Assembly (NCBI RefSeq): GCF_965363235.1
Contig: NC_134851.1
Coordinates: 57,230,833 to 57,294,832, forward strand
DNA: 64,000 nucleotides
Reading direction: 5' to 3'
Source of the DNA: Mytilus galloprovincialis
Lineage: Eukaryota > Mollusca > Bivalvia > Mytilida > Mytilidae
In this document: in pieces, positions 1 to 64,000 of the stretch
Position numbering within the stretch: position 1 is the stretch's first letter
Layout of the letters: each line of letters opens with the position of its first letter
Notes under the pieces: generated by a model
Database searches by the model: none
The model's input: only the letters and a program-made list of their open reading frames with translations
Told to the model about the DNA's origin: nothing
Program-made: the position numbers and the translations under genes

Positions 1-1011
1 ATCTGTCTCAAAATGAACAAAGTAATCAACAATATCAGTGTTGACAACATCAAACCTATTTTGACTATATATATACATTTACCAAATAAACCATACTATT
101 TAAAATGAAAGACCAGAGGAACAATTATACACCTAAATTTTCAAAACTTGTCTCCTAAAGACAGTCGTATCTAATTCCACCAAGCAATGAACAAAATGTC
201 TGCTTCATTCCTGATTAGTTTTCCCAAAATAATGTATTTCAGTTAAAAACAGAATAATTGCTATAAACCTCGCGGGACCAAAATGTAGCATGAGTAATTT
301 TGATTGAGATTCGGAGATGTGGACCACAGCTTGTTCTAGTTGTAAACAGAGACGATGGATGTCATATGTTAAAACACTATTGGTATCTGAATAGCTAAGT
401 AAATAAAAACCAAAAACAGTGAAAACATTATATAATTTATTTTATCTAGTTAAGAAATGGAGCATTCAATGACTTCCAAAATAAGCCGTCTTTAGAAGGA
501 ATATGGCATATTCATCAACCTTATACAGGGAGACTGGGAAAAGAATAGCTTTCCTGGGTGTTGTTTTTATCTTTTCACCGTTTTTTAGGTTGCCAACGAG
601 GATATATCACCAAACCGGTAGCCAGTGCATGAAAGCACGAAATTTTATGTTAATAACATTTCCTGTTACAACATTTTTTATTTACTTTACATTCAGGAAT
701 AACTCTCTCGGCTTCGGTAAAACTATTGTATCGTTTAGGGCTTTATATGCCATATTGTAATTGCTTTCAGCTACGAATAATCCTTTGAAAGGTTACATTT
801 AATACGTGTTTTTAAGAGCAGGCATACATATGCTTTGATCACTACAGACAACAAATGGAAGATTTAACGATCTTGACTGGCTATATAGCCCTTACACGAT
901 CGGCTTACATAAACGTAGATATATTTGTTATATTAAATGTACATTTACTTTTTAAAGAAGTTTACAAATGTTTTGCAACGATGCAAATACTAAACTTGGG
1001 AGTAAAAACAA
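1..1011. other. Non-genic A+T-rich stretch
   Basis: No domain, splice structure or known repeat is recognisable. An 85-codon open frame at 503-760 has no similarity that I recognise and no supporting context, so it is not called a gene. Confidence 0.5.
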
Positions 1012-1461
1012 ATAGAATGAAATTCAAAACAGTGTGGCTGTGGCCATTGATTGACACATTAAATTCATCCATTGACTGGGACAATTTACATGAACGTTTG
1101 TCTGTAACGACCACTGTTCACGACGTACCTACGATAGAAATTTAAACTGTGGGGTCACCAAAGGTTTCTTAAAGCCTTTAATTATAAAATAATTCGAAAA
1201 AATAATCAGGAATAACCTTTATGTTTTGATTTATATAACTGATATAAATCAAAACATCGTGTTATTTCTGATTAATTTTTTCGAATTACTTTATTGAGGT
1301 GTGGAGAACCTTTGGTGACCCCACAGTTTAAGTGTCTTTAAAAAGTACACAGTGAGCAATAGTCGTTACATACAAACGTTCACCTAAATTGTCCCAGTCA
1401 ATGGATGAATTTAATGTGTCAATCAATGGCCACAGCCACACTGTTTTGAATTTCATTCTAT
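1012..1461. repeat. About 450-bp inverted repeat centred on a palindromic MITE
   Basis: The left arm (1012 to about 1236) and right arm (about 1241 to 1461) are reverse complements with few mismatches. Both outer ends read ATAGAATGAAATTC. The inner part (about 1143-1332) is a fold-back MITE with ends AAACTGTGGGGTCACC and GGTGACCCCACAGTTT. The outer 130 bp on each side are also mirror copies, so the MITE sits at the centre of a longer inverted duplication. A transcript would form a long hairpin. The open frame at 855-1145 overlaps the left arm and is not credible as a gene. Confidence 0.9.
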
Positions 1462-1862
1462 CTTTATCAATGATTCAACATACCAATATCTATCTGATTT
1501 AACAGATATATAGAAAATATTTAGTTAACTCTTGAACGTAAATAACAAAATAGGGAAATATAAAATTCATGGTTTTAAACAAGGGAAATAACAATTGCAT
1601 AATAATCCTGCGCCACATCACAAAATTTTGCTGGTGCGTTGTTGTTCTATCTTTTCGGGGTAAGGTAATAAATGTGTACATACGGGTTCACACATACACA
1701 CATGTGTATTATATATATTTAAAGCACAAAAACAAAACTTCTAAAGTGTAAACAATGAATGAAAAAATAATTTGATTATCCATTTTTTCAATATCTTTGA
1801 TTAAAAAAAATTAAAAATGAAGATGAAAATTCAACATTTTTCATTTTTCAATATTTAAAGGC
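1462..1862. other. A+T-rich spacer
   Basis: Low-complexity sequence with a short CA/TG patch near 1690-1710. Small open frames on both strands have no recognisable features. Confidence 0.5.
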
Positions 1863-2090
1863 AAATTGAAAAATACTCTACGTTGGAGCATTTTTCATTT
1901 TTCAATTTTTAAAGTCAAATTGAAAAATGCTCCACGTTGGAGCATTTTTCCTTTTTCAATTGTTAAAGGGAAATTGAAAAATGCTCCACGTTGGAGCATT
2001 TTTCATTTTTCAATTGTTAAAGGCAAATTGAAAAATGGTCCACGTGTTAGCATTTTTCATTTTTCAATATTTTAAGGCAAATTGAAAAAT
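1863..2090. repeat. 54-bp minisatellite
   Basis: Units start at 1863, 1917, 1971, 2025 and 2079, exactly 54 bp apart. Each holds a short palindrome (ATGCTCCACGTTGGAGCAT) between AATTGAAAAA and TTTTTCAATT, so each unit can fold on itself. Because 54 is divisible by 3, the array gives a 69-codon frame of 18-residue repeats (1866-2075). I take that frame as a by-product of the repeat. Confidence 0.93.
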
Positions 2091-2984
2091 TTTTAAGGTT
2101 AGCAATTTCAATATTTGGTTCTTTAGAGGGCGGTTGAAATTTGTTTTTTTCTAAAACAATCAAATTCAAATGTTTTGATTTATTCAAATTGTTGATAAGA
2201 TGAAATCTTTTAAAGACAAACTTATCATTACTTTTTATATTATCCTCGTGAAATCAAATAATGTAATCTCATGAAAATTACAAATTTCAAATCGCATAAC
2301 GAAAATGATTTTTCAGAAGTGACTTCAACACATGTTTGTTACATTTATCAAACCAATTAATTTTAAAATTTGTAGAGTATTTTGCAAAATCTATTTTTTC
2401 AGCTTAAAATGAAAAATGTTTGGCGTAAATATACACGGTCTAACATGTAAGGAACTATATCTTTTTCCTACGCATTTACAATTTGTTTTGATCCGACGTT
2501 ATCGACGTCCTGACAACGCATATTGTTGTATGACATCAGAGAGTGAAATAACCACGTTTATTTCACATGTAAAATTAGCGGTTTTATTTAACTGGAAAAT
2601 CCATGTAATTCATTGCAACCAATGTAATAATTTAGCTTTATTTAGCCATGTGATCGTATTTGACCTCAGAAAGCCGTGATACACAATTCTATTCAGAGCT
2701 CAGCAGATTGATATAGACAGTGGGACGATAGATTAGAGAATATTACTGTTGATGTGAGAAGAAAAAAGGTATCGGTTCCTTTCCCGTTTAAAGAGGATTT
2801 TTATAATCAGATCTACACTAATTCAATGTATAAATAATAAAGACTTATTTTAGTTCAAATATCTAATTTGTTTCTATGATTATATCATATGTATCATGCG
2901 ACTTTTTCTTTCGTATTTAAATGGTTTGAAACAAATTTAATGTCACGATATCAAATTTTTTATATCAAGACATACAGATAATAG
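2091..2984. other. Non-genic stretch
   Basis: Nothing recognisable. An 87-codon frame at 2416-2679 has no domain or splice context. Confidence 0.45.
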
Positions 2985-3075
2985 AAGAGGGGCGAAGAAT
3001 ACCAGAGGGACAGTCAAATTGATAGATCGAAACAAAAACTGACAAACCTATGACTAAAAATGAAATAGGCTGTTT
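2985..3075 (-). mobile_element. 3' tail of a LINE-like retroelement
   Basis: Carries the motif group GGGACAGTCAAA ... GACTAAAAATGAAA in the order seen in the longer copies at 11,338-11,990 and 14,393-14,848. The copies share this end and differ in how far they reach in the other direction, which is the pattern of 5'-truncated non-LTR retroelements. Confidence 0.6.
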
Positions 3076-3099
3076 AGCAAATTTTTGACAGATTATAAA

Positions 3100-3425
3100 A
3101 TTTGCTGAAATAACAAAATATAGGAAAAATATCGAACTCTAATGCAATTTCAAAAAGATAAAGCCTATAAAAATTGACAAAATCAAACGTTGACTTTATT
3201 AACCAACTGAACGAAGAGATAACGATTCTTAGGCGTTTTACGAAGAAATGGCGAGATCATTCTGGTTTTATAGCTAGCGAAACTTTTAACTTGTATGAAA
3301 ATTGTTGATAGTTTCGATATATTGATGAAAGTGTGCACACAACTTAAACAGACAAAGAATGTACACGTGACAATGATTGGGGTCCAACAGTCATAACTGT
3401 TTTTTAAACAAACATAACAGAAATA
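3100..3425 (-). repeat. Decayed copy of interspersed repeat family R2
   Basis: Weak match to a family present at least six times in the window, recognised elsewhere by AACTCCGAGGAAAATTC and AACTGTCATATTCCTGAC-like segments. Here the segment GGTTTTATAGCTAGC and its surroundings remain. No open frame of interest. Confidence 0.4.
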
Positions 3426-4355
3426 CAACACAGCTGACTAAAATGTTCAAAAAAAAATACAAATGGAAAATTGACTAAGTGGAATAACTACTTGTAGTTG
3501 ACTGTGGGTATTTGTCATTCAAGGTTTTTGATATTTTTGGGTTTGAGGGTTCGTGATAAAGGTTAAATCATATCTCTGATTATTTCTTATAAACACCTTT
3601 TTAACCCATGCCAATGTACATATTGGCAAAGTATATGGCAATTGTGTATCATTTGAGATGATTTGAGATCATAAGTCTAATCGTACAAAATATTGTTGTC
3701 TCATTGCTGTATCAAGTATCTCTTTAAACGGTGTATTTCATTTTTGTTATTCTAATTTGTTTAAAATCATAATGTTGTTCAGGTCATGTTGATGGTTGTG
3801 TTAATATGTGCATACTGTTTTGATTGTATTCGAGGGGATTATTGAACGTATTATGTAGAGCAACTAATCTTTGAATAGCAAAAAAAAAGGTGATACAAAA
3901 ACAAAGAACACAAAGGCAAATTAGAAAAGTGAAAGTCCATTGAAACAGACGACATTGAACGGCTTAGATGAACAGAATAAGCGAAAGGCAATTGCCCTAT
4001 TCCTAATTCTAATGCATCTTGTGTAGAACGAAATATTCAAAGAATTCGAAAGAGTACGAAACAGTATAAATACATCTGGAGTATACCTATGCCGTCAAAC
4101 AGTTAAACACAAGATGACATATAGGCACTAAATAAACAAAGTACATCAGCAAAAATGAAAATAGCTAAATTACACAATAACAATGTATAAACACAAATAA
4201 AAAAACGCTATAACACATGATTTAGATGATAAACAATGTCAGTACCTAGAATCTGTACTTCATGAATTCGGATTCAAAAGCGTCGAAAAGGCTTATGGGA
4301 TTATGGGATGTTTAAGTCATGGCTCAAGAGTAATGGTCGTCCTTATTTTAGCATT
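3426..4355. other. Non-genic stretch
   Basis: No gene or recognised repeat. The sequence near 4300-4350 is partly repeated near 4640-4690, a local duplication around GGGATGTTTAAG. Confidence 0.4.
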
Positions 4356-4859
4356 TAATATAATAGTTCAATCACGTGATCAAAGTCATTTCGAATAGAA
4401 ACATACAATATCATATCAGTTTATATTTATTAATCAAATCATAAACAAATAGTGTACTAGTCACGCCATACAAACAGCTCGAAAAGATAATTTCTATAAT
4501 AATTTGTCAGTAATGTTCGATCAAATAAAATCATGAATACATCTTGTAACAACCTACGGAAAGCATGTATCAGGCATTTAAAATTAAAAACAAATAAGTT
4601 CAACAGTAAAAAGTCCAATAAAAGTCACTGTTGGACAAAATGTTTATTGGATGTTTAAGTAATGGCCGTCCTAATTTTAGTAAATTTGAATTTAAGCTTC
4701 TTGATAAAGTTATATCAAAGTTTCATACTCTTATGTCCTCGTGACAAAAACTAGCAAATATATGACTGAAACAAGTGTTTTTCTGCACAAATTCCGTTGT
4801 GGTCATCATAATCAGATTCATAATGTTGACTACATCGAACTTGTTTGAGGGAAACACTT

Positions 4860-5010
4860 ATTTTTTTTGACAAATACAAAAAATAAATCACAAAAATACT
4901 GAACTCCGAGGAAAATTCAAAACGGAAAGTCTCTAATCAAATGGCAAATTCAAAAATTAAAACACATCAAACAAATGAACAATAGTTTTGAATTTATCAT
5001 ACAACTGTCA
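4860..5010 (+). repeat. Interspersed repeat family R2
   Basis: Contains AACTCCGAGGAAAATTC, AAACGGAAAGTC and an ACAACTGTCAT segment in the same order as copies at 22,620-22,925, 30,440-30,660 (reverse) and 51,730-51,790. Confidence 0.7.
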
Positions 5011-5951
5011 TTCTTTTATCTTTTAAAGCTTAGGAATCTCAAACATTTGGCATAGATCATTACTAAGGAGATAATCATAGTAGAAATACGGACAAAATGG
5101 TACCGGTATGATTACATAAAAGAAATTATTCTTTATATTTCAAGTTAGATGTAGTTTTTATCAGCGATTAATTGTTGAAGGTTATGGTAACCAAGTGACA
5201 CCTACCTGCAAAATATAAGACATATCAGGAGATGGGATATGATTATCAATATGAGAAAATTCCACAATAGTTCAAACCCCATAAGTAAGCAAGCAACCAT
5301 AAGGCCTTCAACAAAGAGAAAAAATTCAAATGTACAGTCTGCTATTAAATGTCCATATGTTATCTTGGGTATTGAGGAAAATAGATAAATAAATAAAACA
5401 CAAATTAAAAGAGAAACTTGCAGACTTCGGACACAGTTAAGTTTTTTTGCAAACTATACAGAAAAAGTTCTCTTCTTCGGAAGTCACTGAACATGCTGAA
5501 ATGATACGTTTCTGCATTTCTTTTTCAATTTGTCTTTGAATACTCGGAAATGGAAAATTGGAATGCATGTACGGACGAGCAGTGAAATTGACACATTAAA
5601 ATGTTTCCGAAGTTTAAAAAAACCAACAATGAACAGGACAAGGGTAGTTTTCAAAGTTATGTATGACTGCTGTGATATGTAAAGTAAAAAAAAAAAGAAG
5701 AGATTTATAGTTAAAAAGATGTCCATACTTACTCCAACATTCACAACATATACGACTAGCACACGTTTGAGGTTACCCAAATAGCTTGCCATATTTATCA
5801 ATCAGACGTTATCCCACCCCACATTAAAGTTCAACATTTGAACTAACTACATTTATTCAGATGGACATGATGTTTAAAAGTATTTGATATATAAAGGTAA
5901 TTATCCTAAATTCGATTCAAATTGTTTTCTTATGATGGATAAACATATTAT

Positions 5952-6245
5952 GCTCCACCTACGATAGTAGAGGGGCATTATGTTTTCTGGTCTGTGCCCC
6001 CGTTCGTCCGTTCGTTCGTCCGTTCGTGCGTCCGTTTGCTTCAGGTTAAAGTTTTTGGTCAAGGTAGTTTTTGATGAAGTTGAAGTCCAATCAACTTGAA
6101 ACTAAGTACACATGTTCCCTATGATATGATCTTTCTAACTTTAATTCCAAATTAAAGTTTTGACCTCAATTTCACGGTCCACTGAACATAGAAAATGATA
6201 GTGCGAGTGGGGCATCCGTGTACTATGAACACATTCTTGTTTTTA
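5952..6245 (+). repeat. Widespread molluscan interspersed repeat with CGTTCGTC run
   Basis: Starts with GAGGGGCATTATG and a run of CGTTCGTCCGTTCG, followed by long non-coding sequence ending near GGGGCATCCGTGTAC. I recognise this as a common repeat of mollusc genomes. The 62-codon frame at 6195-6383 starts inside it and is not a gene. Confidence 0.7.
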
Positions 6246-6774
6246 GAATGTTTTGGTTTTCGAATAAAATGTTTTATAATATTGTTTCTTAAATATTTCT
6301 TTTTACCGATGACATCCCTAACATTAAACTGGTTGTGCTTGTGGAGTGCATTTATACATGTAACTCCCTTTACTCTATTTTAGGAGAGATAAAGTCGCTT
6401 AAAATAATATGATTAAAGTATACTGATAAACGCACAATTTTATTGTAGAATAAATGATAAAAACATATCAAGTGTTATTGGAAATTAAAAGGATATGCAT
6501 GTACTCATGTCCCTTACGACTTGCATTCGTACTTCATTGAGCACTTGAAAATGTTATATTAGCAGTCATGTTCGGACGAGCAACAAATATATCTTGCAGA
6601 ATTTTTAAAATACAAAGGATTAAATTATTAATAGTAAGAATGTTTTTTTCAAAACAGATAATTTATACACTGCGACATAAACCGACGTTTTTGAAAATAT
6701 TTAATATCTTAATTTTGAAAATTAATAGAACTTTTTCCTCATTTGTTGCAATAACTATTGATTGTTTGAGTGTT

Positions 6775-6935
6775 GATTAGCCGTATTTGGCACTACTCTT
6801 TGAAAGTTTTTGTCATCAGTGATTTCATCTTTGTTTGACTTTCTTTGCTATTTTGACCTGAGCGTCACTGATGAGTCTAATGTAGACGAAACACGCGTCT
6901 GGCGTAGTAAATTATACGCCTGGTATCTTTCATAA
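6775..6935 (+). mobile_element. Partial retrozyme-type monomer
   Basis: The first part matches, in reverse, the body of the 355-bp monomers (the stretch around AACTTTGTATTTGTTTGGC), degraded. It runs into a hammerhead motif at 6862-6906 and ends with the monomer-start segment resembling TATAATCCTGGTA. It is a single truncated copy on the + strand. Confidence 0.75.
6862..6906 (+). ncRNA. Hammerhead ribozyme, solitary copy
   Basis: In order: GCGTCA (stem I 5' side), CTGATGA, a stem II hairpin GTCTAATGTAGAC, GAAA, a short stem III, GTC, then TGGCGT (stem I 3' side). The catalytic core bases are intact. Stem III here reads ACACGCGT, with one mismatch relative to the array copies (ACGCGCGT), so activity may be reduced. 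Confidence 0.8.
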
Positions 6936-7554
6936 CTATTAGCTTGCGTAATGTAATGTTCTATTGTATTGTTTATTTGTGTGTTTCTCTATCCTGCATA
7001 TTCTCCCATTTATTTTTATTGTAGCATTGTCATGTAATGTTGTCATGTAATGTAATATTTAACATTGTCATAAAAGCGATAGGTTTGGATAGCCACAAAA
7101 ACAAGTTCAACCCACCATTTTTTCTTATAATGTCCTAACCAAGTCAGGAAAATGGACATTGTTATATATTATAGTTCGTTTCTGTGTGTGTTGCATTTAA
7201 ATAATTTCGTTGTGTCGTTTTTCGTTAATATTTGATGTGTTTCTCTCAGTTTTAGTTTGTAACCCGGTTTTGTTTTTCTCAATCGATTTAAGAATTTCGA
7301 ACAGAGGAATACTACTGTTGTCTTTATTCAACATTACTACCACTACTATTGGCTTTTTCGTGGCGGTCACAGTTTGCTTTATTTCGCTTCGATTTTGTTG
7401 TTATGGGCTCTATTTTTCAATCTTGAGCACATGATTTGAGGTATGATAAAACTTTATCTTATATTCAATACTTTAACTATTTTATAATTCATAATTAAAC
7501 GTCTAAGAAGTTATCTTACTAGTTTTTTTTTACATGTGAGATAAAGTTTTGTAA

Positions 7555-7690
7555 GACATGTGAAAGATACAAAACAATGGACATTATACTCATAATTCAA
7601 AATAAAAAAAAACACTTCATGAATCGAAAAAGTCGAACTGACGAACAACAGTACACTAGATGATATCAGGGGCTCCAAACGTGGTACGCA
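7555..7690 (-). mobile_element. Decayed 3' tail of the LINE-like retroelement
   Basis: Weak match to the tail sequence (GTGAAAGATAC, CATAATTC, GATATCAGGGGCTCC, CAGACCCTGCTC). The same segment lies at 14,280-14,400 in unit B at the matching distance from the gene copy, so this insertion predates the duplication. Confidence 0.5.
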
Positions 7691-7774
7691 GACCCTGCTC
7701 TACATGTTGTGGAAAACCATAAGGTATTATTATTTTTCTTTAAAACAATCTGCAATTTTCAAAAAAAACAAACC

Positions 7775-10328
7775 ATACATTCCAACACCTAAGACAACAG
7801 ATTACGACAATATCCAAACACTGGTGCCAACAATATGAAGAAGCTCTCTGTGATGAGTGCAAAGAGCATCATAAATTACTGAAAGCCACCCGAAGACACG
7901 AACCCATATCAATTTCGAGTTACAAATCTCTTCCGTCATTCATATCTAACATAAAACAATCATGTGTTTATCACAATGAAAAATATCAATTATATTGTAA
8001 TGAACATGCGTTACCTCTTTGTCTCCAATGCATCAATGATCATAGTAAGTGCAACGTCTCTTCTCTTGAAAAAATCACTAGTAGCGTCAAAACCTCTGGG
8101 CAATTTCTGGATTTAGAATCAAGGCTGGACGATTTATTACAAAACATTGAAAGAATAAAGAAAAGCCGAGAGGCTTATGATACTGACATTGAAACATTAC
8201 GAGTTCAACATGTTAAAGAAATAAAGCAGATAAGAGTTGAAATAAACAATAATTTAGATAACGTTGAAAAACAAATTCTTAAAGAACTAAAAGAGAAGGA
8301 GTGCCAATGTAAAGAGAGTATTCAAAAAGTTTTGTTGCCGGTCAAAGAAAAAGAAACTACAATAACTCATATGTCAATATCAATGTCAGTTGAATTTCAA
8401 AAGCATTAAAGAATATGCTTCCGATCTTCAAACATATATTAGAATGAGAGACCTTGATGTAACGGTTTATGAAAATGAACAATATTTGCAGTTGTTGATA
8501 GATACAAAAGGTTTCCAACATCTTGAGCTTGTGTACAAGGTAGCCACAAGTGATCAAAGTATTTTAAACAATGTAAAACATTTGGGATTAATTGAGATAA
8601 AAAATCGCAATAGTGATATTGAGTTGAAAAGAGCGAAAGATAAGCAAGCACAAATACAAGTTGCAGCAGAGAGGAAGTCCGTCAACGACGTGAAGTTAAT
8701 TTTGCAGAAGAAAATAACAACACAGGGAATTGCAGTTTGGGCTTGTTGTATGTCAAGAAATGGAGACTTTTTGTTCACTGATCATTCCTATAAAAAATCA
8801 CTATATGTAATCAAGTCAGATTGAACCCTTAACTATGAGACGTTCGTTCATCCTAGTGATGGGTTTGATATAACCATTGTCGACGAAAAACATGTCGCTA
8901 TTACAACTTGGCAGTCATCAAAGAAAACCGGTTTTGATATCATTGACATTGAGAACCGAAGTATACTATCAGATTATTACATGGCATTTTTCATATCGCA
9001 TGTATTATCAGCCCTAGGTTCAATATCAGCCCAAGAGCCGCATGGCTCGAGGGCTAATATTGACCGAGGGCTGATAATACATGCGATATGAAAAATGACA
9101 TGTTATGATCTTTTGATCATATGCTTCAACAACAGAGAAATAACAGATTCATATATTGATCCGTTTACGTTGTTCCCAAATAGAAGTTCAAAGAGTGAAA
9201 AGTTCATGGACGTCGGACCCCAAATTTAGTACATTCGATATGAAATATTTTTAACATATGCCTCCATAGAGAAAAAAAAACATTTTAATAAGGACGAATC
9301 GACAATAAAAAACATAATCCAACAATATATATAGAATGAACACAACCATTTTTAAAGTAACTTTCTAAATTATGTTTGAAACTTTTAAAAAAGGCATTTA
9401 TTTAATAATTTGTTTTGTTGTTTTTTTATGTTTTTTTTGTTTTTATTATTTTACACAATATACTTTCCAGTTTCCATGTATCCAAATGGTTGGTTTGTAT
9501 ACAATAATACTTTGTAATGTTTTTCACTGAAAACGTAGCATTGAAGTGTATTTTCCGGAATTTGCCGAGCATCACCGGAAAGCCATGCGATAACGTTACG
9601 GAAAGGCATGTGATAACAATCGAAGCATGTGATAAACTTTTCATATCAGCCCGCTAAGCACCAATTAAAAAAATATGAAGTTTACGTAAATTTTAATGCT
9701 TTTATCATACAGTAAAATTCATATGTTATTTAGCCTAAGTATATGATAATATCAGATTATTACATGGCATTTTTCATATCGCATGTATTATCAGCCCTAG
9801 GTTCAATATCAGCCCAAGAGCCGCATGGCTCGAGGGCTAATAAAGTTTATCAACCTTCCTGGTCCGTCATATGGAATCACATGTGATAACGACTCGCTGT
9901 TTGTCTGTGTAGAAAGACGTGGTATCTTCAAAGTTTATACTGTAGACTATACTAACTCTAACGTGGTAAGTTGTAACTTGTCCTGGTTTCCCTACGTATC
10001 TGTATTCGCCGATAAGATTTACTATACTGACAAGAATGATCAGAGTTTAGTTTGTTGTTACTCTAATGGATCATGCGTTTAACTTATAGAGATACCTCAG
10101 TTTTGAAATTCCCGAGAGGCATCGCTGTAGATAATGATGAAAACGTGTTTGTTGTTGGAGGCTTGTCGTCGAGTGTGGTCATTATATCAAACGATGGAAA
10201 ACATCACCAGGAAATCCTGACCAATGAGGATGGTGTCTTTAAACCAACCGCTATTTTCTTTGATAAACAGAAAAAAACTGCTTGTTACTAATCTAGAGCA
10301 TTCAGCATTTATCTACAATTTTGCGTAA
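7775..10328 (+). pseudogene. B-box/coiled-coil/propeller pseudogene A
   Basis: Homologous along its length to the intact gene at 30,770-32,458. Segments: first zinc-binding B-box (about 7795-7925), second B-box (about 7960-8085), coiled coil (8090-8560) and beta-propeller (8700-8966, then 9843-10,328). The start codon is missing: the region aligned with the start of copy C has no ATG. About 12 extra bases near 8371-8388 shift the frame. A TGA at 8822 interrupts the propeller. An 876-bp element is inserted at 8967-9842. Further frame changes lie near 10,080 and 10,270. The end aligns with the last codons of copy C. Family role: RING-less TRIM-like proteins act as scaffolds or regulators. This copy cannot make a full protein. 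No transcript evidence is available. Confidence 0.88.
8967..9842. mobile_element. Insertion with 93-bp direct repeats in pseudogene A
   Basis: A 93-bp segment (8967-9059) recurs at 9750-9842 in the same orientation with no difference I can see. Each begins TATCAGATTATTACATGG and ends GAGGGCTAATA. In the left copy it continues into a mirror image (to about 9105), forming a hairpin of about 50-bp arms around AAGAGCCGCATGGCTCG. The interior (9106-9749) is A+T-rich with no transposase. Reading frame homology to copy C stops at 8966 and resumes at 9843, so the insertion boundaries are well placed. Class unknown: possibly a MITE with a duplicated end. Confidence 0.75.
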
Positions 10329-10330
10329 AC

Positions 10331-11335
10331 GTGATTGCAATCCTAATGACCGGCACAACGCATAGTTAACAAGTCAATTATTTTTGCAAATCAGCAGACA
10401 CTTGCTTTCCGTTACAGTGCCGTGTAAATCCAGATGACCGGCAGAACTATTTACAAGGATTAAAAAAAAAATCACCAACTTTATTTTTATGTTTAAAATT
10501 TTAGTGTCGTTATGAATTTGCATTTGCGAAGTTAATAAGTTGACCTAAAACATGTTTGCATGTATAAACTGAGATAAGATAGAATGATAATACCACTCAC
10601 AGATAAAAACAATCACAGAGTTCGTCGTTGTGTTTGCTTTTTAGTTGTGTCCAGTTGCAATTATTTCATATATATATTCTGAACGGTAGATTTATGAGAT
10701 ATACAAAACATATACATATATTCGCTTTTAGCAGCCAAAATGGTTCAATTTTGTCAAAGTAAGCTATAAAAAAACACAATGAAAATGAAGTATTCACTTG
10801 CAAGTGAATAATTCGACCTCATAAAATCCATATTCATTTGAACTTCAATTTAACCTCTTAACCAGCGAGATGGACATCACATGCATTGTGCGTGTACTAG
10901 TTATTTAAAGGAAAAGAATATCAACATTGAAAATGAAACAAAGGTAAATCATTTGATGACTTATTTGATCCACAGAAAATCTTTCTCATACAGGTAAAAA
11001 CGATGGGAAACATATATTGTAATCTATGAAATAAATTTAAACAAACCTATAAAAATCCAAATGCACGAGTTGGCTTGATATACTTATATCTATATTTATG
11101 TTTTCATCGCTTATATGTTCATCTGAGGACATTTCGATAGATAATGAGATGGAGTCTAGACTAATACACACACGAAACGAAGCTACATATCATCGCCCCT
11201 ATTAATTGTTCACTTTTGACTTTTGATAGTTTGGATAAATGTTTTACATTGTTATAAATAAAATATAAGATTTTGAGTCAAATTGGTGACCAAGAATTTG
11301 ACAGCTAGTGCCCCTTTAAATAATGATATTTTTAA
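10331..11335. other. Non-genic stretch
   Basis: No recognisable gene or repeat between pseudogene A and the next retroelement fragment. Confidence 0.45.
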
Positions 11336-11337
11336 AG

Positions 11338-11990
11338 GTCTGAAAAAAGAGGGACGAAAGATATCAAAGGGAAAGTCAAACTCATAATTCGAAAATAAAC
11401 CGACAACGCCTGGCTAAAAATGAAAAAAAACCAAATAGACAATCATTAAAATACATGACACAACATAGAAAACTAAAGAATTAGCAACATCAACCCCACC
11501 AAAAACTAAGGGGTGATCTCAGGTTCTCCGGAAGGTTAAGCAGATCCTGCTCCACACGTGGAACCCGTAGTGATGCTGATGTGAGAAAAAATCCGGTAAA
11601 AAGTCTAATTCAGTAGGTCACATTCATAAAAGGAAAGGCGATTGTAGATACGACGTAAGGAACATATTCGATATCATTTACGAAACGGTTATTCCATAAC
11701 GGTTAACCAACTCGTGATGGCGTCCGTAAAATATACAAAGGGATGATTTCAACTTCACCATTTGGAACTCTTGGTTTAATAGCTTCCTTGTGAGCAGCAA
11801 CCCTCTATAGAGAAAATCATGATAGGAAATGCAAGAACGGGAATATCGTTTCAATTGGAAGATATATGCAGGTGCTGCTGGAATGTTGCTACTAAGAAAT
11901 GGGAAGTTCACAATTGGATGGATAGCTTTCTTGTGAGCAGCAACCCTCTATCAAGAAATTAATGATAGGAAATGCAAGTCGTAATGTTTT
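11338..11990 (-). mobile_element. 5'-truncated LINE-like retroelement, protein C-terminus plus 3' tail
   Basis: On the - strand a frame at 11,911-11,678 reads a segment I associate with the C-terminal part of reverse-transcriptase polyproteins common in marine invertebrates. Key pieces are NFPFLSSNIPAAPAY, RSCISYHDFL, LLLTRKLLNQEFQ, FYGRHHELVNRYGI. It is followed by the non-coding tail ending in the GGGACGAAAGATATC segment near 11,345. A short direct repetition of the TTGTGAGCAGCAACCCTC segment (about 11,787 and 11,932) suggests local duplication. It is a decayed fragment. The exact clade (non-LTR or Penelope-like) is not settled. Confidence 0.6.
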
Positions 11991-12284
11991 GTTTTCAACC
12001 GACCCTCATTGTGAATTTCTAGATGTAAGTCAAGATATGATACCGACTTAACTGTATCTGTTGTATCCTTTATTTCTAGTGCAATGGGATAGATACGTTC
12101 AACATAGTCACCAAATTTTGAATTATTTAGTTAAAGAACGTCATCTATATTACACCAATAATCAGCAATGCACTTGCCGAGACAATACAGTTGATAAATG
12201 AGTTCCATTATTACATTATACAGAAACAATTTAAAATTTTCACTGCAGCATTTTATCCAAAATTAAGATTACCCTTAAGAAACT
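11991..12284. other. Non-genic spacer
   Basis: Nothing recognised. Confidence 0.4.
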
Positions 12285-12604
12285 TAATATGATAGTTGAA
12301 TCACGAGAGCAAAGAAACATACAATTTAAATAATATACAAATAGTGTACTAGTCACGCCATACAACAGTTCAAATAGAGAATATCTATAATATTTTGTCA
12401 GTGAAGTTTGATCAAAGATAAGTCATGTTTGTTTAAATCTTGTAACAATCTACAGAAAGGATGTACCGTGCATTTAAAATCATAAAAATAAGTTCAACAG
12501 TCAAAAATTAAAATGAAAGTCACTATTGGTCAAAATGAATATGGGATGTTTAAGTAATGGTCCTCCGAATTCAAGTTATTTTTGATTTGAGCTTCTTGAT
12601 AAAG

Positions 12605-12885
12605 TTAAGGTGGTACCCAACACCTTGACTAACATTAATTTGTCTCGTTTAACTTTCATAAAATTTTGACAAAATATTTACTTTGACCCTTTGAAAAAAA
12701 TGTAAAAATTTCAAAACAAATGAACCAATCAGTTTCTCGGAAAAAATTGGTTGGATACAAAGCAGTTTGACAAACACTTATTTTGATCATTGAGAAGCTT
12801 AATATTTCCATAACAATACAACGTGATTAAAATGTTTAGCTGATTTTACAGAGTTATCTCCCTGTAGTGTTAGGTACCACCTTAA
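12605..12885. mobile_element. TTAA-flanked MITE (piggyBac-like)
   Basis: Ends are TTAAGGTGGTACCCAACAC and GTGTTAGGTACCACCTTAA, an inverted repeat including the TTAA target. It is 281 bp long with no coding capacity. The paralogous place in unit A (about 4710, CTTGATAAAGTTATATC) lacks the insertion and gives the empty site, so this element arrived after the duplication. TTAA duplication is typical of piggyBac-type transposition. Confidence 0.88.
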
Positions 12886-14279
12886 ATCACACTTTCATAC
12901 TCTTATGTTATAAAGGGACAAGAGTAGTTTTCAAAGTTATGTATGACTGATGTGATATGTAAAGTTAAAATTTATAAAGATTTATAGTCAAACGGGTGTC
13001 TATGTTATCCCACCTCACAGTAAAGTTCGACATTTGTACTATGATATTTTGATGTAGATGGACAAGATGTTTAAGAGTATTTGCCATTTAAAGGTAAATA
13101 TCATAAATTCCGTTTAATTTGATTTGAATTTGAAAAAAATGACGTCTTTAACATTAAACTGGTTGTACATGTGAAGTGCATTTATTCATGATACTCCCAT
13201 TCTTCTATCTTTGGAGAAATAAACTTGCTTTGAAATAATACGATTATAGTATACTGATATACGCACAATTTCATTGTAAAATAAATGATAACAACTGTCA
13301 TTGAAATTAAAAGAATATACTCTTGACCCTTACGACTTGCTTTCGTACTTCTTTGAATAATTGAAAATATTATATTATCAGGCATGTACGTACGAGCAAC
13401 AACAATCACTCGCTGAATTTTTAAATCAGCATGGATTAAATTATTAATAGCTGAGCTATCGAGAATGTTCAAAATAGATAATTTAACCACTGCGAAAAAA
13501 AACAACGTTTTTGAAAATTTGATATTTAATAATCTTATTTTGAAAAGTATTAGAACTTTTTCTTCATTTGTTGCAATAACGGTTGATTTTTTTAGTGGTG
13601 CTTCACCTCACTACCACAACTATTGACTATTTCGTGGCGGCCAAAGCTTATAGGTGGAGGAATTTACAGTGTCAGGAGAGGACTTCCGGCAGGAATACTT
13701 ACAAAGCCTGTCGATTCAGATTGAAGTCGATAGCACATTCCACTAGCTGGTTTCGAACTGATCTAATGACATCATAAGTGTTGACTGACACATGCATTTT
13801 ATATATAACTATGTGGAATAGGTTTTTGTTTATTGCTCAAGGCCGTTATGTGACCTATAGTGTAACGTATATTCCATTCGGGCTTTGGTTTAGAGTTGTC
13901 TTATTGGTAGTCATACCACATTTTCTTATTCTTATAGTGAAACAGTATTTCTGAAATAACTGGGGAACCGACTCTAGCTGTATCAACGATGAAAAATAAA
14001 TATGTTAATGATAAAAACGCTTGAAAGATCATATGTTTATTAGGCACAATGGATTTTTTTTGTAAATTATGCTTGTTTTTCAAAAATGAGCTTTTATTTC
14101 ACTGCGATATTGTTGTTATTGTTTTGTTAAAGACTCTATTGTTTAATCATGATGACTTGCATTGAAGCTTCGTTAAAACGTGATCTTATATTTAATACTT
14201 AAACTATTTAATAAAAAAAAAAACAACGTCAAACCTGTCTTACTAGATTTTTTTTTACATGTGAGAAAGAATTTTATAA
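12886..14279. other. Duplicated upstream block without a credible gene
   Basis: Sequence homologous to unit A upstream DNA. Open frames at 13,182-13,505 (-) and 13,583-13,777 (+) are not conserved as proteins in unit A. A segment at 13,949-13,980 (CTGAAATAACTGGGGAACC) recurs at 22,510-22,540 and marks an interspersed repeat. Confidence 0.5.
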
Positions 14280-14400
14280 GACAGGTGAAAGATACAAAAA
14301 GGGACATTATTATCATAAGTCGAAAATAAAAAGACAACGCCATTAAAGGAGAAAGTCAAGCATACAAACAACAGTGCACACGATGATATCAGGTGCTCCT
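14280..14400 (-). mobile_element. Decayed retroelement tail
   Basis: Counterpart of 7555-7690, with GTGAAAGATACAAAAAGGGAC and CGAAAATAAAAAGACAACGCC. It abuts, in the opposite orientation, the longer copy starting near 14,393. Confidence 0.5.
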
Positions 14401-14848
14401 AAAAGGTATAGCAGACATTTCCTATCATGATTTCCTTGATAGAGGTTTGTCGCTCATATGGAACATATTAATCCAAGAGTTCCAAATGGTGAAGATTAAA
14501 TCATCCCTCCTTAAATTTTACGGTTGCCATCACGAGTTTGTTGACCATTATGGAATATCCGATTTACAGATGATATCGGATATGTTTCGTAATTACATTC
14601 CTGTTTCCATTTCACGAATTAAACCTACAAAATTAGACTATTTACCGGGTTTGTCTGATTATCCGTGCAGAGCACCTGATATCACCCCTAGTTATTGGTG
14701 GGGTTCGTATTGCTTTGTCTTTAGTTTTTAATGTTGTTTCTTGTGCACTATTATTTGTCTGTTTGTCTTTATCTTTTTTAGCCATGTCGTTGTCATTTTA
14801 ATTTCGATCTATGAGTTTGAATGCCCCTTGGTATCTTTCGCCCTTCGT
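14393..14848 (+). mobile_element. 5'-truncated LINE-like retroelement fragment
   Basis: The frame 14,393-14,731 holds the same C-terminal protein segment as 11,911-11,678: ISYHDFLDRGLSL, LIQEFQMVKIKSSL, FYGCHHEFVDHYGIS. It then gives a proline-rich stretch ending with DITPSYWWGSYCF, followed by the non-coding tail with TTTAGCCATGTCGTTGTC and GGTATCTTTCGCCC. Comparison shows that the short solitary tails in the window are the 3' end of this element. Confidence 0.65.
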
Positions 14849-15024
14849 CTATGAATTTGGTGGTAGACCATAAGGTATTTTTATTTTTCATCAAAATAAT
14901 CCGCAGTTTTTCAAAAATATTGAAAACCTATGACAGCACAATCAAAAATATATTTCAATAGCATATAAGAAAGCCTCAAATACAGATAGAAACACTACAG
15001 TTTAGCTTTTGTATTTCTTTTTTC

Positions 15025-16713
15025 TTGGATTACACCATGGCGCCTTCCAATACAAGTACATGCGGAAAGTGTTCACTTCGACAGACAAAGAAAACATCTG
15101 AACAATGGTGCCCTAAATGTGAAGAAGCTCTTTGTAACGAGTGCACAAACCATCACAAAGAAATGAAGGCCACAAGAAGTCACAGACCCATACTAATCTC
15201 TAATCACAAGTTACTTCCGTCAGTAATGGCTGACATACATCAATCATGTATCTATCACAATGAACAATATCAACAATACTGTGTAAAACATGCCTTAACT
15301 ATTTGTATGTCATGCATCAATGACCATCGCAAATGCAACGTCTCTACTCTTGAGAATGTCACCAACAATGTCAAGACCTCTGGGGATTTTCTAGATCTGG
15401 AATCTAGGCTGGACGACTTATTGCAAAACATCGATAAAATGATAAAAGACAGAAAAGCAAATTATTCTAACATTGAAAAAATTAAAACGCAACATGTTAA
15501 TCACATTTCACAAATAAGAGTTGAGATAAACAGACATTTAGATGCTCTAGAAAAACAAGTTCTAAGAGATCGTGAAGAGAAGGAGGTTCAATGTAAGGAG
15601 GATATTCAGAAAGTATTATCGACAATCAAAGACAAGGAAGTTATTATAAGTCAATATCATTCCAAATTTAAAAACATCAAACAATATGCATCTGATCTTC
15701 AAACATTTAATGGAATAGGAGAAGTTGAGGAGAAAGTTATCGAATATTAAGCATATTTGCAGTCGGTGGTAGAGGCAAAAGGTTTCGAGCAGTTTGATCT
15801 TGTATTCAAGATAGACACAGATGTGCAAATTATTTTGAACGCACCAAAGCATTTTGGATCAACTGAAATCAAAGTCGGACCTAACAACTTCGAGTTTAAC
15901 CGAGCGAAATATAAGCAAGCACAGTTGTGGGTAGTAGGGACGAAACAAACGATAAACGATGTGAAGTTAATTCTACAGAAAAAGATAAAAACATACGGCG
16001 GCACAGTTAAGGGTTGTTGTGTGTCAGAAGTAGGCGAATTTCTATTTATTGATAACTGGAGTAAAACAATGCTTCATGTCATATCGTCTGATAGCACATT
16101 AAAGTTCAACATGTCCCTTGATCCTTGTGATGTGTTTGATATAGTCTGTTTCGATAAGAATACTGTCGCTATTACAACTGGACAGTCGTTAAAGAAGACC
16201 GGTGTTTATATTATAGACCTTGAAAAACGAATTAAAATAGAATATCAATCCCTCCTAGGTCGCTCATACGGAATCACACGTGATCAATACTCGCTTTTTG
16301 TTTGTGTTGCCGCAATAGGTATATTCTAAATAAACATTGTGGATCATACCTCACACCTGATTAATCGTTAATTATCACTTAATTCTTACGTATCTGTTTT
16401 TGGCGACAAAATTTACTGCACTAACTGCAATGATCACAGTGTAGTGTGTTGTGATCGCAATGGATCACATGTTTGGATATTTAAAAATGAATCGGTTTTG
16501 AAACGTCCGAGAGGCATCACTGTAGATAATGACGGAAACGTGTTTGTTGTTGGGTATGCGTCGTCGAATGTAATAATTATTTCGAACGATGGGAAACATC
16601 ACAAGGAAATCTTGACCAGACAGGATGGTCTTCGTAGTCCATCTGTCATTGTCTTTGATAACCAGAAAAGGGAACTTCTTGTTGGAAACCTTCTCTACAA
16701 TGTTCATTATTAA
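15025..16713 (+). pseudogene. B-box/coiled-coil/propeller pseudogene B (three in-frame stops, no frameshift)
   Basis: One reading frame runs 1,689 bp, the same length as the intact copy C, interrupted by TAA at 15,748, 16,327 and 16,369. Counting from the ATG at 15,025, the ATG matching copy C is 15,037 (MAPS versus MASI), so the true start was probably there. First B-box: C-x2-C near CGKC, then WCPKC, CNEC and a His pair. Second B-box: CIYH ... CVKH ... CMSC ... HRKC. Coiled coil follows to about residue 240, then the propeller to the end, with the repeat motif PRGITVDNDGNVFVVG conserved. The place of the 3' splice acceptor in copy C (TTTTAG) reads TTCTTG here, so splicing from an upstream exon may also be lost. 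The first 241 codons could still encode a truncated B-box/coiled-coil protein. Confidence 0.88.
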
Positions 16714-17284
16714 AAGTTATTGAAATAAGAACAACAGACACAACTTCCGGTTCATTTTAAAATGTTAAATTTAACAATTTAATACTTTAAATTAATTTCA
16801 AATAATTTTTTAAGTAACTTTGAATATAAGTATTGATGTCTCCTATATTTACAATTTGTTCAATATGAGAAAAAAAAGATACGACGTGAATATTTGCTAG
16901 ACATATATTACGTGACCTTATCCTTATTTTCTTATTAAGTGGAATAAAGTCATCATAGATACCATGATTGAAATTTAGTATTTAAGCGACACGCTTTTCG
17001 TATACACAATACTATCTGTGATGCCCGAACAATTTTTTAAAAACATATCGCACTAACTACTGGTATCTGTCTTCGTTGTTCTTATCGATTTTAGGTTTTT
17101 CGCAGGTTGGAACATTTCATGACGAAAAAAATCTACACACAAATACAAATGTCTTTTTCATGGTAGCAAATTACGCTTTAAATATCACTATAAATTATAA
17201 GTATACATGTTTACTTGACAGAACATCAACGGAACTGTGAAGCTTTTAAAACAATGACGCTGATCATATTTAAATAAAGGCAAC
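16714..17284. other. Non-genic spacer
   Basis: Nothing recognised downstream of pseudogene B. Confidence 0.4.
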
Positions 17285-17460
17285 AGTAGTATACCGCTGT
17301 TCAAAACTCATAAATCTATGGACAAAAAACAAAATCGGGGTAACAAACTGAAACCGAGGGAAACGCATTAAATATAAGAGGAGAACAACGACATGACACT
17401 AAAATGTAACACACATAGACAAAATCCCACGAGAATAACAAATATAACATATATATACAA
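17285..17460 (+). repeat. Interspersed repeat, GCTGTTCAAAACTCATAAAT family
   Basis: Contains CGCTGTTCAAAACTCATAAA, AAATCGGGGTAACAAACTG and GAGGAGAACAACGACA. I recognise this combination as a frequent mussel repeat. Only one copy is present here. Confidence 0.5.
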
Positions 17461-18579
17461 GTTGCTTTCTTTAAAAAAAGAAATGCAATCGTAAACCCAA
17501 ATGCTTGTTTGGTATTAAATATTAGATAATGGTTTACTTAAGATCTTTGTTTTATATAATTATTGTGGTATAAGAATTAAAAACTGACATTGATTGTTTA
17601 CTTAATGAAATTACAATTCAATGTGGGTTGATATATTTTCGCTAAAGCTGTGATCACACATTCACGATTTTTACTGCCGTCCTTGACAGGACCATTCCCA
17701 ATTAAAATTTGTCAAAAGTCTGATCAAGATCCTGTGAATCGTGGAAGGAAATTCAAACTTTAATTAATTAATCACGACAACAATCAGATATTGTTCAGGA
17801 AGCGTCGATATTCAACCGTTTCCAAGAGAATTTTTTCACGATAATCCCGTTCTCAATCCGCTTCTAATCCGATTTGTATCTTTCGCAAAGTAAAATTCGA
17901 CCGAATTGGTCACAACTGCATCCCGATTCTACCGAATGTAATCCGACAGAGATCAGAACGTGACCAGACAGTGAACCGACGCTGACAGAAGTTATCTGTT
18001 CGAAAACTGTCGACATACTCGGGATGATCAGGTACTGTCGGAACGGAATTCTATCACGATCCTCTCTATCTCATTGCAAACGTCTTTGTCTGGTCTCAGT
18101 CGTATTGTATTCTGTAATTGTCGGGACTCTGAGGTGGGTATCATTGGCGAATTTTCGGCAAAGACGGTTTGAAATCGACTAGATCTGGATGCAATCTGGA
18201 CTCAATCGGCAGAAAAACATCAATGAAAAATTTCCCCAGATCATTCCCGTTCCACAGGACACCGTCCAGAAAACACAGAACAATGTTAGAATTTTTATCC
18301 GATACAGCAGAATCTGTCACGACATAGTCACGCTTGTCATCCGACTAGACAAAGTCGGCTGAGTTTCCCCGAATGTTACGGGACGCACCTAAATGTCGGG
18401 GTGCTTCGCCGAACTATCAAGACCATTCCCGACCCGTAGCCTATCTGTTACGAATTTAAACGACTGCGTTCAGACAATGAATGGACATTCCAGATAATTG
18501 AGAATAGTAATCCGACTTTTTCACTTTCGTGTCTTATCGCTGTCTGATCTCAAACGGGAGCAATAATCGGCAATGTGTG

Positions 18580-20926
18580 GGGTGCCTATAAAGTGCGAAA
18601 CGAAATAGAAACGAAAAGAAACGAAACGAAAAGAAACAAAACGAAACGAAAAGAAACGAAAAGAAACGAAAAGAAACGAAATAGGAACCAACGAAAAGAA
18701 AAGAAACGAAACGAAATCAAATTACGGATCACTTGATTTTTTTTTATCTTTCTAAAAACAAAACTTAAAAAAGTTCATAAAATACTTAGACGTATACAAT
18801 ATTGTATTGCTAGTGTATGTGCCTTATTGTCTTTATAAATATATATATATTGAAATAATTTGCTATTGAATTTAAAAATACTTCGTTGATTGAAATTATA
18901 CTTATTTACTTTGATTGTTACCGGCACTTCAAAACTTAATGTACTAATTCAGAACCAGCCTCTTTGCTTCAAACATAAATCAATAAGAAAAACTGATCGA
19001 TGCCAGTTTGATTAACGACCTTGCTTTTCAAATCACTTTGAAGTTCCTCTGAAGTTCCATATTCCCACAGAAGGGTGTTGATCACGTAGCAGTTTCTTGA
19101 TATATGATAATATTTATATATATTCTGAACTCCAGACACGTTTTTAATGTTAAAGAGAGCAGTAAATATTATGCGAGACAAAAGTAAATTTTATTGCCTT
19201 GAATTCCGCCGTCATTCCCATTGCTTTAAAAATGTATCAAATCTTCTTACTTGCAAAAAGATGAAGCTTGTTTATGTTGAAAATAGATTATTCTCATTTT
19301 TACCAATATTAAAATCAAATGTTCCTAACTGAATAATATACCTCAACTGCTCAATATTAATATAACAGTAGTTAGTATGATTGCGACTGGGACAGCTATA
19401 TCTAACACGGACCCAAAACGACGCGGATGTGAGCAGCCATGTCACCGTACGGTCTTCAACAATGAGAAAAACGTGCACTATGTGTAGCTATTAGTAGTAT
19501 ATAGGAGACACATATAAAACAACATAACAATGTAAAAATCAGTTCGAATTCGCCACGATAAAACAAAACAGCCAACAAATAAATTTCATAAGGTATCGAT
19601 CAAAACTTATGTAAATTACTGAAAGCTAGTTCAAAGAGAATTACAATTATAAAATAAAGTTTCAGATTTATACACGTCCAACAGATTATTCTACAGTAGA
19701 AAGCATGATTTTAATGCAAAAAAAAAGTATTAGTATCAACAAGATTTAGAGGTTTCTGATTAACATTATCATTTATTATTTTAAAGAGGCATAGTTCTTA
19801 GGATAATGATGTCATCGAATCCCAAATTTATCTTGAGGACTTTAATTACACTGCAATCTTCTATATCTTGATAAGATAACAAAAAGGAAGTTCATTTAAA
19901 TTTGAATGTTTTGAAATGCCTGTTATACAGATGACGTAGGATATATCTTCCAATTGTCTTTCTCTTAATTGAATGTGACGTCAATGTACTGAATGAGACT
20001 TAGCATCTATTGTGTAGTTGCATGAGCAAAACAAAGGATGTAGCTTGTGAAGCAAGGTCTACTCGCCCTTTCGGAGTATCGTATATATTACCCCTGTGTC
20101 TGTTGTCTTCAGTCTAAAGTTTTGCATTTCCATGGCGACAAGTTTCTTTCGTGATTTATAAGTTCCAACGTTCTTTTAATATCGCCTAGCTACCTCTCTC
20201 AAGAAGACAATAATTTGTCATTAAACAGATTATATCTGCTTTCAAGAATGGTCTCAGTTACGGTGCTTGTAGGAATTTGTTGTTTGGAAAATAGTTATCT
20301 GTTGCATCTCCGCTATTTTGTTGTTTTTCGTGAGGGTGAGGCACACTGACTGGCCTATCGGAATTAACGTCTTTACAGTTGTCATCCTGGCTGTTTCACA
20401 TGGTACACTGGAGCATACAAGTTTAAAACCGACTAAGGCACGGACTATTTGACTTTCTTTTTTTTCGATCCAAGTGCTGGACAGATATTGTTTTTACCTA
20501 AATCAGGGCCAGGATATTTTTTAGAACCCCCCCTCCCGCAATTAAGTGAAATGGTCCGTGCCTAACCGTGTCCGTCTAGTATAATTTATAGAGTTCATTG
20601 TCAAATATTATATATTGTGTTTAAGTCGTTCCTAAACCACAGCTGGTTAACGATTACGCTGAGTTTCACAGTTTTTTTTTCTCAATTAAAAAAAAATTAT
20701 ATCAAACTAGACAATAAATAATATTTATAAATACAATTTGATTTAAATTTTATTCCTCAGTTCGTTTCGTTTCTTTTCTTTCGTTGGTTGCTATTTCTTT
20801 CCGTTCCGTTTTATGTTGATTTCGTTTCTTTTCGTTTCGTTTTGTTTCTTTTCTTTTCTTTTCGTTACGTTTCGTTTCTTTTCTTTTCGTTTCGTTTCTA
20901 TTTCGTTTCGCACTTTATAGGCACCC
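18580..20926. mobile_element. Mutator-like (MULE) non-autonomous element with long inverted repeats
   Basis: The terminal inverted repeats begin GGGTGCCTATAAAGTGCGAA. They extend as GAAAC/GAAAA-type simple sequence for about 136 bp on the left (18,580-18,715) and 166 bp on the right (20,761-20,926). The flanks carry the 9-bp direct duplication CAATGTGTG (18,571-18,579 and 20,927-20,935). A 9-bp target duplication with inverted repeats over 100 bp is characteristic of Mutator-type elements. No transposase is visible inside. The frame at 20,788-21,036 is translated simple repeat. Confidence 0.75.
20437..20562. mobile_element. 126-bp TAA-flanked MITE inside the MULE-like element
   Basis: Ends GGCACGGACTATTT and AAATGGTCCGTGCC form an inverted repeat, flanked by TAA at 20,434-20,436 and 20,563-20,565. 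The size and 3-bp duplication fit a Harbinger-type MITE. This is the third layer of nesting in the region. Confidence 0.82.
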
Positions 20927-20947
20927 CAATGTGTGATCCCGCCTTAA

Positions 20948-21480
20948 GGAATCATTGCCCACGACCAAGGAATATTTGTTTCTTCTCTCTCCCGAAAGAC
21001 AATATGCTGAGTCAACCACTGGATGTTCCATTTTAAGGTGCTGGTTTTTTTATAAGAGTTATTTTTTTAGGCTAAAGTTCAATTACAAATGTGAAGAAAT
21101 GTAATTAATTGATGATTACTTGTGTTCAAGAAATGCAGTACGTGAACCTGTAAATAGCTGTGGTGTTTTTTTTGATAAAATTTGATATGTTCATGGTTAT
21201 TTGAACAATGGCTTGATATTGATCATTATTAATATCTTTACACCTGCTCTGCAAAATTTTTGTGATGCTTATGGTAGTAAGCATTGGCAATTTTAAGTTG
21301 TGTGCTTTCTGCATGCTCTTAAAAGTTTTAGATGGCAAAACGCTTATGTTAAAAACAAAAACTTATTAAAAATTTTAACTCGCTTTAAAGATATTTTCTG
21401 AATGTTCCGAGTAAGAAGCATGTTGTTTGGTGGTTGTCTTTTTTGGTGCAGTTCATATTTGCTTTCTGTTTCTGGTTTGA
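20948..21480. other. Non-genic spacer
   Basis: Nothing recognised. Confidence 0.4.
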
Positions 21481-21521
21481 AGTTAGCAGTTACATGTATA
21501 GTATACATGTAACTGCTAACT
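21481..21521. repeat. Perfect 41-bp palindrome
   Basis: AGTTAGCAGTTACATGTATA, a single central G, then the exact reverse complement. The 20-bp arms have no mismatch, so the site could extrude as a cruciform or be a minimal fold-back element. Confidence 0.95.
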
Positions 21522-22461
21522 TTGACTACACTGTGTCTAACACTTCATGGAGAGTTGTCTAATTGTTTTTCCTGCCATATTTAAAAAGATATTCCCTCTG
21601 AAATTTGACTAATTCATTAGAATAATCTATATAATAATACACTTATATATTGAAATTGAACAGAAGTTGCCTTGTTAATTTTTCTTTATTGACCCATCTT
21701 TTTCTCTCTTGCTGGATAGTTTTATACTGTTCATTTGGGGGTACTGTGAAGCCTACACTGATCAGTGAGATGGCTCAAAATCCCCTTGCACTATTTTACA
21801 TTGTCGTACTTAATATATACTAAAACCGAAAATTCATCATCTGATCGTCTTCAAGAAATAATAATTATTTATTTTTATTTTTACGAACATTTTGAAGAGC
21901 CTTTAAAATTACAATAGGAACATATAGTTAGATAATCTGTTCCCTGACCATATATGATAGAAATTATTATTGGTTATCTCTGTCTACATCTATCATCACT
22001 CGGTGTCTATAAAAAAACCATTTGATATCTTAACGTCGATCCTGTTAAGTCTGCTAAAATTGCATGCATGATTAATTTTAAGGTTATCAATCGTTATTTA
22101 AGCGGCACATTTAATTTGTTATGTCATTGCTTGTTTACATGAAATCTTTTCTCATGAATTAACTCAGCTGGTAACCAGGTTTCAACGTTTGACTCTAATT
22201 AAAATAATTATTACGGATATATGTAAGGTAAATATTAGAAGCTTGCAATTGCGTGCAAGGAAGTATTCAAATGCTCATTAACATAGCTTGTGTCATGATA
22301 AATTTTGCATCTCTATAGCAACTCATGATGCTAATGCTTATTCAACAGGTCAATTGATAAGCCATTGCGCATGTATATGAAAGGTGGCAATAGAAAGGAC
22401 AGATGTATTCCGAATAACATCCGGTGTTCCGAAAGACTACATATATCGTCCAATATATACT
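21522..22461. other. Non-genic spacer
   Basis: Nothing recognised. Confidence 0.4.
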
Positions 22462-22487
22462 GCGTAAACCCTCAGGGGTTTACGCAA
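22462..22487. repeat. Short hairpin with 11-bp arms
   Basis: TGCGTAAACCC, a TCAG loop and GGGTTTACGCA. No poly-T tract follows, so it is recorded only as a hairpin. Confidence 0.8.
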
Positions 22488-22504
22488 TAACATCCCTTAT
22501 ACAC

Positions 22505-22925
22505 ATTCTGAAATAACTGGGGAACCGACTCTAGCTGGTATCGATGTCATGTGTGACAGACACACAATAAATTTTATCGATGTCATGTGTGACAGACACA
22601 CAAGAATAAATATATTTAAAAAGTATAATCACAAAAATACTGGAAAATAAAAAAGAAAAGTCCCTAATCAAGTGACAAAATTAAAAGCTCAAATACATCA
22701 AACGCTGTCATTTTCTTAACCTGGTACAAGCATTTTCCTATGTAGAAAAGCTGGATTTAACACTTTTATGACAGTGAAAGACAAAAAGTAAAACGACAAA
22801 AATACTTATCTCTGCGGAAAATTCAAAACCGAAAGTCCATAATCAAATGTCAAAATCAAAAAATAAAACACACCAAACGAATAGACAACAACTGTCATAT
22901 TCCAGACTTGGTACAGGCATTTTCG
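22505..22925 (+). repeat. Repeat cluster: 35-bp tandem pair and two R2 copies
   Basis: The segment TATCGATGTCATGTGTGAC with its continuation occurs twice in tandem (about 22,537-22,608). Two copies of family R2 follow (about 22,620-22,740 and 22,790-22,925), each with a CAAAACCGAAAGTCC-like segment and an ACTGTCAT segment. Confidence 0.65.
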
Positions 22926-23125
22926 TAAGGCGAACGATATCAAAGGGAAATTCATAAATCAAAATTAAACTGACAACTCAACGGTTAAAGCGAACGAACA
23001 GACACACAAGAATATACATATACTTTGTATGTTTAAGTGAACACTAAGTACTGAGTAAAACGACCCGACAAAATATCTGCGGTGATCTCAAGAAGAGAAA
23101 GCAGATCCTGCATCATATACTGCAC
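22925..23125 (-). mobile_element. LINE-like retroelement 3' tail
   Basis: GCGAACGATATCAAAGGGAA, AATTAAACTGACAAC, GGTGATCTCAAG and AGCAGATCCTGC appear in the same order as in the 11,338-11,580 copy. Confidence 0.55.
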
Positions 23126-23819
23126 CATCGTGTTGATCATGTTAGTACAAATCCTTGGCAAACTAGAAATGAAATATTAAAGAAAATCGTAAAAAAAAAT
23201 ATGTGTATCAGACACACGAAGACTCAGTTTGTCTTTATTGATACATTAGAGTTAATTGTTATTAACATAAATCAGCCACAATCGATAACCTTCAATGAAA
23301 GAATTTTGTCCAAAATTGGGATTATCATTATCAAGAGAGCAAAGTCATTGCGAACAGATACATACAATTATTTATCAGCTGTTATCAAATCATAATCAAA
23401 TAGTGCATTAGACAAATGCTAGTATATGACTTATATTTGTTGACATAGAATATATCAATCGGCAATGTTTGATCAATGATAAATAATTTCTGTCTACTTC
23501 ATTTTGTCCCAATTTACGACAATTTTTTTGTTATATTCATTAAACATGAATATAAAACATTTTTAACGTAGTTTTTTTGCCCCTAAACAGTAAATTTTCT
23601 ATTGATCTATTCAAAAATTGTCAAGTAACCTTGGTCCAAACTCCCGTAGGCAATTTCGACCTTTGGTGGATTTTGGGTATTCCTTTTGAAATTCCGTTGG
23701 TCATAAAGATTCTATGATGTTTGAGTCTTGATAATTTTTATAATTTTGAATTTCAGCGTTACTGCTGACGGTATATTAAGAAAAGTGCGTTAGGCATAGA
23801 AGCTATTGCGTCTTACTTT

Positions 23820-24010
23820 TATCACATAAGTGTATGCATTTAACCCACCATTTTCTTCATAAGAGAATACCTGTACCGAGTCAGTATTATGACAGTTGTT
23901 ATCCATCATTTTGATGTGTTTGAACTTTTGATTTTGTCTTTTGATAAGCAACTTTCCTTTTTTCAGGGTTTAGTTTTTTTTTGTGATTTTATTTTTAGTA
24001 CACTCAGTTC
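23820..24010 (-). repeat. Interspersed repeat family R2, reverse orientation
   Basis: CACCATTTTCTTCATAAGAG, TACCGAGTCAGTATTATGAC and TTGTGATTTTATTTTTAG follow the reverse order of the R2 copies. Confidence 0.6.
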
Positions 24011-24564
24011 CAATCACTCTGCAAGAATCATTTTCCTATGAAATATTCACTTTTTCGTTTCTGCATTAATTTGTCAGCTAGTTGTTTATTACTAGTACAC
24101 AAGAAAAAAAATCATATGAGATATTCAGTTTTTTGTTTCTGTACTAAATTTTAGTTTGTTGTTGGATACAAGTACGTGGAATGAATTATTAAAAAGCTTG
24201 CCTAACGTGGAATTGATTTTTTACATTTACATTTTTCTCCTAAAGCTGCCTTCGAAACAATTATGTACGAAAATCCGATAGACGTACCAGGGTAGTTTGC
24301 ATACTTATGTTGTATATGACTGGCGGGATATGTATGATATCTATAACTATCAATAAATGATTGGGCTTCCATGCTTTTTCCTACGGACAAAATGTATACG
24401 ACTAACACATGTTTAAGATTACCCAAATTGTTTACACATTTATTTATCAGCCGTTTTCCCACCCCACATTAAAGTTCAATTTTTTTTATATACTTAATCG
24501 ATTCAAATGGATAAGACGTTTTTGACCAATTGAAATATCTATATATACAAAGGGAACTATTACC

Positions 24565-26790
24565 TTATGAACGGTACGTCCTTTTTATAGTTTTGCTTTT
24601 ACTGCAATCGCATTTCTATAGCTTTTAAAAAAAATGCAAATCTTGTTCAAATCTCGATTGTTACTTTAATTTTTTTGTTTCTTTTCGAAATATTTTCATC
24701 AATCAAATTTAATAGCGTTGACGTCATAACTTAACCCTGGTTAGAAAAGTGAAGCGCATTGGTAGAGTATACCCCAAATACACTTTGTACGTACAAATAA
24801 GGACGCTTATAAATATTAAAAATAAAGTGTCCTGAGTTGCTACGGTAATGCTCTTTTTAATTAATAAAGAGGTATTTTGGGCAAAATACATTACTTTGCA
24901 GATGGTAAGATTTTTATTGACATTATCATCAGTAATTGGTTTCCCTATAATACATTGCTGATATATGTTATAGAAAAAAAAGTCATTCATTCATTTGCCA
25001 CTTATGAGAATCATCGAGTGAGTGTCGGTCGTTATTTTTTAAGGACACTTTTAATTTGAGTTAATTTCTTTTAATCTACAAACTTATATATATATCATGC
25101 TGTCTCTTTCTGTGACTTATAATGCAATCTTCACAATGATCTCCTTGCAATATTGTTAAAATTTGTTTGTATTGCAACATTACTGCCCTGAATATAAAGA
25201 TGATTGAAAAAGCTACAACATGTACTGATAAACATCTGCGCTTCCATGCCAAGACATTCGAACTCAAATGTTTACCGATGTTTAAATCTTCTAAATTTGA
25301 TAAATCTTTGATGCACAAAGAGGTTGACAGACTCGTTTGAACTCTTAACGGAACCGGTGCCTTGACAGTGTAAGCTTTTCTTACTATGCATGCATCATCA
25401 TGATTACCTGACATGTGAATTCACAATCTGAAAATACGACACAACTGGCTAAATTACTAATCAGACAACACTACTGGTATCTTAAGATCTCAGACCACAA
25501 CCATATATATTGCTAGTGAGTTGAGATACGGACACATAGTGTCTGGCTCATAGTTGGTCATTAATTATGTTTTCCTAAATCACCCGTAGAAGCTAGATAT
25601 AATCATTATATTGGGCCAAGCGACGACGTTTTAAATCTGTGTGAATTAAAAATACACTTGACTAGAATGAATTCTATTAACATTCGAAGCATTTAAATGT
25701 AAATCAAAGTAAGTTGAAAAGTTTCCAAAATACCTATATAGTAATTCACCCACTAAATGTAATGTCATATACTTTTTTAATACTGTTTTACGAACAACTA
25801 TTACTCGAGCAAAACATTTAAACTTTATTATGAGTTTTATCCCGCAATTGGTAGTCTTATCATACATATACAAATCAACAGATATCACTAGGCTGTATCT
25901 GTATACTACACAGATATCGCTTTAAAAGCTCCGCCCACTGCCGGACTACGTTATTGTATTGAGGAGTGTTGTATAAACATGTGTGATCTCATAATGTGCA
26001 TTACAGACGTATTACTTGACCTTATGCAATAAGCTAACAAAAGATTGATTTACGTTCAGTTTGTTTTGAAGCATTATTTTTAGAGCAATAAGAATAAAAT
26101 CCATTTTCTGCTAACAAACAAACCAAAACAGCAGGATCAAATCCATTTTCTACAACGCTAATCATCAGGTTAAAATGTAACATGTGTATATGTGTAGCAC
26201 CAAATCAACATTTCAGCATGATAAGTGAATGTCAAATTTAGTACAAAATTCTGAAGCGTAGGACAACTCATACACTTTTGTTTCAAATTGGACAACGTTT
26301 TGTTATTTATTTTTGCTGTTGCAATTAGTCGGCCTGCTAAAGCTATCAATACACTTGTTTGTCAGTCTCGTACAAATACAGCTGATATTCAAAGACACTA
26401 AACAGTTACACTGTTAAGCCAGTTGATAATACTTTGAACGACAAACGACAAAATTAGTTTACTCGCGTAACGGTATTAACCATATGTGGATTCTTAAAAA
26501 TTCTAAATAACTTCTGGACAATTTTAAATTTCGGTCTATTTCTGAAATTATTTCTAACATACCACCATCCCAAATGTGAAATAATAATTGTTTTGAATAA
26601 ACACGGAACGCAAGTATTTCTTCCAATGTAACGTTTACAATTATCTGACGTCAGACACGCGAAGCAATAAATGTTTTTTTTTTTAATTTGATAGATGTTT
26701 TTGTGCTTTTTAGTGAATGATTGTTTGTTTTGAGATTGTAACACAATGATGACTGCTGTACCCATATTTTGACTTTTATTTATTTTGTCT
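24565..26790. other. Non-genic stretch within unit C
   Basis: No recognised gene or repeat. Open frames of 80-112 codons at 25,076-25,414, 25,646-25,888 and 26,454-26,765 (all -) have no recognisable domain and no homologue in units A or B. Confidence 0.4.
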
Positions 26791-27489
26791 GTTTTGTACG
26801 AAAGCCTAAAAGGGACACCAATTTTTTTTTATCTCGTAAATAGTTATCAAATGTACTAGGATTATAATTTAGTACGTCAGACGCACGTTTCGTCTACATA
26901 AGACTCATCAGTGACGCTTATATCAAGCTAAACAAAAACAAAGTTGACAGCATTTAGGATCCAAAATTCCAAAAAGTTGGACCAAATACGGCTAAGGTAA
27001 TAAATGCCTGGGATAAGAAAATCCTTAGTTTTTCGAAAAATCGAAAGTTTTGTAAACAGGAAATTTATAAAAATGACCACATTATTGATATTCATGTCAA
27101 TACCGAAGTGTTAACTACCAGGATTATAATTTATTACGTCAGACGCGCGTTTCGTCTACATAAGACTCATCAGTGACGCTCATATCAAAACATTTATAAA
27201 GCCAAACAAGTACAAAGTTGAAGAGCATTTAGGATCCAAAATTAAAAAAGGTTGGGCAAAATCCGGCTAAGGTTATCTATGCCTGGGATAGGAAAATCCT
27301 TAGTTTTTCGAAAAATCCAAAGTTTTTTAAACAGGAAATTTATAAAAATGACCACATTATTGATATTCATGTCAACACCGAAGTGTTGATTACTGGGCTG
27401 GTGATACCCTCGGGGACGAAACGTCCACCAGCAGTGCCATCGACCCAGTGAGTTAAATAGTTATCAAAGGTACCAGGATTATAATTTAG

Positions 27490-27534
27490 TACGCCAGACG
27501 CGCGTTTCGTCTACATAAGAATTATCAGTGACGC
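27490..27534 (-). ncRNA. Hammerhead-derived motif, type B (altered core)
   Basis: Same architecture, but the core reads CTGATAA and stem II begins TTC rather than GTC, while GAAA, stem III and GTC are kept. The conserved G of CTGANGA is essential in studied hammerheads, so this motif is probably inactive. The same state occurs in every other B monomer: 28,200-28,244, 28,910-28,954 and 29,620-29,664. Confidence 0.88.
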
Positions 27535-27844
27535 TCATATCAAAATATTTATAAAGCCAAACAAGTACAAATTTGAAGAGCATTTAGGATCCGAAATTCC
27601 AAAATGTTTGGCCAAATACGGCTAAGGTAATCTAAGCCTGGGATAAGAAAATCCTTAGTTTTTCGAAAAATCCACAGTTTTGTAATCAGGAAATTTATAA
27701 AAATGACCACATTATTGATATTCATGTCAACACCGAAGTTTTGACTACTGGGCTGGTGATACTCTCGGGGACGAAACTTCCACCAGCAGTGGCATCGACC
27801 CAGTGATGTAAATAGGTATCAAAGGTACCAGGATTATAATTTTG

Positions 27845-27889
27845 TACGCCAGACGCGCGTTTCGTCTACATAAGACTCATCAGTGACGC
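27845..27889 (-). ncRNA. Hammerhead ribozyme, type A (intact core)
   Basis: On the - strand: GCGTCA / CTGATGA / stem II GTCTTATGTAGAC / GAAA / stem III of three pairs within ACGCGCGT / GTC / TGGCGTA. All conserved core bases are present. Stem I can form six pairs, two of them wobble. The very short stem III resembles schistosome hammerheads. Equivalent intact-core motifs in this array: 26,873-26,917, 27,135-27,179, 28,555-28,599, 29,265-29,309 (one stem II change) and 29,975-30,019 (one stem II loop change). Expected cut: 3' of the GTC. Confidence 0.9.
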
Positions 27890-30439
27890 TCATATCAAAA
27901 CATTTATAAAGCCAAACAAGTACAAAGTTGAAGAGCATTTAGGATCCAAAATTAAAAAAGGTTGGGCAAAATCCGGCTAAGGTTATCTATGCCTGGGATA
28001 GGAAAATCCTTAGTTTTTCGAAAAATCCAAAGTTTTTTAAACAGGAAATTTATAAAAATGACCACATTATTGATATTCATGTCAACACCGAAGTGTTGAT
28101 TACTGGGCTGGTGATACCCTCGGGGACGAAACGTCCACCAGCAGTGCCATCGACCCAGTGAGGTAAATAGTTATCAAAGGTACCAGGATTATAATTTAGT
28201 ACGCCAGACGCGCGTTTCGTCTACATAAGAATTATCAGTGACGCTCATATCAAAATATTTATAAAGCCAAACAAGTACAAATTTGAAGAGCATTTAGGAT
28301 CCGAAATTCCAAAATGTTTGGCCAAATACGGCTAAGGTAATCTAAGCCTGGGATAAGAAAATCCTTAGTTTTTCGAAAAATCCACAGTTTTGTAATCAGG
28401 AAATTTATAAAAATGACCACATTATTGATATTCATGTCAACACCGAAGTTTTGACTACTGGGCTGGTGATACTCTCGGGGACGAAACTTCCACCAGCAGT
28501 GGCATCGACCCAGTGATGTAAATAGGTATCAAAGGTACCAGGATTATAATTTTGTACGCCAGACGCGCGTTTCGTCTACATAAGACTCATCAGTGACGCT
28601 CATATCAAAACATTTATAAAGCCAAACAAGTACAAAGTTGAAGAGCATTTAGGATCCAAAATTAAAAAAGGTTGGGCAAAATCCGGCTAAGGTTATCTAT
28701 GCCTGGGATAGGAATATCCTTAGTTTTTCGAAAAATCCAAAGTTTTTTAAACAGGAAATTTATAAAAATGACCACATTATTGATATTCATGTCAACACCG
28801 AAGTGTTGATTACTGGGCTGGTGATAACCTCGGGGACGAAACGTCCACCAGCAGTGCCATCGACCCAGTGAGGTAAATAGTTATCAAAGGTACCAGGATT
28901 ATAATTTAGTACGCCAGACGCGCGTTTCGTCTACATAAGAATTATCAGTGACGCTCATATCAAAATATTTATAAAGCCAAACAAGTACAAATTTGAAGAG
29001 CATTTAGGATCCGAAATTCCAAAATGTTTGGCCAAATACGGCTAAGGTAATCTAAGCCTGGGATAAGAAAATCCTTAGTTTTTCGAAAAATCCACAGTTT
29101 TGTAATCAGGAAATTTATAAAAATGACCACATTATTGATATTCATGTCAACACCGAAGTTTTGACTACTGGGCTGGTGATACTCTCGGGGACGAAACTTC
29201 CACCAGCAGTGGCATCGACCCAGTGATGTAAATAGGTATCAAAGGTACCAGGATTATAATTTTGTACGCCAGACGCGCGTTTCGTCTACATACGACTCAT
29301 CAGTGACGCTCATATCAAAACATTTATAAAGCCAAACAAGTACAAAGTTGAAGAGCATTTAGGATCCAAAATTAAAAAAGGTTGGGCAAAATCCGGCTAA
29401 GGTTATCTATGCCTGGGATAGGAAAATCCTTAGTTTTTCGAAAAATCCAAAGTTTTTTAAACAGGAAATTTATAAAAATGACCACATTATTGATATTCAT
29501 GTCAACACCGAAGTGTTGATTACTGGGCTGGTGATACCCTCGGGGACGAAACGTCCACCAGCAGTGCCATCGACCCAGTGAGGTAAATAGTTATCAAAGG
29601 TACCAGGATTATAATTTAGTACGCAAGACGCGCGTTTCGTCTACATAAGAATTATCAGTGACGCTCATATCAAAATATTTATAAAGCCAAACAAGTACAA
29701 ATTTGAAGCGCATTTAGGATCCAAAATTCCAAAATGTTTGGCCAAATACGGCTAAGGTAATCTAAGCCTGGGATAAGAAAATCCTTAGTTTTTCGAAAAA
29801 TCCACAGTTTTGTAATCAGGAAATTTATAAAAATGACCACATTATTGATATTCATGTCAACACCGAAGTTTTGACTACTGGGCTGGTGATACTCTCGGGG
29901 ACGAAACTTCCACCAACAGTGGCATCGACCCAGTGATGTAAATAGGTATCAAAGGTACCAGGATTATAATTTTGTACGCCAGACGCGCGTTTCGTCTACA
30001 TCAGACTCATCAGTGACGCTCATTTCAAAATATTTATAAAGCCAAACAAGTACAAAGTTGAAGAGCATTTAGGATCCAAAATTCCCAAAAAGTTGGGTCA
30101 AATACGGCTAAGGTAATCTATGCCTTGGATAAAAAAAATCCTTAGTTTTTCGAAAAATCCACGTTTTGGAAACAGGAAATTTATAAAAATGACCACATTA
30201 CGAGATAATTATCGCGTAGTACGAGTTAAGAAGTTTTTGTAACTCTTAATTACGAGATAGTTATCGCGTAATTACAATAAAACTATCGCGATATCACGAG
30301 ATGTTATTTTTTTTTATCTCGTAACACGCAATAATTTTTCGTAATTACGCGATAGTTTTTCTCGTAATGACGAGATATTAATCTCGAAATTAAGAAATAA
30401 ATATTTTTGGTGTGTGTCCCTCATAGGCTTTCGTAGTTT

Positions 30440-30660
30440 TGTGAAAGTATCGTTGTTAATATTACGGAATTTGATGCGACTGTCATATAAGTGAGAGATT
30501 TAGTGCTATAATACCAGGTTCAATCTACCATTTTCTACATTTGAAAATGCCTGTACCAGGTCAGGAATATGACAGTTGTTGTCCATTCATTTGATGCGTT
30601 TTGTCATTTGATTAGAGAATATTCCTCGGAGTTCAGTATTTTTGTGATCTTTATTTTTTA
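30440..30660 (-). repeat. Interspersed repeat family R2, reverse orientation
   Basis: Contains CCTGTACCAGGTCAGGAATA, ATGACAGTTGTTGTCCATTC and TTCCTCGGAGTTCAGTATTT. It is the best preserved R2 copy here and lies about 110 bp upstream of the start of gene C. Confidence 0.75.
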
Positions 30661-30769
30661 TTATCTTTATATATTAAGCAAAAACGATAGCCTCATATAA
30701 ATATAAGTTAAGTTTTATAGAGATATTAGATACTAACTGACATCTTTTAAATTTGTTTTAGGAATCACA

Positions 30770-32458
30770 ATGGCCTCTATAATCAATAGATGTGGCATAT
30801 GTTCACTTAGACAGATTACAAAAACATCTTCCCACTGGTGTCCTGAGTGTAAAGAAGCCATTTGCGATGAGTGCAAAGAGCATCATAAATTACTGAAAGC
30901 GACCAGAAGTCACAAACCCACTGCAATTTCCAGTTATAAGTCACTTCCGTCAGTCATAACTGGCATTCAGCATTCATGTATCTATCACAATGAACAGTAT
31001 CAACAATACTGCGTTGAACATGCCTTGCCGATTTGTTTTAAATGCATAAATGAGCATCGGAAATGCAACGTGACTACTCTTGAAAATGTCACTGTAAATG
31101 TTAAGAACTCCGGGCAATTTTTAGATTTAGAATCAAGGCTGGAAGACTTATTGCTAAACATCGATATAATGAAAAAAGACAGAAAAGCTAATGTGACTGG
31201 CATTGAAAATTTGAAAACGCGGCAAGTTGCAGAAATTAAAAAGAAAAGACTTGAACTAAACAAACATTTAGACAATCTTGAAAGACAATTTATTAAAGAT
31301 ATTGAAGAAAAGGTATGTAAATGTAAGGAGGGTATCCAGAAAGTTGTATCGTCGATAAAAGAAAAAGAAACAGTTATTCATCACTGCCAGGTAAATTTCC
31401 AAAGCATAAAAAAATATGCATCCGATCTTCAAATATTTCTTGCAATGAAAGAAATTGAGTTGAAAGTTGACGAAAACGAAAAGTATCTGTACTGTTTGTC
31501 ACAATCTAAAAGTTTTGAGCAACTTGATATTGTGTGTAAGAATGACACAGGTGTTCAAAGTATTTTCAAAAGTTTAAAATTGTTTGGCATAATTGAGATT
31601 AAAACTCGAACTAAAACTATTGATTTTATCAGAGCGAAGGATAAACAGGCACAGTTCCAAGTAGCAGGGGCGAAAAAGACGATAAACAATATGAAGTTAA
31701 ATATGCAGAAGAAGATTCCAACTTACGGAGAAGAAGTAAGGGGTGGTTGTATTTCAAAAGAAGGGGACGCTTTGTTTACTGATTATTTTAATAAGAAATC
31801 GCTTAACGTTATCAAATCAGATGATACCCTGAGATATATCATGCCGCTTGATCCTAGTTATGGGTATGACATTACATTTATCGATGAGAAAACTGTCGCT
31901 ATAACATCTGGTCATTTATCGATGAAGACCGGAATTGACATTATAAACATAAAGAACCGCAGTAAATTGAACTTCATCAGACTTCCTGATCGTACATATG
32001 GTATCACATGTGATCATGGCTTTATATTTGTCTGTGTTTCAGAATGTGGTATATACAAAGTAAATACGTTGGATTATACCACAAGTCGCGTAATCAGTTG
32101 TTCTTTGCCGGCATATTCCTACGTATCTGTATCCACCGAAAAGATATACTACACTGACTATAAGGATGCCAGTGTAATTTGTTGTGATCATAATGGCTCA
32201 CGTATTTGGGTTTTTAAAGATGATTCAGTTTTGAAAATACCGAGAGGCATCGCAGTAGATAATGATGGTAGCGTGTTTGTTATTGGACATGGATCGTCAA
32301 ATGTAGTCATTATATCAAACGATGGAAAAAGTCACAAGGAAATCCTGAATAAAGAGGATGGTCTCCGACAGCCATCTGCAATTTTCTTTGATAAACAGAA
32401 AAGGGAACTCCTTGTTGCAAATGATAAGCAAACTGCCTTTCTCTACAATATAACGTAA
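30770..32458 (+). CDS. RING-less TRIM-like B-box / coiled-coil / beta-propeller protein (intact copy C)
   Basis: 562 residues in one exon. Two zinc-binding B-boxes: first with C8, C11, C24, C27, C32, C35, H39 and H48; second with C70, H73, C81, H84, C89, C92, H96 and C99. There is no RING finger before them. A charged coiled coil follows at about 115-225. The C-terminal third (about 325-562) reads as NHL-like propeller blades, best seen in PRGIAVDNDGSVFVIG and YGITCDHGFIFVC. Known of the family: B-box proteins of this build oligomerise through the coiled coil and bind partners or RNA by the propeller, often with roles in ubiquitin signalling or innate immunity. Direct ligase activity is doubtful without a RING. 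A TTTAAATTTGTTTTAG acceptor 9 bp before the ATG suggests a non-coding upstream exon. AATAAA lies at 32,558-32,563. It is the only intact member of the triplication. Confidence 0.92.
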   Translation: MASIINRCGICSLRQITKTSSHWCPECKEAICDECKEHHKLLKATRSHKPTAISSYKSLPSVITGIQHSCIYHNEQYQQYCVEHALPICFKCINEHRKCNVTTLENVTVNVKNSGQFLDLESRLEDLLLNIDIMKKDRKANVTGIENLKTRQVAEIKKKRLELNKHLDNLERQFIKDIEEKVCKCKEGIQKVVSSIKEKETVIHHCQVNFQSIKKYASDLQIFLAMKEIELKVDENEKYLYCLSQSKSFEQLDIVCKNDTGVQSIFKSLKLFGIIEIKTRTKTIDFIRAKDKQAQFQVAGAKKTINNMKLNMQKKIPTYGEEVRGGCISKEGDALFTDYFNKKSLNVIKSDDTLRYIMPLDPSYGYDITFIDEKTVAITSGHLSMKTGIDIINIKNRSKLNFIRLPDRTYGITCDHGFIFVCVSECGIYKVNTLDYTTSRVISCSLPAYSYVSVSTEKIYYTDYKDASVICCDHNGSRIWVFKDDSVLKIPRGIAVDNDGSVFVIGHGSSNVVIISNDGKSHKEILNKEDGLRQPSAIFFDKQKRELLVANDKQTAFLYNIT

Positions 32459-33284
32459 AAGTTATGATGCCAAACAAATAACATTTAATTGTACAGTGCC
32501 ATGCTTTACACGAATCAGTTTAAATGATTTCAAATAATTAAAAAACCTATAAATCAAAATAAAAAACGAAATCTTGAATTGTCTGCAATTGAATTAAATT
32601 GTATAAACATTTAATACTGTTATAATTAATCAAAATTAGATTGATTGATATTGAAAACTTGAAGGAGATTTCCAAGATCACGTCTTATATATATATATAT
32701 AAAAGTATTTGAAAAACGACAGAAGAATTGTGAACATTTGCCCACGTTAAAGGTAGAGCCATTTTCAAATTTATTTCATACGATAAACAATAATCATTAA
32801 CTATAGCTACCACTGATTGAAATGTTTTGAATTGACTTCGGCCTTTTTTGAATGATTAGGAAATCAAAAGTTGTTTTACCCCGCTTGATAAGCTGTCGTA
32901 TTTGGTAAAACGCAAAATAACAAAAATACCAAACATAAATTCAAAATGAATGTGGCAAAATACATGCAGACTCTCTAAGATATTGCAACGCAACCCAAAT
33001 GAATGTTAAAAAAAATCGCCAAATTCAACAAATATGTTGTCATTATGAAACTCCTGCATATTGATCACTTGTTTCTTGGTTATGCATATTTACCTGTTTT
33101 CTTCACCTTTAGCAAACAATATCGTATGTTATCCCAAAAGCAACATATTTATTACGTACGTACCATGTGTATATTGAAAAGCATTGTGGATTATACTTTA
33201 TAGACGATTGTCCAATTTAATATAGAAAAAAAACTGTTTCTTTTTTATACTTTCTTATATTATACAACTTTGTGTTTTATCTGG
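32459..33284. other. 3' flank of gene C, no other gene
   Basis: Contains the likely 3' untranslated region, then A+T-rich sequence including a short TA run near 32,685-32,702. Nothing else recognised. Confidence 0.5.
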
Positions 33285-33715
33285 ACCTTAGCCTGTTTTA
33301 ATATGAGCATCTCTGATGATTCTTGTGTAGATGCATGGACTTTTGGCTCTACAAATTATAAGTTCGATATCTTTGATGAGTATTTGCAATCATTTGTTTG
33401 GTGACACCGACAGTGGACGTGTATCCTTGGTCTGTATGAGCAAAGTCGTCAGCATTGTTGAATGAAATATCATTGATATGATAATTTTTTGTATTTACAA
33501 TATACCAAAAATTTGATTACTAGTACTCAATATTTATTAAATATTTTTTTACCACAATGAACACTCAATAGAAGCCGGATTTAGCAAAATTTGTGGTTTC
33601 ATTGCTTTTCAACTCTGTACTGAGTTTGTTCTTCTAGCTGTTTTGATTTGAACACCACAAGTCTTAGATATACGAAACGCGCTTCAGGTGCACCAATCTG
33701 TAAGCATATGGCCCT
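33285..33715 (+). repeat. Two strongly decayed hammerhead-monomer relics
   Basis: Around 33,303-33,345, GAGCATCTCTGATGATTCTT followed by TGTAGATGC resembles a worn hammerhead start. At 33,555-33,715 the body segment TTTTCAACTCTGTACT and the tail ACGAAACGCGCTTCAGGTGC match the + strand orientation of the monomer. Neither retains a full core. Confidence 0.5.
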
Positions 33716-34379
33716 TTTCGAGGATAAATCATACTCTTAAGTCATAAACATTTCAAAGTAATTCATGTTTTTTTAAAGAATAGCCGCGGTGATAATTTCT
33801 GAGGGGTAATTACCTCATATTCTATATATTTATGTGGTATTTTTTATAGCCTGCTGCTGGATCATTGCATGTTAACATGTATCGATAAGAATAAATTATA
33901 CTTTTGCTGAGTCGTTATTACAACAAGACATTGTGTATGCATTCCGTTATTGTAAAACTTATTCAATGTTATGACTTTCGGTCATTATTTTCATAACCCT
34001 CAAATAATCATGATTACAAAAATCGCAAGAAAATAATATACACTAATCCTTCAAGGATATTCACGTGCTCAAAAAACCTCATTCTCAATATAAATTTAAT
34101 CGCCATCAATCAAAATTCCCTTCCAGATTTTGCACTTTTTACAATTGGTTCAAATGAGGCAATGATGCTGCAGCCAGATTATTAAATACATATCCACGTG
34201 AATTGCACAAATACTGCGGTGCAATGCCAGAAAATGAAAAACCTGATATTATCTGCTGACAATATTGTAAGGTCAACCGTAAACTGGAGAGTTTTTTTAG
34301 CTTTCTCTTTCCTGTGACAAAGCATGAAAGACTCATTTATCTGGTTACTTTACTTGAAATAACCTAAGTGATGTATGTG
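33716..34379. other. Non-genic spacer
   Basis: Nothing recognised. Confidence 0.4.
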
Positions 34380-34532
34380 TTTCGGACCATGTGAGTATTT
34401 GGACCATACGCATATGCGTATACTCATATGGTCCGATCAAACGCGTATGGTCCGAACGTACGCGTATGGTCGGACCGTATGAGTATAATACTCGTTTGGT
34501 TATTAACGGGCCGGACCATATGAGTAGACCAT
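34380..34532. repeat. Cluster of GGACCATATGAGTA-type palindromic words
   Basis: At least six forms of GGACCAT(A/G)(T/C)G(A/C)GTAT or its complement occur in 150 bp, in both orientations, with the central palindrome ATACGCATATGCGTAT. The overlapping frames on both strands (34,345-34,624) are by-products. Confidence 0.8.
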
Positions 34533-34539
34533 ATAGGTA

Positions 34540-34960
34540 TTTATGGCTTGGGCAACTGCCAACAAGAGACGAAAATGACACAGATATCAACAACTATAGG
34601 TCCACGTACGGCCTCCAACCATGAGCAAAGCCCATACCACATAGTCAGTTATAAAAGGCCCCGATATGACAATGTAGAACAATTCAAACGAGAAAACTAA
34701 CGGATTTATTTATATATATAAAAACAATGAACGAAAACAAATATGTAACACATAAACAAACGACAACCACTGAATTACAGGCTTCTGACTTGGGACAGGC
34801 ACATAAATAAATAATGTGGCGGGGTTAAACATGTTATTGGGATCCAAACCCTCCCCATAATCTGCGACAGTGGTATAACAGTACAACATAAGAACGAACT
34901 AAAACAATCAGTTGAAAAAGGCTTAACTGATCAGATGGACAAAAATACAAATCAACGTTG
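34540..34960 (+). repeat. Interspersed repeat family R3
   Basis: Contains AATGACACAGATATCAACAA, GAGCAAAGCCCATACC, AAACGAGAAAACTAACGG, AACGACAACCACTGAATTAC, CTGACTTGGGACAGGCAC and GGCGGGGTTAAAC, in order. The same order recurs at 42,365-42,680, 42,800-43,250, 57,325-57,615 and 57,850-58,165. Non-coding and very common in mussels as far as I recognise it. Confidence 0.8.
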
Positions 34961-35339
34961 CCGGCTACTTGTACATCCCGACAACAAAAAGGCACTAGGA
35001 AAAGATTGCATGTTAAGATTATAATTCGAGAAATAGTCTGATTTAATGTTGAGGAAGTTATGCAGTACCCTTTTTTGTCATATCCATTATAAGTTTGTAG
35101 TGAGTCTTGTGTGTTTTTTTTTTTTAAAGTTCATTAGTATGTTTTGGACTTTATGTGACGTCCAGCAAAACTTCCTAATTATGCGAAGTTTATTCTCATA
35201 ACAGTTAAAGGAAGGTACAGTTTAAATATCGAGCACATGTTTTTAAATTTACTATTAATACTTATATTGTATTCTAATCTTTCAGGTGAGAAAAGATTTA
35301 TCCTTATGTGATTTATTTAAAAGTACTTGGTGAGTGTTT
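34961..35339. other. Non-genic spacer
   Basis: Nothing recognised. Confidence 0.4.
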
Positions 35340-35561
35340 ATAAAATTTAAAATTATGGAAATACTAAGGCTTTTCTACCTCAGGCATAGATTACCTTACC
35401 TTACCTTACCGTATTTGGCAAAACTTTTAGGAATTTTGGTCCTCAATGCTCTTCAACTTCGTACTTTATTTGGCCGTTTTAACTTTTTTGGATTCGAGCG
35501 TCACAGATGAGTCTTTAGTAGACGAAACGCGCGTCTGGCGTATATACAAAATTTAGTCCTG
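35340..35561 (+). mobile_element. Partial retrozyme-type monomer, split by a Harbinger insertion
   Basis: Matches the monomer body in + orientation (GGTCCTCAATGCTCTTCAAC, TGGATTCGAGCGTCA), runs through the hammerhead at 35,498-35,542 and into ATTTAGTCCTG. The continuation, GTATCTATGATGAG, resumes after the transposon at 39,337. A small TTACC expansion lies at 35,391-35,410. Confidence 0.82.
35498..35542 (+). ncRNA. Hammerhead-derived motif, altered core
   Basis: GCGTCA, then CAGATGA in place of CTGATGA, stem II GTCTTTAGTAGAC, GAAA, ACGCGCGT stem III, GTC, TGGCGTA. The changed core base probably abolishes cleavage. Everything else is conserved. Confidence 0.8.
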
Positions 35562-36085
35562 GGGCCTGGTTTTCGAAAGTATCATAAGATATGTCATAAG
35601 ATATATCTTAGGACAAATTTTATGACTATCATATGATATGTCATAGGATGTAAATCAAAGCTGTCTTAAGATTGTCATGGCTATGATGCTCTTATGACTG
35701 TCACAAGTGGACATATTTACGTTATTCTAATATTATATAAAAAATGGTAAAAATAAATAAAGACTGAAAAATAAGAATGACAATAATAATTATTATCATT
35801 AATATTATTTATGAATATTTTCTTTTTAATTATATGTTTAAATCTCGTTTGTTTATATATATAATATATTAAAGATATCCAAGTTCATGTATCATTATAT
35901 AAAGATTCAATATTTTATTGAGGTCTCACCACTTGTATATTATTATACATGAGGTGTTATTTAATTGTGATTACTTTTAAGTATTTGTACATCGAATAGT
36001 CGCTTAACGAAATACCCGTGCAAATACGTTACTAAACTACTGTATAAAAGAAAATAAATAATTTAGATATTTATTATACGCAATC

Positions 36086-37571
36086 ATGAGTAAGAAAAGA
36101 AGCCCAAATTTTACGTCGCAAGAGATACAGATTTTGGCTGACGAAGTCCTTACTATTCAGCCGACTCACAAACACAGCAACCAACAGTGCCAAAAAGAGA
36201 GGATGGGAGGCTGTATGCTCAAAGATAAATGCAGTCAATGACACAGATCACCTACGAACAGTTGAAGAGATTCGAAAAAAGTGGACCTGTTACGTCAGCA
36301 GTACAAAGAAGAAGCTAGCAGAAAATAAAAGAGAGTCACGGCGGACTGGTGGTGGCCCCTCCAAATGCAGTATCATCAGTAGAAGAAAAAGTAGCTGGGA
36401 TAAACGGCAAAACTCCTATCAATGGAATTAAGGGCGGTATTGACACTTGTGTAGCTGCTTCATTTGAGGAAGAAGACTCTTGTGCTTCCGTTTCATCGCC
36501 TGAAAAGTCAAAAAGGTTGTCATCTTCAAGTTCCAGCATTTTGCAAGGTATGAACAGTTATTTTTTAAGGATAAACTACATGACAAATCGATCGATTGTT
36601 GATTGTGTAACATCCAGCGGCAAATATTTCAGGCAAATTGAAGGCGAGAACCAATTTTTGTTGCTGTTTATTTATCAAACTTTAGGTTTTCTTCTTTAAA
36701 ACTGTTTATTGTTTAGACTTAGTAGACGGTATGAGGTTTGGTATTGTTGACGGCCTTATTTTGAGACATACTTACATCCATGTCATTTGATATGTAATGG
36801 GTAGTTGTCTCATAGGCAATCAAATCGTGTACTCTCGTTTTTGAAGGACTCTTGTGATCCATCAAAAACTACATCGTGAAAGGAAGGTAAATTGTACATA
36901 ATAAAACAGTATGTGTGTCCTAAAACAACTCATGGATTATGATGTCAAATTTCGATACAAAATTTGGGGTAAGGGAATAATGGCCTATCTCTTTTATTCA
37001 TTATTTTTGTTATTTTGATACTATTATAGTTTGAAAAGTTCGTACTTAACTGCCTACAGAAGGGGTCATAAACCTTAAAAGTTTTATACCAATAAGAGTA
37101 AAAGGTTGGTTGTGGTGTTAGAACGCACAGTTCATAAACATTTTTAATCTATTCTTAACATTTCATTGATCCACGGGGAAAAAATACATTATTTATAGAG
37201 TTTTTTTTTTGCTTACATGAAATGAAAATACTTATCTTATTTTGTTTCAGCCTTTCATCTTATTTCGTCAGACGATGATGATGCTGTTGAGGATGTGATA
37301 ATTACCCAGGATATGCCATCTTCAAGTGAAGTTGCAAAATTGGACATACCAACAAAAAAAGTTCAGAAGGAAAATGAAACCTTGCACCTTATTGAAATTG
37401 AAAATGAAAGGTAGAAAGTGGAGAGAGAACGGTTACAGATAGAAAGAAGTAGATACGATCTAGAAAAAGACAGGTACAACTTAAAGATGCAGAAATTAGA
37501 GATAGAAAAGGAAAAACTGGAAATGGAAAAGGGCAGATATAATTTGGAATTGTCAAGGCAACAGTTACTAT
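36086..37571 (+). pseudogene. Harbinger Myb/SANT-like DNA-binding protein gene, broken
   Basis: The first exon starts at ATG 36,086 (MSKKRSPNFTSQEIQILADE). It shows a Myb/SANT-like helix set, with EEIRKKW near 36,265-36,290 and the GIKGGIDT motif near 36,430 that is usual in these proteins. The frame shifts at about 36,190 and again near 36,350, so the first exon lies in three frames. The exon ends at CAAG before GTATGA (about 36,547). A second exon after TTTCAG near 37,252 encodes an acidic stretch (SSDDDDAVEDV) and a long Lys/Glu-rich coiled coil, with a TAG near 37,412. The end is replaced by a retroelement tail. Role in the family: it brings the transposase to the terminal repeats and the nucleus. 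Confidence 0.8.
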
Positions 37572-37675
37572 TGTTTTTCTGTTTGTCTTTTTCATTTTTA
37601 GCCATGGCGTTGTCAGTTTGTTTTAGATTTATGAGTTTGACTGTCCCTTTGGTATCTTTCGTCCCTCTTTTACAA
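37572..37675 (+). mobile_element. LINE-like retroelement tail inside the Harbinger element
   Basis: CTGTTTGTCTTTTTCATTTT, TTTAGCCATGGCGTTGTC and GGTATCTTTCGTCCC match the 3' tail at 14,745-14,848. It interrupts the coiled-coil coding sequence. Confidence 0.75.
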
Positions 37676-38109
37676 ATAGCTGAGCTATGCACAACACAAC
37701 CAACCCTCTTTCAGATGTCTAATCCGTGTGTGGCTATCAATCCGTCAGAAAGCAGCTGTGATTGTTAAGTTTTGATGAAGTGTGTTTGTATTTATGTTTG
37801 TTATGCTATAAGTGTTGTGTATTTAAAATGTATTCAATTTTGCATATCGTTGTGTGATTTAGAAGGTATATCATTTACAGAATAAATTATTGATTATCGG
37901 TTGTTTTACATCAATGTCATTATTGAAGAAATTAAGTCGCATAATGATAACATGAAAGTTTAGATTTGTGTTTGCATCTCCATATACTACATGTACTACT
38001 AGAAACTATATTAAAATTCAAATATAGAAAACAAGCAATGGTATTTGGTGTAAGCTTTAAAAGCAATAGAAATATTGAAAAATAAAAAAAATATTACAGA
38101 AAATGTATT

Positions 38110-39170
38110 TTATTGGGAAAAGCTTCCATTTATAAGTCGTCTGCGTACAGTTGCACCATCGTTCAGATGACCAACGTACTGCTGCCTTGCTATATGTCCA
38201 CGGTCACAGTGATTTTCATCTGGAGGTAGTGGAATGCCATGGTTAATGCACATATTGTGCCGAACTGCTACACCAACGGTAATGTCACAGCTTTCTTTTG
38301 TCAATGCATCTGAACCTTGATTTCAACAAACCAAAGCTCCTTTCCACAACACATCTTGCCCTCATATGTCCCCTATTATAGCGTTCCTCAGCTTCAGTAC
38401 TGGAATTTAGCATAGGAGTCATCAACCATGGTCGCAATGGATAGCCACTATCCCCTAAAAGCCATCCAATGCCAATTTCTCTCGAATCAAATAGTTCATA
38501 AATGTTTGAATTGGTCTAAATAAAAGAGTCATGAATGGCACCAGGATATTTTGCGACAATGTTCAAAAACTTCATACTGGAGTCACAAACTGCTTGCACG
38601 TTAATTGAATGGTAGTTTTTTTCTATTTACATAGAGATGCTCATCCTCTGCTGGAGATTTTATTCTGATGTGTGTGCCGTCAATGGCACCGACAACATTT
38701 GGAAAGTTGTTCTTTTCATAGAAACCCCTCATTATGTTGTGCAGTCCAGCCTGGTCAGTTGGCATCTTTATATAATTCCTGTAAACCCTCTTCAAACATG
38801 AGGTAACATCACTTGTAATTTTAGATACGCTAGGCCTGGATATATTGTGTACATCAGCATTGACCATTTGGAAGCTTCCAGTGGCATAAAACCTGAGTGC
38901 TACCATGATTTGAAATGATACTGGAAAAGCACGAGATCTTGCTGTTGGCCGTGCTAAGTCGTTTTCAAACATTCTACAAAGTTCAAGAATCAATGGGCGT
39001 GAAAGTCTATATCTACGTACAATTTGATCATCGTCCATGTAATCTAGTGGGTTGTTTCTGTCTCGGAAGACCCTGTTTCGGCGTACATTTTCAGCTCGTT
39101 GTCGAATGTGCATGTAAACAGCAGCCCTATTCTTTCTTTCACGTGATGTCGTAACTTTTGTGATAATCAT
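38110..39170 (-). pseudogene. HARBI1-type DDE transposase, broken
   Basis: The - strand frame 39,170-38,601 (189 codons) covers the helix-turn-helix part (SRPLILELCRMFENDL) and the first catalytic Asp in VVGAIDGTHIRI. A frame change in an A/T run near 38,612-38,620 leads into the rest: [12 protein letters not shown], the second Asp in LGDSGYPL (about 38,450), and the Glu in VVERSFGLLKSRF (about 38,340). The C-terminus is at 38,304-38,110 with VRHNMCINHGIPL. A TAG lies near 38,517 and a further break near 38,290. The D-D-E triad is visible, so the copy was once autonomous. In the family this enzyme cuts and pastes the element with the help of the Myb-like partner. Confidence 0.88.
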
Positions 39171-39361
39171 AAGACCATCATAAGTCAGGTCGCGAGGCGT
39201 CTTAAGTTTATGATAAAAGTTATGACATATCTCAACTTATGGCACTTTCGAAAACATATCTTACGACTATGACATGTCCTAAGACCATCATAAGACATGT
39301 CTTAGTCATAAGATACTTTCGAAAACCAGGCCCCTGGTATCTATGATGAGTTTATTTAACT

Positions 39362-40489
39362 ACCTTGACATGTTTTAAACGTGTTATCAATGGTTTAAAT
39401 TGGATTACTACGAAATTTGCTGTTCCACTTTGTAACCTATTTCATATAAACAGCTTTGTTAGTAGATACTTGAAATGCCATTTTTACAAAATCAAAATGT
39501 CTTTTAAATAGTGGGCTTAATTTGTGTTTGTATCAGATACGGATATAAGTAAACAAAATATTATGATCCGGGATTGAGGATTGGAATTTTATTCATGCAG
39601 CATTCTATTGTTTGTTTCAAGTGCATGTTAATATACCCAAACGTTTATTGTTTTATTCAAATGTATATTTAGAAGTCCTTATGATACTCCTTCGTTGCAA
39701 CACTTCTATATTTACTTATAGTTTGTTTGAATAAGAAACAAAGAACGAAATACATGGAAATCAATAAATATTTATCAGCTATTTAACCCGAAAATGTATG
39801 TATAAGTAATTCTTGGAATTGATTACAAAAATGTTGGGGTATCGAAAAGGAAACAGTTTTGCCTTCTGTTTTCTCTTTTTGTTATTTTGGTAAAAAAAGG
39901 ATTTTTGCAGTATTTCAGCTTTTATCTATTATAATAAAATAATAAAAATGTCATAGTGAATGAATTGTCTGTTTATTTATATGAAGTAAATTTGGTTGAC
40001 TTATATGATACTCGACACCTTTTGGAACAAAAATTATCCTTGCAAATAAGTTCTAAGTAATGAATAACATAGATTGGGTTTCACCTTCAGAAGCAGTTTT
40101 TGAACGGGTAACATATTGTCGTGCAACTTCTTTTGTGAAGTGGCCACTGAACGCTAAGCAACCAACAACCAATCTTTTGTGAAGCTATACGACATGTCTG
40201 ACGGTAAGTTACATTTTTTTTCTATACCAAAATTAGATTAAATGATAGTATTTATAAACACAATAACAGTTTGGAAGAACAAAAATGAATATGTACATAT
40301 ACATTTTTTTTTACAATATAAGAATTATGTAGAAAAAAACAAAAATTATCGAGAGAAAAAATATACAAAAATATAAATGAGAATCCTCGTTCAAATTAAA
40401 AGATTTTCCTGGAACTGGATTAAAGATGTGAGACGTTTTTTTTTCTCCTCAAAACCTTAAAAAAAAAAAAGAATGACATACCATAGTGC
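39362..40489. other. Non-genic stretch
   Basis: No recognised gene. A short GTGGCCACTGAACGCTAAGC segment near 40,141-40,160 resembles sequence upstream of the gene at 53,976 (GACCACTGGACGTTAATC) and is probably another small repeat. Confidence 0.4.
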
Positions 40490-40499
40490 TAGCTGCGGA

Positions 40500-40556
40500 A
40501 CCGTAGCTCTTAGGTCCTTATGTTATTTTTTGATTGTGGACCATAGAGCTACGGAT
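40500..40556. repeat. Hairpin with CCGTAGCTCT arms
   Basis: CCGTAGCTCTTAGGTCC and GGACCATAGAGCTACGG are near-perfect mirror arms around a 20-nt loop. Confidence 0.8.
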
Positions 40557-41039
40557 TTTTTTTATTGCAAAACGTTCGGAATATCGACCCAGGTTCAGGT
40601 CGCACTTATTTCCCAAGAAAATATTGTTTATAATCAATGCAAAGCTTGTCAATATATATAGTTCGTTTCGTTAGATATTTTTCTAGGATATGACGTACCT
40701 ATTTATGTTTGAATATTCATTTCCTATAGGTCTTCAGTTAATTTCTAAACTAGTATATTTATGGTTTACATTTGTTTTGTTATTTGATTTTGCCATGTGA
40801 CTATGGACTTTCCGATTAGGTTTTCAACTGAGTTCAGTATACTTGTGATTTTACTTTTTTCCAGTAACATAATATTACGTTCAGTCATATATTCATTATG
40901 CCAAATATCTATAGGGGAAATAGAGAAAAATCTAAATTTGTGAAACCAGTGTTATTGAATGGGATGACGTATACGTCATCAAGGATTTAATCACAACGAA
41001 ATTTCCAATTTTTAGAAATTGCACTTTTTTTTTTATCTT

Positions 41040-41310
41040 TTAAATAAAATTGAGAATGGAAATGGGGAATATGCCAAAGAGACAACAACCCGACCATAGA
41101 AAAAAACAACAGCAGAAGGTCACCAACAGGTCTTCAATGTAGAGAGAAATTCCCGCACCCGGAGGCGTCCTTCAACTGGCCCCTAAACAAATATATACTA
41201 GTTCAGTGATAATGAACTCCATACTAATTTCCAAATTGTACACAAGAAACTAAAACAAACTGGAATTGCATATTGCATATTCCAAATAATACACACAGGT
41301 AACTGAGTAA
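41040..41310 (+). repeat. Interspersed repeat family R4
   Basis: GAGAATGGAAATGGGGAATA, CAACAACCCGACCA, CACCAACAGGTCTTCAATG, CACCCGGAGGCGTCC and CTAGTTCAGTGATAATGA recur in the same order at 56,375-56,710. Confidence 0.8.
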
Positions 41311-41445
41311 TTAAAATGAGACCTTCAACACCATAATAATTTCCTTCATGTGTTCATGGATTCATTTGTTCAACTTCATTTAGAACAAGCATACCAAAAG
41401 GATGTACATAACGTATAAAATAAAATAATTCCCACACATAGTTGT

Positions 41446-41598
41446 CAGTGGCGGATCCAGGGGGGGGGGGGGGTTCCGGGGGTTGGAACCCCCCCTTTTT
41501 TGGCCGATCAATGCATTTGAATGAGAGCATATAGTTGGAACCCCCCTTTACTCTGGGTTGGGAACCCCCCCTTTTTAAAATGGTTAGATCCGCCACTG
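41446..41598. mobile_element. MITE with CAGTGGCGGATC ends
   Basis: Perfect 12-bp terminal inverted repeats, CAGTGGCGGATC and GATCCGCCACTG, 153 bp apart, with GTTGT directly flanking both ends as a 5-bp duplication. The interior holds inverted G/C runs (GGAACCCCCC). Relatives lie at 47,395-47,537 and 58,270-58,440. Confidence 0.88.
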
Positions 41599-41599
41599 G

Positions 41600-42364
41600 T
41601 TGTGATTTTAAAATATGTAGACAAAATTGAGTATATTGCAACAACATGAAAGCTAAAGAAATGGATTCATTGTGAGATACTTTACTGTGTTTAATTTAAT
41701 TAACTTGAAGATAAAAAAAAAGATGCTTGAATTTAGAAAAAAAAGAAATAAACATTTACCATTTTTATTAGCTGAAGTACATATTTTGAAACTTCAGATG
41801 ATAATGGAACATGTACGCTCCAGAAGAAAGATGGAAGACGTTAAACAGATATTCAAGCACACAAGTTGAACATACAGTAATAACGCCACGGCAAAATTAC
41901 GAAATCTGGTTCTTTCAGTCGTCGTTATATACCGATGGAGGTTTTTCTTCACATTCGTCCGAACAATAAAAATATACTATGGCATGAGTTTATGATTACA
42001 ATATTTGTTTTCACATATTTTTCATTTATAGAACAAAAATATAACCAATCGTCCCACTGAAAAAATGAGGAAAATAAAACATAGATGGATGCGTTCTGGT
42101 TCTGATATTTTCCATTTGTTATTATGTAGTGAAAAAGTATTTTTCAAGAAAACATACGTTGTACTACTGTTATAAGTTGGTTTTTATCTTAGATATCTAT
42201 ATTTACAACAATCAATATAATAAATGTTAGCAGTCTAAATAGAGACATATATCAGTCAAAATAATAATCATACTGTAGTAACAACTATAAGACACCAAAC
42301 AAATTGCTGTTTTCGAATTTTCATTCATTTGGATAATCTAAAATCTTCTTCATGCCAATAGATA
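41600..42364. other. Non-genic stretch
   Basis: A 65-codon Lys-rich frame at 41,672-41,869 has no recognised domain. Nothing else seen. Confidence 0.4.
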
Positions 42365-42680
42365 TAGGAAGATGTGGTGTGAGTGCCAAATGAGACAACA
42401 CTCCATCCAAATAACAATTTATAAAAGTAAACCATTATAGGTCAATGTACAGCCTTCAACACGGAGCCTTGGCTCACACCAAAAAAAATGCTATAAAGGG
42501 CCCCAAAATTACTAGTGTAAAACCATTCAAACGGGAAAACCAACGGTCTTATCTATATAAAAAACGAGAAACGAGAAACACGTATAAATTACATAAACAA
42601 ACGACAACTACTGTACATCAGATTCATGACTTAGGACAGGTGCAAACATTTAAGATTTACCTACATGTATACTTTATGTC
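42365..42680 (+). repeat. Interspersed repeat family R3
   Basis: Starts at GGAAGATGTGGTGTGAGTGC and ends near GACTTAGGACAGGTGC. The frame at 42,445-42,687 lies wholly within it. Confidence 0.75.
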
Positions 42681-42799
42681 TCTTTAGTCTGTAAAGCCAA
42701 ACATTTCTCGTAAGTTTTTGTTTTAAAACATTTTGGCCTTGGGCATCAGTCATGAGACACACAACAAATAAGATAAGATAGAAAAAAATTACTGAGACC

Positions 42800-43250
42800 A
42801 AATGAAACAGCTATAGGTCATCGTACTGCCTTCAACAATGAGCAACGCCCATACCACATCTGAAAAACGGTCCCAATATCATAAATATAAAACAATTCAA
42901 ACGAGAAAATTAACGGCCTTATTTATGTACAATTTTTTTTTTAAAGAAACACAAATGTGTAACACAGCAACAAACGAGAACCACTGAATTACAGGCTCTT
43001 GACTTTGGACAGGCACATACATAAAGATTTTGCGGGGTTAAACCTGTTAGCAGGATCCCAACGATGCCATAACCTGGGACAGTGGTGTACATAAGAATAC
43101 AACATAAGAACGAACTATGAAAATCAGTTGAAAAAAGCTTAACTCATCAGATGAGTACAAATAGAAGTACATCTAACAAAAACACAGATTGGACGTGGTC
43201 GGGAACTTGTACATCCCAACATCAAAGGGACACTCAGTACAGATCTCAGA
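42800..43250 (+). repeat. Interspersed repeat family R3, longer copy
   Basis: Carries CTATAGGTCATCGTACTGCC through to GGCACATACATAAAG. It then extends further with GCGGGGTTAAACCTGTTAGC and CAGTTGAAAAAAGCTTAAC, as the 34,540 copy does. Confidence 0.8.
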
Positions 43251-45800
43251 ATACTCACACTTAGTTCAATGCGGATAACAACTAATAAGAGAAATCATGT
43301 ATATAAGATACCACACATTCATTTTTTATAATTTAGAACAAAAACCTCATTGGAAGTTACGAAACACTTAGCTAATTTGCATGTGCATAGTACTTTATAT
43401 CGTGGGGGTGGGGTGAGTCAATAGTGATAAATGAACACCTTAGATAAAGACATCTTTTATGTATATTAAAAGACAAAAGTTATATCGATCTCATTGTAGG
43501 ATTATAAGACGAAATATCTATATTTTTCCGAGAGAAAAAATCAGATCTCTATTACTCTATCTCCACACCATCGCAGTATTAAAATGTAGCCATTGTATTC
43601 CACATGTTGGAAGTTCAGAGACAAATATGCATCTTATCTTAGAACTAGTACTGAAATTATGTACATGCTTTGAATCCTACGAACGAAACATCTTTTAGGG
43701 AAAACATATACTTACCTACTTACAGAATTGAAAAAAGCGGCGATGTTTTTTCAATGATGTTTTAAATGTTGCTTTAAACTGTTCTTTCTCTTCATGTTTT
43801 ACACGTATAACACTATTTTCGTTATGAATATATTAATATATATAAGCATTTGTCGAAAGAAAAAAAAATAGAATGCGATAAGTGTTCCATAGTGTGTGTT
43901 AATTAAAATTGACAAGCGGTATAATTGGATTGTCTTTCTTTAAACTCTAGAATTAAATGAAGGATACCGAATAAGTTAAAGAGGACGATAATTCTATTTC
44001 CGCTGAGTGGGAGGGCTTGGAATTAGAAAATCGTTTGGTACCTAAATATTCCTCCCCACCTGTTAAGAGCCCAGCTTCTTTTTCAACGCGCAAGAATAAT
44101 AGTTTTATGTTTATACATAAATGTTACGGTTTCTTGCATTTTATTGGCCAGCATATTCATTTGCATCTTGTCTTTATAATTTTCCAGGCCAACAAACGAA
44201 ACAAAATGTTAAGTCTTGTAAGAGTTTATATGCGGAATAGTCTGCACCATCTAAAACCTCTTCTGTCTAAGCCTCGTGTTTTATGAAAATCAGAAGAATT
44301 CCGTCCTGTAGTACTTAACACGGATTCATTTTAGTCCATGGTCCTCATTTGTGCAATTTTTATTTATTTTCATAGTATATTAATCGTGTTCTTAAAGTGG
44401 AGAAATTAATCTGTAATTGGAGTCACTACGATAATGTGTATGGTTCTTTTTTCAGAGTGATATATTTTGAAATGATTAATTATTGGTTGCCTTATTCCAG
44501 TAGCAATTTTTTCAGACAACTTGATGACGAGAATAGATTCTAAGGCCGTTTGGGGTTTTTAACAGACACAGGAAAATGAATGGGCAGGAATTAAGTCTTG
44601 TAATAGACTTACCACGGACCACTCAAAGAGTTGTTGCAGTGATTCTTATAACTTTCAGAGAGCGTTGCACTATCTTTACACGATGCATAGGATCTAACTG
44701 CGCCATTCTGAAAGACCGTGGCAGTGTAATTGTGCATCCCGCACATTTAAACAGCCTGTCAAGGGTTTTACCACAGGTGGGAAGAAGATCAAAGTGACCC
44801 TTTGGGTCATTCTTTTGAAGAAATATCCGGCGGATACCAGGGTTCAATGAAGTGTGCTTGAAAGCGTAACATTGCCTGTGCAAGATCAGTATTCATCCTG
44901 ATTGAAATGCAAACAACAATTAGGGGAAAAAGGCAAAAGGAATACTGGATTAACACATATTCGAATTCCGGAATACATCAGGATCTAGGACAGAACAGTT
45001 TATGTTTTTTCGCGAATTTAGAATAAAACTCTCTTTAAACTTTCGAAACAATTAGGAACTAGTCATTTGCTTGCATTGGTGGTTGGAAAGATTGGATTTT
45101 TCATATTTTGTATTCAAGTGTCAAAAAAGAAGAACAAAAATAATCAAGTCCCCACTTTCAAAGACAAAATTAACATATGTTACTTTTCTGAAGAACTCGA
45201 TACGATGCACAACTAACATATTAAAAAACAATCAAAACGAATCACAGAATTGAGAGTACTCGCAGCTACTGCAAACTAGTTCCAAGGTCAATTACAACTA
45301 ATAAACAACATGAACAAAGTTTAGAGGTATGGGCTTTGATAATTTTTTTTGACGGCAGTACTGTGACTTATAATAGCTGTTAATTTCTGTGTCATTTGGT
45401 CTCTTGTAAAGAGTTGTCTGAGAACTTGACTCTTAATTTTGATAATCATACCACATATATCTTTTTTTTAATATATATATATATATATAAAGCAAGTTAT
45501 CTCGGGCAAGTCCTTTTCAATTTAATAATTTATTTAGCATATACAACCCTTTACCTAAAAAAAAGAAGAATACAGTTATAATGAAAAATGTCAATATGCA
45601 AATTAGACACTGAACTAGCAAATAAAGATGTGTATGAATAAATATTGTTTTGAAATAATCACAAAGTTCTCTTGTTTTTCCCATTGTTTTCTCTCTTTTA
45701 TAACAAACGAACAAATTAATTTAGAAATATAGATCGAATCGATAATGTCCGGTAAAAAAACCCAAACGTTCTTTGTTGTCATCAGTAAGCGGCATTTCCG
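43251..45800. other. Gene-poor stretch downstream of gene D
   Basis: Only small frames are present. 44,017-44,286 (+) and the overlapping pair 44,576-44,797 (+) / 44,623-44,883 (-) lie in sequence less A+T-rich than their surroundings, but I recognise no domain. A TA microsatellite lies at about 45,470-45,489. Confidence 0.4.
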
Positions 45801-45815
45801 GTCTACTTTTGTCGG

Positions 45816-48800
45816 TTATATATAAGTCACTTTGAAAACTTTTACAGTTGCATCACGTGCCCCAACCCATAAAAATCCTTTAGAATCGATTGCGGTTGCA
45901 TACGGACCGTACACTTCATCATTAGATGTGAGAATAAGGCGGATGAATTTACCAGAGTGATCTAAAAGATGTATAGCATCATTTGCATTGTCGGTGACGA
46001 AAATAAATCCTCTAGAATCGCATGCGAGACCACGTGGTTCAAAGCTATTTTTCAGACCGGATGTTTCTGCGCCAGTGTACTTCGCCTTCAGTGTTCCATC
46101 TCTTCTGTGTATTGTTACGCATCTTCGTTGACAATCAGCTATGCAGATATCTCCAGTCATATTGACAGCTATTCTAAGAGGATACATGAATTTCCATTGA
46201 TCTTCATCTCCGAACTCTCCAGTCATTCTCCCATCAACTGAATAACGGAGAACTTTATTCTTGTGGCCATCTTTGTAATCTTGAAAAGCTAGCGACTGAC
46301 CAGTGCAGACGAGAAGCTCGTTGTCCTCGGTTAACGCGATTCCTCGCGGGTGTTGTCCAAGAGTTGCTATGATTGAAAAGTCGATGTTTCCATGACTACG
46401 AAGAATTTGACGTTGGTCGCTACACGTTACGATCAAAGACTTTGATTTATCTTGAATGATTGAGTCGATGTTTCTGCCGACGGATTGGGTTCTCAATCTT
46501 GTACCGTAGACATTGAATAAATGTATTTCCGGTTTCCAACCGGAAGTTACCCATGCTTCACCATCGCCTACTGGACATATGGAGCTGACTACTTTGAATG
46601 TGTCGTCTACTTGGAAGACAGCCATTTCTTGAATCTGAAGTGTAAATATAAAATAAGTATTATCAAGTTAAAAAGTAAATAAAAGAACACCTATGCAGAC
46701 CCCAAATTAATGACTTCTCTGTCCGCATTTATAAATATAACTATACATGTATATACAGTTGCTTGATATCGTCATATTCCATTTAAGGAAAATCTAAAAC
46801 AAAAGAAGCGCTGCAACTCAGTGGCATATGGAACACTTAAGTTCATGTTTTAATCATTAGACATCTTAAGCATGTTAAGGTTTCTCTACAAAAATTGCAA
46901 AACTGCGGGGGAACAAATAATAGTACAAAAATAGATCTTGGATATATATCACAATCGAACTTTTCCCCCCTCTTTTCCTCTTTGAGAAGAATTGTCTGTT
47001 CTGATTGAATAAAATGTAATATACATATTACCCCCTTCTTCAAAATTATAGACAATATTCATAATGTATTGTTTTTCGACCCGTTTCTATATACTAACAT
47101 AGTTTGAGTCAAGATAGATGCATACTATCAGAAGTCTGTCAAGACAAACGTTAATAGATGAGTGTACGCCATACACGCATTTCGTCTATATATATAAAAG
47201 ACTCGTCAGAGACGCTCGAATAAAAAGTTAAAATGCATAAAAATAAAGTACGATGATGAAGGTGAAGGTAAGGAACAAGGTTTTATCAGTTTTGACATAA
47301 CCAAATTTATTTTTGTCTGTTAAATACTTACATTGTTAAGTATCTCCCCACTTTAAAGTAGCATGTACGTTTATGGTTCAGGGGTGAAAACTCGTTTATT
47401 CAGGGGGGATCCAGTCATTTTCAAAAGGAGGGTTCCAACCATATGTCCCCATTCGAATGCATTGATCGTTCAAAATAAGGAGGGGGTTCCAACCCCCGAA
47501 ACTCTAGATCTAGATCCCTCTAGATTCGCCACTGTTTATTTTTTTCACTTTCAGTCAAGCAAAAGGCAAACCACAAGGTAGAAATTACCAGGGGGACATT
47601 TAGAAAAATAGTGAAAAAAAACCTACACATAAAAGTAAAGATTGACCTATGCGAAACGAAACAAATGAAAACTCGAGTGATGAAGGTAACATTAAAAGAT
47701 AGGCCAGCGATACCAAAGGGACAATCAAATTCAAATGTCGAAAATTAACTTACAACGACATGAATAAAAAAAGAAAAAAGACCCATATACTAAATTTACC
47801 CCTAGTGGGACATTTTTTTACTTTAAGATAAGCAAATACCTTAATATCTACAGCAGGCGGACGTCTTGTTGACAAGCTTCCGAACGACTCTTCTATCTTC
47901 CCTTCTAGAGTTATGCTAGGACTAAGTTCTAGAGTCAATTTAGGTAGTTGAAGCCTTTCAGCAGTTGTTGTTATATTTTCCATTTGTTGGACCAATAAAT
48001 CCTTGTTTCTAGCTATTTCTGCATCTGCGCCGTACATGACTGCTTGATTCGCCGCGTGTATCTGCCCTGCAAGTGCTTTCGATGCTTGGGTAATTTTCTT
48101 TCTGTGGCTATCGATGCGTGCCGTTTCTACATTGTATTCCGAATCAACATCGTGTATCAATGTTGCTGCTAACTTGTCAACTTTATCGTGTAATTTAGTG
48201 GCTCTTTGATTAATGGTTTTAACAAGTCTGTCTTTTGTTTGTACCATGTTCTCTTCGTAACGATTCGCATCATTCAGCTGCTCGTGAAAAAGCGGAAGGT
48301 GAAGTTTTGCGCCCTCTAGTTTTGTATTCAGGTGCTCACGTGTTACTCTTGCTACTTCCTGAAGATCATCACTAACGTGATTCTCGTGTGACGTAACCTT
48401 GCATCGTAGACAGATGGTCATATCACATTTTCTGCAGTAGAATGTCAGCTCGTCCCCAGGATGTTTGTCACAGTATATTCTGGTAAGAACGCGGTGGCGA
48501 AGGTTAGGTGTCGAGTCGCGGACAAACAGGCCAATGAGATGATGATCGCGTGAAGCAGTCATCTTCAAGTGTGTCTTACAGCAATTTGGACACATGTTCT
48601 GGTCGCACTCTAAACATCGGCTGTCGGCAACATCATGTCGTTCGCAGACGTCACAGCGAACATTCGGCATATAGGTAGATCTTAGCTTGTCGGCCTTTAC
48701 ATAGAAATTTGTCTGGAATCTTGCCACCCCACCTTTTGGTATTAATGTATCTCCTAGGCATAGCGGACAACTAAACCGACCGAGCCTACCTGTCTTATCA

Positions 48801-48937
48801 ACGTAAGACTCCAAACATTTGAAACAGAACGTATGAAAACATGGCAGAATTTTCGGACGAGTGTATTCCCCCAAGCAGATTCCGCATGCGTCAGGCTGGA
48901 TCATCGGACCGAGTGAACTTGGCTCTCTGCTCTCCAT
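45816..48937 (-). CDS. TRIM protein: RING, two B-boxes, coiled coil, NHL-type propeller (gene D, two exons)
   Basis: Exon 1 is 48,937-47,840 (366 codons) and exon 2 is 46,634-45,816 (272 codons plus stop), giving 638 residues. Splice signals are AAG|GTATTT and TTACACTTCAG|ATT, both in phase 0. The join restores homology with gene E. RING: C18, C21, C33, H35, C38, C41, C57 and C60, a complete C3HC4 set. B-box 1 is at about 95-133. B-box 2 is C156, H159, C168, C171, C176, C179, H184, H187. Coiled coil at about 190-330. Propeller blades with motifs QHPRGIALTEDNELLVC, YPLRIAVNMTGDICIAD, EPRGLACDSRGFIFVTD and ATAIDSKGFLWVG. Family role: E3 ubiquitin ligase, with the propeller choosing RNA or protein targets. 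The closest named relatives in architecture are TRIM2/3/71-type proteins, but no orthology is claimed. Confidence 0.92.
47165..47215 (-). ncRNA. Worn hammerhead motif in gene D intron
   Basis: On the - strand: GCGTCT, CTGACGA, a longer stem II containing a TATATATA loop, GAAA, a weak stem III, GTA, TGGCGT. CTGACGA still fits CTGANGA, but stem III has two wobble pairs and stem I a mismatch. It has the same sense as the host transcript, so any residual cleavage would act on the intron. Confidence 0.6.
47395..47537. mobile_element. Decayed MITE of the CAGTGGCGGATC family
   Basis: Shares GGAGGGTTCCAACCATATGT, CATTCGAATGCATTGATCG and the end TAGATTCGCCACTG with the 41,446 and 58,270 copies. The left end is worn. 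Confidence 0.7.
47690..47760 (-). mobile_element. LINE-like retroelement tail in gene D intron
   Basis: GCGATACCAAAGGGACAATC, AATGTCGAAAATTAAC and TACAACGACATG match the tail family. It overlaps the intronic extension of exon 1. Confidence 0.6.
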
Positions 48938-51900
48938 CTCTTATCTATTAATTCTCGCTCTGATCAGTGCATGTTTCTAAAATATTAACCACCTTCTATC
49001 TGCTCGGTCGTCATGAAACAAGAAACTAATATCGCTTGTTACCAATGGTTGAGATTTGACATTTATTTAACGGAACAATAATTATGTCGACAGAGTTTAA
49101 AAACAATGCTAACATTAATGAACCTAATCATTTGTGTAGTATTGTCAAAGTCTAATTTGATTCACTTTTTAAATGCTTTAAAAATGGAGTAATTAATATC
49201 AGATGTATTGATTTTATATGGGAATTTATAGTTTATAAAACATTCAATCTGAAATTAGAACTAGAACTTATGTTTCGAAGGCACATAGTGGTCATAATTA
49301 AAGGCAAAAAACAAAAAAAGACTGATTTTAAACCATAAATAGTCGATATTGATCTTGCATTGAATAATAACGAGAACTGTTACTTGTTGATTTTCGGTTT
49401 TGTATTCATGAGGTGAGATAAGCCTTTTTAAACTGATTTTTTTAGTTTATACATATGTTTTTCTGTAACACCACTGTCAAGGGTAAAAACAGGGGGCGGG
49501 AGCGCTTTTAAACATCTTAAAACCTCCACATTATGTGTGCCTATCCAAAATCATTAGCTTCTAATTTAGTCAAGTTAGTGGTTGTCGGTTGTTCATGTCT
49601 GTCATATTTATTTTATGAATTGTTTTAATTTGTTATAGATTAGGCGGTGAGTTTTATGAATAAAATTTTAATTTCGGGGACGTTTTTGGTCGACTATACG
49701 GTATTGTTTTTTTCTTATTGTTGAAGGCCGTAATGTTGCCTATCATTGCTTACATTCACCTAAGGAGTAAGTCCAGTAAGACCCCTTTTTGGCCCAAAAT
49801 ATAGCAGTTTTACAAAACCGTTAAAAAGTAAGCTTTTAGTTATTTATTGGACAGTAGAATGCTTCTACATAAATATGGCCTGTTTTTGACAATACAATGC
49901 ACATATATCGGGTACTAGCACCGTTAAGTAATGCTAAATTACTGAAATCTTCACTATTCTATCATTTTAGTTAAATTTTTGACAGTTTTCGTGTAAAACA
50001 AAATTGGCCGCATTCGTGTTCATCCTTTATATTGAAATGTAAGTTGTATTTGATGATAATACATAACATATATAAAGGTCGAGGATGCAAACGCGTACGG
50101 ATGTGGCCACTTTCATATTTGACAAAAAACATCTGAAAAGTGACATTTTCCGGCATATTTGGTAGATTTTTAATATTTAGGCTTGAATCGGATCGTTTTA
50201 ATGACTTTTAAAATCAGTTAAAATCTTTCACATAAACTAATTGATTCAAATGAAATAGACACTAAATTGTTTAAAAAGTGGTCACAATCTTTTTCATGTT
50301 CAGATGAACCTGAAATTTGAGGTCAAAATCGATCCTTACCAGACCTACTCCTTTGAACTGCGGTGGATACTTGTCTCATTAGCATAACATATTTTCATTA
50401 TGAAATGTCAGATGCTCAACGAGAAATTTATTCGACATACATGTATTTAGTGTCTAACAAGCTATAAAGTATCACAAGTTATTCAATAAATGAAAAGTAT
50501 GTTGCTCTCTAGATGTCGTTTGTTCGTGTTTTGTCGTTGGGTTTCTCGTGTCGCATATCTTTCCAACAGTGTAACAGTCTGGCCGATCTGTTTTTTATCG
50601 TTTATTTTTGATATGAGTAATTTGGAAATATTGCCCCGGTGTCTCGATAAAAGAAATCTCAATTTAACAAGACTCATTCACAATTTTTATTAAGAAAGTC
50701 AGTAAGTAGTATAAAACAATTGAAAATCAGAAATCGATTTTATTTATTGAAAAAACTCGTTTAAGACATTCAGTTAAATTATTCACTGCAACAAACACAT
50801 ATATATATAATGACTGAAACAAAATTAGTAAATCTTTATATAACAGTTATATTACAGTATCAATGACATTTATCCCTAAATCTTTCTTTTATTAAAAAAG
50901 AAAATCATATTACATGTCGACATATCATTTTCTTTACTAAAGCAACTATTTAAATTATTTTGAATGTGAAAAGAAACTTTAAAAGATTTAAAGTGTAGGT
51001 TGTCGTGTCAATACACAACCATTCAGATGATTGTAAATTGAGCATGCGTATTCAAAATAAATCGAGCGCTAAAATAACTAGTACTTAAGGTGTGTAATCT
51101 GATCTGTCGATTTTTTTTAAAAGTGTAAACCGCTTGTCATGTTCTAATCTAATATATAATTATATAGTTAAACCTGTTAAACCGAACTATCCTTGTGCAT
51201 TGTGCCGTTCAAATAGTCCAAACGATGATTATAATTGACTTCAAATTGACAATATTTTGATATACTCCTGATCATGTTTTTACTATGTAATCGATGAAGT
51301 GTATTGAATCATTTTGCTGTCAGTATCATCCTGTTTATGCTTTCTGTAGTTGATGAGTCCAGCCCTTTCTATATCAGTTTATAATTTTTTCTTGAGATTT
51401 TCAGAAAAACAATGTTTTAGATTCGAGGGAGTTTAACACCACTTACACAAAAAGAAGTTGCTGTCTATGCTAATAGGTAGTTTGTTTTTCATGTTTATTG
51501 TCATACATTTTATCTTTTATAGCTTATACATGTAATACTGTACTTGTGAAATTATAAAAGTGAATGTTGGTTCGTGGCGGTTAGTGGGAGTCGGAGTGCT
51601 CGAAGAAAAACATCGACATTCTCCTGGAGAACTGACAATCATATTAATTTAAGATTGGAGTTGAACGCACCTACCTGAACGCTAGTGAAAAGTAAACTTA
51701 TGCCCTTTGTATAAATTTGACATTCTCTTTAAAAAGTAAAATCACAAAAAAAAAAGAACTCCGAGGAAAATTCAAAACGGAAAGTCCCTAACCTAAAATA
51801 TATTTATAATTTGTCGATTATGGTAGAGAATAAAAACCAAATATTCTTGAGGAAATAGTTTTTTGCATTTTGTCCGATACGATGCGATTTATTCAACATG

Positions 51901-52220
51901 ATATTGCTCGGTGAGTACTTAAAAAAATATAAATTTTACTGATTCACTTCTTCAATATCCGTTAAGTTTCTACTAATAATTAAAGTCACAGAAAAAAATC
52001 ACTCGCCAAAAAAAAATAAATCATTCGCGAAATAAGTTTTTTACGTGTTTATGTTACTGGTTACAACATATTTGTCCATTGCAAAAAATAAACGAACACA
52101 TCAAAAATATATTGATTGCCTAGTTAAACCTTATACATCATATGCAAAACTGTTTGGTCTCGCATTTGTTTTTTTTTTAGACCGAAAACTTTAGATTACA
52201 TACAGGCTGTTAGAAACTCG
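48938..52220. other. Intergenic region between divergent TRIM genes
   Basis: About 3.3 kb of A+T-rich sequence. One R2 fragment lies at about 51,730-51,790 (AACTCCGAGGAAAATTC). Promoters of gene D (and possibly E) should lie in the 48.9-53.9 kb interval, but no clear core element can be named by eye. Confidence 0.5.
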
Positions 52221-53152
52221 AACTCATCTAAATCACACTAGACCCAAATGTGACCATACTTGACCCAAATGTGATCATACTTGACCCAAAAGTGGTCACA
52301 ATGGACCCGATCACACTGGACCCAAACATGATCATACAGGACCCGAATATAATCTCATAGGACCCGAATATAATCACATAGGACCCGAATGTTATCATAC
52401 TGGACTCAAAGATGATCACACAGTACCAACTGTAATCACACTGAACTCAAATGTGATCACATTGGACCCAAATCACACTGGACTCAAATGTGATCATACT
52501 TGACCCAACAGTAGTCACAATGGACCCGATCACACTGGAACCAAACATGATCATACTGGACCCAAATATAATCACATAGCACCCGAATGTGATCATACTG
52601 GACTCAAACATGATCACAAAGGACCCAAATGTATCAAACTGGGCCCAAACATGATCAAACTGGACCCAAATATAATCACACAGGACCCGAATGTGATCAT
52701 ACTGGACTCAAATATAATCACATAGGACCCGAATGTGATCATACTGGACCCAAATTTAATCACACAGGACCCAAATGTGATTACACTTGACTCAAATATG
52801 ATCACACTGGATCAAAATGTGATCATACTGGACCCAAATGTGATCACACTGGACCAAAATGTGATCATACTGGACTCAATAGTGATCACACTGAACCAAA
52901 ATTTGATCACACTGGACCAAAATATGACCACACTGGACCAAATGATATCATACTGGACCCAAATGTGATCACACTGGACCCAAATGTGATCAAACTGGAC
53001 TCAAATGTCATCACACTGAACCAACATGTGATCACACTGGACTCAATTGTGATCACACTGGACCCAAATGTGAACACACTGGACCCATATGTGATCACAC
53101 TGGACCCAAATGCGATCATACTGGACCCAAATGTGATCACACTGGACCAAAA
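52221..53152. repeat. 21-bp minisatellite (TGATCA-rich)
   Basis: About 44 units of a TGTGATCACACTGGACCCAAA-type 21-mer, including variants with ATGATCATACTGG and TATAATCACATAGG. A higher-order duplication of about 230 bp is visible: CACAATGGACCCGATCACAC near 52,287 recurs near 52,517. Most units contain the palindrome TGATCA. Because 21 is divisible by 3, both strands stay open, giving seven-residue repeats (ITLDPNV-like on +, GSSVITF-like on -) in five overlapping frames. I treat these as by-products. Confidence 0.95.
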
Positions 53153-53975
53153 TGAAAATGAAATGATAACTTTTGAAATAAGGGTTCACCAAGGTAAATA
53201 TTAGCCATCGAAACACAGGCACTTGTCTCAGAAAAAAAGTCCTATATTACTTATTAGTGTTTTACAGTGAAACCTGGTTAAAACTGAATCTGAAAATAAA
53301 CCGAAAACAGGTATTATCCAAACATGATCTTAAGCACCGTCATATCAAATTGTATGCGTTATGAACCTGATAAAAACCAAACATCGGCCAAAACCGAACA
53401 AAATCTTAAGTCACGTTTAAACAGGTTTCACTGTATTAAAGTGTGTGGGATTTTTTTTGATGAGACAAAAGGTGCATCGAAAGTGTAATTTTCTTTTTTG
53501 GTTCTCTTAAAAGCACTTAAAATGCTAGAATGTACTGCATACAAAGAGGTCTTTAAAATTATAGAACGATCATTACATATTTAAGGAAAAATATCTGTCG
53601 GATCTATCTTTAGTAATTGAAAAAAAAACCATGTTAACGAGTCTCGTTTCTATTGCCATTCAGTATTATTTATACACAATGCAGTTAAAAATTTGTATCG
53701 CCAAACTTCACGTTCTTTGTTAAAAATTGCACGCATTAAGGCTTATTAATTTCTTTTATTTTGTTTTAAATATACTTTAAAATGATTTAATATGAAATCT
53801 GATATATGAAAGTCATTTTAAAAGTTCATTCTAGTCTTAAGTGAAAATGTAAAAACGTGTTTTAAAATAGACAATCATGTTTTATTAGGTTTGAGACACT
53901 CAACGTGTGATCTCCATAAGAGAATACATCGAAATGACCACTGGACGTTAATCAAATAACAATCAATCAATCAAA
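53153..53975. promoter_or_regulatory. Upstream region of gene E
   Basis: A+T-rich, with AATCAATCAATCAAA directly before the ATG at 53,976. No TATA box at a convincing distance and no splice acceptor just before the ATG. The promoter is inferred only from position. Confidence 0.35.
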
Positions 53976-56102
53976 ATGGCTACCAGCCCTCAGGATTTTA
54001 AATATCCGATTGATCATCTCGAAAGATGTGGGTTATGTCTCAAAACTTTTCGAGAACCAAGAATGTTACCATGTTTTGATAGTTTCTGCAAGGATTGTAT
54101 AGCGGTCTACATGGATGCAAAACGAACAGGACAGACGTTTCCTTGCCCATTGTGTACGGAATCTATAGACATTCCAGAAAAAGGCGCCAACGGATTTGAC
54201 ACAAATATCCACGTGGCAGCCACGCGAGCTGTGTCTGCTGTTTTCCAAAGACCAGACTGTGATATTTGCGAGACCAAAGATCCAGCAGTGAACAGATGCG
54301 TTGAATGCGCACAAAACATGTGTCAAGGATGCAGTAAAAATCATCTTAAAATCAAATCAACGAGAAGTCATCATCTTGCAAATATGACGGACCCTGAAGG
54401 ACGCGTGTATCTAACGTCAAAAGCTTTCTGTACAAAACACCAATCAGAAGAAATTACATTTTTTTGCATTCAGTGCCAGCAATCTATATGCTTGAAATGT
54501 CGTCTGACAGTGCACGAAAATCATCTAACGGAAGATTTAGCCGACAGTGCTACGAAAACGAGGCAAGTTTTGACAAATGCTCTGAAAGAGGCAGAACACA
54601 CAGCGACAGCACTACATAATCAGTATAATGATTACAAAAATTATAGCAAAAACATTGCCATTATGAAAGGTCAAGTTTTGGCAAATCTTGTTACGCAGAC
54701 GCAGAGGCTTCATAAACACATCGATGAAATGTCGGTTCGGCTGTCTTACTTCGTCGAAGAGGAAACCTATTCCGAACAACATTACATCGAATCAAGGACC
54801 CGAGAACTTGAAAATGCCATTACATCTTGCAAAGCGCGGATTCGGGCGGCAAATCAAATAGTTGAATGTGGATCAGATGTTGAGATAGTCCAAGCTACTG
54901 GCAAGTTAAATGCCCGTATGCAGAGAATAATTAACCCGTCTGTGACATTCATCAAACCAAATAGACTGGAGATTGATTATATTCCGAGCGTCGTCGTTGA
55001 CGAAGACTTGGAGGGATTATTTGGCATGTTAAATAGTAGAGTACAATCACCGGACTATATTCGGACTGAGGAAGTAATATCATTCCGCCTATCAGACGGT
55101 GACGATGTTGTTAATTGTATTTGCCCGACTTCTAATGGAGAAGCTTGGGTCACCATTGGCTGGACTTCAGAGATAAGGCTGATTAACAGAACCGGTGTAA
55201 CAATTAAGTCATGTTTTATAAGTTCCGATATAGATTTCATTGCACGTGACAAGAACGAGCTCTTATACGTCTCGTGCCGAGCCGAAAAATGCATTCGGAA
55301 AATTAACCAAGAAATGGAAATAGTGGAATCTATAGTTTTTGATGGATTTCCACGAGGTCTTGCAATAACTACGACAGGAAGTTTACTTGTTTGTTTACCG
55401 AAATCGAAGACATATTTCGAGTACTCTCCTGCGCATGTCAACATAGTGAGACAGATAAACCCGGATACATCTGACGCAATCAATTACGGCGAATCAGGTG
55501 ATTTGTTCGTTTATCCAATTAGAGTAGCTATGAATCACTACGGTGACATATGCGTGTCCGATAATCTTCGTCACAGTGTCACCATATTTGAAAAGAGCGG
55601 TAAAATAAACTCCATCTATTATGGACAAAAGTCAACAGACGATCTCGGAAGGGAATCAGCACAAAACACATGTCGATCGCAACTGCGTGTTTCTAGAAAT
55701 AATGGTAACGAAGAAGTAATATCCGCGAGGGGATCCGATGGCGATTTCGAAGAACCAATTATATCTGCTCGATCAGGCAGGTCATCAAAAGGAACACCGA
55801 TTGCAAGGGCTATACCAGAACCTGAATCGGAAATGAGCCCTTTTGATCCCAGAGGAATAGCATGTGACCGATTTGGGCACGTTCTCGTTGCGGACTATAA
55901 CAGTAATTCTGTACATTTGTTGGACCATTCTGGACGATTTCTTCGACTGCTGCTGACAGATGCAGATGGAATGTTTGGACCAACGTCCATAGCTATAGAT
56001 GAAGATGGATTTCTTTGGATCGGAGGAGGAAATGCCACGGTTCGTGTTTACAGGTACATTAAAGCAGACGAAACAAAGAAGGAACCAATGCAGAGAAAAT
56101 GA
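53976..56102 (+). CDS. TRIM protein: variant RING, two B-boxes, coiled coil, NHL-type propeller (gene E, single exon)
   Basis: 708 residues, uninterrupted. RING residues align one to one with gene D: C18, C21, C33, C38, C41, C57, C60, but the histidine ligand is Asp35 (PCFDSFC against PCFHTFC). B-box 1 at about 95-133 (CDIC, CVEC, CQGC, H123, H132). B-box 2 has C152, H155, C164, C167, C172, C175, H180, H183. Coiled coil at about 190-320. The propeller begins near 360, with motifs FDGFPRGLAITTTGSLLVC, YPIRVAMNHYGDICVSD, FDPRGIACDRFGHVLVAD and TSIAIDEDGFLWIGG. About 74 residues (547-620), rich in Ser, Arg and Glu, are inserted between blades compared with gene D. Intronless where D has its intron, so one of the pair lost or gained it. 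Likely E3 ligase or scaffold; whether Asp35 keeps the zinc site is open. Confidence 0.93.
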   Translation: MATSPQDFKYPIDHLERCGLCLKTFREPRMLPCFDSFCKDCIAVYMDAKRTGQTFPCPLCTESIDIPEKGANGFDTNIHVAATRAVSAVFQRPDCDICETKDPAVNRCVECAQNMCQGCSKNHLKIKSTRSHHLANMTDPEGRVYLTSKAFCTKHQSEEITFFCIQCQQSICLKCRLTVHENHLTEDLADSATKTRQVLTNALKEAEHTATALHNQYNDYKNYSKNIAIMKGQVLANLVTQTQRLHKHIDEMSVRLSYFVEEETYSEQHYIESRTRELENAITSCKARIRAANQIVECGSDVEIVQATGKLNARMQRIINPSVTFIKPNRLEIDYIPSVVVDEDLEGLFGMLNSRVQSPDYIRTEEVISFRLSDGDDVVNCICPTSNGEAWVTIGWTSEIRLINRTGVTIKSCFISSDIDFIARDKNELLYVSCRAEKCIRKINQEMEIVESIVFDGFPRGLAITTTGSLLVCLPKSKTYFEYSPAHVNIVRQINPDTSDAINYGESGDLFVYPIRVAMNHYGDICVSDNLRHSVTIFEKSGKINSIYYGQKSTDDLGRESAQNTCRSQLRVSRNNGNEEVISARGSDGDFEEPIISARSGRSSKGTPIARAIPEPESEMSPFDPRGIACDRFGHVLVADYNSNSVHLLDHSGRFLRLLLTDADGMFGPTSIAIDEDGFLWIGGGNATVRVYRYIKADETKKEPMQRK

Positions 56103-56304
56103 ATTACTTAGTTTACTTTACAAAAATTCTAATTGAATGAGAATTTTTTTGATATGCAATTTGGAGTGTAGGAGTTGCGGTAGATGGACCATAGTGAAAT
56201 TATTGTGTACAAATGCCTAACTGTAGAATGTTTAGACTTTTAAATTCTAAATTTTATCTTTTATTGTTTTCCTTTATCATTGTTCATGATATAGAAATAA
56301 GAAG

Positions 56305-56710
56305 ATGTGGTGTGATTGCCAATGATACGACTCTTCATCATACACCGAAGGACAAAAAAGTTAAGAAATAAAATTTAGAATGGAAATGGGGAATATGTCA
56401 ACAACCCGACCAAAGAGCAAATAAAACAAAAAACAAAAAACGAAGGCCACCAATATGTCTTCAACACAGCGAGAAGTTACCGCATCCAGAGGCGTGATTC
56501 AGCAGGCCCCTAAACAAAAAAAAACATGTGTACTAGTTCAGTGATAATGGACGTCATACTAAACTCTGAAATATAAATGAACTTAAATTAAATATCATAC
56601 AAGACAAACAAAGACCAGAGGCTCCTGAATTGGTACAGGCGCAAAAATGCGGCTGGGTTAGAAAAGTATTTTAACATCTCAACCCTTCCTCTACACCTCT
56701 AGCCACTGCA
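56305..56710 (+). repeat. R3 start joined to an R4 copy
   Basis: GAAGATGTGGTGTGATTGCC (R3 start) breaks off near 56,370 into GAATGGAAATGGGGAATATG (R4), which runs to CTCCTGAATTGGTACAGGC. Either an insertion or a chimeric element. Confidence 0.7.
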
Positions 56711-56809
56711 GTTTACTGTAGAATGTTTAGACTTTTAAATTCAAAATTTTATCTTTCAATATTGTTCATGATATAAACATGAGAATAACATTAACGGTAC
56801 CAATTTTCA

Positions 56810-56853
56810 GCACCAAATGCGCATTTCGACAATACATGTCTCTTCAGTGATGC
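56810..56853 (-). ncRNA. Hammerhead ribozyme, CTGAAGA type
   Basis: On the - strand: GCATCA, CTGAAGA, stem II GACATGTATTGTC, GAAA, stem III within ATGCGCAT, then T at the cleavage position, TGGTGC. Base 7 of the core is free to vary, so CTGAAGA is acceptable. Stem I changed together on both sides (GCATCA with TGGTGC) compared with the main family (GCGTCA with TGGCGT), which is covariation. Confidence 0.78.
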
Positions 56854-57067
56854 TCGTGGCCAAAATATGTAAAATCCAAAGCTTATATAAAAGATGGAGA
56901 GCTATAATCTAACAGTTCCAAAAAGTATACTCAAATCCGTGAAAGGAATCAAAGCTTTGCATGAGGGAAATACATTCCTTAATTTATAATAATTTTTAAT
57001 ATTTTGAAACAGCAAATTTAATAACACAAAAAATCTGTATTTTCATGCCAGTACCGCAGTACTGGCT

Positions 57068-57125
57068 ACTGGGCTGGTGATACCCTCGGGGACTAACAGT
57101 CCACCAGCAGGGGCATCGACCCAGT
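57068..57125. repeat. Conserved 58-nt hairpin, variant loop
   Basis: Outer stem ACTGGG/CCCAGT, then CTGGTG/CACCAG and GGAC/GTCC around a 5-nt loop. Here the loop is TAACA rather than GAAAC, with the GGAC/GTCC stem kept. The same hairpin in array 2 starts at 60,119, 60,474, 60,829, 61,184 and 61,539. Confidence 0.8.
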
Positions 57126-57169
57126 GGTAGTAATAACATTAACGGTACCAATGTTTCTGTACCAGATGC

Positions 57170-57300
57170 GCCTCATGAGAAGATGTGGTAGGATTGCCAA
57201 TGACACGACTCTCCATCAGAGACCGAAGATCATAGAAGTTAATGAACTAAAGGTTACTGTACGACCTTCAAGCATCATTGCAATTCGTGTAATGTCGTTT
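57170..57300 (+). repeat. R3 fragment
   Basis: GAGAAGATGTGGTAGGATTGC through GTTACTGTACGACCTTC matches the start of R3. The frame 57,124-57,321 lies in repeats. Confidence 0.6.
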
Positions 57301-57324
57301 TTCTCTCTCACACATATATAAATA

Positions 57325-57615
57325 AGAAGGTGTGGTATGATTGCCAATGAAAAAACTCTCTACCAGACTGAGACCAAATGACATAGATGTTAACACCTGT
57401 AATAAGTTACCGTACGATCTTCAACAATGAGCATCACCCATATACCGCATAGTCTGATAGAAAAGGATCCGAAATGACAAATATAAAACAATTCAAACGA
57501 GAAAAACAGACAGCCTGGTGTTTGTATAAAACAATGAAGAAAAAAAAACAAATTTGACAAATATGATATACAGCAACAAACAGCAACTACTAAATTTAAT
57601 TAAGGACACGACCTA
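57325..57615 (+). repeat. Interspersed repeat family R3
   Basis: AAGGTGTGGTATGATTGCC, CCGTACGATCTTCAACAATG, CAAACGAGAAAAACAG and AACAAACAGCAACTACT, in family order. Confidence 0.75.
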
Positions 57616-57849
57616 ATTTATAACAAACCAGTTCACTGAACTACAGGATATTGATATGAGTGAGATTTTAGTCTTTTTGGTTTTCTATCAACAACATTGT
57701 AACTGCGAATGGTGTTGGTAGTTATTATTGAACGGTTGGCTTGTTATTGTCTAACACTGAGACTTTCTTGCTCTGGGTTGGTATTTAGTTTTTCTATTAT
57801 TGTTTGTATTTTAATTACTTTTTGCTTTTGCCGCTATATCATATAAAAA
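57616..57849. other. Spacer between R3 copies
   Basis: Nothing recognised. Confidence 0.4.
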
Positions 57850-58165
57850 AAGAAGATGTGGTATGATTGCCAATGAGGCAACTCTCCACAAGAGACAAAA
57901 ATGACACAGACATTAAACACTATAGGTCACCGTACGGCCTTCAACAATGAGCAAAGCCCATACCGCATAGTCAGCTATAAAAAGCCCCGATATGACAATG
58001 TAAAACAATTCAAACGAGAAAACTAACGGCCTTATTTATAAAAAAAATATGAACGAAAAACAAAAAACAAATATGTAACACATAATCAAACGACAACGAC
58101 TGAATTACAGGCTCCTGACTTGGGACAGACAAATACATAAATAATGTGGCGGGGTTAAACCAGTT
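57850..58165 (+). repeat. Interspersed repeat family R3, well preserved
   Basis: From GAAGATGTGGTATGATTGCC to GTGGCGGGGTTAAACCAG, with CACCGTACGGCCTTCAACAA and CTCCTGACTTGGGACAG inside. Confidence 0.82.
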
Positions 58166-58269
58166 GTGACTGAATAAAATTAAGAAGATTTTGTGTAAAT
58201 GACAAAGAAACTTGACGAAACGAAATGTAAGGTTCCTGTATATATGTCAAATCGTATGCATTGTATGCA

Positions 58270-58440
58270 CTTAGCGAGTCCAGGGAGGTTGGGTTACGGT
58301 GGTGGGGACCCCCTCTTTTTGACGATAAATGCATTTGAATGGGGACATATGGTTGGACCGTTCCTTTTATCCTGGGTTATGAAACCCCTTTTCATCCTGG
58401 GTTAGGAAAACCCCATAAAAACGGCTGGATCTGCCACTGA
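58270..58440. mobile_element. MITE of the CAGTGGCGGATC family, worn
   Basis: Interior AATGCATTTGAATGGGGAC and ATATGGTTGGACC, and the right end GGATCTGCCACTGA, match the 41,446 copy. The left end is GCGAGTCCAGGG. The frame at 58,199-58,405 overlaps it. Confidence 0.7.
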
Positions 58441-59058
58441 TATGATGCATGATATTTTAACCAGACCATGTGTAAACTGTTGTTTAATTAGTGACATTCG
58501 ACCCTTTCCTTCAAAATTTGGAAGGGTGTACAGCTGTCTGAAATTTGACCAACATAATTGTAGTAATTTGAAATACAACAATGATTAAAAATGAAGAAAA
58601 TACTAACTCAAAAGATACCAACTTCCAAGCAAGGACCGAAGCTCATAAACTCGGCAATCAATAAACGCAGGACTTCGGGAATGTCCGGAGAGCCGACAGA
58701 CAACCTTGCTTCGGAAGTTGAAAAGATACATCGTGATTTTGTTGTTCTTTATTTTCAGTCAGAACAAAGTTGTGTTACTTTTTCAGGAATATATTATATT
58801 GCATGGCGCTAAAATTCATACAGCATTCAAATGATAATTTTACAGAAAAAGTCTTTAACATATATTGTGATATTTATATAATTATTGTGGTAAACATGAT
58901 TGTCTTCTTTTCTTTTCTGTTTTAAAATTTTATAAGGGTTATAACAGTAAATAAATAAAAGAAATCTTCTTCTGCATTATTTACCATTTGTGAAAATCAA
59001 AAATCAAAAAAAAAAAAATAGTTATTTTACTCAGAAATTATTCACATAATAACAAATG
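58441..59058. other. Non-genic stretch
   Basis: A 73-codon frame at 58,591-58,812 has no recognised domain. Confidence 0.4.
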
Positions 59059-59828
59059 AAACTAGAGGCTCTAAAGAGCCTGAATCGCTCACCTTGGTCT
59101 ATGTGCATATTAAACAAAGGACACAGATGGATTCATGATACAATTGTGTTTTTGGTGATGGTGATGTGTTTGTAGATCTTACTTACTAAACATTCTTGCT
59201 GCTTACAATTCTCTCTCTCTATAATGAACTTGGCCCAATAGTTACAAAGGAAAATATTTTGTAAAATGTATGAAAATTATTTAAAATTGACTCTAAAGGG
59301 CAATAACTCCTTAATGGGTCAATTGACCATTTTGGCCATGTTGACTTATTTGTAGGTCTTACATTGCTGTACATTATTGCTGTTTACAGTTTATCTCTAT
59401 CTATATTAATATTCAAGATAATAACCAAAAGCTGCAAAATTTTCTTAAAATTACAAATTCAGGGGCAGCAACCCTGAAAATTGCAGGGAAGATAGATCTT
59501 GTTTGACCTTATGAACAATTTTATTCAGTCAGATTTGCTCGAAATGCTTTGATTTTAGAGATATGAACCAAAAACTGCATTTTACCCCATATACTATTTT
59601 TAGCCATGTCGGCCATCTTGGTTGGCGGACGGGGTCTTCGGACACAATTTAAAAACTAGATACCATAATAATGATTGTGTACAAGTTTGGTTAAATTCTT
59701 CTATGTAGTTTCAAAGGAGAAGATTTTTGTAAATTTAAAGATAACAAAAATTTACTAAAAATGACTAAAAATTGACTCTAAAGCGCAATAACTCCTTAAG
59801 GGGTCAACTGACTATTTTGGTCATGTTG

Positions 59829-61637
59829 ATAGTTATCAAAAGTACCAGGATTATAATTTTATACGCCAGACGCGCGTTTCGTCTACATAAGACTCATCAG
59901 TGACGCTCAGATCAAAATAGTTAAAAAGCCAAACAAATACAAAGTTGAAGAGCATTGAGGACCCAAAATTCCAAAAAAGTTTTGCCAAATACGGCTAAGG
60001 TAATCTACTCCTGGGGTAAGAAAATCCTTAGTTTTTCGAAAAATTCAAAGTTTTATAAACAGAAAATTTATAATATGACCATATAATTGATATTCATGTC
60101 AACACCGAAGTGCTGACTACTGGGCTGGTGATACCCTCGGGGACGAAACGTCCACCAGCAGTGGCATCGACCCAGTGGTGTAAATAGTTATCAAAAGTAC
60201 CAGGATTATAATTTTATACGCCAGACGCGCGTTTCGTCTACATAAGACTCATCAGTGACGCTCAGATCAAAATAGTTAAAAAGCCAAACAAATACAAAGT
60301 TGAAGAGCATTGAGGACCCAAAATTCCAAAAAAGTTTTGCCAAATACGGCTAAGGTAATCTACTCCTGGGGTAAGAAAATCCTTAGTTTTTCGAAAAATT
60401 CAAAGTTTTATAAACAGAAAATTTATAATATGACCATATAATTGATATTCATGTCAACACCGAAGTGCTGACTACTGGGCTGGTGATACCCTCGGGGACG
60501 AAACGTCCACCAGCAGTGGCATCGACCCAGTGGTGTAAATAGTTATCAAAAGTACCAGGATTATAATTTTATACGCCAGACGCGCGTTTCGTCTACATAA
60601 GACTCATCAGTGACGCTCAGATCAAAATAGTTAAAAAGCCAAACAAATACAAAGTTGAAGAGCATTGAGGACCCAAAATTCCAAAAAAGTTTTGCCAAAT
60701 ACGGCTAAGGTAATCTACTCCTGGGGTAAGAAAATCCTTAGTTTTTCGAAAAATTCAAAGTTTTATAAACAGAAAATTTATAATATGACCATATAATTGA
60801 TATTCATGTCAACACCGAAGTGCTGACTACTGGGCTGGTGATACCCTCGGGGACGAAACGTCCACCAGCAGTGGCATCGACCCAGTGGTGTAAATAGTTA
60901 TCAAAAGTACCAGGATTATAATTTTATACGCCAGACGCGCGTTTCGTCTACATAAGACTCATCAGTGACGCTCAGATCAAAATAGTTAAAAAGCCAAACA
61001 AATACAAAGTTGAAGAGCATTGAGGACCCAAAATTCCAAAAAAGTTTTGCCAAATACGGCTAAGGTAATCTACTCCTGGGGTAAGAAAATCCTTAGTTTT
61101 TCGAAAAATTCAAAGTTTTATAAACAGAAAATTTATAATATGACCATATAATTGATATTCATGTCAACACCGAAGTGCTGACTACTGGGCTGGTGATACC
61201 CTCGGGGACGAAACGTCCACCAGCAGTGGCATCGACCCAGTGGTGTAAATAGTTATCAAAAGTACCAGGATTATAATTTTATACGCCAGACGCGCGTTTC
61301 GTCTACATAAGACTCATCAGTGACGCTCAGATCAAAATAGTTAAAAAGCCAAACAAATACAAAGTTGAAGAGCATTGAGGACCCAAAATTCCAAAAAAGT
61401 TTTGCCAAATACGGCTAAGGTAATCTACTCCTGGGGTAAGAAAATCCTTAGTTTTTCGAAAAATTCAAAGTTTTATAAACAGAAAATTTATAATATGACC
61501 ATATAATTGATATTCATGTCAACACCGAAGTGCTGACTACTGGGCTGGTGATACCCTCGGGGACGAAACGTCCACCAGCAGTGGCATCGACCCAGTGGTG
61601 TAAATAGTTATCAAAAGTACCAGGATTATAATTTTAT
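59829..61637 (-). repeat. Retrozyme-type tandem array 2 (five identical 355-bp monomers)
   Basis: ACCAGGATTATAA starts at 59,844, 60,199, 60,554, 60,909, 61,264 and 61,619, each exactly 355 bp apart. By eye the five monomers have no differences. The array starts within ATAGTTATCAAAAG and ends after GATTATAATTTTATA, a few bases from the predicted ribozyme cut, as expected if a linearised or circular multimer was copied into DNA. The body is similar to array 1 (CAACACCGAAGTGCTGACTA, CTTAGTTTTTCGAAAAATTC). Confidence 0.94.
59862..59906 (-). ncRNA. Hammerhead ribozyme, array 2 (intact core)
   Basis: The - strand sequence is the same as the type A motif of array 1: CTGATGA, four-pair stem II (GTCT/AGAC) with a TATGT loop, GAAA, ACGCGCGT, C, TGGCGTA. 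Identical copies at 60,217-60,261, 60,572-60,616, 60,927-60,971 and 61,282-61,326. Self-cleavage of a - strand transcript would release 355-nt units. Confidence 0.92.
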
Positions 61638-62096
61638 AATCATATATGGAGATTTTACTTCATCTCTATCTATAATAATATTCAAGCTAAAAACTAAACA
61701 CGGCCAAATTTCATTAAAATTACCAATTCAGGGGCAGCAACCTAATAACGGGTTGTCCGATTCATTTGAAAATTTCAGAGCAGATAGATAATGACCTAAT
61801 AAACAATGGCAGATTTTCTCTAAATGTTTTGGTTTTAGAGATATAAGCAAAAATCAACATTTTACCCCTATGGTCTATGTTTAGTCATGACGGCCATCAA
61901 GGTTAGTTGGCCGGGTCACCGGAGACATTTTTAAAACTAGATACCCCAATGAAAATTGTGGCCAAGTTTGGTTAAATAAGGCCCAGTAGTTTCAGAGGAG
62001 AAGATTTTTGTAAAAGTTAACGACGACGACGGACGACGGACGCCAGGTGATGAGAAAAGCTTACTTGGCCCTTCGGGACAGGTGAGCTAAAAAGGG

Positions 62097-63669
62097 ATCA
62101 AATACCGACAGCAGCACACCATTATGTGTGGACCATATGTTTTTTTCTTGAAAAACTGCGGAAGATGACCAAAAATTACTTAATTTTGGATGTAACAAGT
62201 CTTCTGATTTGCGGACAGTGTTTTGTCTATCAGCTCTTAGACATAGTTTTGTCTAGTGACCGTGACGTCATCGACCTTTTTCATGATTTTCTCCGGCCTA
62301 AAATGTAATTTAGAATTAAATTATAAGGACTGTCTATTCGAAATTAAATAGCATTAAAGATGTTGTGCACACTTTAAAAAATCATGCTACACCGGTTACT
62401 TAGTGTGCACCAAATTGTTGATGTTATTTCTTCTTAGTCAGAACAAATATTACAGTAAAATATAGCTCAAAATAGCAAATATTTTTCGCAGTGTTTGGGT
62501 ATTTCTATCAAACTATAAAGAAGATCTGTACTTTAAACGATAACCGAAATTGTCCTGAGAGCAAAGGTCTAGGATACTAACAGGTTTAATATCCTGAAAA
62601 GCAAAATTCAGATATAAGATATAAAACAATCCTTATATTTCACGTTAAAGTGTATTGTTGATGGAAAACTGGTTTAAAAAGACTGTATAACTGTACCACG
62701 GGAGATAATCTTAATATTAAAACAATTTTTTTTGCTTTTAGTTAGAACTAAAAACAAATATGATATTAACATGATCTAGCAACAAGCGACAACCACTGAA
62801 TACAGTCTCCAGGTTTTGGACAGACACAAAGTCAATTATAAATCTAGATTCTGAAACGGCGAATTGTTAATGTACATGTTGACATAATTTATGATACTTC
62901 GAAGCACTCCATTAACTTTTTAGAACTTTCCTTTCATAGATATTTTCAATAAGTTTTTCAGTTCTTAGCTACAAAGCCATAACTTTTAGTCCTGACGATA
63001 TTGTTTTGTCAATTTGCCGTTGTCAGCTTTGTTATTTTAAGGTCAAAAATGGTTAAAATGTGATTTTTTACAAAATGGATAGGTACATGTTTTAAAGGAA
63101 TTAAGCCGAAAACTTAACAAAGAAGATGAGTTAAAGTTATTTAACATGAAAATTCAATATGCGAGCTTAAGGCCAAATGCACATGAATTTTTTATTTATG
63201 ATTTTTCGTTACTTTATATACTACATGTAGTAGCATATACTACGGTTACACTTCCGATTTAAAAACAGAAAAGGCCGAAAGTTTTAAAGAAAAATATGTT
63301 CTTCTGTACAAGAACAGAAGTTTCGCCTCCTAGTCTATAGTATCTATTTATTGTAAATTGTTCAATATCATTTTGATTACAGGTATTATACCGGAAAATT
63401 GAACTTCTGTATATATGTCGTGTACATGTTATTATTTTTTATCGGTAATTCGTATATTTCCCTTTGATCTTACTGCCTAATATTTTCGAGTATCAACGTA
63501 CTGGCTGTATCACTGAAAATATTAGGCAATACATTGTGTGATGTCATAATTACCGATAAACAGAATAATAGGTAGTTTCGTTTTTGATACTGACTATATC
63601 ATGTGGAATATCTTATATCAAATATATGAGCAAAACTTTCAGTTTAGTAGCCAAAACTAAACTGTAGAG
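62097..63669. other. Non-genic stretch
   Basis: Short frames only (for example 62,126-62,308). An imperfect hairpin is visible around 63,443-63,563 (TATTTTTTATCGGTAATT and AATTACCGATAAACAGAATA), with inner arms TACTGCCTAATATTTTCGAG and CACTGAAAATATTAGGCAAT. Confidence 0.45.
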
Positions 63670-64000
63670 ATGGGAAACAGTATAGAAAAGAAATTTCACG
63701 ATAAAATAATTAAATTGTGTGATGACAATAAATCTTTAGTTCTAATAATTCAATATTTCCACGTGAAAGATACAGAGATGCTATTGGTAATGTTAAGGAA
63801 GCAAAATTAAGTCACAAAAGACTGCTCTTCAAACATATTTCTTACAGGGCAGTATGATGTTTTGAGTGTAGCAGGAATTGAAAAATTTATTATTGTACAG
63901 TATATGAACTTTATTCGTTGATGAGAGAACTGCACATTTGTTCTAGAGTTGGTCATGGAGGCATCCACAAAACATATAAGGAGTTAAAAAAAAAAATTGC
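63670..64000 (+). mobile_element. Integrase-like fragment (KRBA2/Ginger type), decayed and cut by the window edge
   Basis: Starts near ATG 63,670 (MGNSIEKKFHDKIIKLC), continues with YDVLSVAGIEKFI and ends with a zinc-binding H-H type segment, RVGHGGIHKTYKELKKK, that precedes the catalytic core in integrase-type proteins. I associate this order with the KRBA2-like/Ginger group. The copy is broken in a few places and its core lies beyond the window. Confidence 0.5.

Follow-up and report, generated by a model that had tools for sequence, protein, structure and literature searches.

The window analysed here is a stretch of 64,000 nucleotides of the Mytilus galloprovincialis genome (assembly GCF_965363235.1, contig NC_134851.1, forward-strand positions 57,230,833–57,294,832). 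It holds a hammerhead-bearing tandem array (array 1, 26840–30200, minus strand) that we read, with a probability of about 0.78, as a metazoan non-LTR retrozyme inserted long ago as some 3.7 units, whose monomers decayed independently and in which one adjacent pair of monomers, one with an intact ribozyme core (A) and one with an altered core (B), was then amplified at the DNA level. The initial annotation had placed the array at 26850–30205, thus missing its ends by about 10 and 5 bases; the right boundary lies at 30197–30200, a TTA being common to the array and its flank.

A repeat search of the window returned a tandem period of 355 bp for array 1, while its self-identity of 2300/2485 at a lag of 355 against 2120/2130 at a lag of 710 indicates that the repeat unit is 710 bp. 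Split at the ribozyme cleavage site, the array comprises a 40-nt tail between its left end (ATAGTTATC) and the first cut site (26840–26879), an edge monomer of 262 bp (m0, 26880–27141), eight monomers of exactly 355 bp each (m1–m8) and a second edge monomer of 219 bp (m9, 29982–30200), all on the minus strand. Both edge monomers carry an A core and are diverged, m9 being truncated and m0 lacking 93 bp, including a hairpin, with the junction at a shared TAC. Between them, at 27142–29981, lie four copies of the 710-bp unit, each composed of an A monomer followed by a B monomer: 27142–27851 (A 27142–27496, B 27497–27851), 27852–28561 (A 27852–28206, B 28207–28561), 28562–29271 (A 28562–28916, B 28917–29271) and 29272–29981 (A 29272–29626, B 29627–29981). 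The A and B monomers differ at 25 of 355 positions, with the minus-strand core reading CTGATGA in A and CTGATAA in B, and the nine successive monomers m1–m9 read ABABABABA. These cores and the identity at lag 710 bear out the alternation and the 710-bp higher-order unit that had been noticed at the outset, although the alternation, described as strict throughout, fails at the left edge, where the A-core m0 precedes another A (order m0–m9: A A B A B A B A B A), and the lengths of 354 and 356 bp given for A and B proved wrong, m1–m8 being uniform.

All six A-core monomers of array 1 were matched on the minus strand by the type I hammerhead model of Rfam (E ≤ 1, 31.1–35.8 bits; for example 27846–27889, 33 bits), with the Rfam gathering score of 34 bits being reached by a single match in the window, an A site. 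None of the four B monomers was matched at the same threshold, and one of them, searched by itself, scored 15.6 bits (hammerhead remnant at 28201–28244, minus strand). The B ribozyme differs by two changes, G8A, which turns CUGAUGA into CUGAUAA, and G10.1U, which replaces the first base of stem II (GUC to UUC) and breaks its pair; the initial annotation had recognised the core change and overlooked the second. B still has the cleavage triplet and a self-complementary stem III. As regards the effect of such changes, the accessible text on a schistosome hammerhead with CUGANAA reports that inactivity was predicted and states that the assay bore out the predictions (PMC8490949), and a G8C change abolished cleavage in a Penelope-like hammerhead (PMC11167929).

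Folding of 48-nt fragments indicated that the single hammerhead is not the minimum-energy structure of either monomer (A −4.4 versus −10.0, B −1.4 versus −9.6 kcal/mol), while the minimum-energy dimers show the stems of a double hammerhead (A-A −31.5, A-B −28.1 and B-B −24.7 kcal/mol). Most loop–loop tertiary contacts are described as missing from M. galloprovincialis retrozyme hammerheads in the available portions of Cervera and de la Pena 2020 (PMC7229834). Since A-B and B-B dimers also fold as double hammerheads, it is the core bases and not pairing alone that mark B as putatively dead. In the predicted A-B double hammerhead the B cut site is faced by an A core, so that cleavage of B sites by A cores, and hence 355-nt products, would be possible; the earlier expectation that A sites alone would cut and give 710-nt RNAs is therefore uncertain on the modelled folds. 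A separate plus-strand pattern match within the hairpin (CTGGTGA...GAAAC) was rejected as a hammerhead, with no Rfam report at E ≤ 1 and with its CTGGTG pairing with CACCAG in the B fold.

A maximum-likelihood tree unites m0, m9 and the A and B groups in a single clade (support 99/97) separate from array 2, a second array in the window described below (96/91), with bootstrap values that are not fully settled, and m0 and m9 fall outside both the A and the B subclades. The branches leading to m9, A and B are of similar length (0.033, 0.034 and 0.032) and that to m0 is longer (0.082), whereas branches within the A and B groups range from 0 to 0.006. Variation among the four 710-bp units is confined to 8 positions, and every one of these changes occurs in a single unit (1, 0, 2 and 5 in successive units). 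Long branches between A, B, m0 and m9 against so few private changes among the 710-bp units indicate that the four lineages split long before the 710-bp unit was multiplied, a multiplication that left out the edges m0 and m9. A and B agree with each other against array 2 at 18 columns. One or both edge monomers have a base in 15 of these columns, and in 14 of the 15 they side with A and B. The star phylogeny nonetheless appears imperfect: m0 has the longer branch, at column 71 A, B and m9 stand apart from m0, which agrees with array 2, and ACGTCA is found both in the left tail and at the end of m0 where other units have ACGCCA.

Two accounts of the 710-bp unit had been put forward initially, namely a spreading unit that had itself become a dimer with one working ribozyme, or the amplification, as DNA, of a dimer in which one site is dead. 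Under an obligate dimeric retrozyme, A alone would cut, and 710-nt A-B RNAs would be released, circularised and reinserted as tandem dimers; repeated copying of a 710-nt circle would indeed yield a block of four near-identical 710-bp units with a B ribozyme altered at two positions. Array 1, however, is framed by m0 and m9, neither of them A nor B and both as old as the A-B split, and at its left end, the start of the insertion, stands m0 and not an A-B pair. A-B units are known from this locus alone, and the second retrozyme array of the window consists solely of A monomers, five identical 355-bp units; moreover, B sites may still be cleaved by A cores within a double hammerhead. We consider the dimeric spreading unit unsupported and very improbable at this locus. 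Amplification of the dimer as DNA, by comparison, is supported by the non-A, non-B monomers at both edges and by the 8 private changes among the 710-bp copies. It had also been proposed that A-only or B-only arrays of the same age elsewhere, lacking any phase, would speak against a dimeric unit; array 2 answers to this in part, being A-only and without phase, but it appears to be much younger than array 1 rather than of the same age.

Selection is unnecessary to explain a dead B beside a live A in one old array, because ordinary decay suffices: with about 12 changes per monomer, the probability of at least one falling on the 14 core bases is 0.38, and on 25 bases it is 0.58. There is no marked sparing of the ribozyme, whose 38 columns depart from the majority state in 4 of 152 cells (m0 1, A 0, B 2, m9 1) compared with 41 of 1016 cells outside it. 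Ordinary decay followed by duplication is most likely the source of the alternation. The higher-order repeat is real, but it is explicable within an old retrozyme insertion.

Assignment to the retrozymes draws on both arrays. Array 2 (59829–61638, minus strand) consists of five 355-bp A-type monomers, identical letter for letter, and 35 bp of a sixth; each of its five A-core units carries a type I hammerhead at 33 bits (Rfam). As its five units show zero differences, array 2 appears to be either much younger than array 1 or recently homogenised, and it looks like the fresh form of a retrozyme array. The traits of metazoan non-LTR retrozymes are a type I hammerhead (present in 6/6 A-core monomers of array 1 and 5/5 of array 2; 31–36 bits), a head-to-tail unit of about 150–450 bp (355 bp here) and a GC content below 45–50% (A 38.9%, B 37.7%, array 2 unit 38.3%). 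The non-LTR retrozymes of M. galloprovincialis itself, as far as the available text of Cervera and de la Pena 2020 (PMC7229834) describes them, similarly combine a type I hammerhead with low-GC, head-to-tail units of about 350–390 bp, a likeness of features (here a 355-bp unit, 38–39% GC and a type I hammerhead). On these grounds array 1 seems to be a retrozyme of a known animal kind. The same text describes monomer-sized linear and circular RNAs, but neither a 710-bp A-B unit nor a fixed insertion start. Tandem repeats in which some hammerheads are broken are also found in the Schistosoma hammerhead satellites (PMC8490949) and in Dolichopoda pDo500 (PMC2808323), which are transcribed; a strictly alternating intact and broken unit such as the present one is not mentioned in the accessible parts of either report. 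No dimeric or higher-order retrozyme, and no retrozyme insertion end, was named in the open-licence PMC literature searched. Pattern scans for the ribozyme and the hairpin gave no matches in prokaryote genomes and viral contigs, collections free of animals and hence uninformative for mussels.

Further retrozyme sequences occur in the window. A solitary truncated copy in the opposite orientation (6777–6939, plus strand; hammerhead at 6862–6905, 29.6 bits) ends in the same 40-nt tail, and a fourth copy lies at 35335–35562, its left end being ambiguous. The hairpin region alone, without a hammerhead and in different flanks, is found at 57002–57150 (z −2.68 against shuffles, 2/200 as good) and may be a module common to another repeat family.

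All three copies with a placeable left end (array 1, array 2 and the solitary copy, at 6939), the fourth copy being left out of the count on account of its ambiguous end, start 40 nt away from the first cut site, at ATAGTTATC; backwards from this point, the flank continues to match the repeat unit by only 4, 0 and 1 contiguous bases, respectively. If starts were independent and uniform, the chance that two further starts would fall within one base of the first would be 7e-5, a figure that refers to three starts in one window. The other ends all differ, array 1 ending after CACA(TTA), array 2 ending 5 nt short of a cut and the solitary copy after the GGCTAA region. The boundary of array 1 is independently supported by its flanks, which, rejoined without the array, form a perfect palindrome with 11-bp arms, as did only 4 of 200000 random junctions given the same slack. 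As regards the empty site of array 2, its flanks match neighbouring repeats (86.7% and 72.8%), with a stretch of differing length between the matches. No clear target-site duplication was seen at array 1 or array 2, the longest word shared near the ends being 5 nt in both; in metazoan non-LTR retrozymes such duplications, where present, exceed 4 bp. AATAGTTAT is present on both sides of the solitary copy (6777–6939 and 6751) and is a possible target-site duplication, although it coincides with the element's own end.

Array 1 also lies within a candidate terminal-inverted-repeat element (26797–30435), whose ends match at 20 of 22 positions and are flanked by a 6-bp repeat, GTTTTG, at 26791–26796 and 30436–30441. 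The inverted repeat is suggestive of a host element and is regarded as a candidate only, because 2 of the 52 pairs of control segments gave 20/22 as well; no second copy of it was found in the window. Such a setting, together with the reports in the accessible text of PMC7492417 of bivalve DNA transposons carrying satellite-like arrays, would suit an explanation in which both arrays are ordinary satellite DNA that expanded and spread through DNA processes only (unequal exchange, extrachromosomal circles, carriage in a terminal-inverted-repeat element), with no reverse transcription. Three insertions in unrelated flanks nevertheless have one end in common to the base and three different far ends, whereas DNA circles should open randomly; the rejoined palindrome argues that array 1 entered the host element, and inverted-repeat ends of this kind were seen neither in the searched flanks of array 2 nor at the solitary copy. 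We judge the plain-satellite explanation unlikely. It is scarcely credible, in turn, that copy number and perfect identity stem partly from collapsed or expanded repeats in the assembly: assemblers can miscount units such as the five letter-identical copies of array 2, but array 1, with private changes at 8 positions and diverged edges, is unlike an invented repeat.

Several other features of the window were recorded. The ORFs at 45816–46625 (minus), 47750–48937 (minus) and 53976–56102 (plus) have RING, B-box and/or NHL domains above Pfam cut-offs and look like a TRIM-type gene cluster on the basis of these matches. A degenerate tandem array with a 21/42-bp unit covers 923 bp at 52232–53154. 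Three related stretches of more than 1 kb (7797–8963, 15081–16234 and 30811–31964) are about 71–72% identical between the reported pairs, one of them overlapping the ORF at 30770–32458, and 1012–1461 is a large palindrome, aligning with its reverse complement over 457 columns at 84% identity.

Adjoining the shared start is a hairpin (60118–60183, minus strand, in the array 2 copy) whose stem begins, in the RNA, 7 nt downstream of the start and which is also found in A and B. It folds better than shuffled sequences in array 2 (z −2.99, 2/200 shuffles as good) and to a lesser degree in A (z −1.98, 8/200) and B (z −2.02, 7/200, in a different fold). Target-primed copying that starts at an internal site yields insertions that share their RNA 3′ end and vary at the 5′ end. 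The shared start in this window resembles the internal reverse-transcription start of Penelope-like elements, and we infer such copying here as well. In the anole Penelope-like element, reverse transcription begins internally, at a stem-loop that follows the hammerhead in the RNA, and insertions in the genome end at those sites (Frangieh et al. 2024, PMC11167929). Penelope-like elements are also like the present copies in occurring as tandem units with a hammerhead and in having AT-rich targets, and their insertion ends fall at a set site within the RNA, downstream of the cut and inside or next to a stem-loop (PMC11167929). There are also differences, in that Penelope-like elements encode their own reverse transcriptase and endonuclease while the retrozyme here has no protein, and that in the anole element the start lies 111–118 nt and the cut 26 nt into the ORF, about 85–92 nt apart, compared with 40 nt here (PMC11167929). 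Ribozyme mutations did not lower the in vitro insertion of the anole element (PMC11167929). A Pfam scan of 10 of the 13 window ORFs of at least 110 aa found no Penelope-like reverse transcriptase or GIY-YIG domain. For retrozymes themselves, the available text of PMC7229834 proposes, without demonstration or insertion ends, target-primed copying of RNA circles by a non-LTR or Penelope-like reverse transcriptase, and names Penelope-like elements as a strong candidate carrier.

The history that we propose for array 1 would have begun with a minus-strand retrozyme RNA, either a circle or an uncut multimer, that was reverse transcribed, probably by Penelope-like machinery, from the fixed start inside it, 40 nt beyond the cut, so that about 3.7 head-to-tail units landed in the centre of the palindrome. 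As read from the sequence, m0, A, B and m9 would then have diverged separately, m0 losing 93 bp and B losing its ribozyme through two point changes, before the adjacent A-B pair was multiplied as DNA to four copies, by what was presumably either unequal exchange or replication slippage; this last step would be the sole source of the A/B alternation. Either template would fit, and a linear multimer beginning near a cut also suits array 2, as its far end is 5 nt from a hammerhead cut.

With decay followed by duplication as the probable account, there is no longer a case for a dimeric retrozyme at this locus. The shared start is the part worth following, as it bears on the open question of the route by which animal retrozymes return to DNA. 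We suggest tentatively, at slightly less than even odds, that mussel-type retrozymes insert in the manner of Penelope-like elements, through internal initiation at a single fixed base that lies 40 nt beyond the cut and next to a conserved hairpin. Repeated rounds on a circular RNA (or copying along an uncut multimer) would then leave the 3′ RNA end constant and the 5′ end variable, with identical fresh units as in array 2, and alternating arrays like array 1 would be their aged, locally re-amplified descendants. The constant start, the hairpin, the variable far ends and the one uniform array make this a prediction that is testable in any mussel genome assembly.
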